From Minisyncoccota bacterium (lineage in GTDB: Bacteria; Patescibacteriota; Minisyncoccia; Minisyncoccales; JAQTVQ01): DNA of 53,156 nt. The translations under genes were made by a program, and so were the position numbers. The notes below the pieces were generated by a model, which saw only the letters and a program-made list of their open reading frames with translations, had not been told where the DNA came from and did no database searches. Shown one piece after another: positions 1-53,156 of this stretch. The DNA is taken from assembly GCA_028706715.1 (NCBI GenBank), contig JAQTVQ010000005.1, positions 1-53,156 on the forward strand, in the 5' to 3' direction. Position 1 is the stretch's first letter. The number at the start of each line of letters is the position of its first letter.

Positions 1-233
1 ATCTTGTTTTGCTTAATATCGTTCATCAATTCCTGTAAAGCCGGGCGGTCGGTATTTGCGCCGGTGTAGCCGCCGTCAGAATAAACCTTAAAAATGCCGA
101 AATCGTTTTGGCTTTCAATGAAATATTTAATTTTTTCTTCTTGGGCTTCGCAGGAGGAAAATTCCTTTTCCGCCTGCAAGTCCGTTGAAACACGGGTATA
201 TACAGCGCAACGCTTAAATTGAGTATTGGCCAT
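1..233 (-). CDS. Serine site-specific recombinase, N-terminal part (cut by window edge)
   Basis: Reading the reverse strand from the ATG at 231-233 gives MANTQFKRCAVYTRVSTD and then about 60 more residues without a stop to the window edge. The YTRVSTD segment carries the catalytic serine of the resolvase/invertase family. The downstream pieces SDGGYTGANTDRPALQELM match the usual second conserved block of large serine recombinases, which integrate or excise mobile elements at att sites. The catalytic domain is intact as far as visible; the C-terminus (zinc ribbon and coiled coil in large members) lies outside. It is divergent from the XRE gene at 307 and probably marks the mobile end of the 1-6,600 island. 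Confidence 0.88.
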   Translation of the reverse strand, partial: MANTQFKRCAVYTRVSTDLQAEKEFSSCEAQEEKIKYFIESQNDFGIFKVYSDGGYTGANTDRPALQELMNDIKQNK

Positions 234-287
234 ATTTTTGATAGAATCCCTTTAAAGATGTTATTTTTATTTCCTATAAATACAGTG

Positions 288-293
288 TATAAT
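288..293 (+). promoter_or_regulatory. -10 box of the XRE regulator gene
   Basis: A perfect TATAAT lies 13 bases before the ATG at 307. A second TATAAT (301-306) touches the start codon. No Shine-Dalgarno sequence is visible, so the mRNA probably has a very short or no leader. The 73-base gap to the divergent recombinase start means both promoters share this spot. Confidence 0.45.
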
Positions 294-306
294 AATACTC
301 TATAAT

Positions 307-510
307 ATGTCAAAGGATTTTTATTTAAGCAATTTAAAACGCCTTAGAGAACAAAAAGGTTGGACACAAGAAAAACTGGCCCAAGAATCCGGTATTTCAT
401 ACCATACACTTATAAAGATTGAGAGAGGATTTATAAAAGACCCACGACTGGCGACACTCAAAAAATTGTCCGAGGCTCTAGATATTTCAATTGATAGATT
501 GGTGAATTAA
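307..510 (+). CDS. XRE-family HTH transcriptional regulator (small)
   Basis: A 67-residue protein that is almost entirely one Cro/C1-type helix-turn-helix domain. Residues 6-60 hold five predicted helices, with TQEKLAQESG as helix 2 and SYHTLIKIERG as the recognition helix. It has no sensor or protease domain, so it should act as a simple DNA-binding repressor. It ends two bases before the start of the Ymh-like gene at 513, so the two are translationally linked; by analogy with abortive-infection and toxin-antitoxin pairs it may control that gene and the divergent recombinase. The family assignment is secure; the target is inference. Confidence 0.9.
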   Translation: MSKDFYLSNLKRLREQKGWTQEKLAQESGISYHTLIKIERGFIKDPRLATLKKLSEALDISIDRLVN

Positions 511-512
511 AT

Positions 513-1367
513 ATGATTTTCAATAAATACGATTTACAGATGATAGAATATTCTGGTGTTGCTGGCATAACTCAAGAATGCCTCGATGCTGTTATGCGTT
601 TAATTCAATACGGCGATCAAATAAAGTTTGCTCGTATTTTTTCTTGTTCTGGAAATCATTGTTTAATGCTTAGTCTAGATTGTCCAGAAAAAATTGTATT
701 TATAAAATCTGGTTTTGGAAGCGGTTATAACGGAGAAGGGCCACGTGGGTTTTCATATATACTTGGATTATTTGAAATGCACAAAATAAACATTGATGAA
801 TACGAAGTAGATCGTGGCCTAATGAATCGCATAGATAATTCTGCGCTGACCGAATCAGATATAAAAACAATCAACAGCATGAGGCCTGTTAGACCATTGC
901 GTTTATTCGACTATATTAGAAAACAACATTTGCAGAATATAAATAACGAAACACTATGGAAAGATTTTCCTCTTGTTATCCCTTTCGCGATTATTGATAA
1001 TCGTATTGCTGATTTAGCTATTTCTTTTTGGAACGACCCCGATGGCAATCTTTTAAAAGGATATATACGATTAGAAGATATGATACGGGAACGGACTGGA
1101 ATAAACGAGAGTGGCGCAAGACTATTCTCACAAGCGTTTCTTAGCCCGCAAGCAGTTCTTTGCTGGAAAAACCTTGAAAAAAACGAACAAACTAGCAGGG
1201 CGAATTTGTTTGTAAATGCTTATATGGCTCACCGCAACCCAAAAGCCCATAGAAAAGTAAAAGAAAACCCTCAAGAACAATTATCGGAGTTTTTGCTTTT
1301 AAATCATCTCTATCTATTAGAAAAAGAGGTTTCAAAGAGGAGAATTAAAAAATCTGTCATTAGTTGA
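513..1367 (+). CDS. TIGR02391 (Ymh-like) C-terminal domain protein, possible abortive-infection effector
   Basis: A 284-residue protein. The C-terminal third (about 200-275) fits the TIGR02391/Hypoth_Ymh pattern: a LFSQAF helix, then NLFVNAYMAHRNPKAH with the RNPxAH motif at 241-246, then a helix with LLLNHLYLLE. This family is found in phage-defence and mobile contexts but its activity is not established. The N-terminal half is not recognised; it carries a GYNGEGPRGF motif at 71-80 and many acidic residues around 93-118. No signal peptide or membrane segment is seen. It is co-transcribed with the XRE gene just upstream. A defence or toxin role is inferred from context only. Confidence 0.7.
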   Translation: MIFNKYDLQMIEYSGVAGITQECLDAVMRLIQYGDQIKFARIFSCSGNHCLMLSLDCPEKIVFIKSGFGSGYNGEGPRGFSYILGLFEMHKINIDEYEVDRGLMNRIDNSALTESDIKTINSMRPVRPLRLFDYIRKQHLQNINNETLWKDFPLVIPFAIIDNRIADLAISFWNDPDGNLLKGYIRLEDMIRERTGINESGARLFSQAFLSPQAVLCWKNLEKNEQTSRANLFVNAYMAHRNPKAHRKVKENPQEQLSEFLLLNHLYLLEKEVSKRRIKKSVIS

Positions 1368-1840
1368 TTTAAAATTGAAGCATTAGAATAACGCTGTTTT
1401 TGCTTCAAAATCAACCGGTTTTAGCTTCCGGCCATTCCCCCCGACAAGGCGCGCCGAGCGCGCAAAATTTTTTAACCAAAAGAGCGGATTTAATTCCGCC
1501 CTTCCAGCAAAACGAGTTTGTACTAAACAATTCGGCTGCGTATTGCGAAAATCTGCAAACTTTGACCATCGTTTTGCCGAATACAATCCATCAGTCAAAA
1601 AAGAGGGTTTTGGAGGTATAATTTGCCCCCGACTGAGCTCACTTCGCCCTTCCAAACGGTAATTTGGCCGGGCTCCGCTCGCAAAGGGGCGGCCGGGCCC
1701 GGAATTGGGCAGCGCACAACGCATTTTAGCCGAAAAGATGGGGGGGTAAAGGGAAGAATTTACGTTATTTTATGCGAAGCCTGCTGGCTTCGCCGAAAAT
1801 TGAAAAAATCCTCTAAAAAAGCTAAATTATAGGAAACGAT
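1368..1840. other. Gene-free GC-rich spacer inside the island
   Basis: About 470 bases with no convincing gene. The composition changes sharply from the AT-rich flanks: runs of G and C, and repeated short words such as ggcgcgcc and ggccggg. Three open frames of 69-113 codons exist here on both strands, but they overlap one another and have compositions typical of chance frames in GC-rich DNA. A perfect hairpin with 8-bp arms and a TGCT loop sits at 1774-1793. The stretch may be the remnant of an older insertion or a recombination junction linked to the serine recombinase. Confidence 0.5.
1774..1793. repeat. Perfect hairpin upstream of methyltransferase operon
   Basis: GCGAAGCC and GGCTTCGC are separated by TGCT. 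No T-tract follows on either strand, so it is not a clear terminator. It lies 48 bases before the first gene of the restriction-modification operon. Confidence 0.4.
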
Positions 1841-2635
1841 TTGCCCCGTAATATGCCGAACTTCAATGATTTAAATTTAAATGATTGGAAAAATACAGGC
1901 ATTTGGACTGACAGTCTTTGGATTATCCCGGAAAGAGATAAATCAGGTAAGCACGATGGCTTTTATCACGGAAATTTTGTCCCGCAGATACCAAGACAGT
2001 TGATTGCAAGATACACAAAAAGCGATGATGTCGTTTTTGATCCTTTTGTCGGTAGCGGAACTACAGCATTTGAAGCAGAATCGTTAAATAGAAATTTTGT
2101 TGGAATAGATATACAGCCAGAGCTTATAAGCTATATCAAAGGAAAAATTGATAATAAAAATAATTTTTCCGAATTGATCGTCGGCGATAGCGCGAGCAAA
2201 ACGACATTTGATAACGCGCTAAAATTGTTAGAATCGCGGCAGAGAAAAAACGTTCAATTTGCGATTTTGCATCCGCCTTATGCCGACATCATAAAATTTA
2301 GCGATAAGGAGGCGGATTTGTCTAACTGCAAGAATCTAAAAGAATTTTTAGATAAGTTTTCCCAAGTTGTAAAAAATACTGTTAACTTACTTGAAAAAAA
2401 TAGATATTTGGCGGTCGTAATTGGCGATAAATATACAAAGGGCCAATGGATACCACTTGGATTTTATTGTATGAATGAAGTCCAAAAATTGGGGTTAACA
2501 TTGAAAAGCATTATAATTAAGAATATGGAAGGTAATAGGGCGAAGCAAAACAAGGAGGCTATTTGGAAATATAGGGCTTTGGCCAGTGATTATTACATTT
2601 TTAAACACGAATATATTTTAATTTTCAAAAAATAA
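1841..2635 (+). CDS. DNA methyltransferase (N4-cytosine/N6-adenine class)
   Basis: A 264-residue SAM-dependent DNA methyltransferase. The SAM-binding motif I is DPFVGSGTT (67-75) and the catalytic motif IV is HPPY (144-147), which places it among the N4C/N6A amino-methyltransferases of the COG0863 type. Motif I precedes motif IV and no large recognition domain is visible, so it is a compact enzyme. The start is a TTG at 1841 with an AGGAAA ribosome-binding site 1831-1836; the ATG at 1853 would lose only four residues. It is followed after two bases by a nuclease-like gene, as expected for a type II modification/restriction pair. Target sequence unknown. Confidence 0.82.
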   Translation: MPRNMPNFNDLNLNDWKNTGIWTDSLWIIPERDKSGKHDGFYHGNFVPQIPRQLIARYTKSDDVVFDPFVGSGTTAFEAESLNRNFVGIDIQPELISYIKGKIDNKNNFSELIVGDSASKTTFDNALKLLESRQRKNVQFAILHPPYADIIKFSDKEADLSNCKNLKEFLDKFSQVVKNTVNLLEKNRYLAVVIGDKYTKGQWIPLGFYCMNEVQKLGLTLKSIIIKNMEGNRAKQNKEAIWKYRALASDYYIFKHEYILIFKK

Positions 2636-2637
2636 AT

Positions 2638-3537
2638 ATGGAATATATTAAATCAAAACTATCGGATGATTTAGCTAAAAAGATTGTTGGGAGCCAAGAT
2701 AAAGCAATCGAATATTTGTTGCGATTAAATGATATTGGGCCCGTCAAAAATTTAAAATTTAAAACTATTAGTCGTGGACAAAATGCGGGCAAGAAAATTT
2801 TAGATATGGAAACTAGTGAACTTTGGAAAGCCGTAGTTGATAGTTGGGATTATGAAAAAAGCAAAAAAATAATTAGAGATATTTTTAGGGATACCGATAA
2901 ATACAAAAGTGGAAAGGATGCCGATAACGCAATGGATATTCTTATTAAAGAATGGCAATCACTGAAATTGGGAGATATTGCATGGCCTTTTTCTCAAGGT
3001 GCTTTTGATGAATTTGTGCAAAGAGTTAACTCCGAGAATGAGAATGGATTCGTAAAAGACGAAAAGGTAAAAGTTGCAGCGGTGAAATACAGAAGGATTA
3101 AAGAAATTAACACTGTTAGAAATGATTTTATAGAAACATTGATTTTTGAAAAAAATAACAATATCCTGCCTACACTTAACCATAGGCGAGGCGTTGATTT
3201 TTTTATAGATGGTGTTTCTTTTGATCAAAAAGTTGCAAAAAGTCCCACAAATGAATTTAAAAGAAATTTTAAAAATGATTGGAGGGAGATAGCAATTAAA
3301 AAACCAGAACTTGTTGCAGAGTATCTTTATAAATACCAAGATGAAGGTAGGTTTGGGGCTGATCCGAGATTGTTAGTTGTGTATATTGATGAAGATGTTT
3401 CGATAGACAAAATAAGAGAGATTATAAACAAAACCGATTTAAATAAACCAGTCGAAATAAATTTTACCTATAAACATAAAGTCCAAGGTAACAAAAATTA
3501 TAAAGTACCCTGTTTTGTGATTTTACTGCATAATTGA
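2638..3537 (+). CDS. Putative type II restriction endonuclease, PD-(D/E)XK-like
   Basis: A 299-residue protein with no signal peptide. Residues 183-203 contain a candidate nuclease core: GVD (Asp187), a short hydrophobic strand, then FDQK with Asp196 and Lys198, matching the D...(D/E)xK arrangement; Glu166 in FIETLIFEK could be the alpha-helix acidic residue. The rest is highly charged and mostly alpha-helical, with no recognised family signature. It starts two bases after the methyltransferase stop and is most simply its cognate endonuclease. The fold assignment rests on this one motif and on operon position. Confidence 0.55.
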   Translation: MEYIKSKLSDDLAKKIVGSQDKAIEYLLRLNDIGPVKNLKFKTISRGQNAGKKILDMETSELWKAVVDSWDYEKSKKIIRDIFRDTDKYKSGKDADNAMDILIKEWQSLKLGDIAWPFSQGAFDEFVQRVNSENENGFVKDEKVKVAAVKYRRIKEINTVRNDFIETLIFEKNNNILPTLNHRRGVDFFIDGVSFDQKVAKSPTNEFKRNFKNDWREIAIKKPELVAEYLYKYQDEGRFGADPRLLVVYIDEDVSIDKIREIINKTDLNKPVEINFTYKHKVQGNKNYKVPCFVILLHN

Positions 3538-3538
3538 T

Positions 3539-4162
3539 ATGAAAGGAAAGATAGAAAAAATAATTATTTTCTCAGCTTCCATCATTATCACGATGATGCA
3601 TATTTTTATATTCGGATTGAATTTATCCCTTGCTCAAAATAGCACGACGAGTAAAGTGAATGAGTCCATCGTTTCAGATAATCAGATTAAATCAGGAGAG
3701 GCAGATAGTGACAACGCTAATAAAATATTAGAGGCAGCGACTATAAAATTATCAGTAGCTAACGAAAAAGAAGCTGCTTATGAAAAAGCGATTAACGAAT
3801 TAAAATATTATGTTACTTTTTTTGGTACATTATTGATTATTATAGTGATGGTATTTGGGTATTATAAAAATAATAAAATTGTAGAGGCTAAAGAAGAATT
3901 AAATGATGAATTATCGAAAAAAGCAAAATTTTTGGAAGAATCTAACTCTTTAAATATTGATAAAAAATTATTTGAACTAGAGAAAAACAACAACATAAGT
4001 ATAAAGAAAATCGAGGAAAGCAACTTGGGTAATATTAAAGATTTGCAAGCACGAATAAATGTATTGGAAGGGATGAATAAAATAGATCCAAAATCTATCA
4101 ATATGGAAGAAAATAAAGAAGATGAATTACCATTAGAGGATGAAAACCCATATGGCCAATAA
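3539..4162 (+). CDS. Membrane-anchored coiled-coil protein of unknown function
   Basis: A 207-residue protein, not recognised as a known family. The N-terminus (KGKIEK then a hydrophobic run at about 8-30) is a signal peptide or anchor ending near SLAQ. A second membrane segment lies at about 91-108. The segment 113-175 is lysine/glutamate-rich and predicted coiled coil, and the tail is acidic (EENKEDELPLEDENPYGQ). It sits between the nuclease and the DGQHR gene with one-base spacing and an overlap, so it belongs to the same operon. A membrane component inside a restriction-type locus is unusual; it could tether the system to the envelope or sense infection there. Confidence 0.6.
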   Translation: MKGKIEKIIIFSASIIITMMHIFIFGLNLSLAQNSTTSKVNESIVSDNQIKSGEADSDNANKILEAATIKLSVANEKEAAYEKAINELKYYVTFFGTLLIIIVMVFGYYKNNKIVEAKEELNDELSKKAKFLEESNSLNIDKKLFELEKNNNISIKKIEESNLGNIKDLQARINVLEGMNKIDPKSINMEENKEDELPLEDENPYGQ

Positions 4163-5294
4163 GATTTTAGTAAAGCAATTAAATAAAGGAATAATAAAAT
4201 CAACTTTTGTTGGTGTTGTTAAATATTCAGTCCTGAAAGACATCATTAAATTAACTGCGAGAGAGGAAAGTGGTGGCGGTACTAACAATTTTTTTCAAAG
4301 AAAAATAGATGAAGAAAAAATAAAAAAAATTGTTAAATTCATTGAAAGCAGATTGTTGGAACATAATAGTAACGATATCCCATTGGTACTATTCCCAACA
4401 GCCATGATTTTATCATTCGATTCAAATAACGGTGATATGGGTAGCGATATCGCTTTTAAAAATGATACCGTTCAAAGTTATTTTGAAATACCAGAGGGAT
4501 CTACTACGAAGATGCTGATAGTCGATGGACAACATAGATTTGTTGGCGTGCAACGTTTTTATGAAAAACATTTTGACTATGAACCTGATATAGAATTTAT
4601 AGTTACATTTTTAGTTGGCTATGATTTATATGAACAGGCAAAAATTTTTGCGAATGTTAACTTTGAGCAGAAGCCTGTGAAAAAAGACCTCTATTATGAT
4701 ATCTTTGGATCATTGCCCGATGTAAAAAATGAATTGACTCTTACCCATTTCACAGTAAAGAAACTTAATGATGATCAAGACAGTCCGCTCAATGATATGG
4801 TGAAAACATTAGGTATCGGTCAGGGAATAATCTCGCAAGCCTATTTATTCAAGGAAATAATGTTTTTATTTAAGCCCAATAAAATTTTTGGAGTATATTT
4901 TAGTAGATATAAAGAGGGCAAGGATGATTATAAGAGAATACCGGTATTATTAAAGATATATTTTGATATAGTAAGAAAAAAATTTACATTATATTGGCCA
5001 GTAAGAAATGAAAATAATCATAAATATGAACAACGAGATTATAAAAGCATTCTTTTAAAAACGACGGGGCTTGGAGCATTAATTAGAATTTTTGATTATT
5101 TAATTAATGATTCTTTGCAATTAAGCGACGAGGAAATAATTAAAAATATAGATAGGCATCTTTCGTTAATCGATGAGAAAGAGGCTCATAGATTATTTAG
5201 TAATGAGGGAGATTACGGCCGGAGTGGCGGGTTACAAAATAAATTGTATAACGAAATAAAAGGTATGATTGAGAAAAAAATAAATAAAGTATGA
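4152..5294 (+). CDS. DGQHR-domain protein (DndB-like)
   Basis: About 380 residues. The name-giving DGQHR motif occurs in LIVDGQHRFVG near residue 125, and a second conserved block (FANVNFEQKPVKK) follows about 50 residues later, as in DndB and related DGQHR proteins (TIGR03187 type). DndB regulates DNA phosphorothioation; other members occur in restriction and defence loci without a known reaction. No dndCDE genes are present. The start is uncertain: ATG at 4140 would abut the AGAGG, so ATG at 4152 (MANKILV) is preferred; both overlap the end of the membrane protein. It ends in an ATGA overlap with the next methyltransferase. Confidence 0.8.
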   Translation: MANKILVKQLNKGIIKSTFVGVVKYSVLKDIIKLTAREESGGGTNNFFQRKIDEEKIKKIVKFIESRLLEHNSNDIPLVLFPTAMILSFDSNNGDMGSDIAFKNDTVQSYFEIPEGSTTKMLIVDGQHRFVGVQRFYEKHFDYEPDIEFIVTFLVGYDLYEQAKIFANVNFEQKPVKKDLYYDIFGSLPDVKNELTLTHFTVKKLNDDQDSPLNDMVKTLGIGQGIISQAYLFKEIMFLFKPNKIFGVYFSRYKEGKDDYKRIPVLLKIYFDIVRKKFTLYWPVRNENNHKYEQRDYKSILLKTTGLGALIRIFDYLINDSLQLSDEEIIKNIDRHLSLIDEKEAHRLFSNEGDYGRSGGLQNKLYNEIKGMIEKKINKV

Positions 5295-6352
5295 ATTATA
5301 TCGGCAGTAAATTATCATTATTGAAATTCTTGGAAGAATCAATTGATAAAGTAGTTGATAAAAACTGCCATATTTTTTGTGATCTTTTTGCCGGTACTGG
5401 GGCTGTTGGTACTTATTTTAAGAAGAAAGGTTATAAAGTTATTGCAAACGATATTCAATATTATAGCTTTGTTTTGAACAAACAATATATTGGAAATCAC
5501 AAACAGTTGAAATTTGAAGAATTGATAAAATTACTTCCTGAAATTAAAAATATCAAGATTGATGATAGGAAAAATTTTGTTTGTGAGTTCTTATCCAATT
5601 TAAGAGGCGTTAAAGGCTTTGTATACAAAAATTACTGCCAAGGCGGAACCAAGGAAAAAGAATTTGAAAGGCTTTATTTTTCCGATGATAACGGAAAAAA
5701 ATGTGATGCGATAAGAACTCAAATCGAGGAATGGATAAAAAATAAATTGATTAATTATGATGAATATTATTTTTTGCTTGCATCACTCATAGAAACGATT
5801 GATAAATATGCTAATACTGCTTCGGTATATGGAGCCTATTTGAAAAAGTTAAAGAAAACCGCGCAAAAAAATATTGTTTTAAAGCCAGCAGAATTAATAG
5901 TCAATGATAATGATCATGAGGTTTATAACGAAGATATTAACCAGCTTATAAAAGAAATTAAGGGGGATATACTATATCTTGATCCGCCGTACAATCAGAG
6001 GCAATACGCGACAAATTACCATTTATTGGAAACTATTGCGAAATACGATAATCCGAAAATTCACGGTAAAACAGGATTGAGAAATTACGAGAATCAAAAA
6101 TCTGTTTATTGTTCGCGCGCAAAAGTTAAAGCGGCTTTCAAAAATCTAATTACTAATGCGAAGGTTAAATATATTTTTTTGAGCTATAATAACGAAGGCT
6201 TGATGACCGTTGGCGATATTAAAGAAACAATGAGTTTGCGCGGCAAATACGGATATTTTATGAAAGCATATGGCAGATTCAAAGCCGATAAAAATAGAAA
6301 TTATAGTGCAGATAGAACGACAGAGTATTTGCATTATGTAATTTGTGATTGA
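5291..6352 (+). CDS. DNA adenine methyltransferase, D12 class
   Basis: A 353-residue N6-adenine methyltransferase. The N-terminus MNYIGSK is motif X, DLFAGTGAVG (31-40) is motif I, and DPPYNQRQY (231-239) is the catalytic motif IV; the order X-I-target recognition-IV is that of the D12/Dam alpha class. The 190-residue middle section would hold the recognition domain. It overlaps the DGQHR stop by ATGA and is followed after three bases by a DpnI-like nuclease fragment, suggesting that it once had its own nuclease partner. It may protect DNA from that enzyme or act as a solitary methylase now. Confidence 0.88.
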   Translation: MNYIGSKLSLLKFLEESIDKVVDKNCHIFCDLFAGTGAVGTYFKKKGYKVIANDIQYYSFVLNKQYIGNHKQLKFEELIKLLPEIKNIKIDDRKNFVCEFLSNLRGVKGFVYKNYCQGGTKEKEFERLYFSDDNGKKCDAIRTQIEEWIKNKLINYDEYYFLLASLIETIDKYANTASVYGAYLKKLKKTAQKNIVLKPAELIVNDNDHEVYNEDINQLIKEIKGDILYLDPPYNQRQYATNYHLLETIAKYDNPKIHGKTGLRNYENQKSVYCSRAKVKAAFKNLITNAKVKYIFLSYNNEGLMTVGDIKETMSLRGKYGYFMKAYGRFKADKNRNYSADRTTEYLHYVICD

Positions 6353-6355
6353 TAT

Positions 6356-6595
6356 ATGCCAAATAATAAAATATCGGGAGATATTGGCGAACAAGAAGTT
6401 ATCAAATTAATTGTTTGCCCAAATTGTGGGAAAAAATTAATGGGACTACCCTCTAATTATCCGTTGTACGACATTCAGTGTACTGCTTGCGCTTTTCGGG
6501 CCCAGATTAAAACTAATAATAAAAAACCTGCCAAAGAGATTTTTGGCGCAGTGGAAAATGGGGTCAGCCACCATTTTTGCCTTGGGGATCTTTAG
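6356..6595 (+). pseudogene. Truncated DpnI-like restriction endonuclease (zinc-ribbon plus PD-(D/E)XK start)
   Basis: The 79-codon frame begins like a full enzyme: GDIGEQEV, then a zinc ribbon with Cys21, Cys24, Cys42 and Cys45 (CPNCG ... CTAC), then YDIQ ... RAQIKT, in which Asp39 and Gln50-Ile-Lys52 resemble the nuclease core seen in DpnI-type enzymes. After KEIFGA the similarity stops and a short unrelated tail (VENGVSHHFCLGDL) leads to a stop. The break coincides with a copy of the 20-bp repeat at 6557-6576. The catalytic domain is therefore incomplete and probably inactive. The family call is from motif memory and needs a profile search. Confidence 0.55.
6557..6576 (-). repeat. 20-bp inverted repeat, left copy
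   Basis: AATGGGGTCAGCCACCATTT here is the exact reverse complement of 8848-8867. The repeat is itself a weak hairpin (AATGG/CCATT). This copy sits where the DpnI-like gene is cut off. Confidence 0.7.
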
Positions 6596-6683
6596 CAGGA
6601 TAGAAAGACCAAGAGAAAACTAGAGTTGGCGGCAGTTTAGATTTGGCGTTTATTTTTTATTATCCTAATTTCGTATTTAATGA

Positions 6684-6689
6684 TAAAAT
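6684..6689 (+). promoter_or_regulatory. -10 box for the PAS kinase gene, leaderless type
   Basis: TAAAAT ends seven bases before the ATG at 6697 with no ribosome-binding site between them, so transcription should begin at or beside the start codon. Confidence 0.4.
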
Positions 6690-6696
6690 ATAAATA

Positions 6697-8346
6697 ATGG
6701 AAATTGACTCTGCTGCCAATAAAGAGCGGCGCGCCGAAGAAAAATACAAAATGTGCTGCCATGATTTTCGCGGCGTGGTTTATGGTTCGCCAATTCCGCA
6801 GTTTGTTATCGGCGCCGATCATAAAGTTATTTACTGGAATAATGCCCTGGCAAAATACAGCGGCATTGATGAAAAGGAAGTGGTCGGAACCAATGGGCAG
6901 TGGAAAGCTTTTTACGATCAAGAACGGCCTTGTTTGGCCGATATTTTAGTGGACCAAAAAATAGAGCTTATTCCCGAATTCTATGAAGGGAAATATACCA
7001 AATCAAAATTGGTTGCTGATGCGTACGAAGCAGTTGACTACTTTCCGGGAATGAAAAAATGGCTTTTTTTCACCGCGGCGGTGATGAGAGATGACAGTGG
7101 CGAGATCATCGGCGCCGTAGAAACTTTGGAAGATATAACCGAGCGTAAGGAAGCCGAGAATCGTTTGAAGACAAAAACCGAGAAACTGCAAAAAAATGAG
7201 GAAAAATTGATTGATGCGATCAAAAAATTGGGAGAGGAAAAAGCAAAAGACGATGCAATATTGATGTCTATAGGCGACGGGTTGGTAATAACCGATAATA
7301 GCGGCGGCGTGTTGATGATGAATAATGCCTTTGAAAAAATGATCGGCTGGAGAGCGGATGAAATAACCGGCCGCTCGCTAACTGAAATAATGCCCTGCCG
7401 GGACGAAAAAGGAGATTTGGTTCCTTACGAAAAAAGATTTATTTGCAGAGTAATAGAAGGGGAGGAAACCGGAACCGCGGTGTTTTACTATACGCGAAAG
7501 GACGGCACGTGTTTCCCCGGAGCGGTTACCGTTGCAAGTATTGATTTCGGCGGCGAAAAGCTCGGCGCTGTTTCGGTAATTCGCGATGTTACCAAGGAGA
7601 TAGAACTTGATCGCGCAAAAAGCGAATTCATATCTTTGGCGTCGCACCAGCTGCGCGATGCTCCGACAGCTATCAGATGGTCCACCGAAGCTTTGTTGTC
7701 GGGCATTGCGGGAGAATTGGGAGCAAAGCAAAGGGAATATATTGAAGAGATTTCCCGATGCAACAAGAGCGCCATCGGACTGATAAATGATCTTCTTAAT
7801 GTGTCGCGCCTTGATTTGGGCACCTTTATTGTTGACACTAAAAAAATCTCTCTTGTTGAAATTTGCGAAAGCGAGTTAAAACAGTTTGAAACGCTGATAA
7901 AAGATAAAAGCCTTGAAATAGCGAAAAACTTTTCGTCCGATGTTTCCGAAATAGAAGCTGATCCGCAATTAGTACAGATAATTTTCCAAAATTTAATATC
8001 TAACGCGATATACTATACTCCAGCGAAGGGGAGAATAAGCTTGGCTTTGTCTTTATCTGATGCCGATACCGCATTGTTTTCCATAACGGATACCGGTTTG
8101 GGAATTCCCGAGGAACAAAAGCCGAAAATTTTTGGCAGAATGTTCAGGGCCAGCAATGCTAAAAAAGCGCGGGCGGGCGGAAGCGGGCTTGGTCTTTATG
8201 TAATCAAGCAGATTACGGCTCAAGTTGGATGGAGCATTGGTTTTAAATCCAAGGAAAACGAGGGGACGACCTTTTATGTTGAAATTCCTCTATCGGGAAT
8301 GCCTAAGCGCGACGGACAAACAAAGCTGACAAAAGGCCTTGCGTAA
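6697..8346 (+). CDS. PAS-PAS sensor histidine kinase, soluble
   Basis: A 549-residue two-component kinase without membrane segments. Order: PAS domain about 27-150, coiled linker 150-185, second PAS about 185-300, HisKA dimerisation domain with phospho-acceptor His317 in ASHQLRDAPTAIRW, then an HATPase with the N box around NLISNAIYYTP, G1 DTGLGIP and G2 GGSGLGLYV. It should autophosphorylate in response to a cytoplasmic signal (ligand unknown) and pass phosphate to the receiver at 8420. Odd: the usual LRTPLT after the histidine is LRDAPT, which could alter phosphatase or transfer activity. The gene pair lies between 20-bp inverted repeats. Confidence 0.93.
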   Translation: MEIDSAANKERRAEEKYKMCCHDFRGVVYGSPIPQFVIGADHKVIYWNNALAKYSGIDEKEVVGTNGQWKAFYDQERPCLADILVDQKIELIPEFYEGKYTKSKLVADAYEAVDYFPGMKKWLFFTAAVMRDDSGEIIGAVETLEDITERKEAENRLKTKTEKLQKNEEKLIDAIKKLGEEKAKDDAILMSIGDGLVITDNSGGVLMMNNAFEKMIGWRADEITGRSLTEIMPCRDEKGDLVPYEKRFICRVIEGEETGTAVFYYTRKDGTCFPGAVTVASIDFGGEKLGAVSVIRDVTKEIELDRAKSEFISLASHQLRDAPTAIRWSTEALLSGIAGELGAKQREYIEEISRCNKSAIGLINDLLNVSRLDLGTFIVDTKKISLVEICESELKQFETLIKDKSLEIAKNFSSDVSEIEADPQLVQIIFQNLISNAIYYTPAKGRISLALSLSDADTALFSITDTGLGIPEEQKPKIFGRMFRASNAKKARAGGSGLGLYVIKQITAQVGWSIGFKSKENEGTTFYVEIPLSGMPKRDGQTKLTKGLA

Positions 8347-8419
8347 GCGGCAACAAGGACGGAAGAAGTTTCTTGCCAATATAATTTTTCAGGCTTGGCA
8401 GCCTGATAATTTTACCAAG

Positions 8420-8794
8420 ATGAGCATTAAAAAGAAAATTCTAATAATTGATGACGAGGTTTTTTTGGCGAATGTTTTGAGCGAGCAGCTTGCGCAAGAA
8501 GGCTATGTTTGCGATATTGCCGGGGATGGCAGAGAAGGATTGGAAAAAAGCTTGTCAATCAATCCTGATCTTATCATCCTTGACCTAATAATGCCGGTGA
8601 TGGACGGGTTTACAATGATAGAGAGATTGCGCGCCGACAATCGCGGTAAAAAGATTCCGGTAATTGTTTTATCAAATATTAATAATGCCAAGACTGTAGA
8701 AGAAATGCGTTCTAAAGGCGCGCAGGAGTATTTGGTCAAAGTCAATAATTCTCTTACCGATATCGTAGCGGCGGTAAGCAAGCTGTTGAAATAA
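8420..8794 (+). CDS. Response regulator, receiver domain only
   Basis: A 124-residue CheY-like receiver starting at MSIKKKILIIDDE. An earlier in-frame start at 8339 would overlap the kinase gene and add 27 unconserved residues, so the ATG at 8420 is preferred. The acidic pocket is Asp11-Asp12, the phosphorylation site is Asp55 (LDLIMP), the switch Ser is in VLSN, and the conserved Lys is in YLVKV. There is no output domain, so it signals by protein-protein contact or relays phosphate. It is the likely partner of the PAS kinase 73 bases upstream. Confidence 0.92.
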   Translation: MSIKKKILIIDDEVFLANVLSEQLAQEGYVCDIAGDGREGLEKSLSINPDLIILDLIMPVMDGFTMIERLRADNRGKKIPVIVLSNINNAKTVEEMRSKGAQEYLVKVNNSLTDIVAAVSKLLK

Positions 8795-8847
8795 TTTATA
8801 CGCAAGCAGTTAAATTTTGTAATTGTGCGAAGAGCGGGGAGGCCAAG

Positions 8848-8867
8848 AAATGGTGGCTGACCCCATT
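8848..8867 (+). repeat. 20-bp inverted repeat, right copy
   Basis: AAATGGTGGCTGACCCCATT matches the reverse complement of 6557-6576 without mismatch. Together the copies enclose the kinase and receiver genes. This copy lies just before the TspO-like gene. Confidence 0.7.
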
Positions 8868-8888
8868 ATAACCATTATAATTAAAATT

Positions 8889-9671
8889 ATGAAAAACATA
8901 TTTTTAAAAATTATTGCAGGAATTGCTTATGTTGCGATGATAACGGTAAATTTTTTGGCCAATAGCTTGCCGATTAATAACCGTTCAACCGGCGACATAT
9001 CAAATGCCTATCCCAATCTTTTTGCGCCGGCCGGCTTGGCTTTTTCCATTTGGGGATTAATATATCTTTTGCTCGGCGGTTATACGCTTTACCAATTTAC
9101 AAAAAAAAGTCCGCAAAAAGAAGGATTGTTTGAAAAAATAAATACTTTTTTTGTCGCTACGTCTTTGGCCAACATTTTGTGGATATTTGCTTGGCACTAT
9201 GATCGTATCGGCATCTCGGTTCTAATAATGGCGGCCTTGCTTTTCTTTCTTGTCAAAATCGCCGACATTCTTCGCGTTGAGCAATTTACTTTTGCGGAGA
9301 AGATTTTTATCCGCGCGCCCTTTAGCGTTTATTTTGGCTGGATTACCGTGGCGGCAATTGCCAATATAACGGTATTTTTGGTGAGTATCGGCTGGAAAGG
9401 ATTTGGCCTCGCTGACTTTATTTGGACAAGCATTATTTTGCTTGTCGGCGCCTTTATTGGAATTTTGAGAATGCGCAAAGATAAAAATATCGTTTACGGC
9501 ATGGTGCTGGTTTGGGCATATTTTGGAATACTGCTTAAGCATTTGTCAGCCAATGGTTTTAACGGAAAATATCCGAGCGTCATTGCCTCTGTAATTATAT
9601 GTTTGGCTTTATTTGGATTTTTCGCGGGAAAAATATTTTTTAAAAAATCTTTAGGACAGGCACCAGAATAA
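8889..9671 (+). CDS. TspO/MBR-related tryptophan-rich membrane protein
   Basis: A 260-residue, strongly hydrophobic protein with about seven to eight predicted membrane helices. The N-terminal block with STGDISNAYPNLF then PAGLAFSIWGLIYLLL is typical of the long TspO/MBR-related family often called tryptophan-rich sensory protein; Trp residues recur in the helices. Ligand and role are unknown for this subfamily; TspO proteins bind porphyrins and sterols. The ATG at 8889 (MKNIFLK) fits the first helix; the earlier in-frame start at 8823 would put the repeat inside the gene. It stands alone between the receiver and the slipin. Confidence 0.72.
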   Translation: MKNIFLKIIAGIAYVAMITVNFLANSLPINNRSTGDISNAYPNLFAPAGLAFSIWGLIYLLLGGYTLYQFTKKSPQKEGLFEKINTFFVATSLANILWIFAWHYDRIGISVLIMAALLFFLVKIADILRVEQFTFAEKIFIRAPFSVYFGWITVAAIANITVFLVSIGWKGFGLADFIWTSIILLVGAFIGILRMRKDKNIVYGMVLVWAYFGILLKHLSANGFNGKYPSVIASVIICLALFGFFAGKIFFKKSLGQAPE

Positions 9672-9785
9672 ATAGCCGTTATCTTTTAAGCGAAGTAGTT
9701 TCGGCGAAATGGCGGCTGGATTTCATAGAGAATTTTATTGTGATATTATATAAAAAAATAATTATTAAGATAAAATTTTGAAAAT

Positions 9786-10568
9786 ATGTTGGGACAATTT
9801 TTAGCAATAACAGCGGTAATAATCGTCTTGATTTCAATCAGGCAGGTTAACCAGTATCAAAAAGGAGTTAAGTTTATGTTCGGCAAGTATGTCGGATTGA
9901 TGAACCCTGGCTGGCGTTTGGTTTTTCCAATAATTCAATCCTACCAAAAAGTGGATTTAAGGGTGAAAGCGGTTGATGTGCCTAATCAAGAAGCGATCAC
10001 CGGAGACAATATTTCAGTTGGAGTTAATGCGGTTATTTATTATAAAGTGGTTGAAGCGAGCAAAGCTATTTTGGAAGTTGAAAATTTTTATTACGCTATT
10101 TCCCAGCTGGCTCAAACAACAATGAGGAACGTTATCGGCCAAGTTGACTTGGACGGGCTGCTTTCCCAAAGGGATAAAGTTTCTGAAAATATCAGAAAAA
10201 TTATTGATAACGCAACTGATCCATGGGGCATCAAAGTTTTAAATGTTGAGCTGAAAGACATTGTTTTGCCGGAAGAAATGAAAAGGGTTATCGGCAAGCA
10301 GGCTGAAGCTGAAAGAGAAAAAAGATCAATGATTATTAAAGCCGAAGGAGAAGTCATTGCCGCCAATAACATGGCCAAGGCCGCCCAAACTTTGTCGGGA
10401 GCTGAAGGCGCTCTCCATTTGAGAACGCTTCAGTCAATCAACGATATAAGCTCCGATCAATCAAATACAATTGTTTTTGCGATGCCTTTGGAAGTTTTAA
10501 GAGCCGTTGAAGGATTTAATAAGACAAAAAAAGAAGAGAGGAAAGAAACGAGCCAAAACGGCCAATAA
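9786..10568 (+). CDS. Slipin (stomatin/Band 7, SPFH-domain membrane protein)
   Basis: A 260-residue SPFH protein. One N-terminal membrane segment (about 3-20) is followed by the Band 7 domain with RQVNQYQKGVKFMFGKYVG, the typical PGWRLVFP turn, VDLRVKAVDVPNQEAITGDN and the WGIKVLNVELKDIVLP strand, then a helical segment rich in Ala and Glu (about 170-215) that drives oligomerisation. Slipins form membrane scaffolds; they often sit beside NfeD, which is absent here. Terminated by the hairpin at 10608. Function in this organism is unknown beyond membrane organisation. Confidence 0.92.
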   Translation: MLGQFLAITAVIIVLISIRQVNQYQKGVKFMFGKYVGLMNPGWRLVFPIIQSYQKVDLRVKAVDVPNQEAITGDNISVGVNAVIYYKVVEASKAILEVENFYYAISQLAQTTMRNVIGQVDLDGLLSQRDKVSENIRKIIDNATDPWGIKVLNVELKDIVLPEEMKRVIGKQAEAEREKRSMIIKAEGEVIAANNMAKAAQTLSGAEGALHLRTLQSINDISSDQSNTIVFAMPLEVLRAVEGFNKTKKEERKETSQNGQ

Positions 10569-10607
10569 AATTAATGGGACAAAAATGAAAGAACTGTTAT
10601 ATAAATT

Positions 10608-10632
10608 AAAAGCCGCGAAAATCGCGGCTTTT
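10608..10632. terminator. Bidirectional intrinsic terminator
   Basis: AAAAGCCGCGA and TCGCGGCTTTT pair around a short A-rich loop. It ends the slipin gene on the plus strand and the AhpD-like operon on the minus strand. Confidence 0.85.
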
Positions 10633-10650
10633 AAAATATTTTTTTAAAGG

Positions 10651-11166
10651 TTATTCCGGAAGGATGACGAAAGCATTGTTAAACCTGTTAATGTAATTAA
10701 ACAGGCCGATCACCGAAATCAATTCCACCAATTCGGCTTCGCTCATTTTTTCTTTCATTTTGGCTAAAATTTCGGGAGAATCAAGATTTCCGTCCAAAGT
10801 AATATCTTTAACCATTTCCAAAATTTCCTTTTCTTCATCGGATACGCTGTTTAAGTTTTTTATATTATTCATTTCTTCTTCGGACGCTCCCATTTTCTTA
10901 AGCATTTTTGAAGTTACATCAACGCAGAATTCGCAGCGTAAAGTATTTGAAACAGTATAAGCTATTTTCCATTTTAGGCTTCTTTCTATTTTCCCGCTTT
11001 CCATAATGGATCCGAAGAGCGATACGAAATTTTTTAAAATTTCAGGGCGGTGAGCCATTACTTTTACCCATTCCGGAACGCTTCCGGCTTTTTCTTCAAA
11101 GTTGTTATAAACGGCTTGGGCGATTTCGTTGGCCTGCCCTTTCTCCACTGGATCTATTAATGCCAT
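10651..11166 (-). CDS. Carboxymuconolactone decarboxylase/AhpD-like protein
   Basis: A 171-residue helical protein of the CMD/AhpD fold. The redox motif is CEFC (Cys78, Cys81) in LRCEFCVDVTSKML; the His that follows the CxxC motif in AhpD (CxxCxxxH) is not present. Such proteins act as alkylhydroperoxidases or thiol-disulfide partners in defence against peroxides. It is the last gene of a reverse-strand operon after the NifX-like gene. A redox role fits the CxxC, but substrate and reductant cannot be read from the sequence. Confidence 0.82.
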   Translation of the reverse strand: MALIDPVEKGQANEIAQAVYNNFEEKAGSVPEWVKVMAHRPEILKNFVSLFGSIMESGKIERSLKWKIAYTVSNTLRCEFCVDVTSKMLKKMGASEEEMNNIKNLNSVSDEEKEILEMVKDITLDGNLDSPEILAKMKEKMSEAELVELISVIGLFNYINRFNNAFVILPE

Positions 11167-11224
11167 ATTTTTTTAAAAAGCTGCTCACAACTTCAAACCG
11201 GTTTAAGCAAACGTTTTACCGGAG

Positions 11225-11542
11225 TTATTTCGCATTGCTTTTTATTTCTTGAATTATTTGGCTTGCAATTCCTTTTTTAACATACCACTTAATTTTTCTT
11301 TCCTCCAAAGCTTTGGCCATTTTTTCTCCGATTGTTCCGGCAACAACAATGTCAACATTTTTATTCTGCATCATTTTGGCGACAGCAAAGCCGGCTCCTC
11401 CTCCGCCGACGGCAAAAGGATTTTTAATCTTTTCCAGCAAAATTCCTTTCTCGTCAAAGATAAGATAATATGGGGCGCGGCCTCCTTGATCGCTGATTTG
11501 AGCAGATTTTTCTTTATTTGTTGCCGCAATTGCTATCTTCAT
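11225..11542 (-). CDS. NifX/NifB-C-terminal-like (dinitrogenase iron-molybdenum cofactor family) protein
   Basis: A 105-residue single-domain protein of the PF02579 family: MKIAIAATNKEKSAQISDQGGRA at the start, a glycine-rich loop (FAVGGGGAGFAVAKMM), then DIVVAGTIGEKMAKALEE. In nitrogen fixers this fold carries FeMo-cofactor precursors; no nif genes are near, and stand-alone members in non-fixers are thought to bind metal-sulfur or similar small clusters. It lies between the split permease and the AhpD-like gene in one operon, suggesting metal, sulfur or redox handling. Exact cargo unknown. Confidence 0.85.
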   Translation of the reverse strand: MKIAIAATNKEKSAQISDQGGRAPYYLIFDEKGILLEKIKNPFAVGGGGAGFAVAKMMQNKNVDIVVAGTIGEKMAKALEERKIKWYVKKGIASQIIQEIKSNAK

Positions 11543-11554
11543 ATTTTTTTTTAT

Positions 11555-12064
11555 CTATTTATTTTTTATAATTTTTTCAACCAAAAAACCGTTTATCGCG
11601 GAAAAAACAATTATGTAGAAATTGATGATGATTGTGAGGGCCGCGCCGAAGTAGAAAATCATTACAGGCAAGAGAGGAAGCTTAACCGCCCTGCTGTAAA
11701 GAAAGGAAGCGATAAGGCCGTCTTTCGTTCCTTTTTCCTTGAGATCGGCAAGCAGGGGATACCACATATATATCGGGCCCGATGACGCAATTCCTCCCGC
11801 TATCGCCCACAGCCAGCCTTTAGCTCCCGCTTTTTTTCCGATCATCTTTTTTATTTTTTCAGAATCGGAAAAAAGGTTAAAAGCAAACATTAAAGCAAAA
11901 ACCAAAATAAAGGAAGGAATTATTTTTACGCAAATGGAGAAGAATTCCGTTGCGGCGTTTTTTGCAAGACCGGGACTGAAAATTGCCAATACTCCGCAAG
12001 CTCCCGTTGCGGCCAAAAGAAAAAGGTTTTCGCCGCGAATTTTTTCTAGAAAATTTTTAGTCAT
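11555..12064 (-). CDS. Permease, PF03773/COG0701-type, C-terminal half
   Basis: A 169-residue membrane protein with about four helices. It resembles the second half of the PF03773 (ArsP/YraQ-like) permeases: a helix ending in a charged SDSEKIKKMIGKKAG loop, then GWLWAIAGGIASSGPIYMWYPLLADLKEKG, then ASFLYSRAVKLPLLPVM. Its start overlaps the stop of the N-terminal half at 12061-12064 (ATGA), so the two halves are translated together and should assemble. Family members export arsenicals or other oxyanions or are uncharacterised; substrate here is unknown. Confidence 0.78.
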   Translation of the reverse strand: MTKNFLEKIRGENLFLLAATGACGVLAIFSPGLAKNAATEFFSICVKIIPSFILVFALMFAFNLFSDSEKIKKMIGKKAGAKGWLWAIAGGIASSGPIYMWYPLLADLKEKGTKDGLIASFLYSRAVKLPLLPVMIFYFGAALTIIINFYIIVFSAINGFLVEKIIKNK

Positions 12065-12501
12065 ACGGATATGATTGAAAATGTAATTAATGCCATTGCC
12101 GCCGCGGCGATTGAAGACAAAAAACTGATAATATTTCTAGTTATCGCGAATTTTTTTCCAAGCATCAAAGATTCAGCCGGGAGCTGTATAATCCCGACCG
12201 TTACCCATGCCGTGATAAAGGCTGTTACTGCAAGAAGGCTTACTCCTTTGGAGATGAGTTCTCCTCCTAGAATATAGCTTGTGACGGGGTTGCCGCTAAG
12301 AATACTTCCCAAGGCGGCTCCGATAAAGGGGTCAAGAAATTTATTGCCGCCAAAAAGGCTTGTATACATTTCTTTTGGGAAAGCGGCGATAAACACGCTT
12401 AAAAAAAGCATTGTTCCCAAAACAACCGGAAAGAATTGCCTGAACCCATTTGCGGTTTGAATGAAAGCTTTTTTAAGTTGCATTGGGCGGGGATATTTCA
12501 T
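12061..12501 (-). CDS. Permease, PF03773/COG0701-type, N-terminal half
   Basis: A 146-residue membrane protein with about four helices. The block GSILSGNPVTSYILGGEL, then LLAVTAFITAWVTVGIIQLPAE, is characteristic of the COG0701 permeases. Alone it is half the usual length (about 300-330); with the gene at 11555 it makes a full-length transporter. Upstream by seven bases is the uracil-DNA glycosylase gene, downstream the NifX-like gene. The split is a clean ATGA overlap rather than a ragged frameshift, so it looks functional. Confidence 0.8.
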   Translation of the reverse strand: MKYPRPMQLKKAFIQTANGFRQFFPVVLGTMLFLSVFIAAFPKEMYTSLFGGNKFLDPFIGAALGSILSGNPVTSYILGGELISKGVSLLAVTAFITAWVTVGIIQLPAESLMLGKKFAITRNIISFLSSIAAAAMALITFSIISV

Positions 12502-12508
12502 TGCTGTT

Positions 12509-13105
12509 TCAATCTGAAAAATCTTTTAAAAATTGAAAATCTTGCTTTAAAATATTTTTCATATTCGCGTTATAAACGGCTACGGCCGGATGGTATAGGG
12601 GGATAAGAGTAATAGCCCCGATTTTAAAGGTTTTTCCGTGAATTTTGCTTATTCCTTTTATCTCGTCTTTCAACCCGTATTTTTCCATCAGAAAAGCCGC
12701 CGCAAAATTACCCAAAGCGCAAATTGCCTTCGGTTTTATAACCTCAATCTGCTTTTCCAAGTAGGGCGTGCAGGCTTTGATTTCCTGCGATTCGGGATTG
12801 CGGTTTTGAGGAGGACGGTCTTTCAAAATATTGCAGATATAGACTTCTTCTCTTTTTAAGCGCGCCGACTCCAAAAGCTCATCCAGTATTTTTCCGGCTG
12901 CGCCGCAAAAAGGATGGCCCGTTTTGGCCTCGTTTGCCCCCGGAGCTTCTCCCACGAACATTATTTTTGCGGAATGGCTGCCTTTTCCGATTACCGGACA
13001 AAATCCGTTTTCTCTCCGGTATCGGGCAAGAGGGCATTTTTCGCAGGCTAAAACTTCGTCTTTAATTTTCTTTAATTCTTTTTCTATTTCTTGATCTTTT
13101 GGCAT
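12509..13105 (-). CDS. Uracil-DNA glycosylase, family 4-like
   Basis: A 198-residue enzyme that removes uracil from DNA in base excision repair. Motif 1 is GEAPGANEAKTGHPFCG (52-68), motif 2 HPAV (172-175), with the central RPPQNRNP block. Iron-sulfur ligands of family 4 are expected at four cysteines: Cys21 and Cys24 (CEKC) and Cys112 (KACTPYL) are present, but the third, normally KCRPP, is Asp96 (KDRPP); a cysteine occurs five residues earlier at Cys91. First gene of the reverse-strand operon with the permease halves. The enzyme family is clear; the cluster geometry is not. Confidence 0.9.
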   Translation of the reverse strand: MPKDQEIEKELKKIKDEVLACEKCPLARYRRENGFCPVIGKGSHSAKIMFVGEAPGANEAKTGHPFCGAAGKILDELLESARLKREEVYICNILKDRPPQNRNPESQEIKACTPYLEKQIEVIKPKAICALGNFAAAFLMEKYGLKDEIKGISKIHGKTFKIGAITLIPLYHPAVAVYNANMKNILKQDFQFLKDFSD

Positions 13106-13209
13106 AATTGTCTTTTAAGCTTGCTTTTTGCCATTTTAACATTTTTGATTCAATAGGTGAATTTAAAGGTTTTGACGAGAAAGTTTTTTTGGTAAGATAA
13201 AGAAAGAAT

Positions 13210-13836
13210 ATGATGTTTGAACATTATTCAAAAAACAAAAAAACATTATTTTTTATCAGCCTTTCATTTTTATTTATCGGAATCGCTTTTTTCTCTTGGC
13301 AAAAATTTTTTGAAAGCGAATCGCCGATAAGCTGTACGGCTGAAGCAAGGCTTTGTCCGGACGGATCTTACGTCGGAAGAGTATTGCCTAATTGCGATTT
13401 TGCCGAATGTCCTCCAGCCGAAAACTTTAAAAATCCTTATATGGAAAAAGCTATTGCCGACTATCTCCTGACTCAAAATGATTTTAGCTGGAAAACAAAA
13501 GAGGGCAGTTATAATTTTTGCACGATTAAAAATCTTGATCCGGAGAAAGAACTGTTTCCTCTCTATATATGGGCGCATTGCGGGGAATATGTTATGGCGG
13601 AAGGAGAACTTGAAAATTTAAGCGGATCATCGGGGCCGCTTAAGATAGATTATCCGAACGAATTGTCTTATTACGATTTGCAGAAATTTTCATACGAAGC
13701 TCCGAGAGACGGATCTTATTACTCCGAAGACATTAAAAAAATTTTTCCAGAAAAATTATGGGACAAAATTTTTAATTTTAACCGAACCGATATAATCAAA
13801 CAAAACGAAGCTAAAGCCAAGGATGAAATACCGTAA
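13210..13836 (+). CDS. Membrane-anchored secreted protein with a Cys-rich CPDGS motif
   Basis: A 208-residue protein with an N-terminal anchor (about 12-31, after KNKK) and an extracytoplasmic remainder. Residues 42-68 contain a four-cysteine motif, CTAEARLCPDGSYVGR then NCDFAECP, which recurs in exported proteins of this bacterial group and is likely disulfide-bonded. The following domain (about 75-205) has two further cysteines (NFC and AHCG) and is not recognised. It may be a cell-surface protein; function unknown. A second ATG three bases in could be the true start. Alone between a reverse operon and a small membrane protein. Confidence 0.72.
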   Translation: MMFEHYSKNKKTLFFISLSFLFIGIAFFSWQKFFESESPISCTAEARLCPDGSYVGRVLPNCDFAECPPAENFKNPYMEKAIADYLLTQNDFSWKTKEGSYNFCTIKNLDPEKELFPLYIWAHCGEYVMAEGELENLSGSSGPLKIDYPNELSYYDLQKFSYEAPRDGSYYSEDIKKIFPEKLWDKIFNFNRTDIIKQNEAKAKDEIP

Positions 13837-13906
13837 ACAAAGAAGGGGGAATAATCAAAAAGAGTAAAGGTCGGAAAAAATTATTAAATTTAAAAATATA
13901 ATTTTT

Positions 13907-14107
13907 ATGTTTTTAAAAGATTGGGCGGAGCTAAAAATTCGGAAAATGGATTGGCTGGATATGGCTATGGTAAAATGGAGCTGCGTCCTTTTTGGAATTT
14001 TGCTGGCTATCATTTTTCCGGAATTGCTGTCAATCAATGCTTGGTGGATGGCCGCATTATTTGCGGTTTTGCTGGTAAGGCCTCTTTACAGAATATATTT
14101 AAAATAG
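13907..14107 (+). CDS. Small two-helix membrane protein
   Basis: A 66-residue protein. After an amphipathic start (MFLKDWAELKIRKMDWLD) come two membrane segments, about 21-40 (MVKWSCVLFGILLAIIF) and 47-63 (WMAALFAVLLVRPLY), ending RIYLK. The composition and codon use fit a real gene; an overlapping frame at 13921 is less plausible. Similar small proteins with a DWLDMAxVK start occur in this bacterial group, but no function is known. No Shine-Dalgarno sequence is visible. Confidence 0.55.
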   Translation: MFLKDWAELKIRKMDWLDMAMVKWSCVLFGILLAIIFPELLSINAWWMAALFAVLLVRPLYRIYLK

Positions 14108-14220
14108 AAAAACGGTTGGCTGAAGAGAAAACAAACTAAGGCGAACCGAGAGATTTTCGGCAGTTTTAATTTTGCGATTTTTTATTTAAATTTAATTAAT
14201 ATTTATTGATTTCTAAAATT

Positions 14221-14511
14221 ATGAGCAATCTTTTCCTTTATATTCTTCTTTTTTTCTTTGCGATAAATTTTATCGCTTTTTTAATTATGCTGGAGGACAA
14301 AGTCCAATCCTCCAATCCGGACGCAAAAAGAATTTCGGAAGGAATGATGTTTTTTTTGGCGGCGGCCTTCGGAAGCGTTGGAGTTTACGCCGGAATGTTT
14401 GCCTTTAGGCATAAAACGCAAAAATGGTATTTTTTGATAGGGATACCGCTGTTAATGGCGCAGAATGCCGCAACCATTTATTTGGCTTATTTATTTTGGA
14501 CTGGTATATAA
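14221..14511 (+). CDS. DUF1294-family small membrane protein
   Basis: A 96-residue protein with three or four membrane segments. The order matches DUF1294: a first helix, a hydrophilic loop with DKVQSSNPDAKRISE, then GMMFFLAAAFGSVGVYAGMFAFRHKTQKWYF and IGIPLLMAQNAA. A TTG 15 bases earlier is in frame, but ATG at 14221 is preferred. Function of the family is unknown. Its stop overlaps the -10 box of the next gene. Confidence 0.8.
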   Translation: MSNLFLYILLFFFAINFIAFLIMLEDKVQSSNPDAKRISEGMMFFLAAAFGSVGVYAGMFAFRHKTQKWYFLIGIPLLMAQNAATIYLAYLFWTGI

Positions 14512-14512
14512 T
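14507..14512 (+). promoter_or_regulatory. -10 box for the UMPH-1-like gene, leaderless type
   Basis: TATAAT ends six bases before the ATG at 14519. It overlaps the stop codon of the DUF1294 gene, and no ribosome-binding site lies between. Confidence 0.45.
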
Positions 14513-14518
14513 TTTATT

Positions 14519-15346
14519 ATGGAAAAATTTTTAAAAGAATTTTCTTGCCGAAATAAAAAACGGTCATTGGAAAAAATGGAAAAATTTTGGAAAGAGGGAC
14601 GGGAAAAAATTCATATTATTACTGATTTTGATTTGACTTTGACGCCAAGAGACAGCAGGCCCGGCCAAGATTCCAGCACTTGGGGGATACTGGAAAACTA
14701 CTTGCCAGAAGCGGCGATTGAGAAAATTAAAAAACTATATGAAAAATACAGACCGCTGGAAGTCCAAGGAGAAATGACTGTTGCCGATGCCGTTGACTGG
14801 TATGAGGGCGCGCTGGAAATATACAAAAGAAGCGGTATTAAATGGGCGGATATTGTCCACGATGTTGAAGAAAAAATGTCCATAAGGCCGTATGTCAAAG
14901 ATTTTTTTAACGCTTGCGAAGAAAAAGAAATTCCCACTATAATAATTTCAGCGGGAGTCAAAGATGTGATAGAAATTTGGTGCCGGAAATTCGGCATCAT
15001 TCCCGCTGTTTTGCTGTCAACCGACTTGCTCTTTAATTCGGAAGGACGGATCAGAGGCTGGGAAAAAGATTCGCTGATACATATTTTTAATAAAAAAGAA
15101 AAAGGGCACAAAGAGATAAGCGGCGTCAGGCAGTCGCGGCCTAATATTATTCTTATCGGAGATACGCTATATGACGCAGCCATGGCGGATGGAGACGACA
15201 ACGTTTTACGCGTTATTATTGATGATCCGCGGAAAGACGATGCGAGCAGAAGCCAGTCTTTTTACGACAACGTCTTCCAAAAATTTGACTTGATGATAAA
15301 AGACAAAAGCTTTTTTCCCTTGGTAAAAATGATACGGTCGTTTTAA
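14519..15346 (+). CDS. HAD-family phosphatase, UMPH-1 (pyrimidine 5'-nucleotidase)-like
   Basis: A 275-residue HAD hydrolase. Motif I is ITDFDLTLTPRD with the nucleophile and acid aspartates, motif II ISAGVKDVIE, and motif IV LIGDTLYDAAMADGDDN with the magnesium-binding acids. The cap insertion with LPEAAIEKIKKLYEKYRPLE and the EMTVADAVDWYEGALEIY helix resembles the UMPH-1 family (PF05822), which removes phosphate from UMP or CMP. ATG at 14519 is chosen because the earlier in-frame start at 14465 lies inside the previous gene and adds a hydrophobic stretch. Nucleotide salvage is likely; the exact substrate is inferred. Confidence 0.8.
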   Translation: MEKFLKEFSCRNKKRSLEKMEKFWKEGREKIHIITDFDLTLTPRDSRPGQDSSTWGILENYLPEAAIEKIKKLYEKYRPLEVQGEMTVADAVDWYEGALEIYKRSGIKWADIVHDVEEKMSIRPYVKDFFNACEEKEIPTIIISAGVKDVIEIWCRKFGIIPAVLLSTDLLFNSEGRIRGWEKDSLIHIFNKKEKGHKEISGVRQSRPNIILIGDTLYDAAMADGDDNVLRVIIDDPRKDDASRSQSFYDNVFQKFDLMIKDKSFFPLVKMIRSF

Positions 15347-15397
15347 GGATTTTTTAAAAATCCTTTGATAATTTTTAGCGCGTTGGCCGTTTTTTGA

Positions 15398-15403
15398 TAA
15401 AAT
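15398..15403 (+). promoter_or_regulatory. -10 box for the GNAT gene at 15410, leaderless type
   Basis: TAAAAT ends six bases before the ATG, preceded by a T-run and a G (TTTTTTGATAAAAT). The same arrangement is found before the gene at 24391. Confidence 0.45.
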
Positions 15404-15409
15404 AAAAAG

Positions 15410-16003
15410 ATGGATAAAAAAAATAACCAAAACCAGCCAAGATTCAAAGATGGAACTGTCGTTGAGATAAGCAATTATCTGACTTGTCAAAAGTTTTTTC
15501 TGCAGAGAATAGATAATTCGTTTAACCTTTCCAGCGAAGCGGTTAACGAGATTGCGGCCGTCTGCAGCCAGCGGGAACTTTATGATTTTCTTTTCAAAGA
15601 GACTTTTAACGGCCGGCCGTATACAATCCATGACGCTATAAAATTCCTTGATTGGGCCAAAAAGGGCTGGGAAGAGAAGACCTATTTTATTTTTTTAGTC
15701 AAAGATCTGTCGGGCAAAATAGTCGGGGCCGTAGATATAAAATCCGCTAATTTGGAAGGGGCGGAAATAGGCTATTGGGCGGATCGGAACGTTCGCGGCT
15801 TTATGACTAACGCTATCACAGCCTTGTGCAATATTGCACGAAATGCGGGATACAAATCCCTTTACGGTTTGGTTATTCCCGAGAATAGCAAGTCTATCGG
15901 AGTTTTGGAAAGAGCCGGTTTCAAAAAAAAGAAAGAGCCGTTTTTAGAAAAAGGGAAACATTATATCAAATACGAAATAATTTTTAAGCAGGCCGAATCT
16001 TAG
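15410..16003 (+). CDS. GNAT acetyltransferase, RimJ/RimL-like
   Basis: A 197-residue acetyl-CoA-dependent N-acyltransferase. The GNAT core is in the second half: YFIFLVKDLSGKIVGAVDIK, then GAEIGYWADRNVRGFMTNAITALCNIA (the acetyl-CoA-binding region) and SLYGLVIPENSKSIGVLERAGFKKK, the last being typical of the RimJ/RimL type that modifies ribosomal proteins or small molecules. The N-terminal 70 residues are helical and less conserved. Substrate unknown. Followed after 12 bases by the hydrolase gene. Confidence 0.88.
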   Translation: MDKKNNQNQPRFKDGTVVEISNYLTCQKFFLQRIDNSFNLSSEAVNEIAAVCSQRELYDFLFKETFNGRPYTIHDAIKFLDWAKKGWEEKTYFIFLVKDLSGKIVGAVDIKSANLEGAEIGYWADRNVRGFMTNAITALCNIARNAGYKSLYGLVIPENSKSIGVLERAGFKKKKEPFLEKGKHYIKYEIIFKQAES

Positions 16004-16015
16004 GCAATATTGGAA

Positions 16016-16624
16016 ATGAAAAAACAGATCGTTGCCATACATGGCGGAGAAACATTTGATACTTACGAGGAGTATCTTTCTTTTTTAAAAAATTTGGAAA
16101 TTGATTTTGAAAGGATAAGGTCCAAAGAAAAAAGCTGGAAAAAGAATTTAGGTAAAAAACTTGGAAATGATTTTGAGGTCATTTTACCGGAAATGCCCAA
16201 TGCTTTAAATGCCAAATATATTGAATGGGAAATTATGTTTGGCAAGCTTATACCGTTTTTGGAGGAAGAAATTATTTTAATCGGCCATTCTTTAGGCGGA
16301 ATATTCCTGGCAAAATATTTATCGGAAAATATTCTTCCAAAAAAAATTACAGCGATTTTTTTAATCTCTGCGCCATTCGGATCGCAAAATGCTGAGCCTT
16401 CTCTAGGCGATTTTTCTTTTGAAAAAGACCTTTCCAAATTACAGGAGCAGGGAGGAAAAATATTTCTTTGCCACAGCAGAGACGATGCTTGTGTGCCTTT
16501 TTCCGATTTTGAAAAATACAAGAAAGAGCTGCCAAAAGCCGAAGAAATGATTTTTGAGGATAGGGGGCATTTTAACCAAATGGAGTTTTTGGAGCTGGCT
16601 GAAATAATTAAGGAACTTTTTTAA
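16016..16624 (+). CDS. Alpha/beta hydrolase, RBBP9/YdeN-like
   Basis: A 202-residue serine hydrolase. The oxyanion segment is VAIHGGETF, the nucleophile elbow GHSLGG, the acid is in CHSRDDACVPF, and the catalytic His in EDRGHFNQMEF, the order and spacing of the RBBP9/YdeN family. A TTG six bases upstream (16010) would add two residues. There is no signal peptide, so it acts in the cytoplasm on an unknown ester or amide. Likely co-transcribed with the acetyltransferase upstream. Confidence 0.87.
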   Translation: MKKQIVAIHGGETFDTYEEYLSFLKNLEIDFERIRSKEKSWKKNLGKKLGNDFEVILPEMPNALNAKYIEWEIMFGKLIPFLEEEIILIGHSLGGIFLAKYLSENILPKKITAIFLISAPFGSQNAEPSLGDFSFEKDLSKLQEQGGKIFLCHSRDDACVPFSDFEKYKKELPKAEEMIFEDRGHFNQMEFLELAEIIKELF

Positions 16625-16685
16625 CGGTATAAATTTTTTGCTGGAATAAGGCTATTATAAAATTATATAAAAATTTTTATAGAAT

Positions 16686-17246
16686 ATGGCGAAAGATATT
16701 ATTTTAATTGACGAGTCAAATAATCAAATCGGGACGGCAGAAAAAATGGAAGCGCACCGCCAAGGGCTTTTGCACCGCGCTTTTTCAATTTTGATTTACA
16801 ATCAAAAAGGAGAAATTCTTCTGCAAAGAAGAGCGGCTTCAAAATATCATTGTCCCGGGCTATGGACCAATACCTGCTGTTCTCATCCAAGACCGGGAGA
16901 AAATTTATTGGCTTCGGCGGAAAGAAGGCTGAAAGAGGAGATGGGATTTAGCGCGCCTCTAAGAAAAACCGGATTGGAATTTGTTTACAAAATAAAGGTG
17001 GGAGAACTGATTGAGCACGAATATGATTATGTTTTAGAAGGGAGCTTTGACGGAGAACCAATATTGAATCCGGAAGAAGCCGATGCTTATAAGTGGATAG
17101 ATATGAAATCTTTGGATAAGGACATAGAGGAAAATCCTCAAAATTATACGCCATGGTTTAGATTGATTATAGGGCAAGGCGATCCTTTGGCCGGAGATAA
17201 GATAAAAGGGCTGGAAAGATATCAAGTAAAAAATAAAGCAAATTAA
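16686..17246 (+). CDS. idi: Isopentenyl-diphosphate delta-isomerase, type I
   Basis: A 186-residue Nudix-fold enzyme that interconverts IPP and DMAPP for isoprenoid synthesis. The signature TNTCCSHPRPGE (61-72) contains the catalytic cysteine, EHEYDY (110-115) contains the catalytic glutamate, and the Nudix-like helix is ASAERRLKEEMGF. Length matches bacterial Idi. No MEP or mevalonate gene is in the window, so IPP may come from elsewhere in the genome or from a host or neighbour. Stands between the hydrolase and an MFS transporter; no clear promoter motif chosen. Confidence 0.94.
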   Translation: MAKDIILIDESNNQIGTAEKMEAHRQGLLHRAFSILIYNQKGEILLQRRAASKYHCPGLWTNTCCSHPRPGENLLASAERRLKEEMGFSAPLRKTGLEFVYKIKVGELIEHEYDYVLEGSFDGEPILNPEEADAYKWIDMKSLDKDIEENPQNYTPWFRLIIGQGDPLAGDKIKGLERYQVKNKAN

Positions 17247-17279
17247 AATTGGCAAGATTAAGAATTAAAATATTATTTT

Positions 17280-18452
17280 ATGGAAAGCAGTTCCGCAAAA
17301 AAGGAAAACAATCTTAAAACTTTTACAATCGCTTCTTTTTTGAATGATTTCGGTTCGGATATAATTTCTCCCATTTGGCCGCTTTTTGTCACTTCTTTTG
17401 CCGGAGCCAATATGGCAGTGCTTGGGCTTATTGACGGGCTTGGAGAAGCAATCGTTTCAATTTCGCAGGCCGCTTCGGGGTATTTTTCGGACAAAACAAG
17501 GAAGCGTAAAGTTTTTGTTTGGCTGGGCTATATTTTCGGAGCGGCTTCCCGCGTTGGGTATGCCTTGGCAAATGCTTGGCAATGCCTTGTTCCTTTCCGC
17601 GTTTTAGATAGGGCGGGAAAAATGAGGGGCGCCCCTCGGGACGCTATAATTGCCGATTTTTCAAATGACGGCGATAGGGGAAGCAATTTTGGAGTTTTGC
17701 GCGCTTTTGACAATCTTGGAGCGGTTTGTGGAATTCTTTTTTCCATCGCTATGCTGGATGTGCTGGGGTATAGAAGCCTTTTTCTTTTGGCCGCCATCCC
17801 TTCTCTTATTGGAGCCGCTCTTATTTTTGCCAATGTTAAAGAGCCGAAAACTAAGGATAAATTTGAGTATAAAGAAATAAGCTTGAAAGATTTTGACGGC
17901 AACTTTAAGCTTTTTTTGGCTTTGAGCGCTGTCTTCGCTTTCGGATCTTTCAGCTATTCTTTTCTTTTGGTTTTTGCCAATAAATTTGGATTTGCCGTTG
18001 CGGCCGTGCCCGTGCTTTATTTACTTTTTACTTTAGTCGCTTCAGTTTTTTCCATTCCTTTCGGCAGGCTTTCCGATAAGATTAAAAGCCGCAAAAAAAT
18101 TCTGATGATTTCTTATGTCTGTTGGCTCTTTTCCTGCTCCCTTTTTGTAATAAGCCAAAGCTGGATATCCATTGTTCTTGCTTTTATTTTTTACGGACTG
18201 TACAAAGGAGCTGCCGATACTGTGCAAACGGCTTTTGTCGCCGAGCTTTCTCCGAAAGACCGGCGAGCTTCCGGATTGGGAGGATTTAAAATGGTGGTGG
18301 GGCTTTGGGCTTTGCCGGCATCGTTTGTCGCCGGAATTTTATGGGACAGTATCGGGACAACCGCTCCTTTTTATTTTTCAATCGTTTTGACTGTCATTTC
18401 AATTACGGCTTTATTTTTTGTTAAAGAAAAAAAGCTTTCTAGAATCGGCTAA
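17280..18452 (+). CDS. Major facilitator superfamily transporter
   Basis: A 390-residue membrane protein with about 11-12 helices in two halves. The first cytoplasmic loop has the MFS A-motif pattern (GYFSDKTRKRKVFVWLGY) and the second half repeats it (GRLSDKIKSRKKILMISY). The segment DRAGKMRGAPRDAIIADFS and the late GAADTVQTAFVAELSPKDRRASGLG are typical of a bacterial MFS subgroup often annotated as drug or sugar efflux. Direction and substrate cannot be read. It ends 53 bases before the aspartoacylase-like gene. Confidence 0.93.
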   Translation: MESSSAKKENNLKTFTIASFLNDFGSDIISPIWPLFVTSFAGANMAVLGLIDGLGEAIVSISQAASGYFSDKTRKRKVFVWLGYIFGAASRVGYALANAWQCLVPFRVLDRAGKMRGAPRDAIIADFSNDGDRGSNFGVLRAFDNLGAVCGILFSIAMLDVLGYRSLFLLAAIPSLIGAALIFANVKEPKTKDKFEYKEISLKDFDGNFKLFLALSAVFAFGSFSYSFLLVFANKFGFAVAAVPVLYLLFTLVASVFSIPFGRLSDKIKSRKKILMISYVCWLFSCSLFVISQSWISIVLAFIFYGLYKGAADTVQTAFVAELSPKDRRASGLGGFKMVVGLWALPASFVAGILWDSIGTTAPFYFSIVLTVISITALFFVKEKKLSRIG

Positions 18453-18468
18453 GCGATTTGGAACATTT

Positions 18469-18497
18469 TTGACTTGCCTGATTTACTTTGGTAAAGT
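18469..18497 (+). promoter_or_regulatory. Promoter and operator of the aspartoacylase-like gene
   Basis: TTGACT (18469-18474), 17 bases, TAAAGT (18492-18497), then eight bases to the ATG at 18506. The 16-mer TTTACTTTGGTAAAGT at 18482-18497, a TTTAC/GTAAA palindrome, covers the spacer and the -10 box. The same promoter and 16-mer occur before the YerC-type repressor gene (20437-20465, minus strand), so that repressor is the likely ligand. Confidence 0.7.
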
Positions 18498-18505
18498 ATT
18501 CTATT

Positions 18506-19336
18506 ATGAACAAAGAAGAAATTATTAAAATTTCGGGAGAAGAAAAAGGCCCTGTCAGCATTATTCTTGCCGGAACCCACGGGGACGAAGTCTGCGGCGT
18601 TGAAATTTTGGAAAAAATACTGCCTTCTTTAAAAATAGAAAAAGGAGAAGTTTTATTCGGCTTCGGAAATCCTTTGGCTATTGAGAAAAAAGAAAGGTTT
18701 GTTGAGGCGAATCTGAACAGAATGTTTAAAGACGAAAGCTTGCTTTCGGAGGAGGAAAAGTCTTCTTACGAATACCGGCGGGCGCAATTTTTAAAAAAGT
18801 ATCTTGATCGGGCGGACGCTTTGCTTGATGTCCACGCCAGCTTTGTGGCGGAAAGCGAGGCGTTCATTATCTGCGAACCGCATAGCTTGAAAATTGCCGA
18901 TTATCTTCCGTTCAATACTGTTTTGAGCGGTTTGGATGAATTGCAGCCCGGAGGAACCGATTATTATATGAATAAAATTGGAGGATCCGGCATTTGCGTT
19001 GAATGCGGGTTTTTGGGAGATCCTCTCTCAGTCCAAAGGGCTGAAAAAAGCGTATTTTCTTTTTTGGCCGCAAGGGGGCATATCAGCGGGGTTCTTGAGC
19101 CTTGCGCAAAATCAAAGATTCTTAAGGCCTATAAATTATATTTTACCAAGACGGATAAATTCAGGCTGGCGAAGCCTTTCAAGGATTTTGAAAAAATTGC
19201 GGCGGGACAGGTTGTCGGTATAGACGGTAAAGAAGAAATAAAGGCGCAAAAAGACAGCATCATTCTTTTTGCCAGAGACAGGGACCAGTCAAATGACGAA
19301 GCTTTTCTTTTAGCTGAAATTTTGACCGGCGGATAA
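18506..19336 (+). CDS. Succinylglutamate desuccinylase/aspartoacylase-family zinc hydrolase
   Basis: A 276-residue M14-type metallo-hydrolase. Zinc ligands are His25 and Glu28 in GTHGDE and His110 in LDVHAS; the substrate-binding NRMF (71-74) and catalytic Glu166 in CVECGF are present. The C-terminal 90 residues form the beta-rich extra domain of the family. Such enzymes cleave N-acyl amino acids or related amides. ATG at 18506 follows the operator directly, which suggests a leaderless mRNA; an upstream in-frame start at 18488 lies inside the operator and is rejected. Probably repressed by the YerC-family protein when its amino-acid signal is present. Confidence 0.85.
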   Translation: MNKEEIIKISGEEKGPVSIILAGTHGDEVCGVEILEKILPSLKIEKGEVLFGFGNPLAIEKKERFVEANLNRMFKDESLLSEEEKSSYEYRRAQFLKKYLDRADALLDVHASFVAESEAFIICEPHSLKIADYLPFNTVLSGLDELQPGGTDYYMNKIGGSGICVECGFLGDPLSVQRAEKSVFSFLAARGHISGVLEPCAKSKILKAYKLYFTKTDKFRLAKPFKDFEKIAAGQVVGIDGKEEIKAQKDSIILFARDRDQSNDEAFLLAEILTGG

Positions 19337-19367
19337 AAATTGTAAAATTATTTTTTTAAATAAAATC

Positions 19368-19399
19368 AGGCTCGCGCGCTAAAGCGTACGAGCCTTTTT
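19368..19399. terminator. Intrinsic terminator
   Basis: AGGCTCG pairs with CGAGCCT around a GC-rich inner part, followed by TTTTT. It ends the aspartoacylase-like gene and overlaps the stop of the convergent acetyltransferase gene. Confidence 0.75.
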
Positions 19400-20000
19400 A
19401 ATAAAGAGAAAGATCGAGCGTCATAATCACTCGATCTCTAGAAATGAGGAGAGCCGGCTTCCCATCCATTTTTTGGATAATTTGGAACATTCTTGAACCG
19501 TTCAATGTCCTTAGCAGGATATTGCTTTGGTTTTGCTCCATGAAAATCCTTTGGATGAGTTTTTTCCCGATTCCCTTGTTTTGGAAAGGCGGCAAAATCG
19601 CCGCTTCGTCCAAATAGAAATAAACGCCGCTTGCCAGCTGGTGCAGGCCCGGAGCCTCAAGTCGGAGATCAATGCTTGGGTCAACAATGATTTCATATCC
19701 CCACGCAAAGCCGATGATTTCTCCGTTTGCCAATGCAGCTAAGCAAAGCGATTTTGGCTTGGCCATTTCCGTTAAAAAATCGGAAATAATTTTTTCAATC
19801 GGCCAATATTCTTCCAATATCGCTTTTGCGCAAGAGGGGCATTCCTTTTCTTTGCAGGACAAGGGAAAAACTTTTTCACAGACAGGGCACCGATACCCCT
19901 CGTTCCATGGATCGCTTCCGAAAGTTTTTTGATAAACAGAAGCGATATCTTCCAATGCCCCTTTTTGCGAAGGGATTATTTTTACTATCTCCACATCCAT
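19398..20000 (-). CDS. GNAT acetyltransferase with inserted zinc ribbon
   Basis: A 200-residue acetyltransferase. After the first GNAT strand and helix (IASVYQKTFGSDPW) there is a CPVC...CPSC insertion with Cys38, Cys41, Cys54 and Cys57 that should bind zinc. The core continues with LCLAALANGEIIGFAWGYEI, the acetyl-CoA-binding LPPFQNKGIGKKLIQRIF and a final strand. The ATG at 20000 has a good GAGGTG ribosome site; the GTG at 20009 would overlap it. The insert could dock nucleic acid or a protein partner. Substrate unknown. Confidence 0.82.
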   Translation of the reverse strand: MDVEIVKIIPSQKGALEDIASVYQKTFGSDPWNEGYRCPVCEKVFPLSCKEKECPSCAKAILEEYWPIEKIISDFLTEMAKPKSLCLAALANGEIIGFAWGYEIIVDPSIDLRLEAPGLHQLASGVYFYLDEAAILPPFQNKGIGKKLIQRIFMEQNQSNILLRTLNGSRMFQIIQKMDGKPALLISRDRVIMTLDLSLY

Positions 20001-20065
20001 CTTCTTCACCTCTTTCCATATTTGATTTTAAAGACCTATTTTTGCCTGTTATGACCAGACAATAA

Positions 20066-20090
20066 ACTAAAACCCTCCAATTGAGGAGGG
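20066..20090 (-). terminator. Terminator of the YerC-like gene
   Basis: On the minus strand CCCTCC and GGAGGG form a hairpin followed by TTTTAGTTT. It lies 29 bases past the stop at 20119. Confidence 0.65.
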
Positions 20091-20118
20091 GGCCAGCTTA
20101 AACAATTATTGAAAAGTA

Positions 20119-20430
20119 TTAAGCTGATCCTCTCCGCGATTGGCCGGACTTATGATGAAGCTTGTTGATTATAATTTTATATCCTCCTTCTCCGTTGCTT
20201 AGCCATTTTGAAACGCGGGCCACTGTTGTTGAACTGAAGCCGGTTTCTTTTTTAATATTGGAATAAGATTCTTTTTTCCAAAGCATTTCGGCCGCCTTAA
20301 AGCGCTTTCCGAATTCTTCTATTTCTCCTTTTGTCATAAGATCGCGCAAAAAACGTTTGGCCTCATGAGGAGTCTCAAGGGCTAAAATAGCTTTAACAAG
20401 TTTTTTGTTTTTACTGTCTTTCCAGTCCAT
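20119..20430 (-). CDS. TrpR/YerC-family transcriptional repressor
   Basis: A 103-residue helical regulator of the TrpR superfamily, YerC/YecD type. The dimer helices (KLVKAILALETPHEAKRFLRDLMTKGEIEEFGKRFKAAEML) are followed by the helix-turn-helix YSNIKKETGFSSTTVARVSKWL and a basic tail. YerC-type proteins in Firmicutes have been linked to histidine gene control (HisR), and tandem HisRS-family genes follow on the other strand. Its own promoter contains the operator described at 20437-20465, so it is probably autoregulated. ATG lies six bases after the -10 box, implying a leaderless mRNA. Confidence 0.9.
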   Translation of the reverse strand: MDWKDSKNKKLVKAILALETPHEAKRFLRDLMTKGEIEEFGKRFKAAEMLWKKESYSNIKKETGFSSTTVARVSKWLSNGEGGYKIIINKLHHKSGQSRRGSA

Positions 20431-20436
20431 GTCTTG

Positions 20437-20465
20437 ACTTTACCAAAGTAAAGCGATTTAGTCAA
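20437..20465 (-). promoter_or_regulatory. Promoter and operator of the YerC-like gene
   Basis: Minus strand: TTGACT (20465-20460), 17 bases, TAAAGT (20442-20437), six bases, ATG at 20430. The 16-mer at 20437-20452 is the exact reverse complement of 18482-18497. Here the palindrome is a full CTTTAC/GTAAAG. It covers the -10 box, the classic position for repression. Confidence 0.75.
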
Positions 20466-20472
20466 ATAAACT

Positions 20473-20494
20473 AAAAGCCTTTTTGAGAGGCTTT
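20473..20494. terminator. Hairpin in the divergent yerC-hisS spacer
   Basis: AAAGCCT pairs with AGGCTTT around TTTTGAG. It stands 235 bases before hisS and upstream of the divergent repressor promoter. It could be an old terminator; no strong T-tract follows. Confidence 0.35.
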
Positions 20495-20627
20495 CAATAA
20501 TTGTTTTTTTAGCGAGAAAATAATTAAAATGATTTTAGCTTTGCATTTTTTATTTTAGGATTGACTAAAGCGGATTAAAAAGCTAATTTTTCATTATCAA
20601 AGTATTTTATAATTGTTTAAAAATTAT

Positions 20628-20692
20628 TTGACAAAAAGCCATATTTTTTTTGTAACTGTTAGCAATAAATCCCTTTAAAATCTTGGGGTTTA
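20628..20692 (+). promoter_or_regulatory. Likely promoter and leader hairpin of the HisRS gene pair
   Basis: TTGACA at 20628-20633 is a perfect -35 box; the -10 is weak (TGTAAC or TAACTG near 20651). A hairpin with AAATCCC and GGGGTTT lies at 20668-20692 in the leader. The 298-base spacer otherwise holds no gene and no T-box-like sequence that I can identify. Confidence 0.35.
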
Positions 20693-20717
20693 TAGCTCTG
20701 TAAAAAGTAAATATGGA

Positions 20718-20724
20718 AAGGAGG
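20718..20724 (+). promoter_or_regulatory. Strong Shine-Dalgarno before hisS
   Basis: AAGGAGG ends four bases before the ATG at 20729. Such a full ribosome site is rare in this window, where many genes have none. Confidence 0.7.
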
Positions 20725-20728
20725 AAAT

Positions 20729-22072
20729 ATGGACCAAACATCCCAAAAGATAAATCCGACAGTGCTTGACGGTTTTCTGGAGCTGTCTCCGGCAGAACAA
20801 GTTTTGTTCAATAAAATGCTGAAGACCATTCAAGAGACCTACGAACTGTTCGGCTTCATACCGCAGGAAACTGCGCTGATAGAGAAGCTGGAAGTGCTGC
20901 TAGCCAAAAGCGGCGGAGAAACAGCTAAGCAGATTTTTTATCTGCAAAAGCCCGATCAGGCCTTGCGCTTTGATCTCACCGTCTCTTTGGCAAGGTATGT
21001 TGCGCAAAACTATCGCAGTCTTCAGTTTCCGTATCGCCGGTATCAAATCGGTAAAGTTTATCGCGGCGAAAGACCTCAAAAGGGACGCTACCGCGAGTTT
21101 TACCAATGCGATATAGATGTGATCGGAGACGGCCGGCTTGGATTGATAAACGATGCCGAAATCCCCAGCGTAATTTACGCTGTTTTTAAAAAATTGGGAT
21201 TTGAGGCTTTTACAATCCGCATCAACAACAGAAAGATTCTTACCGGATTTTTTGACTCTTTAGGCATATCCGGAGATCTGCAGAAAGAAGTTCTGCGCGT
21301 TGTTGATAAGCTGGAGAAGATCGGTTCCGATGCCGTAGCCGAAGAACTTGCCGGGCTTGGAATAGCGGCTGATACAATTTCAAAGATCTTTGCCTTCCTT
21401 GACGTTTCGGGAAGAAACAAAGAAATAATTGATCAGCTGAAAAAGCTTGGCGTTGGCGACGAAGCGTTTAATACAGGAGTAGAAGAGCTGGAGCAAGTTC
21501 TTGAAGCAATTTCTCGTTTCGGCGTGCCGGAAAAAAACATAGCCCTTGACTTGAAAATAGCCAGAGGGCTGGACTATTATACCGGGACCGTTTACGAGAC
21601 ATTTCTGGACGAATATCCGGGAGTGGGCAGTGTTTGCTCTGGAGGAAGGTATGATAACCTTGCCGAATGTTATTGCGACAAGAACTTCCCCGGCGTGGGA
21701 ATTTCCATCGGATTAACGCGGCTGTTCTCCAAGCTTTTGGAGATGAAAGTTATCAAACCGGAAGAATCAACTCCGGCGCAAATTTTGGTCATTCCTTTGG
21801 ATGGCCAGTTGGATCGAGCGATTGAGGTAGCCGCCGCATTCCGCGAAAAAGGAATATCGGCTCAAGTCTATCTCGAGGAAGCAAAGCCTGGCAAAGTATT
21901 CAAATACGCCGACAGGCTTAAAGTGCCTTATGCGGCAGTAATAGGAGGAAAAGAAGTGGCATCAGGAAAAATAGCTTTGAAGGATATGGCGCGAAAAGAA
22001 CAGACAGAAGCGAGCATAAATGACGCTATCGGCGTCATAAAACATCACCATAGTTTAGGAGATGATGGATAA
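20729..22072 (+). CDS. hisS: Histidyl-tRNA synthetase
   Basis: A 447-residue class II synthetase that charges tRNA-His. Motif 2 is YRGERPQKGRYREFYQ (111-126), the histidine-specific motif is ARGLDYYTG (278-286), and motif 3 is GVGISIGLTR (322-331) with its ATP-binding arginine. ALRFDLTVSLARY (78-90) resembles the LRYDLTVPFARY form seen in eukaryotic/archaeal-type HisRS. The anticodon-binding domain is at about 352-440. Strong ribosome site and a more even base composition than its neighbours suggest a different origin. It overlaps the second HisRS-like gene by one base (TAATG). Confidence 0.93.
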   Translation: MDQTSQKINPTVLDGFLELSPAEQVLFNKMLKTIQETYELFGFIPQETALIEKLEVLLAKSGGETAKQIFYLQKPDQALRFDLTVSLARYVAQNYRSLQFPYRRYQIGKVYRGERPQKGRYREFYQCDIDVIGDGRLGLINDAEIPSVIYAVFKKLGFEAFTIRINNRKILTGFFDSLGISGDLQKEVLRVVDKLEKIGSDAVAEELAGLGIAADTISKIFAFLDVSGRNKEIIDQLKKLGVGDEAFNTGVEELEQVLEAISRFGVPEKNIALDLKIARGLDYYTGTVYETFLDEYPGVGSVCSGGRYDNLAECYCDKNFPGVGISIGLTRLFSKLLEMKVIKPEESTPAQILVIPLDGQLDRAIEVAAAFREKGISAQVYLEEAKPGKVFKYADRLKVPYAAVIGGKEVASGKIALKDMARKEQTEASINDAIGVIKHHHSLGDDG

Positions 22073-23532
22073 TGGAAGGAACAGCTGTAGCTAGAAGTGA
22101 TTCTGCATTTGAAAGCATTGATTTGGCCAAGGCAATACCGCAGGGAACAGCCGACCATGTCGGCCGCGATATGCGTATTCGCCAGCATGTGCTTGGAATC
22201 ATCCAGGCGGCTTACGAGAGATTCGGATTTTCGCCTTTTGAAACGCCCGCTTTGGAAAATGTTGAAGTTTTCCGGGGCCGTTATGGAGAAGGCGAAGAAA
22301 ATATGTTCCATCTTTCGGACAGGCATCAGCATCATCTAGTGCTGCCATATGATTCCACGGCCTCTTTGGCAAGAGTCATGGCAACCCATCCCGAGCTTCC
22401 AAAGCCGTATAGAGGATATAACATCAGCAGGTCTTTCCGCGATGAAAGCGGTGGCGGCCTTCATCGGGAGCTTGTTCAATGCTCCGCTGATGTTGTCGGG
22501 TCTTCTTATTTGGGAGACGACGCTCAATTTGTCGTTATGGCCTTCAGCGTCTTGAGAAGATTAGGTTTTGAGGATTTCACTATCCGTATAAACCACCGTA
22601 GAATCTATCGAGACATGGCCGAAATACACGGCATTAGAGATCGCGACCAAATAATCGCCATAGAAAGAGCCATTGACCATTTTGACCAAGGCAAAGGGGG
22701 AATAGAGGGCGTCAAAAAAGAACTCGCCGGCCATCATATCGGCGAGGAATTGATTTCCGATCTGCTTCAAGTTTTGGAGCTTAGCGGAGGTCCGCACTAT
22801 GTTCTCCAGCAATTGGAAAACTTAGTCTATTGGCAAACCAAAGGCATCGGATTTAAGGCGCTGGACGAGTTGAGGGAAATCATTGAGGCTTTGCCTCGCG
22901 ATGTTCTCAACAAAACAGAGATAGATCTGTCTCTAGTTCGCGACCTTGACTACTACACGGGCTTTGTTATAGAAGCTCATGTAGAAGGCGCTTCGGTTGC
23001 TTCTGTGTTGCGAGGGGGGAGATACGACGACCTCATCGCTTCTTTCGGAGTTGAGACTCCTGCGGTTGGAATGGCATTCTATTTTGAGCTGATCCTGGAG
23101 GCTATGGCCGAACTGGGGATACTCGACAATTTGGATGTCAGCCGCCGCAGAATATTTCTGTGCTCCGCGGAGAAGCGAGGCTCTCACAAAATACAAGTGA
23201 TGAGCCAGGCTTTGCGAAGAAGTTCGTTTGAAGTTGTCGCTATCCACGAGCCGCTTGATAACAGATTTAAGCGCTTGAAGATGGCTATGGCCGAAGAATG
23301 CGCTTTCATCGTATGTTTGGACGGAATGATCTCCATCAAACCGCTTCCAGATTACGGAGAGAGTTCTTTCCTCAAGGTCTTGCAAGAGGCTTTGGAGAAC
23401 AATGCTTTCGGTGACGGGAAGCGATCTGCAGTTGTTATTGAGAGAGAGACGGACGAGAGAGAAAAAAAAGAAGTTGCTAGGCTGGGCCAGCCGGTCTATG
23501 ACTTCAATCCTGAGCAGATCAGGATATGGTGA
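22072..23532 (+). CDS. HisRS-like paralogue with degenerate motif 3
   Basis: A 486-residue relative of HisRS. It keeps SFRDES...HRELVQCSADVVG (121-143) as a changed motif 2, LVRDLDYYTG (288-297) as the histidine motif and a GGRYDDL loop, but motif 3 (AVGMAFYFELIL, 331-342) lacks the conserved arginine. A C-terminal alpha/beta domain (about 358-420) like an anticodon-binding domain is kept, followed by about 60 extra residues. HisZ, the regulatory subunit of ATP phosphoribosyltransferase, is a HisRS paralogue but lacks that domain, and no hisG is nearby. Probably not a normal synthetase; role unknown. Confidence 0.8.
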   Translation: MEGTAVARSDSAFESIDLAKAIPQGTADHVGRDMRIRQHVLGIIQAAYERFGFSPFETPALENVEVFRGRYGEGEENMFHLSDRHQHHLVLPYDSTASLARVMATHPELPKPYRGYNISRSFRDESGGGLHRELVQCSADVVGSSYLGDDAQFVVMAFSVLRRLGFEDFTIRINHRRIYRDMAEIHGIRDRDQIIAIERAIDHFDQGKGGIEGVKKELAGHHIGEELISDLLQVLELSGGPHYVLQQLENLVYWQTKGIGFKALDELREIIEALPRDVLNKTEIDLSLVRDLDYYTGFVIEAHVEGASVASVLRGGRYDDLIASFGVETPAVGMAFYFELILEAMAELGILDNLDVSRRRIFLCSAEKRGSHKIQVMSQALRRSSFEVVAIHEPLDNRFKRLKMAMAEECAFIVCLDGMISIKPLPDYGESSFLKVLQEALENNAFGDGKRSAVVIERETDEREKKEVARLGQPVYDFNPEQIRIW

Positions 23533-23552
23533 AAAATGCGCGGAAACGCGCT

Positions 23553-23598
23553 TGTGCCCAATCAGCTTTTTATTACTGATTGGGCACATTTTATTTTT
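23553..23598 (+). terminator. Strong intrinsic terminator after the HisRS pair
   Basis: TGTGCCCAATCAG (23553-23565) pairs perfectly with CTGATTGGGCACA (23576-23588) and is followed by TTTTATTTTT. Confidence 0.92.
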
Positions 23599-23665
23599 AA
23601 TATGAATTATTGTTTCCAGCCCGCTTTGCCGGGTTTTTCGTTTGAAAAAAAATTTAATAAAATGT

Positions 23666-23671
23666 TAAAAT
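23666..23671 (+). promoter_or_regulatory. -10 box for pcm, leaderless type
   Basis: TAAAAT ends six bases before the ATG at 23678; no ribosome-binding site lies between. Confidence 0.45.
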
Positions 23672-23677
23672 TGTATT

Positions 23678-24328
23678 ATGAGTTTGATAAAAAAATTAAT
23701 AGAAGAGGGATATTTGAAAACGCCGATTATTATTGAAGCTTTTCGCGAAATTAAAAGGTCTGATTTTTTGCCGGAAAATATTAGAAAAATGGGAGAAGGA
23801 GAATATTCTTTGGCTGAAGCCGATGAAGCTCTTCCCATAGGCTTTGGGCAAACTATTTCCCAGCCTGCGGTGGTTGCTTTTATGCTTGAGCTTCTTAGCC
23901 CCAAGCCCGGAGAAAAAATTCTTGATATCGGATCCGGTTCCGGCTGGACCACCGCTTTATTGAGCTATATTGTCAGCCGGAAAAACGAAGGAGGAAAAGT
24001 AATCGCTTTTGAGCTTGTGCCGGAATTGGCGGAAAAGGGAAATGCAAATGTTTCAAAATATAATTTTATTGAAAAAGGCGTTGCCAAAATGTTTGCCGGA
24101 GACGGAACGGCGGAATCTTTCAAATACGCGCCTTTTGATAAAATTTTAGCTTCAGCTTCGGCCAAAGAATTGCCCGAGGCTTGGATAAGCCAAATAAAAG
24201 TTAACGGAAATATTGTTATGCCGATAGGCTCTTCAATTTGGAGATTTACAAAAATAAGCGAAACGGAAGTTAAAAAAGAAGAATTTCCCGGGTTTATTTT
24301 CGTGCCTTTGATAACCAAGGATTCTTAA
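23678..24328 (+). CDS. pcm: Protein-L-isoaspartate O-methyltransferase
   Basis: A 216-residue SAM-dependent methyltransferase that repairs isoaspartyl residues in aged proteins. The family block GFGQTISQPAVVAFMLELL (55-73) precedes motif I KILDIGSGSGWTTAL (80-94), then VIAFELVPELAEKG, and the last strand GNIVMPIGSS. Length is normal. Only the -10 box at 23666 precedes the start. It stands alone between two transcription signals. Confidence 0.93.
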   Translation: MSLIKKLIEEGYLKTPIIIEAFREIKRSDFLPENIRKMGEGEYSLAEADEALPIGFGQTISQPAVVAFMLELLSPKPGEKILDIGSGSGWTTALLSYIVSRKNEGGKVIAFELVPELAEKGNANVSKYNFIEKGVAKMFAGDGTAESFKYAPFDKILASASAKELPEAWISQIKVNGNIVMPIGSSIWRFTKISETEVKKEEFPGFIFVPLITKDS

Positions 24329-24378
24329 CAGTAAATTGGCGCGGGGAAATTGCCCCTGTCAATTAAGCCGTTTTTTGA

Positions 24379-24384
24379 TAAAAT
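24379..24384 (+). promoter_or_regulatory. -10 box for the DUF2207 gene, leaderless type
   Basis: TAAAAT ends six bases before the ATG at 24391. The surrounding TTTTTTGATAAAAT equals that before the gene at 15410. Confidence 0.45.
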
Positions 24385-24390
24385 TGAAAT

Positions 24391-26145
24391 ATGAATTTAT
24401 TTTGCTGCGATATTTTTAAAAAGGTTTTTGTTTTTCTTTCTTTCGGATTTTTAATTTTGGTTTTGCCGGATTTTTCTTTTGCGCGGGAAATTGAAGAGAT
24501 AACCGATTGGTATATTAAAGATATCCAGTCAACTGTTATTGTCAACAAAGATTCTTCTCTTTTTGTAGAAGAAAAGATAACGGCTGATTGCGGCCGTTTG
24601 CCGGGCAAGCATGGCATTTTTAGGGTGTTGCCTTTGCAGTCGCGGACGGAAGAGGGAGAAATAATTAAAACCCCGATAAACCTTATCGGCATTGCCGATT
24701 TTGAAGGAAATCCATTGCCCTATTCAACGATTAAAGACAGATTTGACAATACCGTTACTTGGAAAATAGGAGATCCTAAAAAAACGGTTTCAGGAAAAAA
24801 TTACTATAGAATTACTTATATTGTTAAAAATGCGATACGGTTTGAAAATGAAGATTTTGACGAATTATACTGGAATTTAGTCGGGCAGTTTTGGCAAATT
24901 GATATTGATAGCTTTTCAATTGAGATTAATTTTCCCGAAGAAATCAGTAAAGATAATTCGCAAATTTATTATTATTCGGGAATCTTCGGATCAACGGAGA
25001 CGGAAGGAGCGGATTACGAATGGAAAAACAGCCATGTTCTAAAATTTTTTTCTAACCGTCCCTTCGGGGCGAGAGAGGGCCTTACCGCTTCCATCGCTTT
25101 TCCGAAAAATATTTTTACTCCGTATCAGCCGGGATTTTTTGAACTTTGGGGGAAGTATCTTTGGTTTTTAATCCCGATATTTTCTTTTGTCCTTTGTTTT
25201 TATCTTTGGATCAAATATGGGAAAGATCCGAAAGTTAACAAAACCATAACTCCCGAGTTTGAAATTCCCGAGAATATAACTCCTTTAGAAATGGGAGCGC
25301 TTATTAGCAACGGAGATGTTTCCGACGAATCTATTTCAGCGGCTATCGTTGATTTGGCGGTAAAAAAATATATTGTTATAGAGCAGATAGACAGGCCTTG
25401 GTATTCGGGAGGAAAAGATTTTAAGCTCAAAAAAGTTAAACCCGAAGAAGAATTTTTAGCTTTGCCTTCTTTGGAAAGGCTTTTAACCGAAAAAATATTC
25501 GGAGAAAAAAAAGAAGTTTTCCTTTCTCTCTTAAAGGCGTCATTTCATAAGGAGATGCCTCTTATCAAAAAAGCGGCGGCCGAAAAATTGGCTTTAAAAA
25601 GCTTGATTTCGGAAAAAGGCAGGATGCTAAGAACGGTATTTCTAATAATAGCTTCCATTTTTTTTGTTTGGGCTGTTTTGTTGGCTTGGCTTTATTCAAT
25701 TTTTGCAGCGATATCGTTAGCTTTAGCTGCGGCCTTTTTTGTAATCTTCGGAAGGATTATGCCCAAGCGGACGCCGAAAGGGGCGGAACTGAATTGGCGG
25801 ATAAAAGGATTTAAAATGTATATGGAGAAAGCCGAAACTTTTCGCCAGCGTTTTTATGAGAAAGAAAATATTTTTGAAAAGCTTTTGCCTTATGCCATGG
25901 TTTTCGGCATAACAAAGATTTGGATTAAAAAAATGGAAGAGATCTACGGCAAAGAATATTTCCAAAACTATCATCCGGCATGGCTTGCGGGAGCGGCGGT
26001 CGGAAGCTTCAGCGCGGACAGTTTTACTTCGCAGATAAACAGCCTTTCTGCAGACATTGCTTCCAGTGTCGGCACTTCTTCCGGATCAGGAGGGTCCGGC
26101 TATTCCGGCGGCGGCGGCGGAGGCGGCGGCGGAGGCGGGTGGTAG
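24391..26145 (+). CDS. DUF2207 membrane protein with glycine-rich tail
   Basis: A 584-residue protein of the DUF2207 family. A signal peptide (about 10-30, ending SFAR) precedes a large extracellular beta domain (about 35-235). A membrane helix follows at about 252-272, then a cytoplasmic middle part, two more helices near 415-455, and a tail of GSGGSGYSGG plus eight or more glycines and a final Trp. The glycine run comes from GGC/GGA repeats that are prone to slippage. Function unknown; the family is common in small-genome bacteria and is presumed to be in the envelope. A mobile palindrome begins eight bases after the stop and probably serves as its terminator. Confidence 0.87.
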   Translation: MNLFCCDIFKKVFVFLSFGFLILVLPDFSFAREIEEITDWYIKDIQSTVIVNKDSSLFVEEKITADCGRLPGKHGIFRVLPLQSRTEEGEIIKTPINLIGIADFEGNPLPYSTIKDRFDNTVTWKIGDPKKTVSGKNYYRITYIVKNAIRFENEDFDELYWNLVGQFWQIDIDSFSIEINFPEEISKDNSQIYYYSGIFGSTETEGADYEWKNSHVLKFFSNRPFGAREGLTASIAFPKNIFTPYQPGFFELWGKYLWFLIPIFSFVLCFYLWIKYGKDPKVNKTITPEFEIPENITPLEMGALISNGDVSDESISAAIVDLAVKKYIVIEQIDRPWYSGGKDFKLKKVKPEEEFLALPSLERLLTEKIFGEKKEVFLSLLKASFHKEMPLIKKAAAEKLALKSLISEKGRMLRTVFLIIASIFFVWAVLLAWLYSIFAAISLALAAAFFVIFGRIMPKRTPKGAELNWRIKGFKMYMEKAETFRQRFYEKENIFEKLLPYAMVFGITKIWIKKMEEIYGKEYFQNYHPAWLAGAAVGSFSADSFTSQINSLSADIASSVGTSSGSGGSGYSGGGGGGGGGGGW

Positions 26146-26152
26146 CCCCAAA

Positions 26153-26210
26153 AAAAATACACAGGTGCCACCTGTGCAGATTTTTGCACAGGTGGCACCT
26201 GTGTATTTTT
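26153..26210 (+). repeat. 58-bp palindrome, copy 1 (left of glyA)
   Basis: Two perfect 26-bp arms (26153-26178 and 26185-26210), containing the nested palindrome CAGGTGCCACCTG, surround a six-base loop GATTTT. Copy 2 at 27491-27548 is the exact reverse complement of this one, loop included. T-runs on both ends mean it can also act as a bidirectional terminator. Confidence 0.93.
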
Positions 26211-26242
26211 TGGGTTTTTAATAATAAAATTTTAATAAAATC

Positions 26243-27469
26243 ATGGAAAAAATATTATCGCTTGTTGAGCAGCACAACCAATGGAGAAATAACTGCATTA
26301 ATTTGATTGCTTCGGAGAATGTGATGTCTCCGGCTTGTGAAAAATTATATATATCGGACTTGATGCATCGTTATGCGGAAGGGACTGCTTTTAAAAGATT
26401 TTATCGCGGTTTGAAATATGTTGATAAGATAGAAAGCTTGGCGGAAGAAGAATTCAAAAAACATTTTGGGGCTAACTTTGCGGATGTTCGTCCGATTTCC
26501 GGCACGATAGCCAATTATGCGGCTTTTTCGGCCATATCGGAAAGAGGCGATAAAATTTTATCTTTGGGAATAGAAAACGGCTCTCATGTTTCCCACGAGA
26601 AAGCCGGAGCAGCCGGATTTTTGGGATTGGAAATTGAAAACCTTGAATATAATGAGGACTGCACTATGAATCTTGAAAAAAGCGCGGCTAAAATTTTGGA
26701 AACAAAGCCGAGATTTATCGTTATCGGAGGATCGGTGATCTTGTTTCCCCAGCCTATCAAAGAACTAAGGCAGGTTTGCGATAAAGTGGGAGCGAAAATA
26801 ATTTACGATGCCGCTCATGTTTTGGGGCTGATTGCGGCTGGAGCATTTCAAGATCCGCTAAAAGAAGGAGCGGATATTATTACGACTTCAACGCATAAAA
26901 CTTTTCCCGGACCCCAAGGAGGAATGATATTGGGCAATGTTGACGAAAAAACGGCTAAAACTATTCAATTACGAGTTTTTCCCGGCTTTTCATCTAACCA
27001 TCATTTGCACCGCATTCCGGCCTTATACGGAGCGTTAAGGGAAATGCAGGAGTTCGGTAAGGACTATGCCGGTCAAATTGTTAAAAATGCGCAGGCGCTA
27101 GCTAAAGAGCTGGCCGAATACGGTTTTGATATTTTAGGGAAAAGCAAGGGGTTTACTCAAAGCCATCAGATTGTGGTGAATTGCGGAGAACCCGGCTCCG
27201 GGCATATTGCGGCTGAAAAGCTGGAAAGGGCGAATATTATTCTTAACAAAAATATTATTCCTGGAGACGGCCAAAGTCCGAAGAACCCGAGAGGAATAAG
27301 AATCGGCGTCCAAGAAATGACCCGCTTTGGGATGAAAGAAGAGGAAATGGAAAAAATAGGGGAATTTATAAAAAAAGTTATTTTAGACAATAAAGATCCT
27401 GAAGAAATCGGCAAGGAAGTGGCGGATTTCCGCAAAAATTACCAAAAAATCCATTATTGCGCAAAATAA
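26243..27469 (+). CDS. glyA: Serine hydroxymethyltransferase, archaeal-like
   Basis: A 408-residue PLP enzyme that converts serine and tetrahydrofolate to glycine and methylene-tetrahydrofolate. The N-terminus has INLIASENVMSPA, then HRYAEGTAFKRFYRG, the PLP-aspartate in IIYDAAHVLGLI and the PLP lysine Lys219 in TSTHKTFPGPQGG; the C-terminus has GHIAAEKLERANIILNKN. Loop lengths and GPQGG resemble archaeal GlyA more than the E. coli type. Methylene-THF would feed ThyX at 29780. The gene is flanked by oppositely oriented 58-bp palindromes. Confidence 0.93.
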   Translation: MEKILSLVEQHNQWRNNCINLIASENVMSPACEKLYISDLMHRYAEGTAFKRFYRGLKYVDKIESLAEEEFKKHFGANFADVRPISGTIANYAAFSAISERGDKILSLGIENGSHVSHEKAGAAGFLGLEIENLEYNEDCTMNLEKSAAKILETKPRFIVIGGSVILFPQPIKELRQVCDKVGAKIIYDAAHVLGLIAAGAFQDPLKEGADIITTSTHKTFPGPQGGMILGNVDEKTAKTIQLRVFPGFSSNHHLHRIPALYGALREMQEFGKDYAGQIVKNAQALAKELAEYGFDILGKSKGFTQSHQIVVNCGEPGSGHIAAEKLERANIILNKNIIPGDGQSPKNPRGIRIGVQEMTRFGMKEEEMEKIGEFIKKVILDNKDPEEIGKEVADFRKNYQKIHYCAK

Positions 27470-27490
27470 ATCCCTAATCACAAGCCCCAA

Positions 27491-27548
27491 AAAAATACAC
27501 AGGTGCCACCTGTGCAAAAATCTGCACAGGTGGCACCTGTGTATTTTT
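27491..27548 (-). repeat. 58-bp palindrome, copy 2 (right of glyA)
   Basis: Arms at 27491-27516 and 27523-27548 with loop AAAATC. The sequence equals the reverse complement of copy 1 without a mismatch. It begins 22 bases after the glyA stop. Confidence 0.93.
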
Positions 27549-27561
27549 CTGCCTGTGGCAT

Positions 27562-27612
27562 ATTGGAAACGTTACCGGTTAGTCGCTTTTTGTTAGCATA
27601 AACGTTTCCAAT
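27562..27612. repeat. 12-bp inverted repeat with 27-base loop
   Basis: ATTGGAAACGTT (27562-27573) pairs perfectly with AACGTTTCCAAT (27601-27612). The loop starts with ACCGGTTAGTCGCT, which resembles the arm of the next hairpin. Confidence 0.7.
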
Positions 27613-27701
27613 CTATTGAGCTATTACGGCGCGATTGACAAGAGGGTAAAAATAGTTTAAATATAAGCAACAATAAATTTGCACTTTTAAAAGTATTTGC
27701 G

Positions 27702-27748
27702 AGCGGCTGACCGGTTATTTTAATCAAGCAAATAACCGGTCAGCCGCT
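27702..27748. repeat. 18-bp perfect inverted repeat with 11-base loop
   Basis: AGCGGCTGACCGGTTATT (27702-27719) pairs with AATAACCGGTCAGCCGCT (27731-27748). No T-tract follows on either strand, so a simple terminator is unlikely. Confidence 0.8.
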
Positions 27749-27795
27749 TACAAACAAACAAAAAAGGTCTAAAGCGGCTTAACCCGTCCGGCAAA

Positions 27796-28737
27796 ATGCC
27801 GGATAAAAAAATGGACAAAAACAATAAAAAGCCTCTCCCGTTTTATGATAAGATTAAGACTTTCAATGGGCCGATTTGGATGGCGATTTATGAGAATCCG
27901 GAAAACGAAGAATGGGCTATTGTCGTGCATGGAACAATGACCAACGCGGAATGTTTTAATCAGCTTGCCATGCTTTTTCTATCGAAGGGAGTAAATGTGG
28001 CCTTGCTGCATTTAACGGGCCACGGACTGAATAGAAAGAAAGAGGTCTTTGATTTTGAAGAAATGAAAGAAAACACGAAAGCCGCGATACACTATGTTTT
28101 CAGGAATTACGGAAAGAAGGTCTTCCTGATTGGAACGAGCCAAGGCGGCTTTATCGTTTCAGCTGTTGCGGCTGAAAGCGATAAAATTAAAGGAGTCTTT
28201 GCCCATGGCATAATGATTCCTGAATGGCCGGAGAGTATTTATCTCACCAATTTGCCTAAATTGGTGAGCAAAAGATATATAGAAATGATACGCGGAGGGC
28301 TAAGACTTTTGGCAAGATTTTTTCCGAAAATGAAAATTCCTTATCGGATTTATATTGATCCTAAAAAAATAGGGTCAGACAGAATGGTTGAGATAATGGA
28401 TGTAATGAAATATTATCCAGTGAAGCACGTTGCTTCATTGTTTAATGCCGATATGTCGGGGCTGAAAAGAATAAAATGTCCGATCGGAGTGCTAATGCTG
28501 GAGAAAGAAACTCTTTTTCCGGCATGGTACATCAGAATGATTTTTGAAGAAATTGAAGCTCCCAAAAAAGAGCTTATAAAAATTTCTTCAAAAACCCATT
28601 CTGCTTTTTTCGAAGAGCCGGAAAAAATAGTTGAAGCCATTGTCCCCAAAATGAGGGAGTATGCTCTTCAGCCGATTTTGCCGGCCTTCAGCCAGGCAAT
28701 TCAATTGCCTGCGCCAGCAAAAAACAGCGGATTTTAA
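27796..28737 (+). CDS. Alpha/beta hydrolase (serine aminopeptidase S33-like)
   Basis: A 313-residue hydrolase. The oxyanion segment is VVHGTMTN, the nucleophile Ser115 is in GTSQGG, a candidate acid lies in VLMLEKETLFP and the catalytic His in SSKTHSAFF. The lid region (about 150-215) is helical. The fold resembles monoacylglycerol lipase or S33 peptidase relatives; substrate unknown. An alternative ATG at 27811 (MDKNNKK) would remove five residues. The terminator hairpin at 28720 overlaps the last codons and stop. Confidence 0.85.
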   Translation: MPDKKMDKNNKKPLPFYDKIKTFNGPIWMAIYENPENEEWAIVVHGTMTNAECFNQLAMLFLSKGVNVALLHLTGHGLNRKKEVFDFEEMKENTKAAIHYVFRNYGKKVFLIGTSQGGFIVSAVAAESDKIKGVFAHGIMIPEWPESIYLTNLPKLVSKRYIEMIRGGLRLLARFFPKMKIPYRIYIDPKKIGSDRMVEIMDVMKYYPVKHVASLFNADMSGLKRIKCPIGVLMLEKETLFPAWYIRMIFEEIEAPKKELIKISSKTHSAFFEEPEKIVEAIVPKMREYALQPILPAFSQAIQLPAPAKNSGF

Positions 28738-28753
28738 TCCGCTGTTTTTCTTT
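28720..28753 (+). terminator. Intrinsic terminator overlapping the hydrolase stop
   Basis: AAAAACAGCGGATT (28720-28733) pairs with AATCCGCTGTTTTT (28736-28749). The TAA stop lies inside the hairpin. Confidence 0.88.
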
Positions 28754-28844
28754 TTTCGGCGTAATCTCTTTGTATAGCCAATAAATATTGTTTTGGTATA
28801 ATAAAAATAGGTCGGAATAATCAAAAAATAAATAAAATAAACAT

Positions 28845-29603
28845 ATGGACCAAGAAATCAGAACAAAAGAATTTAAAGAAAAAATATTTTTAGCCGTTGT
28901 TTGGATTGCCGGTATTTTTTTAGCAATTCAAGCAGCGAATTTTCTTATTGATTACGAAAAGCTTAGCCAAAGCAATATGCGCGAAATTACGGTAAGCGCC
29001 AGCGGCCAGGCTTTTGTAATTCCCGATATTGCCTTGGTGCGGCTCGGGGTGACGACCGAAGGCTTTGACATAGCAGCCATTACGAGCGACAACAACGAAA
29101 AAATGAATAAAATCATCGGCGAAATCAAAGCTATCGGAGTTGAAGAGAAAGACATACAGACTACGAACTACAGCTTGTCCCCGAAATACGATTATTCAAG
29201 GGGATCAAGAATTTTTAAAGGATATACGCTAATCCAACAGATTACGGTAAAGGCCAGGGAATTTGAAAAAATCGGCGATATTTTAAATAAAGCTTCCAAT
29301 AACGGGGCGAATTTAATCGGGGATTTCCAATTTACCATAGAAGATGAAAATAGCGCCAAGCAGTCGGCAAGAGCTGATGCCATTCAAAAAGCCAAAGCCC
29401 AGGCGGAATCAATCGCCGAGCAATCGGGCTTGAAACTGGGAAAAATTGTTAATGTTTATGAGGGCGGATATCCTTCCTCTTATGATTACTCTGCGAAATC
29501 TTCAGCGGAAGTCCTTGGAATGGGAGGAGGAACAGCGGCCGATATAGAGCCGGGACAGCAGGAAATTTCAGTTTCAATAAATTTGGTTTACGAAATAAGA
29601 TAG
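28845..29603 (+). CDS. SIMPL-domain (DUF541) exported protein
   Basis: A 252-residue protein with one N-terminal membrane segment (about 13-31, after a basic start) and a SIMPL domain outside the membrane. The pattern REITVSASGQAFVIPDIALVRLGV, then DIQTTNYSLSPKYDY and FKGYTLIQQITV, is typical, and the end (ARADAIQKAKAQAESIAEQSGLKLGKIVNV) is conserved. Members such as BP26/OMP28 and YggE form ring-shaped oligomers; function is unclear, sometimes linked to oxidative stress. A hairpin follows at 29621. Confidence 0.93.
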   Translation: MDQEIRTKEFKEKIFLAVVWIAGIFLAIQAANFLIDYEKLSQSNMREITVSASGQAFVIPDIALVRLGVTTEGFDIAAITSDNNEKMNKIIGEIKAIGVEEKDIQTTNYSLSPKYDYSRGSRIFKGYTLIQQITVKAREFEKIGDILNKASNNGANLIGDFQFTIEDENSAKQSARADAIQKAKAQAESIAEQSGLKLGKIVNVYEGGYPSSYDYSAKSSAEVLGMGGGTAADIEPGQQEISVSINLVYEIR

Positions 29604-29620
29604 GCTTCTAAAAAAATATT

Positions 29621-29650
29621 TAAAGCCGCACTTATTGCAATGCGGCTTTA
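29621..29650. terminator. Hairpin after the SIMPL gene
   Basis: TAAAGCCGCA and TGCGGCTTTA form a 10-bp stem with a 10-base loop. No long T-run follows, so termination would be weak. Confidence 0.55.
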
Positions 29651-29779
29651 AGCTGGAAAAAATTAAAATAAAAAGCCGGGAAACAAAGAAAATTGCAAAG
29701 ATTTCAGCTTTTTTGCCGGACGAAGAGATGCTTGGTATAATATTAAGCAGATTGAAATTTTGATTTAATAAATCTTTTT

Positions 29780-30688
29780 ATGAAAATTAGAGAAATTGCT
29801 CCAAAAGTTTGGAATTTTAAAGTTGTGGGAGGGGAAAAGGCTTGGGAAGAAGTAGCTTATTCGGCGAGAATGAGCGGAGTGCCGGAAATCATTACGGGCG
29901 AAAATATTTTTCGCATGATTATTGAAAATGATTACGGATCCGCTTTAGAGCATATTCTTATAAAGTTTGATATCAAGATGAGCAAAGGGAATGCTCCTGA
30001 ATTGTTAGAGCACCGCATGGCAAGCCATAGCGGTTTTTCTACGCGTTATTTGGCCGCGAGCAAAGGCATTAATGCCGGAAGCCAAGGAAAAGAAAATCTG
30101 CCAATTGATTTTAAGGAAGGGGAAGAAATTTACGAAATAATAGTCCCTTGGCATTTGCTTGGCAAAGACCGCAATAAAGACGAGGAAAAAAATAAGTTGT
30201 TCCAGGCGATTGAGCAAAGCTTGGCTTCTTATAAATCAATGATTTCCAACGGCGTTCCCAGGGAAGTGGCGCGATATATCCTGCCTTTTTGCAAGGCTGT
30301 GGGAATATATCATTACACAATGAATTTGAGGTCTCTTCTAAATTTTTTATCTTTGCGGCTATGCGTAAGAGCTTCCGCTGAAATGCGCTGTATAGCCAGC
30401 CAGCTTTATTTACTGCTTGAACGGGATCTGCCCCTTATTAAAGGCCTAATAGGATGCCGCGGATTTGTATTTGGCGTTTGTCCGGAAAGCGGAGTAACCG
30501 GAGTAAGAGAGGGCAATCCTTTGATTTTTTATCCGGTCTGTCCTTTTCGCGCGAAGGAAAGCAAAATCTTTATTCCTACGCGCAAAGAATTTTCGGAAAA
30601 AGGAAGACCGCAAGGGTTTGACAGGGAAACAGCCTACAGGGCGCAGAAAGAATTATTTTTGCGTTGGGCGCAATGGGGGAAATATTAA
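29780..30688 (+). CDS. thyX: Flavin-dependent thymidylate synthase
   Basis: A 302-residue ThyX that makes dTMP from dUMP with methylene-THF and FAD. The signature RHRx7S appears as EHRMASHSGFS (77-87), with Glu in place of the first Arg, followed by TRYL. The second block NLRSLLNFLSLRL with the later AEMRCIA is intact. The C-terminus is about 60 residues longer than usual and has several cysteines (GCRGFVFGVCPESG and YPVCPF). No thyA is in the window. GlyA upstream would supply the methylene donor. Confidence 0.9.
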   Translation: MKIREIAPKVWNFKVVGGEKAWEEVAYSARMSGVPEIITGENIFRMIIENDYGSALEHILIKFDIKMSKGNAPELLEHRMASHSGFSTRYLAASKGINAGSQGKENLPIDFKEGEEIYEIIVPWHLLGKDRNKDEEKNKLFQAIEQSLASYKSMISNGVPREVARYILPFCKAVGIYHYTMNLRSLLNFLSLRLCVRASAEMRCIASQLYLLLERDLPLIKGLIGCRGFVFGVCPESGVTGVREGNPLIFYPVCPFRAKESKIFIPTRKEFSEKGRPQGFDRETAYRAQKELFLRWAQWGKY

Positions 30689-30773
30689 ATTCCGCTTATC
30701 GCGCGAAGAAGCGTTTTAAAATTATTAATATTTTCCGGTTCTGAATGGAATTAAAAAAATAAAAATAAAAAAA

Positions 30774-31406
30774 ATGGAAGTTTTTAACCCAAAGAATATA
30801 ATTGTATGCAAAAACGACATTTCTGAAGATTTTTTTGAATGGATTTCCCAAGTAAAAATCGCAGGCTGGGACATTGAAACATCCGGACTGGATTGGAAAA
30901 AAGCGAAAATAGGAACATGTCAAATTTACGCTCCGAACAAGCCGCCAATGATAATAAAAATAGGAAAGAAAAAGCCGAAAAGACTTTGCGATCTTTTGGC
31001 CGATGAATCTGTCAAGAAAATCTTCCATTATGCCTTGTTTGATCTTTCTTTTATGGCCGGTCACTGGGATGCAGATCCGAAAAATGTGGCCTGCACCAAA
31101 ACAGCCATAAAACTGCTTGATCCGAAGCACTCCAAAAAACACAGCTTAGCCAGCTTGCTTAAAGAGCGATTGGGAGTCATTATAGATAAAAGCGAGCAAT
31201 GCTCTAATTGGCTTGCGGCGCAGCTTACTGACAAGCAAAAGGAATACGCGGCCAAAGATGCAATTTATTTGCCTCCGCTTTTGAGCAAATTGGAAAAAGA
31301 TCTTAAAGCAAAAGGATTGCTGGAATTGGCGCGCCAATGCTTTTCTTTTATTCCAACCCAAGTCCAGCTTAAAATAAAAGGTTATAAAGATATCTACGAC
31401 TATTAA
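30774..31406 (+). CDS. DEDD-family 3'-5' exonuclease (RNase D-like)
   Basis: A 210-residue single-domain exonuclease. Exo I is WDIETSGLD (Asp33, Glu35), Exo II FHYALFDLSFM (Asp90) and Exo III YAAKDAIYLPPL (Asp162), the four acidic residues of the DEDDy type. There is no HRDC domain, unlike E. coli RNase D. It may trim RNA or degrade DNA ends. It is followed after six bases by the YwbE-like gene, likely one transcript. Confidence 0.9.
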   Translation: MEVFNPKNIIVCKNDISEDFFEWISQVKIAGWDIETSGLDWKKAKIGTCQIYAPNKPPMIIKIGKKKPKRLCDLLADESVKKIFHYALFDLSFMAGHWDADPKNVACTKTAIKLLDPKHSKKHSLASLLKERLGVIIDKSEQCSNWLAAQLTDKQKEYAAKDAIYLPPLLSKLEKDLKAKGLLELARQCFSFIPTQVQLKIKGYKDIYDY

Positions 31407-31412
31407 ATAAAT

Positions 31413-31625
31413 ATGGACGGGAGAGTTAAAGCCCATATTAAAATAGGAATAGAGGTTGATGTTATAACGAAAATCGGCGAACCGACAGGCAAGCTTACGC
31501 GCGGAATTGTTGCGGAAATATTAACCAGTATTCCTTTTCATCCGCAGGGAGTCAAAGTAAGGCTGGAAGACGGCCAAGTGGGCAGGATTAAAAAAATCAT
31601 TCAAACTAATTTTTTAGTGGAATAA
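31413..31625 (+). CDS. YwbE-family (DUF2196) protein
   Basis: A 70-residue protein that is nearly all YwbE domain: KIGIEVDVITKIGEPTGKLTRGIVAEIL, then HPQGVKVRLEDGQVGRIKKI. The fold is a small beta barrel, so nucleic-acid contact is plausible, but no function is proven. It lies directly after the exonuclease gene. Confidence 0.92.
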   Translation: MDGRVKAHIKIGIEVDVITKIGEPTGKLTRGIVAEILTSIPFHPQGVKVRLEDGQVGRIKKIIQTNFLVE

Positions 31626-31709
31626 TTTTATTTAAGCCTTTGCCTTGCGCAGTTTTTCACTGAAAGGTTTTTTATTTGGCAAAATTAAAAATTAACGGTC
31701 AAACTGAAA

Positions 31710-33116
31710 ATGAAAATTACTTTTTTTGGAGCCGCCCAAAATGTTACAGGCTCAAAACACTTAATTCAGGTTCAAGATTATAATATTTTGTTGGATTGCG
31801 GAATGTACCAAGGGAAAAGGAATATTTCAAACCAGCTTAATAAGGAGCTTCCTTTTTCCCCGGATCAAATTGACGCCGTAATTCTTTCCCACGCCCACAT
31901 TGACCATAGCGGCTTGCTGCCGGTTTTGGTAAAAGAAGGATTTAAGGGAAAAATTTACTGCACTTCGGCGACTGAAGAAATAACTCGTTATCTTTTGCAA
32001 GATTCAGCCTCAATCCAAGAACACGACTGCGAATATTTAAACGACCATTTGAAAAAGGGAGAAGATCCTGTTTTTCCGATTTATAATTCTGATGAAGCCG
32101 AAAGAACCTTTAACCAATTCGTGCCGGCTGAATATTTCAGCGCGGGGGGAGGATGGGTCAAATTAACCAACAATATCCGTTTTAAGCTTTATGATGCCGG
32201 ACATATTTTGGGCTCGGCGATAGTTCTGCTTGAAATTAAAGAAGGCGGGAAAACAGAAAGGCTCGTTTTCACCGGAGATTTGGGAAGGGACGAACTGCCG
32301 ATTTTGCGTTCTCCGGAGCCTCTTGAAGAGGATGCGGCAACAATGATAATGGAAAGCACTTATGGCGGCAGAAATCACGGTCCCATAGGCGAAATTATGG
32401 ATGCGCTGGAAGGAATAATCAACAGCGCGGCAAAAAGGGGGAGCAAAATTATCGTTCCGGCTTTTGCCTTGGGAAGAACGCAGGAGCTGATTTATGTTTT
32501 ACACAAGCTTGTGAATCAAAACAGAATTCCAAACCTGCCCATTTATTTTGACAGTCCTTTGGCTCAAAATCTTACGGCGATTTTTTCCCGATCAACCGAA
32601 TATTTTGACAAAGAATTTTGGAAGGATTTCGGTTTTCGCAAAGATCCTGTTTTTGTCTTTGAGAATTTGAGATATGTGGAAACCACGAGCGAATCAAAAA
32701 ATCTTAACAACCTTCATGGGCCGATGCTGATTCTTGCTTGCTCCGGCATGGCGGAAGGAGGAAGGATTCTCCATCATCTTAAAAATAATATTGAAGACCC
32801 CAATAATGTAGTTTTAATCACCGGTTTTCAAGCGGAAAATACGCTGGGAAGAAAAATTCAGGACGGAGTGAGCCCTGTGAGGATTTTGGGAGAGAGCTAC
32901 AATATAAGAGCGAAAGTGATTACCTTGGACGCGCTTAGCGCCCATGCCGGGCAAAAAGGGCTTTTAAAAAGAGTGGAAGAAACAAAAGGCCTTAAAAATC
33001 TGTTTTTAGTCCATGGGGAGTTGCCTCAATCCGAAGCTCTCCAAGGGGAAATTTTAGGATTAAAGCCCGATTTGTCAGTTAGCATTCCGGCGCTAGGCCA
33101 AAGTTTTGAATTCTAA
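31710..33116 (+). CDS. Metallo-beta-lactamase/beta-CASP ribonuclease
   Basis: A 468-residue nuclease of the CPSF73/RNase J-like superfamily. The metal motif is SHAHIDHSG (His61, His63, Asp65, His66); GHILGSAIVLLE and FTGDLGRDE follow. The beta-CASP motif A is MIMESTYGGRNH, then FALGRTQELIYVL, LACSGMAEGGRILHHL and a late LSAHAGQKGL. Bacterial members of this kind process or degrade RNA. No KH domain is present. Followed after five bases by xseA. Confidence 0.93.
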   Translation: MKITFFGAAQNVTGSKHLIQVQDYNILLDCGMYQGKRNISNQLNKELPFSPDQIDAVILSHAHIDHSGLLPVLVKEGFKGKIYCTSATEEITRYLLQDSASIQEHDCEYLNDHLKKGEDPVFPIYNSDEAERTFNQFVPAEYFSAGGGWVKLTNNIRFKLYDAGHILGSAIVLLEIKEGGKTERLVFTGDLGRDELPILRSPEPLEEDAATMIMESTYGGRNHGPIGEIMDALEGIINSAAKRGSKIIVPAFALGRTQELIYVLHKLVNQNRIPNLPIYFDSPLAQNLTAIFSRSTEYFDKEFWKDFGFRKDPVFVFENLRYVETTSESKNLNNLHGPMLILACSGMAEGGRILHHLKNNIEDPNNVVLITGFQAENTLGRKIQDGVSPVRILGESYNIRAKVITLDALSAHAGQKGLLKRVEETKGLKNLFLVHGELPQSEALQGEILGLKPDLSVSIPALGQSFEF

Positions 33117-33121
33117 CTATT

Positions 33122-34423
33122 ATGGAGAATAAGAATTACAATCTTTTTCGCGAAAATAATGCGGGAGACGAAATTGTTTTTTCCGTATCCGAATACATTG
33201 AATTTTTAAACCTTAAGATAAAGCCTTTTGAAGTAAAGATTGTCGGAGAAGTGGGCCAAGTGCAATTCGGACCGACCGGCCATGTTTATTTCAGCCTTAA
33301 AGACGAAAAAAACGGGTCAACTCTCAATTGCATTATTTGGAAATCCAGCTACCGCTCTTACGGTATAAATTTAAAAGAAGGAATGAAAATAACGGCTGTG
33401 GGACACGCCGAAATTTATGCGCAATCCGGCCGCTTGTCTTTTATCGCCAAAGTTATCTCTTTAGCCGGAGAGGGAGCGCTTAAAAAAGAATACGACCGTA
33501 TAAAAGCCTCATTGGAAAAAGAAGGGATTTTTGCGGAAGAGCGCAAGAGAAGGCTGCCGGTTTATCCTCATAAAATCGGAGTTATCACTTCTCGGCAGGG
33601 AGCGGTTATCGCCGATTTTTTAAATAATTTGGGAAAATTCGGCTTTAGCGTAAAAATGATTGATTCCCGTGTTGAAGGGCAGGAAGCGGTAAAAGATCTT
33701 CTTGCGTCTATAAAATCTTTTAAGAAACAAAAAATTGAGGTCTTGATAATAATGAGAGGCGGCGGATCTATGGAATCAATGATGGCCTTTAACAATGAAT
33801 TGCTCGTGAGAGAAATAGCTTCTTTTCCGTGTCCGGTAATCGCGGGAATCGGCCACCATAAAGATATGCCTTTGGCCGCCATGGCGGCTGATGTGGCGGT
33901 TTCAACTCCTACGGCCGCGGCTAATTTACTGGGGGAATCATGGCAAAAAGCGGAGCTCTTTTTGGAACGGGCCGCAAGGCAGATTGTTTTGGCATATGAA
34001 AGAAAGCTGGCTCATATTAATTCCTTGCTTCAAAGATCTCTGGCGGAATTGGACGGCTTTAAAAGGGATATGATTGAGAGATATGAAGAATTTAAGAGCG
34101 GGCTAAGGTTCTATTTGCAAAAGATAGACGGAAAGATAAACAGCATTAAATCCGATATTAAAAATTTATCGCTGAAAGTTTTTTTTAGCTTTGATTCGGC
34201 TTTAAGAAACGTTAGCCGGCAGACGGATTATGCGGAAAAAACAATCAGCTTGAATAATCCCGAAAGACAGCTTAAATTGGGATATAGCATAGCTTTTTTA
34301 AAGGGGGAGGTTTTGAGGAGCGTGAGCCAAATTCAAAAAGGGCAAGAATTGAATATACGGCTGGCAGACGGATTTGTGGAATCGGAGGTTAAAAAAATTA
34401 ATAAGGATAACCGTCTTCGCTGA
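33122..34423 (+). CDS. xseA: Exodeoxyribonuclease VII large subunit
   Basis: A 433-residue protein. The N-terminal OB-fold (about 35-125: VGEVGQVQFGPTGHVYFSLKD and IIWKSSYR) binds single-stranded DNA; the catalytic domain carries YPHKIGVITSRQGAVIADFLN, IEVLIIMRGGGSMESMMAFNN and CPVIAGIGHHKDMPLAAMAADVAVSTPTAAA (His257-region). A long coiled coil (about 275-370) follows, and LKLGYSIAFL near the end is the conserved tail. It partners with XseB 27 bases downstream. It cleaves ssDNA in repair. Confidence 0.96.
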   Translation: MENKNYNLFRENNAGDEIVFSVSEYIEFLNLKIKPFEVKIVGEVGQVQFGPTGHVYFSLKDEKNGSTLNCIIWKSSYRSYGINLKEGMKITAVGHAEIYAQSGRLSFIAKVISLAGEGALKKEYDRIKASLEKEGIFAEERKRRLPVYPHKIGVITSRQGAVIADFLNNLGKFGFSVKMIDSRVEGQEAVKDLLASIKSFKKQKIEVLIIMRGGGSMESMMAFNNELLVREIASFPCPVIAGIGHHKDMPLAAMAADVAVSTPTAAANLLGESWQKAELFLERAARQIVLAYERKLAHINSLLQRSLAELDGFKRDMIERYEEFKSGLRFYLQKIDGKINSIKSDIKNLSLKVFFSFDSALRNVSRQTDYAEKTISLNNPERQLKLGYSIAFLKGEVLRSVSQIQKGQELNIRLADGFVESEVKKINKDNRLR

Positions 34424-34450
34424 AAATGCGGCGAAGCGAGGAAAATAAAT

Positions 34451-34696
34451 ATGGACACATCAAAAAAAGACGCAAAAAAAAGCTTGAACGGCAATTTAAA
34501 ACAGCTGGCCGAAATTACAGCTTGGTTTGACGGCCAAAAAGAAGTTGATGTTGAAGAGGGACTAAAGAAGGTCAAAGAAGCAGCGGCTTTAATCAAAGCG
34601 AGCAGGGAAAGGCTGAAAGCGGTAGAGAATGAATTTGAAGAAATCAAAAAAGAAATAAGTTTTGAGGACGAAGAAAAGACAGAGGCTGAATTTTAG
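34451..34696 (+). CDS. xseB: Exodeoxyribonuclease VII small subunit
   Basis: An 81-residue helical protein. The pattern LNGNLKQLAEITAWFDGQKEVDVEEGLKKVKEAAALIKASRERLKAVENEFEEI matches XseB, which wraps the coiled coil of XseA. Its position directly after xseA is the usual one. It ends six bases before the convergent metK stop, with no terminator seen between. Confidence 0.92.
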   Translation: MDTSKKDAKKSLNGNLKQLAEITAWFDGQKEVDVEEGLKKVKEAAALIKASRERLKAVENEFEEIKKEISFEDEEKTEAEF

Positions 34697-34702
34697 CCGA
34701 TT

Positions 34703-35644
34703 TTATCCCCATGGGAATTCCCGGCCGAAATGGCCCCAAGAAGCTGTTTTTCTGAATTTTATTTCTCCCAAATTTAAAAATTCATAAATGCCCTTTGGCG
34801 ACAAATCATATCCTTTAATCTTTTCTTCTTTGCCGTCTAATTCGGCAACAGCCATAACCGGCTCTTTCTTGCCGATTGCGTAAGCGAGTTTTGTTTTAAC
34901 CGACTTGGCTCCGCGTTTTTTCAATAAGTCAACGGCAATCCGGCGAGCCATATAAGCGCCGCTGCGATCAACTTTGGTCCAATCTTTGCCAGAGAAAGAT
35001 CCCCCTCCGATTCCTATTTCCGGGCCGTAATTGTCAATTACGATTTTTCTGCCGGAAAGGCCGGAGTCGGCGTCAAGTCCTCCCATTTCCCATTCGCCTG
35101 TTGGATTTATTAAGTATTCTTCGGCTTTTATCAACTCGCGCACCAGTTTTTCCAATTCAGCTGAAGATATTTTTTGAAAGCTGGCCACGACCGTTTTTAT
35201 TTTTCCGTTTTCAACGGTTACTTGGGTTTTTCCGTCAAAAGGAAATTGTTTATAGATTTTGCCGCAAAGGTTGCGGGCAAGTTCATATTCTAGCGGCATG
35301 AAGTTTTTAGTTTCGCCGGCTGCATATCCGATCATAATGCCTTGGTCTCCGGCGCCGCCGCTGTCCACTCCGCGGGAAATGGAAGGACTTTGCAGGGAGA
35401 GATAAATTTTAACATTGTATTTTTCTCCCAAGATGCTTTTAATAATATTTTCAACATTAACTTTGGCTTTGCTGGTCACTTCGCCTGAAACGGAAATATT
35501 ATTATGCCCGCCCATAATCTCAATAGCGACGCGGCTTTTGGGATCAACAGCCATATAGGAGTCAAGCAGGACGTCGGCGATATAATCGCACAATTTATCA
35601 GGATGTTTAGGCGAAACAAATTCGCAAGTTTTGATAGTTGTCAT
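34703..35644 (-). CDS. metK: S-adenosylmethionine synthetase, compact form
   Basis: A 313-residue MetK that joins methionine and ATP to SAM. Key blocks are present: SPKHPDKLCDY (His14), GGAGDQGIMIGYA, GLSGRKIVID, GGGSFSGKDWTKVDRSGAY and GHFGREFPW. It is about 70 residues shorter than the E. coli enzyme because loops between these blocks are trimmed throughout rather than by one deletion. A SAM-I riboswitch and terminator precede it, so SAM should shut off its own synthesis. Convergent with xseB. Confidence 0.95.
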   Translation of the reverse strand: MTTIKTCEFVSPKHPDKLCDYIADVLLDSYMAVDPKSRVAIEIMGGHNNISVSGEVTSKAKVNVENIIKSILGEKYNVKIYLSLQSPSISRGVDSGGAGDQGIMIGYAAGETKNFMPLEYELARNLCGKIYKQFPFDGKTQVTVENGKIKTVVASFQKISSAELEKLVRELIKAEEYLINPTGEWEMGGLDADSGLSGRKIVIDNYGPEIGIGGGSFSGKDWTKVDRSGAYMARRIAVDLLKKRGAKSVKTKLAYAIGKKEPVMAVAELDGKEEKIKGYDLSPKGIYEFLNLGEIKFRKTASWGHFGREFPWG

Positions 35645-35675
35645 AATCTAAAAATTATTTTTTATTTATTATAAA

Positions 35676-35701
35676 CAAAAAACTCTTCGCGAAAGGAAGA
35701 G
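35676..35701 (-). terminator. Riboswitch-controlled terminator before metK
   Basis: Minus strand: CTCTTC and GAAGAG form a hairpin followed by TTTTTT. It lies between the SAM riboswitch and the metK start, the usual place for attenuation. Confidence 0.85.
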
Positions 35702-35715
35702 CTGGCACAAGCCGT

Positions 35716-35813
35716 TTATCTTTCCCCGCGCGGGGTTGGAATTGGCACCTTTCTTAAACTTAAGATGGTTGCCAGCGGGTCACAGAGCCAAATCTCTCAC
35801 CGCTTCTGGATAA
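35716..35813 (-). ncRNA. SAM-I (S-box) riboswitch
   Basis: Reading the minus strand from 35813, P1 is TTATC, followed by the P2 region with GCGGTGAGAGATTTGGCTC, TGTGACCCGC, then the S-box landmarks GGCAACC and AAGGTGCCAATTCC, a P4 hairpin CCCCGCGCGGGG, and closing GATAA at 35720-35716. These conserved words in order are diagnostic for SAM-I. It should bind SAM, favour the terminator at 35676-35701 and switch metK off. Confidence 0.95.
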
Positions 35814-35833
35814 TTTTATTTAATTGTATTTCT

Positions 35834-35862
35834 ATAATAATCCGAAAACAGTAATCGGTCCA
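35834..35862 (-). promoter_or_regulatory. Likely metK promoter
   Basis: Minus strand TGGACC (35862-35857), 17 bases, TATTAT (35839-35834). It would start transcription just before the riboswitch, and its -35 box lies at the boundary of the preceding tRNA-binding protein gene. Confidence 0.4.
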
Positions 35863-35864
35863 GC

Positions 35865-36215
35865 CTATCTTAATGCGGATCCTTCTTTTATATCGTCGCT
35901 GACTGCGGTCAAGGCCAATTTTTCCGTGCTGTCGGCCATTTTTTCAACTGCTGCCAGCATCATTCCTTGGCTGATTCCTTGTCCCATTTTACGTTCCGCC
36001 AAATTGACGACAAAAACGCACTTTGTTCCGATAATCTGCTCGGAAGAAAAATGTTTTCTTATCCCCGCAAAGATCGTTTTTTGTCCGATTTCACTTCCAA
36101 AATCCACTTTCAATTCAAAAAGCTTTTCGCTCCATTCGGGAGCGGAGCATTCCAAAATCTTGCCGATTCTTAAATCAGCCTTGTCAAAATCGGGATATTC
36201 AATAATTGATTTCAT
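35865..36215 (-). CDS. tRNA-binding OB-fold protein (CsaA/MetRS C-terminal-like)
   Basis: A 116-residue stand-alone EMAP/Trbp111-type domain: FDKADLRIGKILEC, then LKVDFGSEIGQKTIFAGIRKHFSSEQIIGTKCVFVVNLAERKM and GQGISQGMMLAA. In many bacteria this domain is fused to the end of MetRS and binds tRNA; free forms are CsaA or Trbp111. It lies upstream of the SAM riboswitch and metK on the same strand, a methionine-related setting. Whether it acts with MetRS or as a chaperone is not known. Confidence 0.88.
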   Translation of the reverse strand: MKSIIEYPDFDKADLRIGKILECSAPEWSEKLFELKVDFGSEIGQKTIFAGIRKHFSSEQIIGTKCVFVVNLAERKMGQGISQGMMLAAVEKMADSTEKLALTAVSDDIKEGSALR

Positions 36216-36559
36216 AAATTATAAAAATTAATATTACTTTTCATTAATACAGCATTTTTCTTTTATTTAAAAGAGCGGTTTGCGCGATTAACTATAAAAA
36301 TAATTGTTTGCAGCTTGCCTAAGTAAAAGAGGCTTTAATTTAATGATTTTTTGACAAGATTACATGTCGGAACCTTTTTGGGATTATGTTATTTTATGAA
36401 GCAAAAATTATCTTATTTTAATATAAAAAACAGATATGTATAAATTTTTTACATAACCATTGACAAGAAATTCTACATTGTCCATAATGGAATATAATAT
36501 TTTTAAGATATGCCCGACAATAGAGTTAATTTAATATAAAATATTTTTATTAAATAATT
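36216..36559. other. AT-rich intergenic region with TA-module promoter
   Basis: 344 bases of AT-rich DNA without a gene between the divergent tRNA-binding gene and the toxin-antitoxin pair. Apart from the promoter at 36460-36488 and an orphan TTGACA at 36351, nothing structured was seen. Confidence 0.5.
36460..36488 (+). promoter_or_regulatory. Promoter of the Panacea toxin-antitoxin operon
   Basis: TTGACA, 17 bases, CATAAT: a near-consensus sigma-70 promoter about 70 bases before the gene at 36560. A partial palindrome TCCATAATGGA spans the -10 box and could be the antitoxin operator. Confidence 0.6.
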
Positions 36560-37327
36560 ATGCTTGCAAAATTTATCCAACAGCAGCGAACCAAGCGGAA
36601 GATGACGCAGGAATACCTTGCATCAGAGCTTGGTATTTCTCGCCCTACTTATTTGCAAATTGAACGAGGAGAAAGGGAGGTTGTCATATCCGAAGCTAAA
36701 AAGCTTGCGGCTATTTTTGGTATGCCCCTTATAAATTTTCTTTCAGAAAAAGAACCGGGAAGAAGCGTTATTATTGAAAAAATGTCTGTAAAAAAATCGG
36801 ACAATTTACAAATTCGCGTTACTAAAAAAAACCTCGATAAATTTAAACAGGTTTTGCTTTATATCCTAAATAAAATTGGCGGCAAGCCGAATGTTGGCGA
36901 AACAGTCTTGCATAAGCTGCTTTATTTTATTGATTTTGATTATTACGAAAAGTTTGAAGAGACCCTGATGGGAGCAACTTATATCAAAAATCATCATGGC
37001 CCTACTTCTGTTGAATTATCTTCAATTATTAAAGAAATGCAGAAACAGGGAGAGATAGAGCTTGTCAAAAGTCAATATTTTAAGTATTTGCAAAAAAAAT
37101 ATTTACCGCGAAAACGTCCAAATCTTGATATCCTTTCCGCGCGCGAAATTGGGCATATTGATGATGTGCTTGCGCGGCTTTCTGATAAAAGCGCCGCGGA
37201 AATAGAAAATTATTCACATGGGGATATTCCTTGGCAATCCGCGCAGGACGGCAAGCCTCTTTCTTATGAAAGCGTTTTTTACCGCGATGAGAAATATTCC
37301 GTAAAGAATTATGAAGATGAGCTATAA
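36560..37327 (+). CDS. HTH plus Panacea (DUF4065) antitoxin
   Basis: A 255-residue protein with two parts. Residues 1-62 form an XRE HTH (QEYLASELGISRPTYLQIERGER). Residues 95-235 form the Panacea/DUF4065/SocA-like domain, with VGETVLHKLLYFIDFDYYEKF, then GATYIKNHHGPTSVEL and late HGDIPW. Panacea domains act as antitoxins that neutralise many unrelated toxins. The gene overlaps the next one by 17 bases, a typical antitoxin-toxin order, and the HTH should allow autoregulation from the promoter at 36460. Confidence 0.9.
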   Translation: MLAKFIQQQRTKRKMTQEYLASELGISRPTYLQIERGEREVVISEAKKLAAIFGMPLINFLSEKEPGRSVIIEKMSVKKSDNLQIRVTKKNLDKFKQVLLYILNKIGGKPNVGETVLHKLLYFIDFDYYEKFEETLMGATYIKNHHGPTSVELSSIIKEMQKQGEIELVKSQYFKYLQKKYLPRKRPNLDILSAREIGHIDDVLARLSDKSAAEIENYSHGDIPWQSAQDGKPLSYESVFYRDEKYSVKNYEDEL

Positions 37328-37655
37328 TGAAATACCGGAATTCCAAAAAGAGCTCAAGAAGCTTGGCAAAAAGTATAAATCTTTACCTAGCGATTTACAA
37401 GAATTTTGTAATGTAATTTCCGTTGTCCCTCTTGGCAACAGCAAGCATTTTAATATTGTTGCTCAAAACGATCTTTTCTTTATTATGAAAGCCCGGTTTT
37501 TTTGCAGATATCTAAAGGGATCATCTCTGCGCATAATTTATTCATATTTTGAGCAAGAGCAAAGGATTGAATTTATAGAGTTGTATTTTAAGGGAGATAA
37601 GGAGAATGAAGACAGGGGAAGGATAAAAGAATATTTAAAAAATAATCAAAAATAA
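37311..37655 (+). CDS. RelE/ParE-like toxin partner of the Panacea antitoxin
   Basis: A 114-residue basic protein. The layout (a helical start IPEFQKELKKLGKKYKSLPSDLQEF, a strand pair with FFIMKARFFCRYLKG and SSLRIIYSY, then QRIEFIELYFKGDKENEDRGRIKEYL) fits a RelE/ParE-fold toxin, which cleaves mRNA at the ribosome or poisons gyrase. Which of the two it does is not decidable from sequence. ATG at 37311 or 37317 may be the start. Co-expressed with the antitoxin through the overlap. Confidence 0.8.
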   Translation: MKMSYNEIPEFQKELKKLGKKYKSLPSDLQEFCNVISVVPLGNSKHFNIVAQNDLFFIMKARFFCRYLKGSSLRIIYSYFEQEQRIEFIELYFKGDKENEDRGRIKEYLKNNQK

Positions 37656-37803
37656 AGTTATTTGCCATTTTTTGTTTTTGCCGGCCGTAAAAATTTTTAA
37701 GGTAAGGGCCGGACAGAGAATTAAAGGAGACTTTGATTTTCTTTCAAAATTTTCGTAAGATAGAAAGGCTGATAAGAAATTTAAAATCAATTTTAGGAGA
37801 ATT

Positions 37804-38067
37804 ATGTCAATGTTTGACCAATTAAAACAGTTGAAGCAATTAAAAGAGATGCAAGACCAGCTGAAAAAAGAAAGGGTGGAAGCCGAAAAGAACGGAGTAA
37901 GAATAATTATGAACGGCAAAATGGAAATAGAAGAAATTTTTTTAAATCCCGATCTCGGCGTTAACCAGCAGGAAAAAGCCGTTAAAGACTGCGCCAACGA
38001 TGCCGTCCGCAAGGTCCAAATGAGCCTTGCGCAGAAGATGTCTCAAATGGGCAACTTTGGGCTATAA
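37804..38067 (+). CDS. YbaB/EbfC-family nucleoid-associated protein
   Basis: An 87-residue protein with the YbaB layout: coiled N-terminal helix (FDQLKQLKQLKEMQDQLKKERVEAE), a beta sheet around VRIIMNGKMEIEEIFLNPD, and a C-terminal helix (KAVKDCANDAVRKVQMSLAQKM). It binds DNA as a dimer. The protein is shorter than E. coli YbaB (about 109) and lacks the recR neighbour. An AGGAG ribosome site precedes the ATG. Confidence 0.87.
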   Translation: MSMFDQLKQLKQLKEMQDQLKKERVEAEKNGVRIIMNGKMEIEEIFLNPDLGVNQQEKAVKDCANDAVRKVQMSLAQKMSQMGNFGL

Positions 38068-38105
38068 CTTATAGCTCGCAACTTTTTCCGTTTTTTTGGA
38101 CCGCC

Positions 38106-38639
38106 ATGGAGATAAAGCAAATCATTGTTGGAAAATTGCAGACGAACTGTTATCTTTTTGTCTCTCAAAAAGAAGCGGCTGTTATTGATCCGGGCGGAGA
38201 GCCCGGGAAGATTTTGCTTGAGATGGAAAAAACAAAAGCCAAAATAAAATATATCATCAACACCCATTATCATTTTGACCATGTATCCGCCAACGAGGAA
38301 TTAAAAGAGGCGACAGGAGCCGAAATTTTGATTCATGAAGATGAAAAGAATTTTATATCTTTTCATCCTGATATTTTTTTAAAAGAAGGGCAAAAGATAG
38401 AAGTAGGAAAGGAAAAACTGGAAGTTTTCCATACTCCGGGACACAGCAAAGGAGGCATTTGTTTGCTGGGAAGAGGGTTTATTTTCAGCGGGGACACTCT
38501 TTTTGACGGCTCTTATGGAAGAGTGGATCTGCCCGGAGGGTCTGCCGAAGAAATGGCCGGATCTTTGGAAAAACTGGCAAAAGTTATCCAAGCGGGAACA
38601 ACGGTTTACCCCGGGCATGGCAAAGTTTTTAGATATTAA
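38106..38639 (+). CDS. MBL-fold metallo-hydrolase (glyoxalase II-like)
   Basis: A 177-residue metallo-beta-lactamase-fold hydrolase. The metal site is THYHFDH (His54, His56, Asp58, His59), with FHTPGHSKGG, FSGDTLF and TTVYPGHG following. This compact form resembles YcbL-type glyoxalase II relatives that cleave thioesters. Cytoplasmic. Substrate not determined. A hairpin terminator lies at 38750. Confidence 0.9.
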   Translation: MEIKQIIVGKLQTNCYLFVSQKEAAVIDPGGEPGKILLEMEKTKAKIKYIINTHYHFDHVSANEELKEATGAEILIHEDEKNFISFHPDIFLKEGQKIEVGKEKLEVFHTPGHSKGGICLLGRGFIFSGDTLFDGSYGRVDLPGGSAEEMAGSLEKLAKVIQAGTTVYPGHGKVFRY

Positions 38640-38749
38640 GGATTGCAATAAAAATAGCCTGTTTGGCGGGTAGAAATGATATTTTTTTATCCGGAAGGTT
38701 TAGATAAAATCAATTTGCGTGACGCTATAAAGATATACCAAGGTATGGT

Positions 38750-38773
38750 AATCGGGTGTTCGCCCGATTTTTT
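38750..38773 (+). terminator. Intrinsic terminator
   Basis: AATCGGG pairs with CCCGATT around TGTTCG, followed by a T-run. It lies 111 bases after the MBL-fold gene and before the flavoprotein gene. Confidence 0.8.
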
Positions 38774-38916
38774 AAAATGTTACAAACACTATACAGCATC
38801 AATATTTTTTGCTAATAACATATCTAAGTAATTTTAATTGGATATTACCATAACAAACCTGATTGTTTTTTAGATAAGATTAGGCTTTTATCTAATTTTG
38901 GGGAAACTTTATACAT

Positions 38917-40260
38917 ATGAAATATGATGCGGTAATTATAGGCGCCGGTCCGGGAGGTATTGCGGCCGCCAGAAGAATGCTGGAAAAAGGTAAAAAAGTT
39001 TTAATCATAGAAGCTGGGACAGAGAACAAATCTAGGAGGTGTCCCGTTCTTTTCAGCGGAAAAAAGTGCGCTGGGTGCGGAGGAAAATGCCAAATTATCA
39101 GCGGAGTGGGAGGAGCTTGCAGTTCCGTCAGCTGCGGAATATTGTCAAAATATCCTGCTGGCAGCGGGCTTAAAAAGCTATTGGGCAAAGAAACGCTTTT
39201 GGAATTGGAAGATCAAGTTTTGGATTGGATTGGAGATACGGGTAGAAATATTTTTAATGTTGTGGATCCCGACGTGGATCAGCAAATATACAGGCTTTCA
39301 AATAATGAAGATATTACGATAAAAACATATCAGAGTTTAAGCGTTGAAGGAGAAAGATTTGAAAACTTGATGAATAATCTCTTAAGAGAAATCATTTCTC
39401 TTGGGGCGGAAATAAAATTTAACGAAAGAGTGAATAAAATAAGCGGTTCCGAAGGAGTTTTTCGCGTTTTTACCGATATTGGAAGTTATTTTGCCAAAAA
39501 TATAATTATAGCGACTGGACGGGCAGGGAACAGCGAAATGCTGAAACTTATGGAAGAAATAGGAGTGGAAGTCTCCGGAGTAGGAGGGTATATCGGCGTT
39601 AGATTTGAAGACAGAGCAAGTAAAATATTGGTTGAGCTAAGGGAAAAAGTGCTTGATCCCAAGTTTAAGAGGGATAAAACGAGACTGTTTTGTTTTTGCC
39701 CGGAAGGAAAGGTTGTGGCCATGAGCGTTCCAAATTGTTTTGCCGGAAAGCCGATAGACAGCACAGAGGGTTGCGTATGGGAAGGGTCTCCTTGGGGAAA
39801 TTTTTCAGTGCAAAAAGAAATATTTTTTGGCGATACCGCCGAATATTTCCAATGGGAAAAATCTTTCGTGGAAAAATATATGAAAATATCAGGAGGATTT
39901 TTAATAGGGCAATCATTAAAAACAGCGATGAATAATTCTGCTCCAAAAGCTACGGGTTCCAGCATTGAGAACAGGTATACTTGCGGATCAGTTAAAAATT
40001 TGATAGGCGAAGAGATAGTAGATGAAATGATAGATTTTTTGATAGATATTGATAATATTTTAGAAAATCAAATTATTACTGACGAATGCCATATTTTTGC
40101 TCCAGAGCTTCATTTGTGGCCGAAAATAATGGTTGACGGATATTTGCGAGCAGGAAACGGCATTTACGTTATAGGAGATGTATCAGGCGTTGCCCGCGGA
40201 ATTATGCAGGCTCAAGTTATGGGCTTGCGCGCCGCTGACGGCGTATTGGCCGATAATTAA
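38917..40260 (+). CDS. FAD-dependent dehydrogenase, COG2509-like
   Basis: A 447-residue flavoprotein. The FAD-binding Rossmann motif is VIIGAGPGGIAAAR (6-19), and the C-terminal FAD motif is GIYVIGDVSGVARGIMQAQVMGLRAA. Between them the layout follows COG2509 (uncharacterised FAD-dependent dehydrogenases). A cysteine-rich stretch (42-75: CPVLFSGKKCAGCGGKC then ACSSVSCG) could hold a disulfide or metal. No neighbour gives the substrate. The Nudix gene follows after 22 bases. Confidence 0.85.
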   Translation: MKYDAVIIGAGPGGIAAARRMLEKGKKVLIIEAGTENKSRRCPVLFSGKKCAGCGGKCQIISGVGGACSSVSCGILSKYPAGSGLKKLLGKETLLELEDQVLDWIGDTGRNIFNVVDPDVDQQIYRLSNNEDITIKTYQSLSVEGERFENLMNNLLREIISLGAEIKFNERVNKISGSEGVFRVFTDIGSYFAKNIIIATGRAGNSEMLKLMEEIGVEVSGVGGYIGVRFEDRASKILVELREKVLDPKFKRDKTRLFCFCPEGKVVAMSVPNCFAGKPIDSTEGCVWEGSPWGNFSVQKEIFFGDTAEYFQWEKSFVEKYMKISGGFLIGQSLKTAMNNSAPKATGSSIENRYTCGSVKNLIGEEIVDEMIDFLIDIDNILENQIITDECHIFAPELHLWPKIMVDGYLRAGNGIYVIGDVSGVARGIMQAQVMGLRAADGVLADN

Positions 40261-40282
40261 ATAATTACAATAATATAAAAAT

Positions 40283-40708
40283 ATGCTGGAAAATGAAAAA
40301 AAGGTCCTTGTCGGTTTGGGAGTTATAATTCTTCGGGATGACGGAAAAATTTTAATAGGCAAAAGAAAAGGGAAGTTTGTCCCGGAATACTCTATTCCCG
40401 GCGGCCACTTAGATATGGGGGAAACTTTTGAAGAAGGAGCGTCCAGGGAGGTTAAAGAAGAAACAGGAATGGAAATAAAAAATCCAAAAGTAGTAAGCGT
40501 TTCAAACAATTTGGAAACTTATAAAAAAACAGGCCGCCATTACATATCTGTTAATTTACTGGCAACCGAGTTCAAAGGAGAACCGAAAGTGATGGAACCG
40601 GATAAATGCAGCGGTTATATATGGTGCGATCCGAAAAAGGTTCCGGAGCCTCATTTTGAGGCCAGCAGGAGAGGGTTGGAAATGTATTTTAAAAAGCAGA
40701 TAAGCTGA
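40283..40708 (+). CDS. Nudix hydrolase
   Basis: A 141-residue Nudix enzyme. The Nudix box is complete from Gly41 to Gly62: GHLDMGETFEEGASREVKEETG. The start LVGLGVIILRDDGKILIGKRKG and the small size resemble MutT-type NTP pyrophosphohydrolases or ADP-ribose pyrophosphatases. Which substrate is used cannot be told. It is terminated by the hairpin at 40717. Confidence 0.92.
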   Translation: MLENEKKVLVGLGVIILRDDGKILIGKRKGKFVPEYSIPGGHLDMGETFEEGASREVKEETGMEIKNPKVVSVSNNLETYKKTGRHYISVNLLATEFKGEPKVMEPDKCSGYIWCDPKKVPEPHFEASRRGLEMYFKKQIS

Positions 40709-40716
40709 TAATTTTT

Positions 40717-40756
40717 AGAAAACAATCTGCTTTAAAGCCGATTGTTTTCTTTTTTG
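40717..40756 (+). terminator. Intrinsic terminator after the Nudix gene
   Basis: AGAAAACAATC (40717-40727) pairs with GATTGTTTTCT (40740-40750) and is followed by TTTTT. Confidence 0.85.
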
Positions 40757-40850
40757 CGGCTTTGGCGGGATGGATTCTACATTACGGAGAAGTTTTTCGC
40801 CTTTATTTTTATTTTTAGCGGGATTATAATATTATTATAATCATAATATT

Positions 40851-41876
40851 ATGCTGTTTTTAAATCCTTATTCTATTCCGCCGCTGATTGTGTCAATTCT
40901 TTTTTTGCTTTTGGGCTCGGCGATTTATTTCAAGAATAAAAAGTCAAAAGTTAATATTGCCTTTGCTTTAATTTCTATTGTTACTTTTTGGTGGCAGTTC
41001 TCTTGGTTTATACTTTTCAACACGCAGGACGTATTTTTGGCTTCAATTTTGGTAAGATTCGGCTACGTCGGGATAATCTTTATTCCCGTATTTTTTTACC
41101 ATTTTTTTCTTGAATTTTTGGACAAAAACAAGGGGCTTGATAGAAAATTTCTTTTTTTCATATACGGTCTTTCTATCTTCTTTGAATTCTTTTTGCTTTT
41201 TACGGATTTTTTTATACAGGGATATTACGAATATTTTTGGGGAGTTTATCCAAAAGCCGCATGGCTGCATCTTGTTTATTTATTCTTTTTGGCTTTGGGT
41301 TCTTCCAGGGTGGTATATCTTCTTTTTATCTCTTGGAGAAAGAGCAGAGAGGTTGATATTGTTAGATCAAAACAGATAAAACTTTTGCTAATCGGTTTTC
41401 TTATTTATTTTTCGGCCGCTTCTGATTTTTTAGTCAATTACGGGGTGGAATTCTATCCGGTCGGATTTATTTTTGTCTTGATCTGTATGTCTTTGATTGC
41501 TTACGCAATTTCCAAATATCATATGTTTGATGTAAAAATTATTTTGACGGAATTGTTTGTCGGGATTATGTCTGTTACCTCCTTAGCGGAATCTCTGCTT
41601 TTTTACGATTTTTGGTCTAAACTTTTCGGCTTTAGCGTTTTTATTATATTTTGTTTTATGGGCTTTTTGCTTATAAGATATACTACCCGAGAAGTTAAGG
41701 CTAAGGAATTTTTTGAGCAAAAGGTCCAAGAAAGAACTAAGGAGCTGGCTCTTGCGAATAAAGAGCTGCAAGAAAGTAACGACGAGCTGAAAAGATGGTA
41801 CCAGCTAACCATAGGCCGGGAAGTGCGTATGGCCGAGCTAAAAGAGAAAATTAAGGAGATGGAGGGGGAAAGATAA
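40851..41876 (+). CDS. 7TM sensor protein with coiled-coil tail, no kinase domain (1)
   Basis: A 341-residue membrane protein. Seven helices (about 5 to 218) match the N-terminal 7TM region found on histidine kinases; two further helices (about 228-268) lead into a cytoplasmic coiled coil, RTKELALANKELQESNDELKRW, then YQLTIGREVRMAELKEKIKEM and the stop. In related kinases a VGRELKMIELKxEI segment stands before catalytic or PAS domains, so the output part is absent here. Its last 36 codons are identical in DNA to the next gene. It is probably a receptor that signals through a partner kinase. TAA-A-ATG links it to the second copy. Confidence 0.85.
   Translation: MLFLNPYSIPPLIVSILFLLLGSAIYFKNKKSKVNIAFALISIVTFWWQFSWFILFNTQDVFLASILVRFGYVGIIFIPVFFYHFFLEFLDKNKGLDRKFLFFIYGLSIFFEFFLLFTDFFIQGYYEYFWGVYPKAAWLHLVYLFFLALGSSRVVYLLFISWRKSREVDIVRSKQIKLLLIGFLIYFSAASDFLVNYGVEFYPVGFIFVLICMSLIAYAISKYHMFDVKIILTELFVGIMSVTSLAESLLFYDFWSKLFGFSVFIIFCFMGFLLIRYTTREVKAKEFFEQKVQERTKELALANKELQESNDELKRWYQLTIGREVRMAELKEKIKEMEGER
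41760..41867 (+). repeat. 108-bp direct repeat, copy 1 (3' end of 7TM gene 1)
   Basis: Identical base for base to 42757-42864, 997 bases downstream, while the rest of the two genes is much less alike. Confidence 0.95.
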
Positions 41877-41877
41877 A

Positions 41878-42873
41878 ATGTTAATAATATATCTTACTAT
41901 ATCAAGTTTTATAAATGCCATTACCACGACTGTCTTGGGAATTTTAGTTTATATAAAAAACAGAAAAAATCTTTTAAATAAAACTTTTTCTCTTTTTTGC
42001 GCAAGCGTTGCCGCATGGTCATGGCCTTATTTTCTTTGGATGCTCATCGGCAAAACTCAAGAGTCGGCTCTTTTTTGGTCTACGGCTCTTAATGTAGGAG
42101 CTATTTTCACTCCGATTACTTATCTTCATTTTGTTTCTGTTTTCTTGAAAATATATGAAGAAAAAAAGAAGCTGATAAAAATCGGATGGATTTTTTCTTT
42201 ACTGGTTTTTATAACAGGATTTACTCCTTTATTCATAAAGGGAGTTAGGCCCCAAGGTTTAATTGATTGGTATCCTGTCCCCGGTCCGGCCTACCATCCC
42301 TTCCTTTTAGTCTTTGGTATTTTTGTTTTTTATTGCTGGTATTTAATGTTTAAAGCATTAAAAAAGAATAAAGGAGAATCCGGGCTTCCGATAAGATATG
42401 TATTGATAGGAACATTGCTTGGTTTTACCGGCGGAGCCACTAATTTTTTAAATTTATACAATATTCCCATTCCTCCTTACGGACACGGCTTGGTAGTTTT
42501 TGTATTTATTTTTACCGGTTTGGCAATTTTGAAATATCATTTGTTTGAAATAAGAATAGTTTTGACCGAGCTTTTGGTTTTTACCATAGCGGGAATTTCA
42601 TTGGTTCAAGCTTTTCTCTTTCAGACTTTTTGGACTAAACTTTTAGGACTCGGAGTTTTTGGATTATTTTGCCTTATAGGCTATCTTTTAATTAAGAGTA
42701 TGCACAAAGAGATTCAAGCCAAAGATGAGCTGGAACAGAAAGTCCGGGACCGCACCAAAGAGCTGCAAGAAAGTAACGACGAGCTGAAAAGATGGTACCA
42801 GCTAACCATAGGCCGGGAAGTGCGTATGGCCGAGCTAAAAGAGAAAATTAAGGAGATGGAGGGGAAGAAATAG
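41878..42873 (+). CDS. 7TM sensor protein with coiled-coil tail, no kinase domain (2)
   Basis: A 331-residue relative of the preceding protein with the same layout: 7TM region, two extra helices (around IRIVLTELLVFTIAGISLVQAFLF), and a coiled coil with the tail WYQLTIGREVRMAELKEKIKEM. No HisKA or HATPase follows; the gene stops just after the tail. The membrane part differs clearly from copy 1, so the two may sense different signals but present the same output helix. Start lies one base after the stop of copy 1, so the two are translated together. Confidence 0.85.
   Translation: MLIIYLTISSFINAITTTVLGILVYIKNRKNLLNKTFSLFCASVAAWSWPYFLWMLIGKTQESALFWSTALNVGAIFTPITYLHFVSVFLKIYEEKKKLIKIGWIFSLLVFITGFTPLFIKGVRPQGLIDWYPVPGPAYHPFLLVFGIFVFYCWYLMFKALKKNKGESGLPIRYVLIGTLLGFTGGATNFLNLYNIPIPPYGHGLVVFVFIFTGLAILKYHLFEIRIVLTELLVFTIAGISLVQAFLFQTFWTKLLGLGVFGLFCLIGYLLIKSMHKEIQAKDELEQKVRDRTKELQESNDELKRWYQLTIGREVRMAELKEKIKEMEGKK
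42757..42864 (+). repeat. 108-bp direct repeat, copy 2 (3' end of 7TM gene 2)
   Basis: Exact match to 41760-41867, including third codon positions, so gene conversion or recent duplication is likely. Confidence 0.95.
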
Positions 42874-42922
42874 CCATTTGTGCTATAATGGCTTTAATAA
42901 TTATCAAATTTAGAAAATTAAT

Positions 42923-43177
42923 ATGATAGGCATAATATTCGGCTTTATTTTTATCGCCCTTGGGCTGGCAACCATGCTGAAGAGCGCGGGCTTAATAGAG
43001 ATTAACCTTGATTTTGGCCTTATCCTTTGGGCTTTGTTCTTTCTGTTTATCGGCTTGAAATTAATTATAAAACCAAAGAAGAACCGCAGCCGTTTTTGGA
43101 GCTGGAAAAATTCTCCTTGCAGCTGTGAAAATTCCGATGCGATCTACGAGCAGAAAAATGATAATCAAAAATTTTAA
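42923..43177 (+). CDS. Small membrane protein, LiaF-TM/DUF5668-like
   Basis: An 84-residue protein with two hydrophobic segments (about 1-20 IGIIFGFIFIALGLATML and 29-48 NLDFGLILWALFFLFIGLKLI) and a basic cytoplasmic tail with two cysteines (CSC). The GLIEINLDFGLILWALFFLFIG pattern is like LiaF/DUF5668 membrane modules. It is followed by the DUF4342 gene after 11 bases, a pairing that suggests envelope-stress work. A -10 box TATAAT at 42885 precedes it. Confidence 0.65.
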   Translation: MIGIIFGFIFIALGLATMLKSAGLIEINLDFGLILWALFFLFIGLKLIIKPKKNRSRFWSWKNSPCSCENSDAIYEQKNDNQKF

Positions 43178-43188
43178 TTTTAAAAGAT

Positions 43189-43437
43189 ATGCCTAAAAAA
43201 GCAAAACAAGAAGAATTCAAAATTTCCGGCACAGAGCTTTTGAAAAAAGTCAAAGAGCTGGTTGCCGAAGGCAATGTCAGGAGAATTATTATTAAAAAAG
43301 AGGACGGAGAGGTTTTGATAGAAATTCCTTTGACGGTAGCCGTCGTTGGAACCGTTTTCGCTCCGGTTCTTGCCGCCATAGGCGCGCTGGCCGCTTTTCT
43401 TACCAGTTGTACGCTGATAGTGGAAAGAAGAGACTAA
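43189..43437 (+). CDS. DUF4342-family protein
   Basis: An 82-residue protein. The N-terminal part EFKISGTELLKKVKELVAEGNVRRIIIK is the DUF4342 pattern (helix then strand), followed by EVLIEIPLTVAVVGTVFAPVLAAIGALAAFLTSCTLIVE, a hydrophobic hairpin likely to lie in or on the membrane. Function is unknown; the family often neighbours LiaF-like membrane proteins, as here. Confidence 0.85.
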   Translation: MPKKAKQEEFKISGTELLKKVKELVAEGNVRRIIIKKEDGEVLIEIPLTVAVVGTVFAPVLAAIGALAAFLTSCTLIVERRD

Positions 43438-43505
43438 ATTTAAAGGCATAAATTAAGCAAAAAAGCGGCGGGGCGGTTGACGCTGGCCGTTTTTTTGTTT
43501 CCGCT

Positions 43506-43772
43506 GTGGGAGAAACGCAGCTTGCTGCCGTTTATTCTATAGGCGATCCTCTCGCCGGAGAGCCGGGAGAAGGATTATTTTCTCATTGGTTTGTTAATCA
43601 AGGAATGCTTCAAGGCAATGCCAATATCCATGATTATGACCAGGATAGCGTAGTTATGGAGCCGAACCAAGTTACAGTTGAAGAAGCCTTTGACTACGCC
43701 GAACAAAATACCAGCGCCGTAAGGAGAAATCCGGTTATAATTGATAACTTTCAGAACGATTTGTTGTTGTAA
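43506..43772 (+). CDS. Small acidic hypothetical protein
   Basis: An 88-residue frame starting with GTG. It is acidic, with GDPLAGEPGEGLFSHWF, then MLQGNANIHDYDQDSVVMEPNQVTVEEAFDYAEQN, and no recognised domain, signal or membrane segment. The strong terminator 14 bases downstream and protein-like composition support a real gene, but no ribosome site is seen and the start is unsure. No match to a known family. Confidence 0.45.
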   Translation: MGETQLAAVYSIGDPLAGEPGEGLFSHWFVNQGMLQGNANIHDYDQDSVVMEPNQVTVEEAFDYAEQNTSAVRRNPVIIDNFQNDLLL

Positions 43773-43786
43773 TAATGTTTGAATGT

Positions 43787-43819
43787 AAAACCCCTTGCCT
43801 TGCAAGGGGTTTTAATTTT
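43787..43819. terminator. Intrinsic terminator
   Basis: AAAACCCCTTGC pairs perfectly with GCAAGGGGTTTT around CTT, followed by a T-rich run. Confidence 0.88.
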
Positions 43820-43852
43820 ATAAAGGAATTTACTTAAAAATAAGAAAAATGT

Positions 43853-43858
43853 TATAAT
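43853..43858 (+). promoter_or_regulatory. -10 box for the HIT gene, leaderless type
   Basis: TATAAT, then six bases (CTTGTT), then the ATG at 43865. Confidence 0.5.
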
Positions 43859-43864
43859 CTTGTT

Positions 43865-44281
43865 ATGGACGATTGTATTTTTTGCAAAATAATAAAAGGC
43901 GAAGTTCCGGCGGTAAAAGTTTACGAAGACGAAAAAACTTTTGCTTTTTTAGAGTTGAATCCTTTGGCCGAAGGGCACACCCTTTTAATTCCCAAAAATC
44001 ATGCCAGTGATATTTTTGATATTGATTCGGAAGATTTAAAAGCCCTTGCCGCGGCGGCGAAAAAGATTTCGTTAAAGATGAAAGAAAGCTTTAAAGCTGA
44101 AGGAGTCAATCTTGTTCAGCGCAGCGGAAAGGCCGCGGAACAAGGAGTTTTTCATTTTCATTTGCATATTATTCCGAGAAAAGCCGGGGACAATATAGAC
44201 ATGGACAGGTGGTGGTTTGAGAAAGCGGACGCTTTCTCAATTGAAGACTTAAGAGAGACAGCCAAGAAAATTGTTTGGTAG
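43865..44281 (+). CDS. HIT-family nucleotide hydrolase/transferase
   Basis: A 138-residue histidine-triad protein. The start DDCIFCKIIKGEVPA with Cys4 and Cys7 (zinc-binding in many members) and the triad HFHLHIIPR (His97, His99, His101) are typical of HinT-like enzymes that split adenosine phosphoramidates or Ap4A-like compounds. Length is normal. Cytoplasmic. It precedes the FtsZ-like gene by 41 bases. Confidence 0.94.
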   Translation: MDDCIFCKIIKGEVPAVKVYEDEKTFAFLELNPLAEGHTLLIPKNHASDIFDIDSEDLKALAAAAKKISLKMKESFKAEGVNLVQRSGKAAEQGVFHFHLHIIPRKAGDNIDMDRWWFEKADAFSIEDLRETAKKIVW

Positions 44282-44322
44282 AAAATTTCGTATCGGTATA
44301 ATTGGTTAGGAGAAAAAGATAT

Positions 44323-45861
44323 ATGGCAAAAAATAAAAAAGAAAAGAAAAGAGAGCCAGTTAAAAAAGAGCCTTTGAGTCCAAAAGGCAAAGCTAAAAAT
44401 TTGCAAAAAACAAGTTTTCAAAAACCTTTTTTGAAGAATAAAAAAAATAAATCAGCAAAGAAGCCGGCAAAGAAGATAAAATCAGAGAAACCAAGCTTGG
44501 CCGAGAAGGAAGAGAAATTTAGAGCGGACGCTTTGGAGGTGAAAAAAGTGGAAGTAAGAGTCGTTGGAATAGGCGGAGGAGGAGGAAATATTGTTTCGGA
44601 ATTATCGCAAAGGCTGGCGGAATTTTCTTCCAAGAAAATAGATTTTGTAGCGGCCAATACCGATATGCAGGCCTTAAAAGCCGTTCCCAAAAGAGTAAAT
44701 TCTTTTGCTTTTGGGAAAGAAATGACAAAAGGCTTGGGCACCGGCCGCAATCGTTTTGTAGGGGAAGCGGCGGCTAAAAAGGAAGAGGAAAGGATAAAGA
44801 ATATTTTTTCGCCTCAAAAAGATTTGTTTATTTTGGTTTCTTCCTTGGGAGGAGGAACGGGAACCGGGGCGACTCCGGTTTTCGCCAAGATAGCCCATGA
44901 TCTTAATTCAAAAACGCTTGGGATTTTTACTTTGCCTTTTGCTTTTGAAGGAAAAGACAAATTAAAATCAGCCCGCGAAGCTTTGGAGAAAATACAAAGC
45001 AATTTAAACGCTGTTTTGGTTCTTCCGAATGACAAAATTTTTCAATTAACAAAAGAGGAAACTCCCTTCCATACCGCGCTTTCTCTTTTGAACAGGCACA
45101 TAGCAAATTCTTTGGAAGGCCTTTTGAGAGTGATCTATATCCCCGGACTTATCAATATTGACTGGGCGGACGTTAAAACCATTTTGGAAGGAAAGAGCCA
45201 AACAGCTTATTTGAATACTGCCCAAGTTTCGGCTTCAATTCCGGCTTTTTCAAAAGATTCTTCTTTGAAGGAAGATAAGTCTGCCGGTGAAAAATCTTTA
45301 GCGGATTCAAAAAAAGAAAAAAGAACGCTGGAAGATTTTGCCAAAGCGCTTTTAATAAGTCCGATTTTGGATTATAATTTTTCGCAAGCCGAGAATATTT
45401 TATTTAATATTGAAAGCTCTAAAAATATTTCCTTGGAACAGCTGATGGCTATTAGCGAAAAAATACATTCAACGGCTCCGCAAGCAAAAATAATCTTTGG
45501 ACTGTCCCAGTCTCCAAATTTAAAGGATGTTATAAAAGCCACTATTTTGGCTACTGGCAGCGCTGAAAAAAAAGCCAAGAAGGCCATTTCCGGAAAGAAA
45601 AGAACAGCCAAAAAAATAAATAAAAAAAATAAAATAAATAAAAAAGAATCTGCCGATGCCGGCGATGAAAAAAAGGAAATAAACACCGAAGAAGAAGATG
45701 AAAAAGAGATTGAAAGAAAAATAAAAATAAGAAGAAACGCTCTTGAGATTAAAAAGGCGGAGAGGGAAGAAACCGAAAAAGAGGACGAGAAAGATAAAAT
45801 TTTTGAAATACCGGCCTTTTTAAGAAGAGGGGACGCTGACAGCGGCCAGCCGGAAGAATAA
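44323..45861 (+). CDS. Divergent FtsZ-like GTPase with basic N-terminal extension
   Basis: A 512-residue tubulin-family protein. About 70 lysine-rich residues precede the GTPase domain (VVGIGGGGGNIV). The nucleotide loop LGGGTGTGATP (175-185), PFAFEG, and the T7 catalytic loop NIDWADV (278-284) are kept. After the T7 loop there is an extra charged segment, and the C-terminus has a long Lys/Glu linker ending in EIPAFLRRG, like the FtsZ tail peptide that binds FtsA/ZipA. The nucleotide-loop block GLGTGRN replaces the usual GLGAGGN. TTG at 44302 is in frame, but the ATG at 44323 is preferred, with GGAG at 44310-44313. No ftsA or ftsQ is near. It may be the main FtsZ or a paralogue. Confidence 0.85.
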   Translation: MAKNKKEKKREPVKKEPLSPKGKAKNLQKTSFQKPFLKNKKNKSAKKPAKKIKSEKPSLAEKEEKFRADALEVKKVEVRVVGIGGGGGNIVSELSQRLAEFSSKKIDFVAANTDMQALKAVPKRVNSFAFGKEMTKGLGTGRNRFVGEAAAKKEEERIKNIFSPQKDLFILVSSLGGGTGTGATPVFAKIAHDLNSKTLGIFTLPFAFEGKDKLKSAREALEKIQSNLNAVLVLPNDKIFQLTKEETPFHTALSLLNRHIANSLEGLLRVIYIPGLINIDWADVKTILEGKSQTAYLNTAQVSASIPAFSKDSSLKEDKSAGEKSLADSKKEKRTLEDFAKALLISPILDYNFSQAENILFNIESSKNISLEQLMAISEKIHSTAPQAKIIFGLSQSPNLKDVIKATILATGSAEKKAKKAISGKKRTAKKINKKNKINKKESADAGDEKKEINTEEEDEKEIERKIKIRRNALEIKKAEREETEKEDEKDKIFEIPAFLRRGDADSGQPEE

Positions 45862-45869
45862 ATATTATT

Positions 45870-46751
45870 ATGCAGAAACAAGTTATCAGAAAAGCGGTCT
45901 TTCCAATAGCCGGTTTGGCTACCCGTTTTTTGCCTTTATCAAAAGTTGTTTCCAAAGAATTAATTCCTTTGGTTGACAAGCCTCTGATACATTACACAGT
46001 AAAAGAAGCTATCAATTCCGGGATCAAAGAGATTATTTTTGTAACAAGGCCCAAGCAAAAGGATGTTTTGCAGTATTTCCAGCCGGACCTGAAACTGGAA
46101 AAAATATTGGCGGAAAAGAAAAAAGAAGAGAACGACTTGAAAGAAATTCAAACTATGGTAAAAGGCATCAATTTTTCTTTTGCCGCGCAAAAAGAGCCTT
46201 TGGGCGACGGAGACGCTGTTTTTCGCGCCAAAAAATTTATTGGAGACGAGCCTTTTGCCTTGTTTTTTTGCGACGATGTTATTGATTCGGAAGTTCCTGC
46301 TTTAAGCCAGCTTATAGAAGTTTTTAATACTTGCCAGCGGCCGGTAATAGCTTTGAAGCAGCTGCCTGCGGAAAAAATTTACCACTATGGGGTTGTCAAT
46401 GTGGAAAAAATAGCAAATTGTTTTTATAAAATTAAAAATATGGTTGAGAAGCCGAAAGAGGGACAAGCGCCTTCTAATTTGGCCATTGTCGGCCGTTACA
46501 TTTTAACTCCGGATGTTTTTGATTATCTTAAGCCAAAGAAAAAAGCCCGAGGGCATGATATTTCCATCGTTAGCCCGACTCTCGGCAAAATGGCGATGGA
46601 CGGCAAGGGAGTTTACGGCTATGAATTTAAAGGGGATTGGCTGGAATGCGGAGATAAAATGCGCTGGTTTTATTCTTTCCTGCATCTTGCCGTTAAGCAT
46701 CCCAGCTTGGGAGAAGAAGTCAAAGCTTGCTTAAAAAAGCTTAAATATTAA
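45870..46751 (+). CDS. galU: UTP-glucose-1-phosphate uridylyltransferase
   Basis: A 293-residue nucleotidyltransferase that makes UDP-glucose. The N-terminal block AVFPIAGLATRFLPLSKVVSKELIPLVDKP (9-38) is the UTP-binding signature; PLGDGDAVFRAKKFIGDEPFALFFCDDV and NMVEKPKEGQAPSNLAIVGRYIL follow. Length is normal. It starts eight bases after the FtsZ-like stop and ends three bases before trxB, one transcript. UDP-glucose feeds cell-envelope glycans. Confidence 0.95.
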   Translation: MQKQVIRKAVFPIAGLATRFLPLSKVVSKELIPLVDKPLIHYTVKEAINSGIKEIIFVTRPKQKDVLQYFQPDLKLEKILAEKKKEENDLKEIQTMVKGINFSFAAQKEPLGDGDAVFRAKKFIGDEPFALFFCDDVIDSEVPALSQLIEVFNTCQRPVIALKQLPAEKIYHYGVVNVEKIANCFYKIKNMVEKPKEGQAPSNLAIVGRYILTPDVFDYLKPKKKARGHDISIVSPTLGKMAMDGKGVYGYEFKGDWLECGDKMRWFYSFLHLAVKHPSLGEEVKACLKKLKY

Positions 46752-46754
46752 GGC

Positions 46755-47693
46755 ATGATCAGCTACGATTTGATTATTATCGGCGGAGGACCCGCAGGCA
46801 TTACCGCCGGCATATATTCCGCAAGACGAAAATTAAAAACCTTGCTGATAACCAAAGATTTTGGAGGCCAAATTGCGCATAAGACGGTAAAAATAGAAAA
46901 TTATCCCGGTTTTGAGCAAATTTCCGGCAGAGATTTAATTGAAAAACTGAAAAACCATTTTAATTTTTACGGCGTTTTGGTTGAATTTGAAGAGATTGTT
47001 GAGATGTCTAAATCCGACAATCTTTTTTTAGTTAAAGGGAAAGACGGCGTTTTTTCATCTAGGGCGGTAATAGTCGCTTCAGGGGCTGTTCCGAGATTTT
47101 TAAACATTCCGGGAGAGAAAGATTTTATCGGCAGAGGAGTAAGCTATTGCACCGCTTGCGACGGCCCGATGTTCAGTGAAAAAAATATTGTAGTCGTAGG
47201 CGGAGGCAACGCCGGATTTGAAGCCGCTATTTTTTTGGCTAATTACGCCAAAAAAATCTTTATTTTAGAGTCAAAAGACGCGGTAGGAGCGGATGCGGCC
47301 AATCAAGAAAAAGCGGCATCTTTAGGAAAAATAGAAATAATCACAAATGCCGCCATCAAAGAAATTGCCGGCAAAAATTTTGTTGAAAAAATTATTTACA
47401 AAGATTCCGCCGGCGAAGAAGAAAAGGAGATAAAATGCGAGGGAGTATTTATTGAGGCCGGATATCGGCCGGCTTCATCTTTTGTCAAAGAAGATTTGGC
47501 TGATTTCAACAGCCGAAAAGAAATAATGGTTGATTTTGAGACCTTAAAGACAAAAACGCCAGGACTGTTTGCCGCCGGCGATGTTAATGCCGGTAAAGAC
47601 AAGCAAATTATTATTGCCTGCGGACAGGGAGCCAAGGCCGCGCTGGAGGCATATAATTATTTGCAAGAGGCGGAGAAAGAAAATAAAATATAA
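46755..47693 (+). CDS. trxB: Thioredoxin reductase
   Basis: A 312-residue FAD/NAD(P)H enzyme. The FAD motif is IIIGGGPAGITAGIYSAR (7-24), the redox pair is CTAC (Cys132, Cys135) in YCTACDGPMF, the second Rossmann motif VVVGGGNAGFEAAIFLA, and the C-terminal GLFAAGDVNAG. It reduces thioredoxin or similar; the glutaredoxin-like protein at 51710 could be a partner. Whether it uses NADPH or not is open, since the usual arginine pair of the NADPH site is not obvious. Confidence 0.92.
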   Translation: MISYDLIIIGGGPAGITAGIYSARRKLKTLLITKDFGGQIAHKTVKIENYPGFEQISGRDLIEKLKNHFNFYGVLVEFEEIVEMSKSDNLFLVKGKDGVFSSRAVIVASGAVPRFLNIPGEKDFIGRGVSYCTACDGPMFSEKNIVVVGGGNAGFEAAIFLANYAKKIFILESKDAVGADAANQEKAASLGKIEIITNAAIKEIAGKNFVEKIIYKDSAGEEEKEIKCEGVFIEAGYRPASSFVKEDLADFNSRKEIMVDFETLKTKTPGLFAAGDVNAGKDKQIIIACGQGAKAALEAYNYLQEAEKENKI

Positions 47694-47790
47694 ATAGAAG
47701 GAATTTTTGATTTTCAATTTTTGAAATAGTGGATTGGTTTGAAAATGTTTTTTAAAAATTAAGAAATTAGAATTTGTTTAAAAATTTATA

Positions 47791-49035
47791 ATGAAAATAC
47801 TATCTTTAAAAGCCAGAGAAATATTGGATTCTCGCGGAAACCCTACGGTTGAAGTTGAGCTGAAAACGCAAAAGGGCGAATTTGTTTCAGGAGCTCCTTC
47901 CGGAGCTTCAACAGGAATACACGAGGCAGTTGAATTAAGAGACGGCGGAGCCCGCAGAGGAGGATTGGGGGTTCTAAAGGCGATAAAAAATATAGAGGAA
48001 ATTATTGCGCCAAAAATTGAAGGGAAAGAAATTTCCTCTCAAGAGGAAATAGACGGTTTGATGCTGGAATTGGACGGCACCGATAATAAATCAAAGCTCG
48101 GAGCCAATGCCATAGTGGCTGTTTCAATGGCCGCTTGCCGCGCCTTGGCTGCGGAAAAAAATATTCCTCTTTACCAATTCATCAACGAATTATTTAATCA
48201 AAAAAGAGAGCAGCCCTTATCTCTTCCGAGTCCTTGCTTTAATGTTATCAACGGCGGAGCTCATGCGGGAAACGATTTGGACGTGCAAGAGTTTATGGTT
48301 GTTCCTCAAGCAAGTTCTTTTGCCGAAAATTTGGAGATAGGAGCGGAAGTTTATCGCGAACTGAAAAACGCCTTAAAGAACAAAATGGGGCCTTCAGCAG
48401 TCAATGTTGGAGACGAAGGAGGCTTTGCCCCTTCTTTAGAGTATCCAGAAGAAGCTTTGGACATTATCTTGGAAGCGTCGGAAAAGAAAGGGTTGAGACA
48501 AAAAATCAAGTTTATTTTGGATGTTGCGGCTTCTCAATTTTTTGAAGAAGGAAAATATAAGACAAAAATGGGAGCTTTTGGAGGAGAAGATTTCGCTGAT
48601 TACTATTGCGACTTGATTTCCAAATATCCGATTATAGGGATTGAAGATCCTTTTGCTGAAGATGATTTTGGCTCATGGACGATTTTAAAATCAAAACTGT
48701 CCGATTTTGGAACAATAATCGTAGGAGACGATCTGACGGTAACAAATCCCGAAAGAATTAAAATGGCGGCGGACAAAAAATCTTGCGATGCCATAATTTT
48801 GAAAATTAACCAAATAGGAACGATAACCGAGGCTTTGGCCTCCGCTGAATTGGCCAAAAGATTGGGATGGAAAATAATAGTTTCTCATCGGTCCGGAGAA
48901 ACAGGAGATGACTTTATTGCCGATTTGGCCGTAGGAATCGGCGCGGAATTTATAAAATCCGGCGCTCCGGCCAGAGGGGAAAGAGCCGCAAAATATAACA
49001 GGCTTTTAAAAATAGAATCAAAAATAAGACAATAA
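47791..49035 (+). CDS. eno: Enolase
   Basis: A 414-residue glycolytic enzyme converting 2-phosphoglycerate to PEP. SLKAREILDSRGNPTVEVEL, GAPSGASTGIHEAVELRD, the metal ligands in ILDVAAS, IEDPF and VGDDL, and the catalytic Lys in ILKINQIGT with SHRSGETGDD are all present. Slightly shorter than E. coli enolase (432). It is followed after four bases by the third 7TM gene and by ApgM, a lower-glycolysis cluster. Confidence 0.97.
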   Translation: MKILSLKAREILDSRGNPTVEVELKTQKGEFVSGAPSGASTGIHEAVELRDGGARRGGLGVLKAIKNIEEIIAPKIEGKEISSQEEIDGLMLELDGTDNKSKLGANAIVAVSMAACRALAAEKNIPLYQFINELFNQKREQPLSLPSPCFNVINGGAHAGNDLDVQEFMVVPQASSFAENLEIGAEVYRELKNALKNKMGPSAVNVGDEGGFAPSLEYPEEALDIILEASEKKGLRQKIKFILDVAASQFFEEGKYKTKMGAFGGEDFADYYCDLISKYPIIGIEDPFAEDDFGSWTILKSKLSDFGTIIVGDDLTVTNPERIKMAADKKSCDAIILKINQIGTITEALASAELAKRLGWKIIVSHRSGETGDDFIADLAVGIGAEFIKSGAPARGERAAKYNRLLKIESKIRQ

Positions 49036-49039
49036 AACT

Positions 49040-50092
49040 ATGAATTTATTGCCATCTTTTGTCCTGCAGGTTTTAACGATCTTTCTTTGGTCGGGAACGA
49101 TTTTAAGTTTGTTTTTCGGCGCATTTACATGGACAAGGAACAAAAAATCTTTAATTAATATCCTTTTTGCTTTTGTTTCTTTTTCCGTTGCGATTTGGCT
49201 GGGCGCCAGCGTGCCGATGCTGAATAGCTGCCGAGTAAAAGAAGCGGCTTACTTTTGGGACAAAGTGGTTTATTGCGGAGTGGTTTTTATCCCTATTTTT
49301 TTACTGCATTTTTCATTGGTTTTAGGAAAAGAAAAAAATAAAATATACAAAATTATTGTTCCTTTGGGATACGTAATCGCAACTATTTTTTTGTTTTCAA
49401 TTTGGTTTTTCCCGCAATTTTTTATCAAAGGCCTTTTTGTTTACAAATGGGGATGCCACAGCATAGCCCAGCCCGGACACAATTATTTTCTTGCTTATTT
49501 TGTCGGCTATCTGCTTTTGTTTTTTTATAAAATTTTCCGTCTTTGGAGGACTTCAAGAGATCCGGACATAAAAACCCAAAGCAAATATATCTTTTATTCG
49601 TTCTTGTTCCTTTTTGCCAGCTCTTTGGCTTTTCTGCCGGGCTATCAAATTCCCGTTTTTCCGATAGCCTATGTTTTTCCCTTGATTTGGATTCTTATCC
49701 TTACTTACGCCATTACCCAGCATAATCTGTTGAGCGCGAAAGTTATTATTATAGATGTGCTTGCCGCTTTGGTTATTTTTACGGTTTTGGTTTATGTCAT
49801 GCTGTCCGGCGGAACGGAAGACATAATTGTCAGACTTGCTTTTCTGTCTTTGATTTTCTTTTTTGCCAGCTTGGCCGTTAGGGGAGTTCATCGCGAGATG
49901 AACGAAAAAGAAAGGCTTAATGCGATAGTCGCAGAGAGGACCAAGGATCTTGAACAGGCCAAAAAAGTGGCGGAAGATCGCGCCGCCGAGCTGGAAAGAT
50001 GGTATAACGCTACAATCGGCAGAGAAGTAAGAATGGCCGAGCTTAAGGAGAAGATAAAAGAACTGGAAAAAAATAATTTGGAAAAAAATTAA
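49040..50092 (+). CDS. 7TM sensor protein with coiled-coil tail, no kinase domain (3)
   Basis: A 350-residue third member of the family at 40851 and 41878. Seven helices plus two, then a coiled coil (about 283-317, AIVAERTKDLEQAKKVAEDRAAELE) and the tail RWYNATIGREVRMAELKEKIKEL, then the stop. It differs in sequence from the other two but keeps the tail. It is followed after 20 bases by a receiver-only response regulator, so a two-component link without a kinase domain is suggested. Located inside the glycolysis cluster. Confidence 0.83.
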   Translation: MNLLPSFVLQVLTIFLWSGTILSLFFGAFTWTRNKKSLINILFAFVSFSVAIWLGASVPMLNSCRVKEAAYFWDKVVYCGVVFIPIFLLHFSLVLGKEKNKIYKIIVPLGYVIATIFLFSIWFFPQFFIKGLFVYKWGCHSIAQPGHNYFLAYFVGYLLLFFYKIFRLWRTSRDPDIKTQSKYIFYSFLFLFASSLAFLPGYQIPVFPIAYVFPLIWILILTYAITQHNLLSAKVIIIDVLAALVIFTVLVYVMLSGGTEDIIVRLAFLSLIFFFASLAVRGVHREMNEKERLNAIVAERTKDLEQAKKVAEDRAAELERWYNATIGREVRMAELKEKIKELEKNNLEKN

Positions 50093-50100
50093 AACAGCAT

Positions 50101-50106
50101 TATAAT
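50101..50106 (+). promoter_or_regulatory. -10 box for the receiver gene, leaderless type
   Basis: TATAAT, six bases (ATTATT), then the ATG at 50113. Confidence 0.45.
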
Positions 50107-50112
50107 ATTATT

Positions 50113-50493
50113 ATGCCGTATAAAATTTTATTAGCGGAAGACGACCCTTTTTTAATTGATATTTATTCAACCAAATTCAAGAGCGTTGGATTTGATTTGA
50201 GTTTGGCGGAATCCGGAGACCAGGTCTTGGCAAAGCTTAAAGAATCCAAGCCGGATCTTTTGCTTTTGGATATTGTTTTGCCTGGAATATCAGGCTGGGA
50301 AGCTTTGGCGGAAATCAAAAAAGACCCCCAATTCAATTCGTTAAAAGTTATAGTGCTCTCTAACTTAGGGCAGAGAAGCGAAGTGGAAAAAGGCATAGAA
50401 ATGGGAGCTGACGGATATTTGATTAAAGCTCATTATACCCCGACTCAAATAGTTGAAGAGATTAACAAGATTTTAGACAAGAAGGCGGAATGA
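50113..50493 (+). CDS. Response regulator, receiver domain only
   Basis: A 126-residue CheY-like domain. Acidic pocket Glu9-Asp10-Asp11, phosphorylation site Asp53 in LLLDIVLPG, switch Ser in VLSN, conserved Lys in YLIKAHY. No output domain. It follows the third 7TM sensor and overlaps the start of apgM by four bases (ATGA). Its kinase is not beside it; the PAS kinase at 6697 or another elsewhere must phosphorylate it if it is a phosphoprotein. Confidence 0.92.
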   Translation: MPYKILLAEDDPFLIDIYSTKFKSVGFDLSLAESGDQVLAKLKESKPDLLLLDIVLPGISGWEALAEIKKDPQFNSLKVIVLSNLGQRSEVEKGIEMGADGYLIKAHYTPTQIVEEINKILDKKAE

Positions 50494-51695
50494 AAATTTT
50501 TTTAATAGTCATAGACGGGATGGGAGACCAGCCTGTTCCCGAGCTTGGAGGCAAGACGCCTTTAGAGGCCGCCTTTAAGCCGAATTTGGACACTATGGCC
50601 AGCCATGGCATTTGCGGGCTTGTTAATCCTTTTTTAGCTCCCGGAGAAGATAAAGCAACTTCGGAAGGCGCCCATATAGGGCTTTTTGGTTATCAGGATT
50701 ATTTTTTGGGAAGAGGGCCTTATGAGGCGACCGGATTGGGGATGAAATTAAAAAACGGCGATGTCGCTTTGCGCGCCAATTTTGCTTCGGTCAACAGCGA
50801 GATGGAGATTATAGACCGCCGCGCGGGACGGATTGAAAAAACCGAAAAATTAATTGACTCTTTGAATAACATAAAAATAGACGGAGTGAAATTTTTAATC
50901 AAAAAAGCGCTGGGGCATAGGGCTGTTTTGGTTTTAAGGCCGAAAAAGGGGCTGGAATTGTCAGCGAACATTTCAAAGGGAGATCCTAAAAGAGTAGGAG
51001 AAAAGCCTCTTGAGATAAAACCGATGGATGAAACAGCCGAAGCGGCTTTTACCGCAAAAACTCTGAACGCTTATTTGAATAAAGCCCACCAAATATTAAA
51101 AGACCATATTGTCAATCAAAAGAGAATTTGCAAAGGAGAAGTTTCCGCCAATTATCTTTTGACTCGGGGCGCCGGACAATTGAAGTCCGTTCCAAGCTTC
51201 AAAGAAAGATACGGATTAAAAGCGGCTTGCGTTGCCGGAGGAGGGCTTTATAGGGGGATTGCGGAAATATTGGGAATGAAATTGGTAAGTGTCCGCGGAG
51301 CCACCGCAAGAACCGATACGAACTTGAAAGGCAAAATCTCTGCGAGCATCAAGGCCTTGAAAAAATATGATTTTGTTTTTTGCCACATCAAAGCGGCAGA
51401 CAGCCTGGCCGAAGACGGGAAATTTGCGGAAAAAAAGAAATTTATTGAAAAAATTGACGAGAATCTGTTTCCGCTTCTCGGTCTTAAAAATGTTTTGACT
51501 CTTATTACCGGCGATCACAACACTTCCTGCGTTTTGAAATCTCATTGCAACGACCCCGTGCCGTTTCTGCTTTGGGGAGGAGGATGGGACAAAAAAGTTT
51601 TGTTTTTTTCGGAAAAAGAATGCGTAAAGGGAAGCATGGGAAGGTTCAATCAGGAAGAATTGCTTAGAAAAGTTCTTGTTTTAAAAAATAATTAA
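50490..51695 (+). CDS. apgM: 2,3-bisphosphoglycerate-independent phosphoglycerate mutase, archaeal type
   Basis: A 401-residue member of the ApgM family of the alkaline-phosphatase superfamily. Metal and phosphate residues are in VIDGMGD (Asp9), the ATSEGAHIGLFGY serine block (Ser58), FCHIKAADSLAEDGKF and ITGDHNTSC. It interconverts 3- and 2-phosphoglycerate. It overlaps the receiver gene by four bases, so signalling and glycolysis genes share a transcript. Confidence 0.94.
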   Translation: MKIFLIVIDGMGDQPVPELGGKTPLEAAFKPNLDTMASHGICGLVNPFLAPGEDKATSEGAHIGLFGYQDYFLGRGPYEATGLGMKLKNGDVALRANFASVNSEMEIIDRRAGRIEKTEKLIDSLNNIKIDGVKFLIKKALGHRAVLVLRPKKGLELSANISKGDPKRVGEKPLEIKPMDETAEAAFTAKTLNAYLNKAHQILKDHIVNQKRICKGEVSANYLLTRGAGQLKSVPSFKERYGLKAACVAGGGLYRGIAEILGMKLVSVRGATARTDTNLKGKISASIKALKKYDFVFCHIKAADSLAEDGKFAEKKKFIEKIDENLFPLLGLKNVLTLITGDHNTSCVLKSHCNDPVPFLLWGGGWDKKVLFFSEKECVKGSMGRFNQEELLRKVLVLKNN

Positions 51696-51697
51696 AT

Positions 51698-51703
51698 TAT
51701 AAT
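51698..51703 (+). promoter_or_regulatory. -10 box for the glutaredoxin-like gene, leaderless type
   Basis: TATAAT, six bases, then the ATG at 51710. Confidence 0.45.
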
Positions 51704-51709
51704 AACAAT

Positions 51710-51952
51710 ATGGAAAATCCGAGAATAAGAATTTTTTCCACTCCAAGCTGTCCCTATTGCTATACTTTAAAGGAATTCCTAGCAAAGAAGGGATTTTCTT
51801 TTGAAGATATAGACGTAGGAAAAGACGAATCGGCCCGCCAGCTTTTGCTTGAAAAAACGGGGCAGATGGGCGTGCCGGCAATTGCGATAGGAGAAGAATT
51901 TATCGTTGGCTTTGAGAAGAAAAAAATCTGTGAGTTATTGGATATAAAATAA
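51710..51952 (+). CDS. Glutaredoxin-like protein
   Basis: An 80-residue thioredoxin-fold protein with the redox motif CPYC (Cys14, Cys17) in IFSTPSCPYCYTL and the cis-proline loop GVPAIAIGEEFIVGF. The small size and the FEKKKICELL tail are like NrdH/YruB-type glutaredoxins. Reduction could come from the thioredoxin reductase at 46755, since no glutathione genes are seen. Confidence 0.9.
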   Translation: MENPRIRIFSTPSCPYCYTLKEFLAKKGFSFEDIDVGKDESARQLLLEKTGQMGVPAIAIGEEFIVGFEKKKICELLDIK

Positions 51953-51963
51953 TAAATAAAACG

Positions 51964-51991
51964 AAATCCCAAAGACCAAATCCCAAAGACC
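51964..51991. repeat. 14-bp tandem repeat
   Basis: AAATCCCAAAGACC occurs twice end to end (51964-51977, 51978-51991), and partial or inverted versions follow up to 52080. A similar stretch (CTCCCAAAGATCAAACC) starts after the GAPDH stop. Confidence 0.6.
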
Positions 51992-52095
51992 ATCAAAATT
52001 CTAATTTCCAAAATCCCAAGAGGAGCAATTGGCCATTAGGGTTTAGGATTTAATTGGTCATTGGTCATTAAGTTTTGGGACTTAGATTTAAAGTT

Positions 52096-53109
52096 ATGCC
52101 AATTAAAGTTGCGATTAACGGTTTCGGCCGTATTGGCCGCGCGGTTTCAAAAATATTGACGGATAATCATCCGGACGTCCAAATAACGGCGATTAACGAT
52201 TTGACCGAATGTAATGCTTTAGTTCATTTGATAAAGTTTGATTCCGTTTACGGCAAATATTCCAAGCCGGTATCGGCTAGAGACGGGAGAATAAAGATAG
52301 GAGATTCTGAAATAAAGACTTTTGCCGAGAGCGATCCTGCCAAATTGCCTTGGAAGGACTTGGGCGTGGATATCGTTTTGGAATGTACGGGGAAATTCAC
52401 CAAATACGAGGATATGATGAAACATATCCAAGCCGGAGCGAAAAGAGTTATCGCTTCCGCTCCATCCAAAACCCCCGATCAGGTTCCTTCTTTCCTTCTC
52501 GGTATCAATGCTGATCAGTTTGATCCGGAGAAAGACCAAGTTATGGATATGGGTTCTTGCACTACCAATTGCTTGGCTCCCGTGGCCAAGGTTTTGGACA
52601 GGGAATACAAAATTGTAAAAGGATTTATGACAACGACACACGCTTATACTAATGACCAGAAAATTTTGGATGTGTCGCACAAAGACTTAAGAAGGGCGAG
52701 AGCCGCCGCGATAAATATTATCCCCACAACAACCGGAGCGGCAAAGACCATAGGCAAAGTGATTCCGGAATTAAAAGGGAAGCTTGACGGAATAGCCTTG
52801 CGCGTTCCGGTCCCTACGGTGTCGGTCGTAGATTTGGTTTGCGAAGTGGAAAAAAGCACTACTGCGGAAGAAGTTAATTACGCTTTTAAAAAGGCTTCGC
52901 AGGAAGAAGCCTTGCAGGGAATTTTCGGGGTGGAAGACGCTCCTTTGGTTTCTTCCGATTATGTCGGCTCTTCTTTTTCTTCGGTAGTGGATTCTCCGAT
53001 GACTATGGCTAATGACAATTTGGTAAAAGTAATAGCTTGGTATGACAACGAATGGGGATATGCCTGCCGTTTGGCCGAATTTGTTGAATATGTAGGAAGG
53101 AAAAAATAA
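52096..53109 (+). CDS. gap: Glyceraldehyde-3-phosphate dehydrogenase, type I
   Basis: A 337-residue NAD-linked glycolytic enzyme. The dinucleotide motif INGFGRIGR (7-15), the catalytic Cys155 in GSCTTNCLAPVAKVL and His in TTTHAYTNDQ are present; the C-terminus with SVVDSPMTMANDNLVKVIAWYDNEWGYACRLAEFV is classic. The ATG at 52096 is chosen over a TTG at 52075, which would add seven residues outside the family start. It ends the window's glycolysis group. Confidence 0.97.
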   Translation: MPIKVAINGFGRIGRAVSKILTDNHPDVQITAINDLTECNALVHLIKFDSVYGKYSKPVSARDGRIKIGDSEIKTFAESDPAKLPWKDLGVDIVLECTGKFTKYEDMMKHIQAGAKRVIASAPSKTPDQVPSFLLGINADQFDPEKDQVMDMGSCTTNCLAPVAKVLDREYKIVKGFMTTTHAYTNDQKILDVSHKDLRRARAAAINIIPTTTGAAKTIGKVIPELKGKLDGIALRVPVPTVSVVDLVCEVEKSTTAEEVNYAFKKASQEEALQGIFGVEDAPLVSSDYVGSSFSSVVDSPMTMANDNLVKVIAWYDNEWGYACRLAEFVEYVGRKK

Positions 53110-53132
53110 CTCCCAAAGATCAAACCCATCCA

Positions 53133-53156
53133 AAAAATACACAGGTGCCACCTGTG
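53133..53156 (+). repeat. 58-bp palindrome, copy 3 (partial, cut by window end)
   Basis: The first 24 bases of the left arm (AAAAATACACAGGTGCCACC and on) match copies 1 and 2. It starts 23 bases after the GAPDH stop, again just behind a gene. Confidence 0.85.

Follow-up and report, generated by a model that had tools for sequence, protein, structure and literature searches.

Kinase-less 7TM receptors of a Minisyncoccota bacterium share a conserved C-terminal tail that may serve a separate histidine kinase

Two neighbouring genes of a Minisyncoccota bacterium encode membrane receptors, designated A and B, that are probably (we put the probability at about two in three) the kinase-less inputs of a split two-component system, in which a conserved C-terminal peptide, the tail, would plug in trans into a separate histidine kinase carrying a coiled-coil motif termed NLED. 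This reading is based on the conservation of the tail, its C-terminal position, the lack of a kinase core in the same chain, the adjacency to kinase genes in operons and co-occurrence. Both genes are members of a large and apparently undescribed class of bacterial and archaeal sensors without a kinase that end in one peptide. A and B are located in a window of 53,156 nucleotides, i.e., the whole stretch of DNA that was analysed (JAQTVQ010000005.1), which is contig C3 of a 755-kb Patescibacteria genome that is 97% complete (Table 1).

Table 1. Positions of the receptors, the shared tract and the two-component genes in the window
Feature	Position	Strand	Length
Receptor A: 7TM (HisKA_7TM), coiled coil and C-terminal tail, without kinase	40851..41876	+	341 aa
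Receptor B: 7TM (HisKA_7TM), coiled coil and C-terminal tail, without kinase	41878..42873	+	331 aa
Tract in A, tail coding, identical to 42757-42864 in B	41760..41867	+	108 nt
Tract in B, tail coding, identical to 41760-41867 in A	42757..42864	+	108 nt
Receptor C: third 7TM-like receptor with the same tail	49040..50092	+	350 aa
Tail region of receptor C (ERWYNATIGREVRMAELKEKIKELEK)	49946..50089	+	
Receiver-only response regulator directly 3' of receptor C	50113..50493	+	
PAS-PAS-HK, only histidine kinase in the window, without NLED	6697..8346	+	
Receiver-only response regulator of the window kinase, outside the receptor set	8339..8794	+	

The open reading frames of receptors A and B are both intact, and their products match the Pfam family HisKA_7TM (PF16927) over residues 13–228 (E value 1.5e-14) and 11–225 (E value 9e-15), respectively. 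No further Pfam match above the cut-off was obtained for either protein, including HisKA, HATPase_c and the MCPsignal hairpin domain. At the C-terminus of both, a coiled coil is followed by WYQLTIGREVRMAELKEKIKEME, and the final stretch behind the ERT-type coiled coil is WYQLTIGREVRMAELKEKIKEMEG. The ERT signature 5' of the tail, DRTKEL/ERTKEL, was recognised in receptors A, B and C by reading of the sequence, without an S-helix profile. An earlier note on this DNA had described two adjacent 7TM genes that continue through a coiled coil and a tail to a stop codon, with neither HisKA nor HATPase in or near them, and this description was confirmed. No kinase core is present near A and B in any frame; the sole kinase of the window is 32 kb away, which excludes a frameshifted or adjoining kinase for the pair. 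A structure of receptor B predicted from four sequences includes a tail helix at residues 302–330, but the model is weak (mean pLDDT 61), too weak for a fold search.

The 108 identical bases reported in the note were recovered at exactly the same coordinates and constitute the longest exact tract common to the two genes. Outside of this tract, protein identity between A and B is 32% (294 aligned positions), and the same codon is used at 41 of 90 identical residues, a value that represents saturation. In the tail, the same codon is used at 29/29 identical residues, and the tract is thus far beyond chance (0.46^29, ~2e-10). The combination of saturated codons outside and complete codon agreement in the tail indicates a recent exchange between old paralogues rather than a recent gene duplication; the tract is a recent homogenisation, by gene conversion or recombination. 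The tail of receptor D has a milder same-codon excess with A and B (17/23 and 17/24), and an older tail exchange with this receptor is possible. Among the other receptor pairs, the same-codon share of the tail is 38–64%, near the background expected of saturated synonymous codons, and the tail peptide is therefore held there by selection. The idea that gene conversion keeps the tails alike is thus supported by the synonymous comparison for the A/B tract, but not as a general mechanism of homogenisation.

The picture in the earlier note was too narrow: receptor C in the window and another four tail receptors elsewhere in the genome had been missed, and the tail system is not confined to 7TM receptors. 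The tail closes seven sensors in this genome (A–G). Receptor C is 29% identical to B. Receptor D, on contig C18, has a frameshifted start, its first TM helices lying in another frame through an indel (L017:4246-4349) that reflects an assembly error or a decaying gene. Receptor E is also encoded on C18, flanked by the gene for HK515, a 7TM histidine kinase, and by a receiver gene. Receptor F (contig C7) combines the 7TM part with a GAF-like segment, while receptor G (contig C22) has a periplasmic sensor and a HAMP-like segment and opens the operon G, HK399, receiver, receiver. A sister species keeps this operon, with a tail protein of 337 aa, HK399 and a receiver (L181). The genes for A, B, D and F adjoin no kinase gene, and none of the five kinases of the genome carries the tail (0/5). 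The NLED motif is found once in the genome, in HK399 (C22:62105-62209), a 399-aa soluble PAS kinase with no evident membrane segment. HK515 is without NLED; the window kinase lacks it too and is distant from A and B, for which reasons it is not expected to be their direct partner.

Scans of Patescibacteria genomes and GTDB contigs yielded 137 tail ORFs in 107 loci, a few of which overlap. The tail has the consensus ELE-R-[WF]-[YN]-K-L-T-[IV]-G-R-E-[LV]-[KR]-M-x-E-L-K. In bacteria, it was found in Patescibacteria, Bacteroidota, several proteobacterial groups, Elusimicrobia, Anaerolineae and Neomarinimicrobiota and, in archaea, in Altiarchaeota, Nanoarchaeota, Methanosarcinales and Thermoplasmata. 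Alignment of 118 full proteins shows no exception to the central Arg and more than 90% conservation of the E, M, L and K residues; the segment G-R-E-x-[KR]-M-x-E-L-K is kept from archaea to Patescibacteria, and the tails of A and B include the C-terminal R-E-x-x-M-x-E-L-K. The Arg is located a median of 26 residues from the C-terminus, and at most 45 residues from it in 119 of 126 proteins. The motif has no His and no match to HisKA, and no kinase core was found in the same chain among the surveyed tail proteins. The Pfam domains of the 118 proteins include PAS types (up to 60), HAMP (24), dCache (13), GAF (9), HisKA_7TM (9) and receiver (4), along with CHASE4, 5TM-LYT and CHASE; MCPsignal is not among the 25 commonest families. 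These counts, seven sensors in this genome and more than 130 elsewhere, none with a kinase core in its chain, bear out the suggestion of receptors that combine exchangeable sensors with one shared output peptide. Two other assignments of the tail were considered. A generic coiled coil was ruled out by the conserved motif residues and the narrow distribution, and a degenerate HisKA H-box was dropped, the resemblance (RELRM vs HELRT) being visual alone and shifted by one residue relative to the preceding Phe. A Methanosarcinales locus (L084:1-8045) contains five consecutive tail sensors uninterrupted by a kinase; that genome (G495) encodes an NLED kinase elsewhere. In four loci from different proteobacterial MAGs (L076, L087, L088 and L108), a tail protein of ~450 aa has near-identical C-terminal regions, and these genomes also encode an NLED kinase elsewhere.

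For the 124 tail genes with enough downstream sequence, a kinase gene begins no more than 1 kb downstream in 44 cases, irrespective of strand. Background bins at 5–8 kb downstream contain 1 kinase per 90, 0 per 52 and 1 per 10, and kinases upstream of tail genes amount to 7 per 120, again irrespective of strand. Thirty of the downstream kinases are on the same strand at gaps of -40 to +61 nt, and the start and stop codons of tail gene and kinase often overlap or lie a few bases apart. The putative partner kinases are of the ordinary HisKA type, usually PAS-HisKA-HATPase. Their coiled coil, ahead of the PAS-DHp or DHp module, includes the NLED motif LE-x3-K-A-x-L-N-[IVL]-[LM]-E-D (core A-x-x-N-[IVL]-[LM]-E-D), which was first spotted with a loose pattern, before the profile. 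Among 43 sequences, the D is invariant, while the A and the N are conserved in 98% and 95%, respectively. Of the 31 kinases encoded immediately behind a tail gene, 29 have NLED according to the profile, a figure that is partly circular because the profile was built from such tail-adjacent kinases. The loci contain 52 NLED ORFs; profile matches identify 45 as kinases, and the remainder are mostly truncated at contig ends or include a receiver. Homology between the tail and NLED helices was ruled out by hhalign (0.7% probability), and contact between them therefore cannot be argued from homology. In five loci from Bacteroidota and relatives (L075, L077, L078, L092 and L100), a recurring cluster consists of a tail sensor, next a hybrid kinase without NLED and finally a receiver-first protein with NLED, the latter being a kinase by profile in all except L077. 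Two tail proteins (L102:8237-9583 and L109:1128-2471) also have an NLED segment, with weak profile scores; judging from their sequences, they could receive and signal onward, like relays.

Co-occurrence was evaluated in 287 Patescibacteria genomes at cut-offs of E ≤ 1e-3 for the tail (35 genomes) and E ≤ 0.01 for NLED (34 genomes). Both are present in 32 genomes, the tail only in 3, NLED only in 2 and neither in 250 (Fisher 1e-36, a value that ignores phylogeny and the horizontal transfer of whole operons); HisKA is present in 246 of the same 287 genomes. Because the training set of the main NLED profile consisted of tail-adjacent kinases, adjacency and co-occurrence are partly built into these figures, a circularity avoided only by the blind and independent tests. 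A blind profile, made from non-Patescibacteria only, identified NLED in 24 genomes at E ≤ 0.01, of which 23 are tail-positive (Fisher 4e-24, without phylogenetic correction); its matches at E 0.012–0.05 were discarded, being mostly another ORF type of ~340 aa. In an independent second sample, NLED was found in 10 of 13 new tail genomes and in one genome without the tail (Fisher ~1e-10, assuming ~90 new genomes with neither and uncorrected for phylogeny). An NLED kinase was also found in 18 of 22 tail genomes outside the profile, most of them chosen since the surveyed tail locus showed no NLED kinase; in seven loci so found, a tail gene is directly upstream of the NLED kinase. Genomes G087 and G143 were first recognised by their NLED kinase, and the adjoining tail was detected only with a wider profile. 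No NLED was detected in tail genomes G047, G049, G276, G304, G344, G372, G490, G494, G499 and G503. The operon context and the near-perfect co-occurrence with one kinase motif agree with the claim of the earlier note that the tail serves a separate kinase, to which it may dock.

The co-occurrence of the tail with NLED kinases suggests a plug-and-socket arrangement in which many receptors feed one kinase. In the proposed mechanism, the 7TM domain would sense a signal and relay it via the S-helix-like coiled coil to the C-terminal peptide. The tail of a receptor dimer would then bind, in trans, the NLED coiled coil of the separate kinase, on the input side of its PAS-DHp or DHp module, and docking would change autophosphorylation. 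The tail offers a conserved basic/acidic motif past the helix, and the partner an acidic, Asn-containing helix at the PAS-DHp entrance; physical contact between the two we infer, as we do its geometry and stoichiometry and the sign of regulation. Because HK399 is the only NLED kinase in the genome, all seven receptors would likely share it as one hub, as chemoreceptors share CheA. Furthermore, HK399 has no evident membrane segment and would thus need a partner for sensing outside signals. A and B presumably use HK399, the only candidate, although HK515 beside E stays a rival. Whether a general wiring code exists, whereby any sensor with a GRExKM tail feeds any kinase with an NLED coiled coil, we regard as an even bet. 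If so, bacteria and archaea would build many-receptors-to-one-kinase networks outside chemotaxis.

It is unlikely, in our judgement, that the tail merely caps solitary sensors structurally or dimerises them as a coiled coil, and that NLED has spread with it in shared operons without docking. Both segments are coiled-coil-like, and common operon linkage could alone produce the co-occurrence. A generic cap would, however, not be expected to keep G-R-E-x-[KR]-M-x-E-L-K from archaea to Patescibacteria; moreover, some tail genomes encode an NLED kinase away from the surveyed tail, and the present genome retains seven tails and one NLED kinase. The position of receptor E between HK515 and a receiver gene, together with the fusion of 7TM to kinase in most relatives in the order, would fit hetero-oligomerisation of the 7TM receptors with HK515 via their membrane domains, the tail being secondary. 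HK515 lacks NLED, however, and tail proteins of other genomes mostly lack a 7TM part and adjoin kinases with unrelated sensors, which leaves this model distinctly improbable. We give still less credence to a tail that binds and controls receiver-only response regulators, e.g., as a phosphatase-stimulating or localising element: a receiver gene does follow receptor C and receivers occur within four surveyed tail proteins, but beside tails they are much rarer than kinases (2 vs 20 directly downstream in Patescibacteria). Finally, despite the frameshifted start of D and the failure to find a relative with the A/B tandem that would confirm the tract, it is hardly credible that the genes are decayed histidine kinases minus the catalytic part and the tract an assembly or recent duplication artefact, since conservation of the tail residues extends across more than 130 proteins, the reading frames of A and B are unbroken, D carries a related tail independently on another contig, and an assembly duplication of the locus, which the note had named as a possible refutation, cannot yield two genes that are 32% identical outside the tract.

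Many kinase-less chemoreceptors (MCP) feed one separate kinase, CheA. The tail system resembles this arrangement in that many kinase-less membrane receptors would address a separate histidine kinase via a conserved cytoplasmic element, but no MCP signalling hairpin, CheW or CheA is seen in it; it employs instead a short C-terminal peptide and a HisKA kinase with the NLED coiled coil. An ERT-type coiled coil upstream of many tails and NLED motifs recalls the S-helix, which is almost always placed between two signalling domains within a single chain (Anantharaman, Balaji and Aravind 2006, PMC1592074). A coiled coil at the end of a sensor normally leads into the kinase of its own chain (PMC1592074). 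In the tail proteins, by contrast, the chain ends after the tail, and the invariant residues of the tail motif are not those of the ERT signature. Auxiliary regulators such as QseG, acting on QseE, are also separate proteins that modulate a kinase in trans (PMC6075780, PMC12691602), but they are individual accessory proteins, whereas the tail is common to unrelated sensors of many phyla and linked to one kinase motif. Archaeal non-enzymatic HK-like proteins (PMC5847659) are likewise sensors without a catalytic domain near two-component genes; they retain HisKA with the phospho-accepting His and lack HATPase, while the tail has neither HisKA nor His.

No family describing the tail is present among those listed in Pfam and NCBIfam, and no description of NLED was found in Pfam, NCBIfam, the PDB or the open literature searched. 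Among solved structures, the tail gave only chance or generic coiled-coil matches and NLED none. Six tail strings are absent from the 5.39 million open papers searched (subscription journals and preprints being outside the scope), and the open literature on kinase-less sensors and auxiliary regulators contains no description of the tail system that we could find. These searches, which are not exhaustive, agree with the earlier claim of an undescribed system. PAS, GAF, Cache and 7TM sensors without an output domain are often annotated as incomplete or misannotated as kinases; if the proposal is true, the tail and the kinase motif would give such sensors a function, with partners predictable from sequence. 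It would also represent a second widespread many-receptors-to-one-kinase solution besides chemotaxis, and the tail and NLED would provide a ready module for sensor building.

Receptors A and B have the same 7TM input module as the HisKA_7TM kinases (PF16927), and their nearest homologues in the order are kinase-fused; the difference is that the tail replaces the kinase. For the 7TM part of B, kinase-fused proteins of the order are the closest relatives (47% and 44%), ahead of A (41%). In a 7TM tree, tail and kinase forms are mixed, with 5 changes and weak supports, and 0 of 200 bootstrap trees have a single change. The mixed tree and the kinase-fused relatives of B suggest that kinase and tail may have been exchanged repeatedly behind the same sensor.

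Two further genes of this genome were recorded in passing. The methionyl-tRNA synthetase on C7 (L019:3292-4806) includes a short repeated insert, AMAGEARSGEARSGEAR, within the enzyme, like an in-frame repeat element. In the window, positions 44302–45861 encode an FtsZ/tubulin-like protein with the motifs GGGGGNIV and GGGTGTGATP, a long lysine-rich N-terminus and a charged C-terminus.
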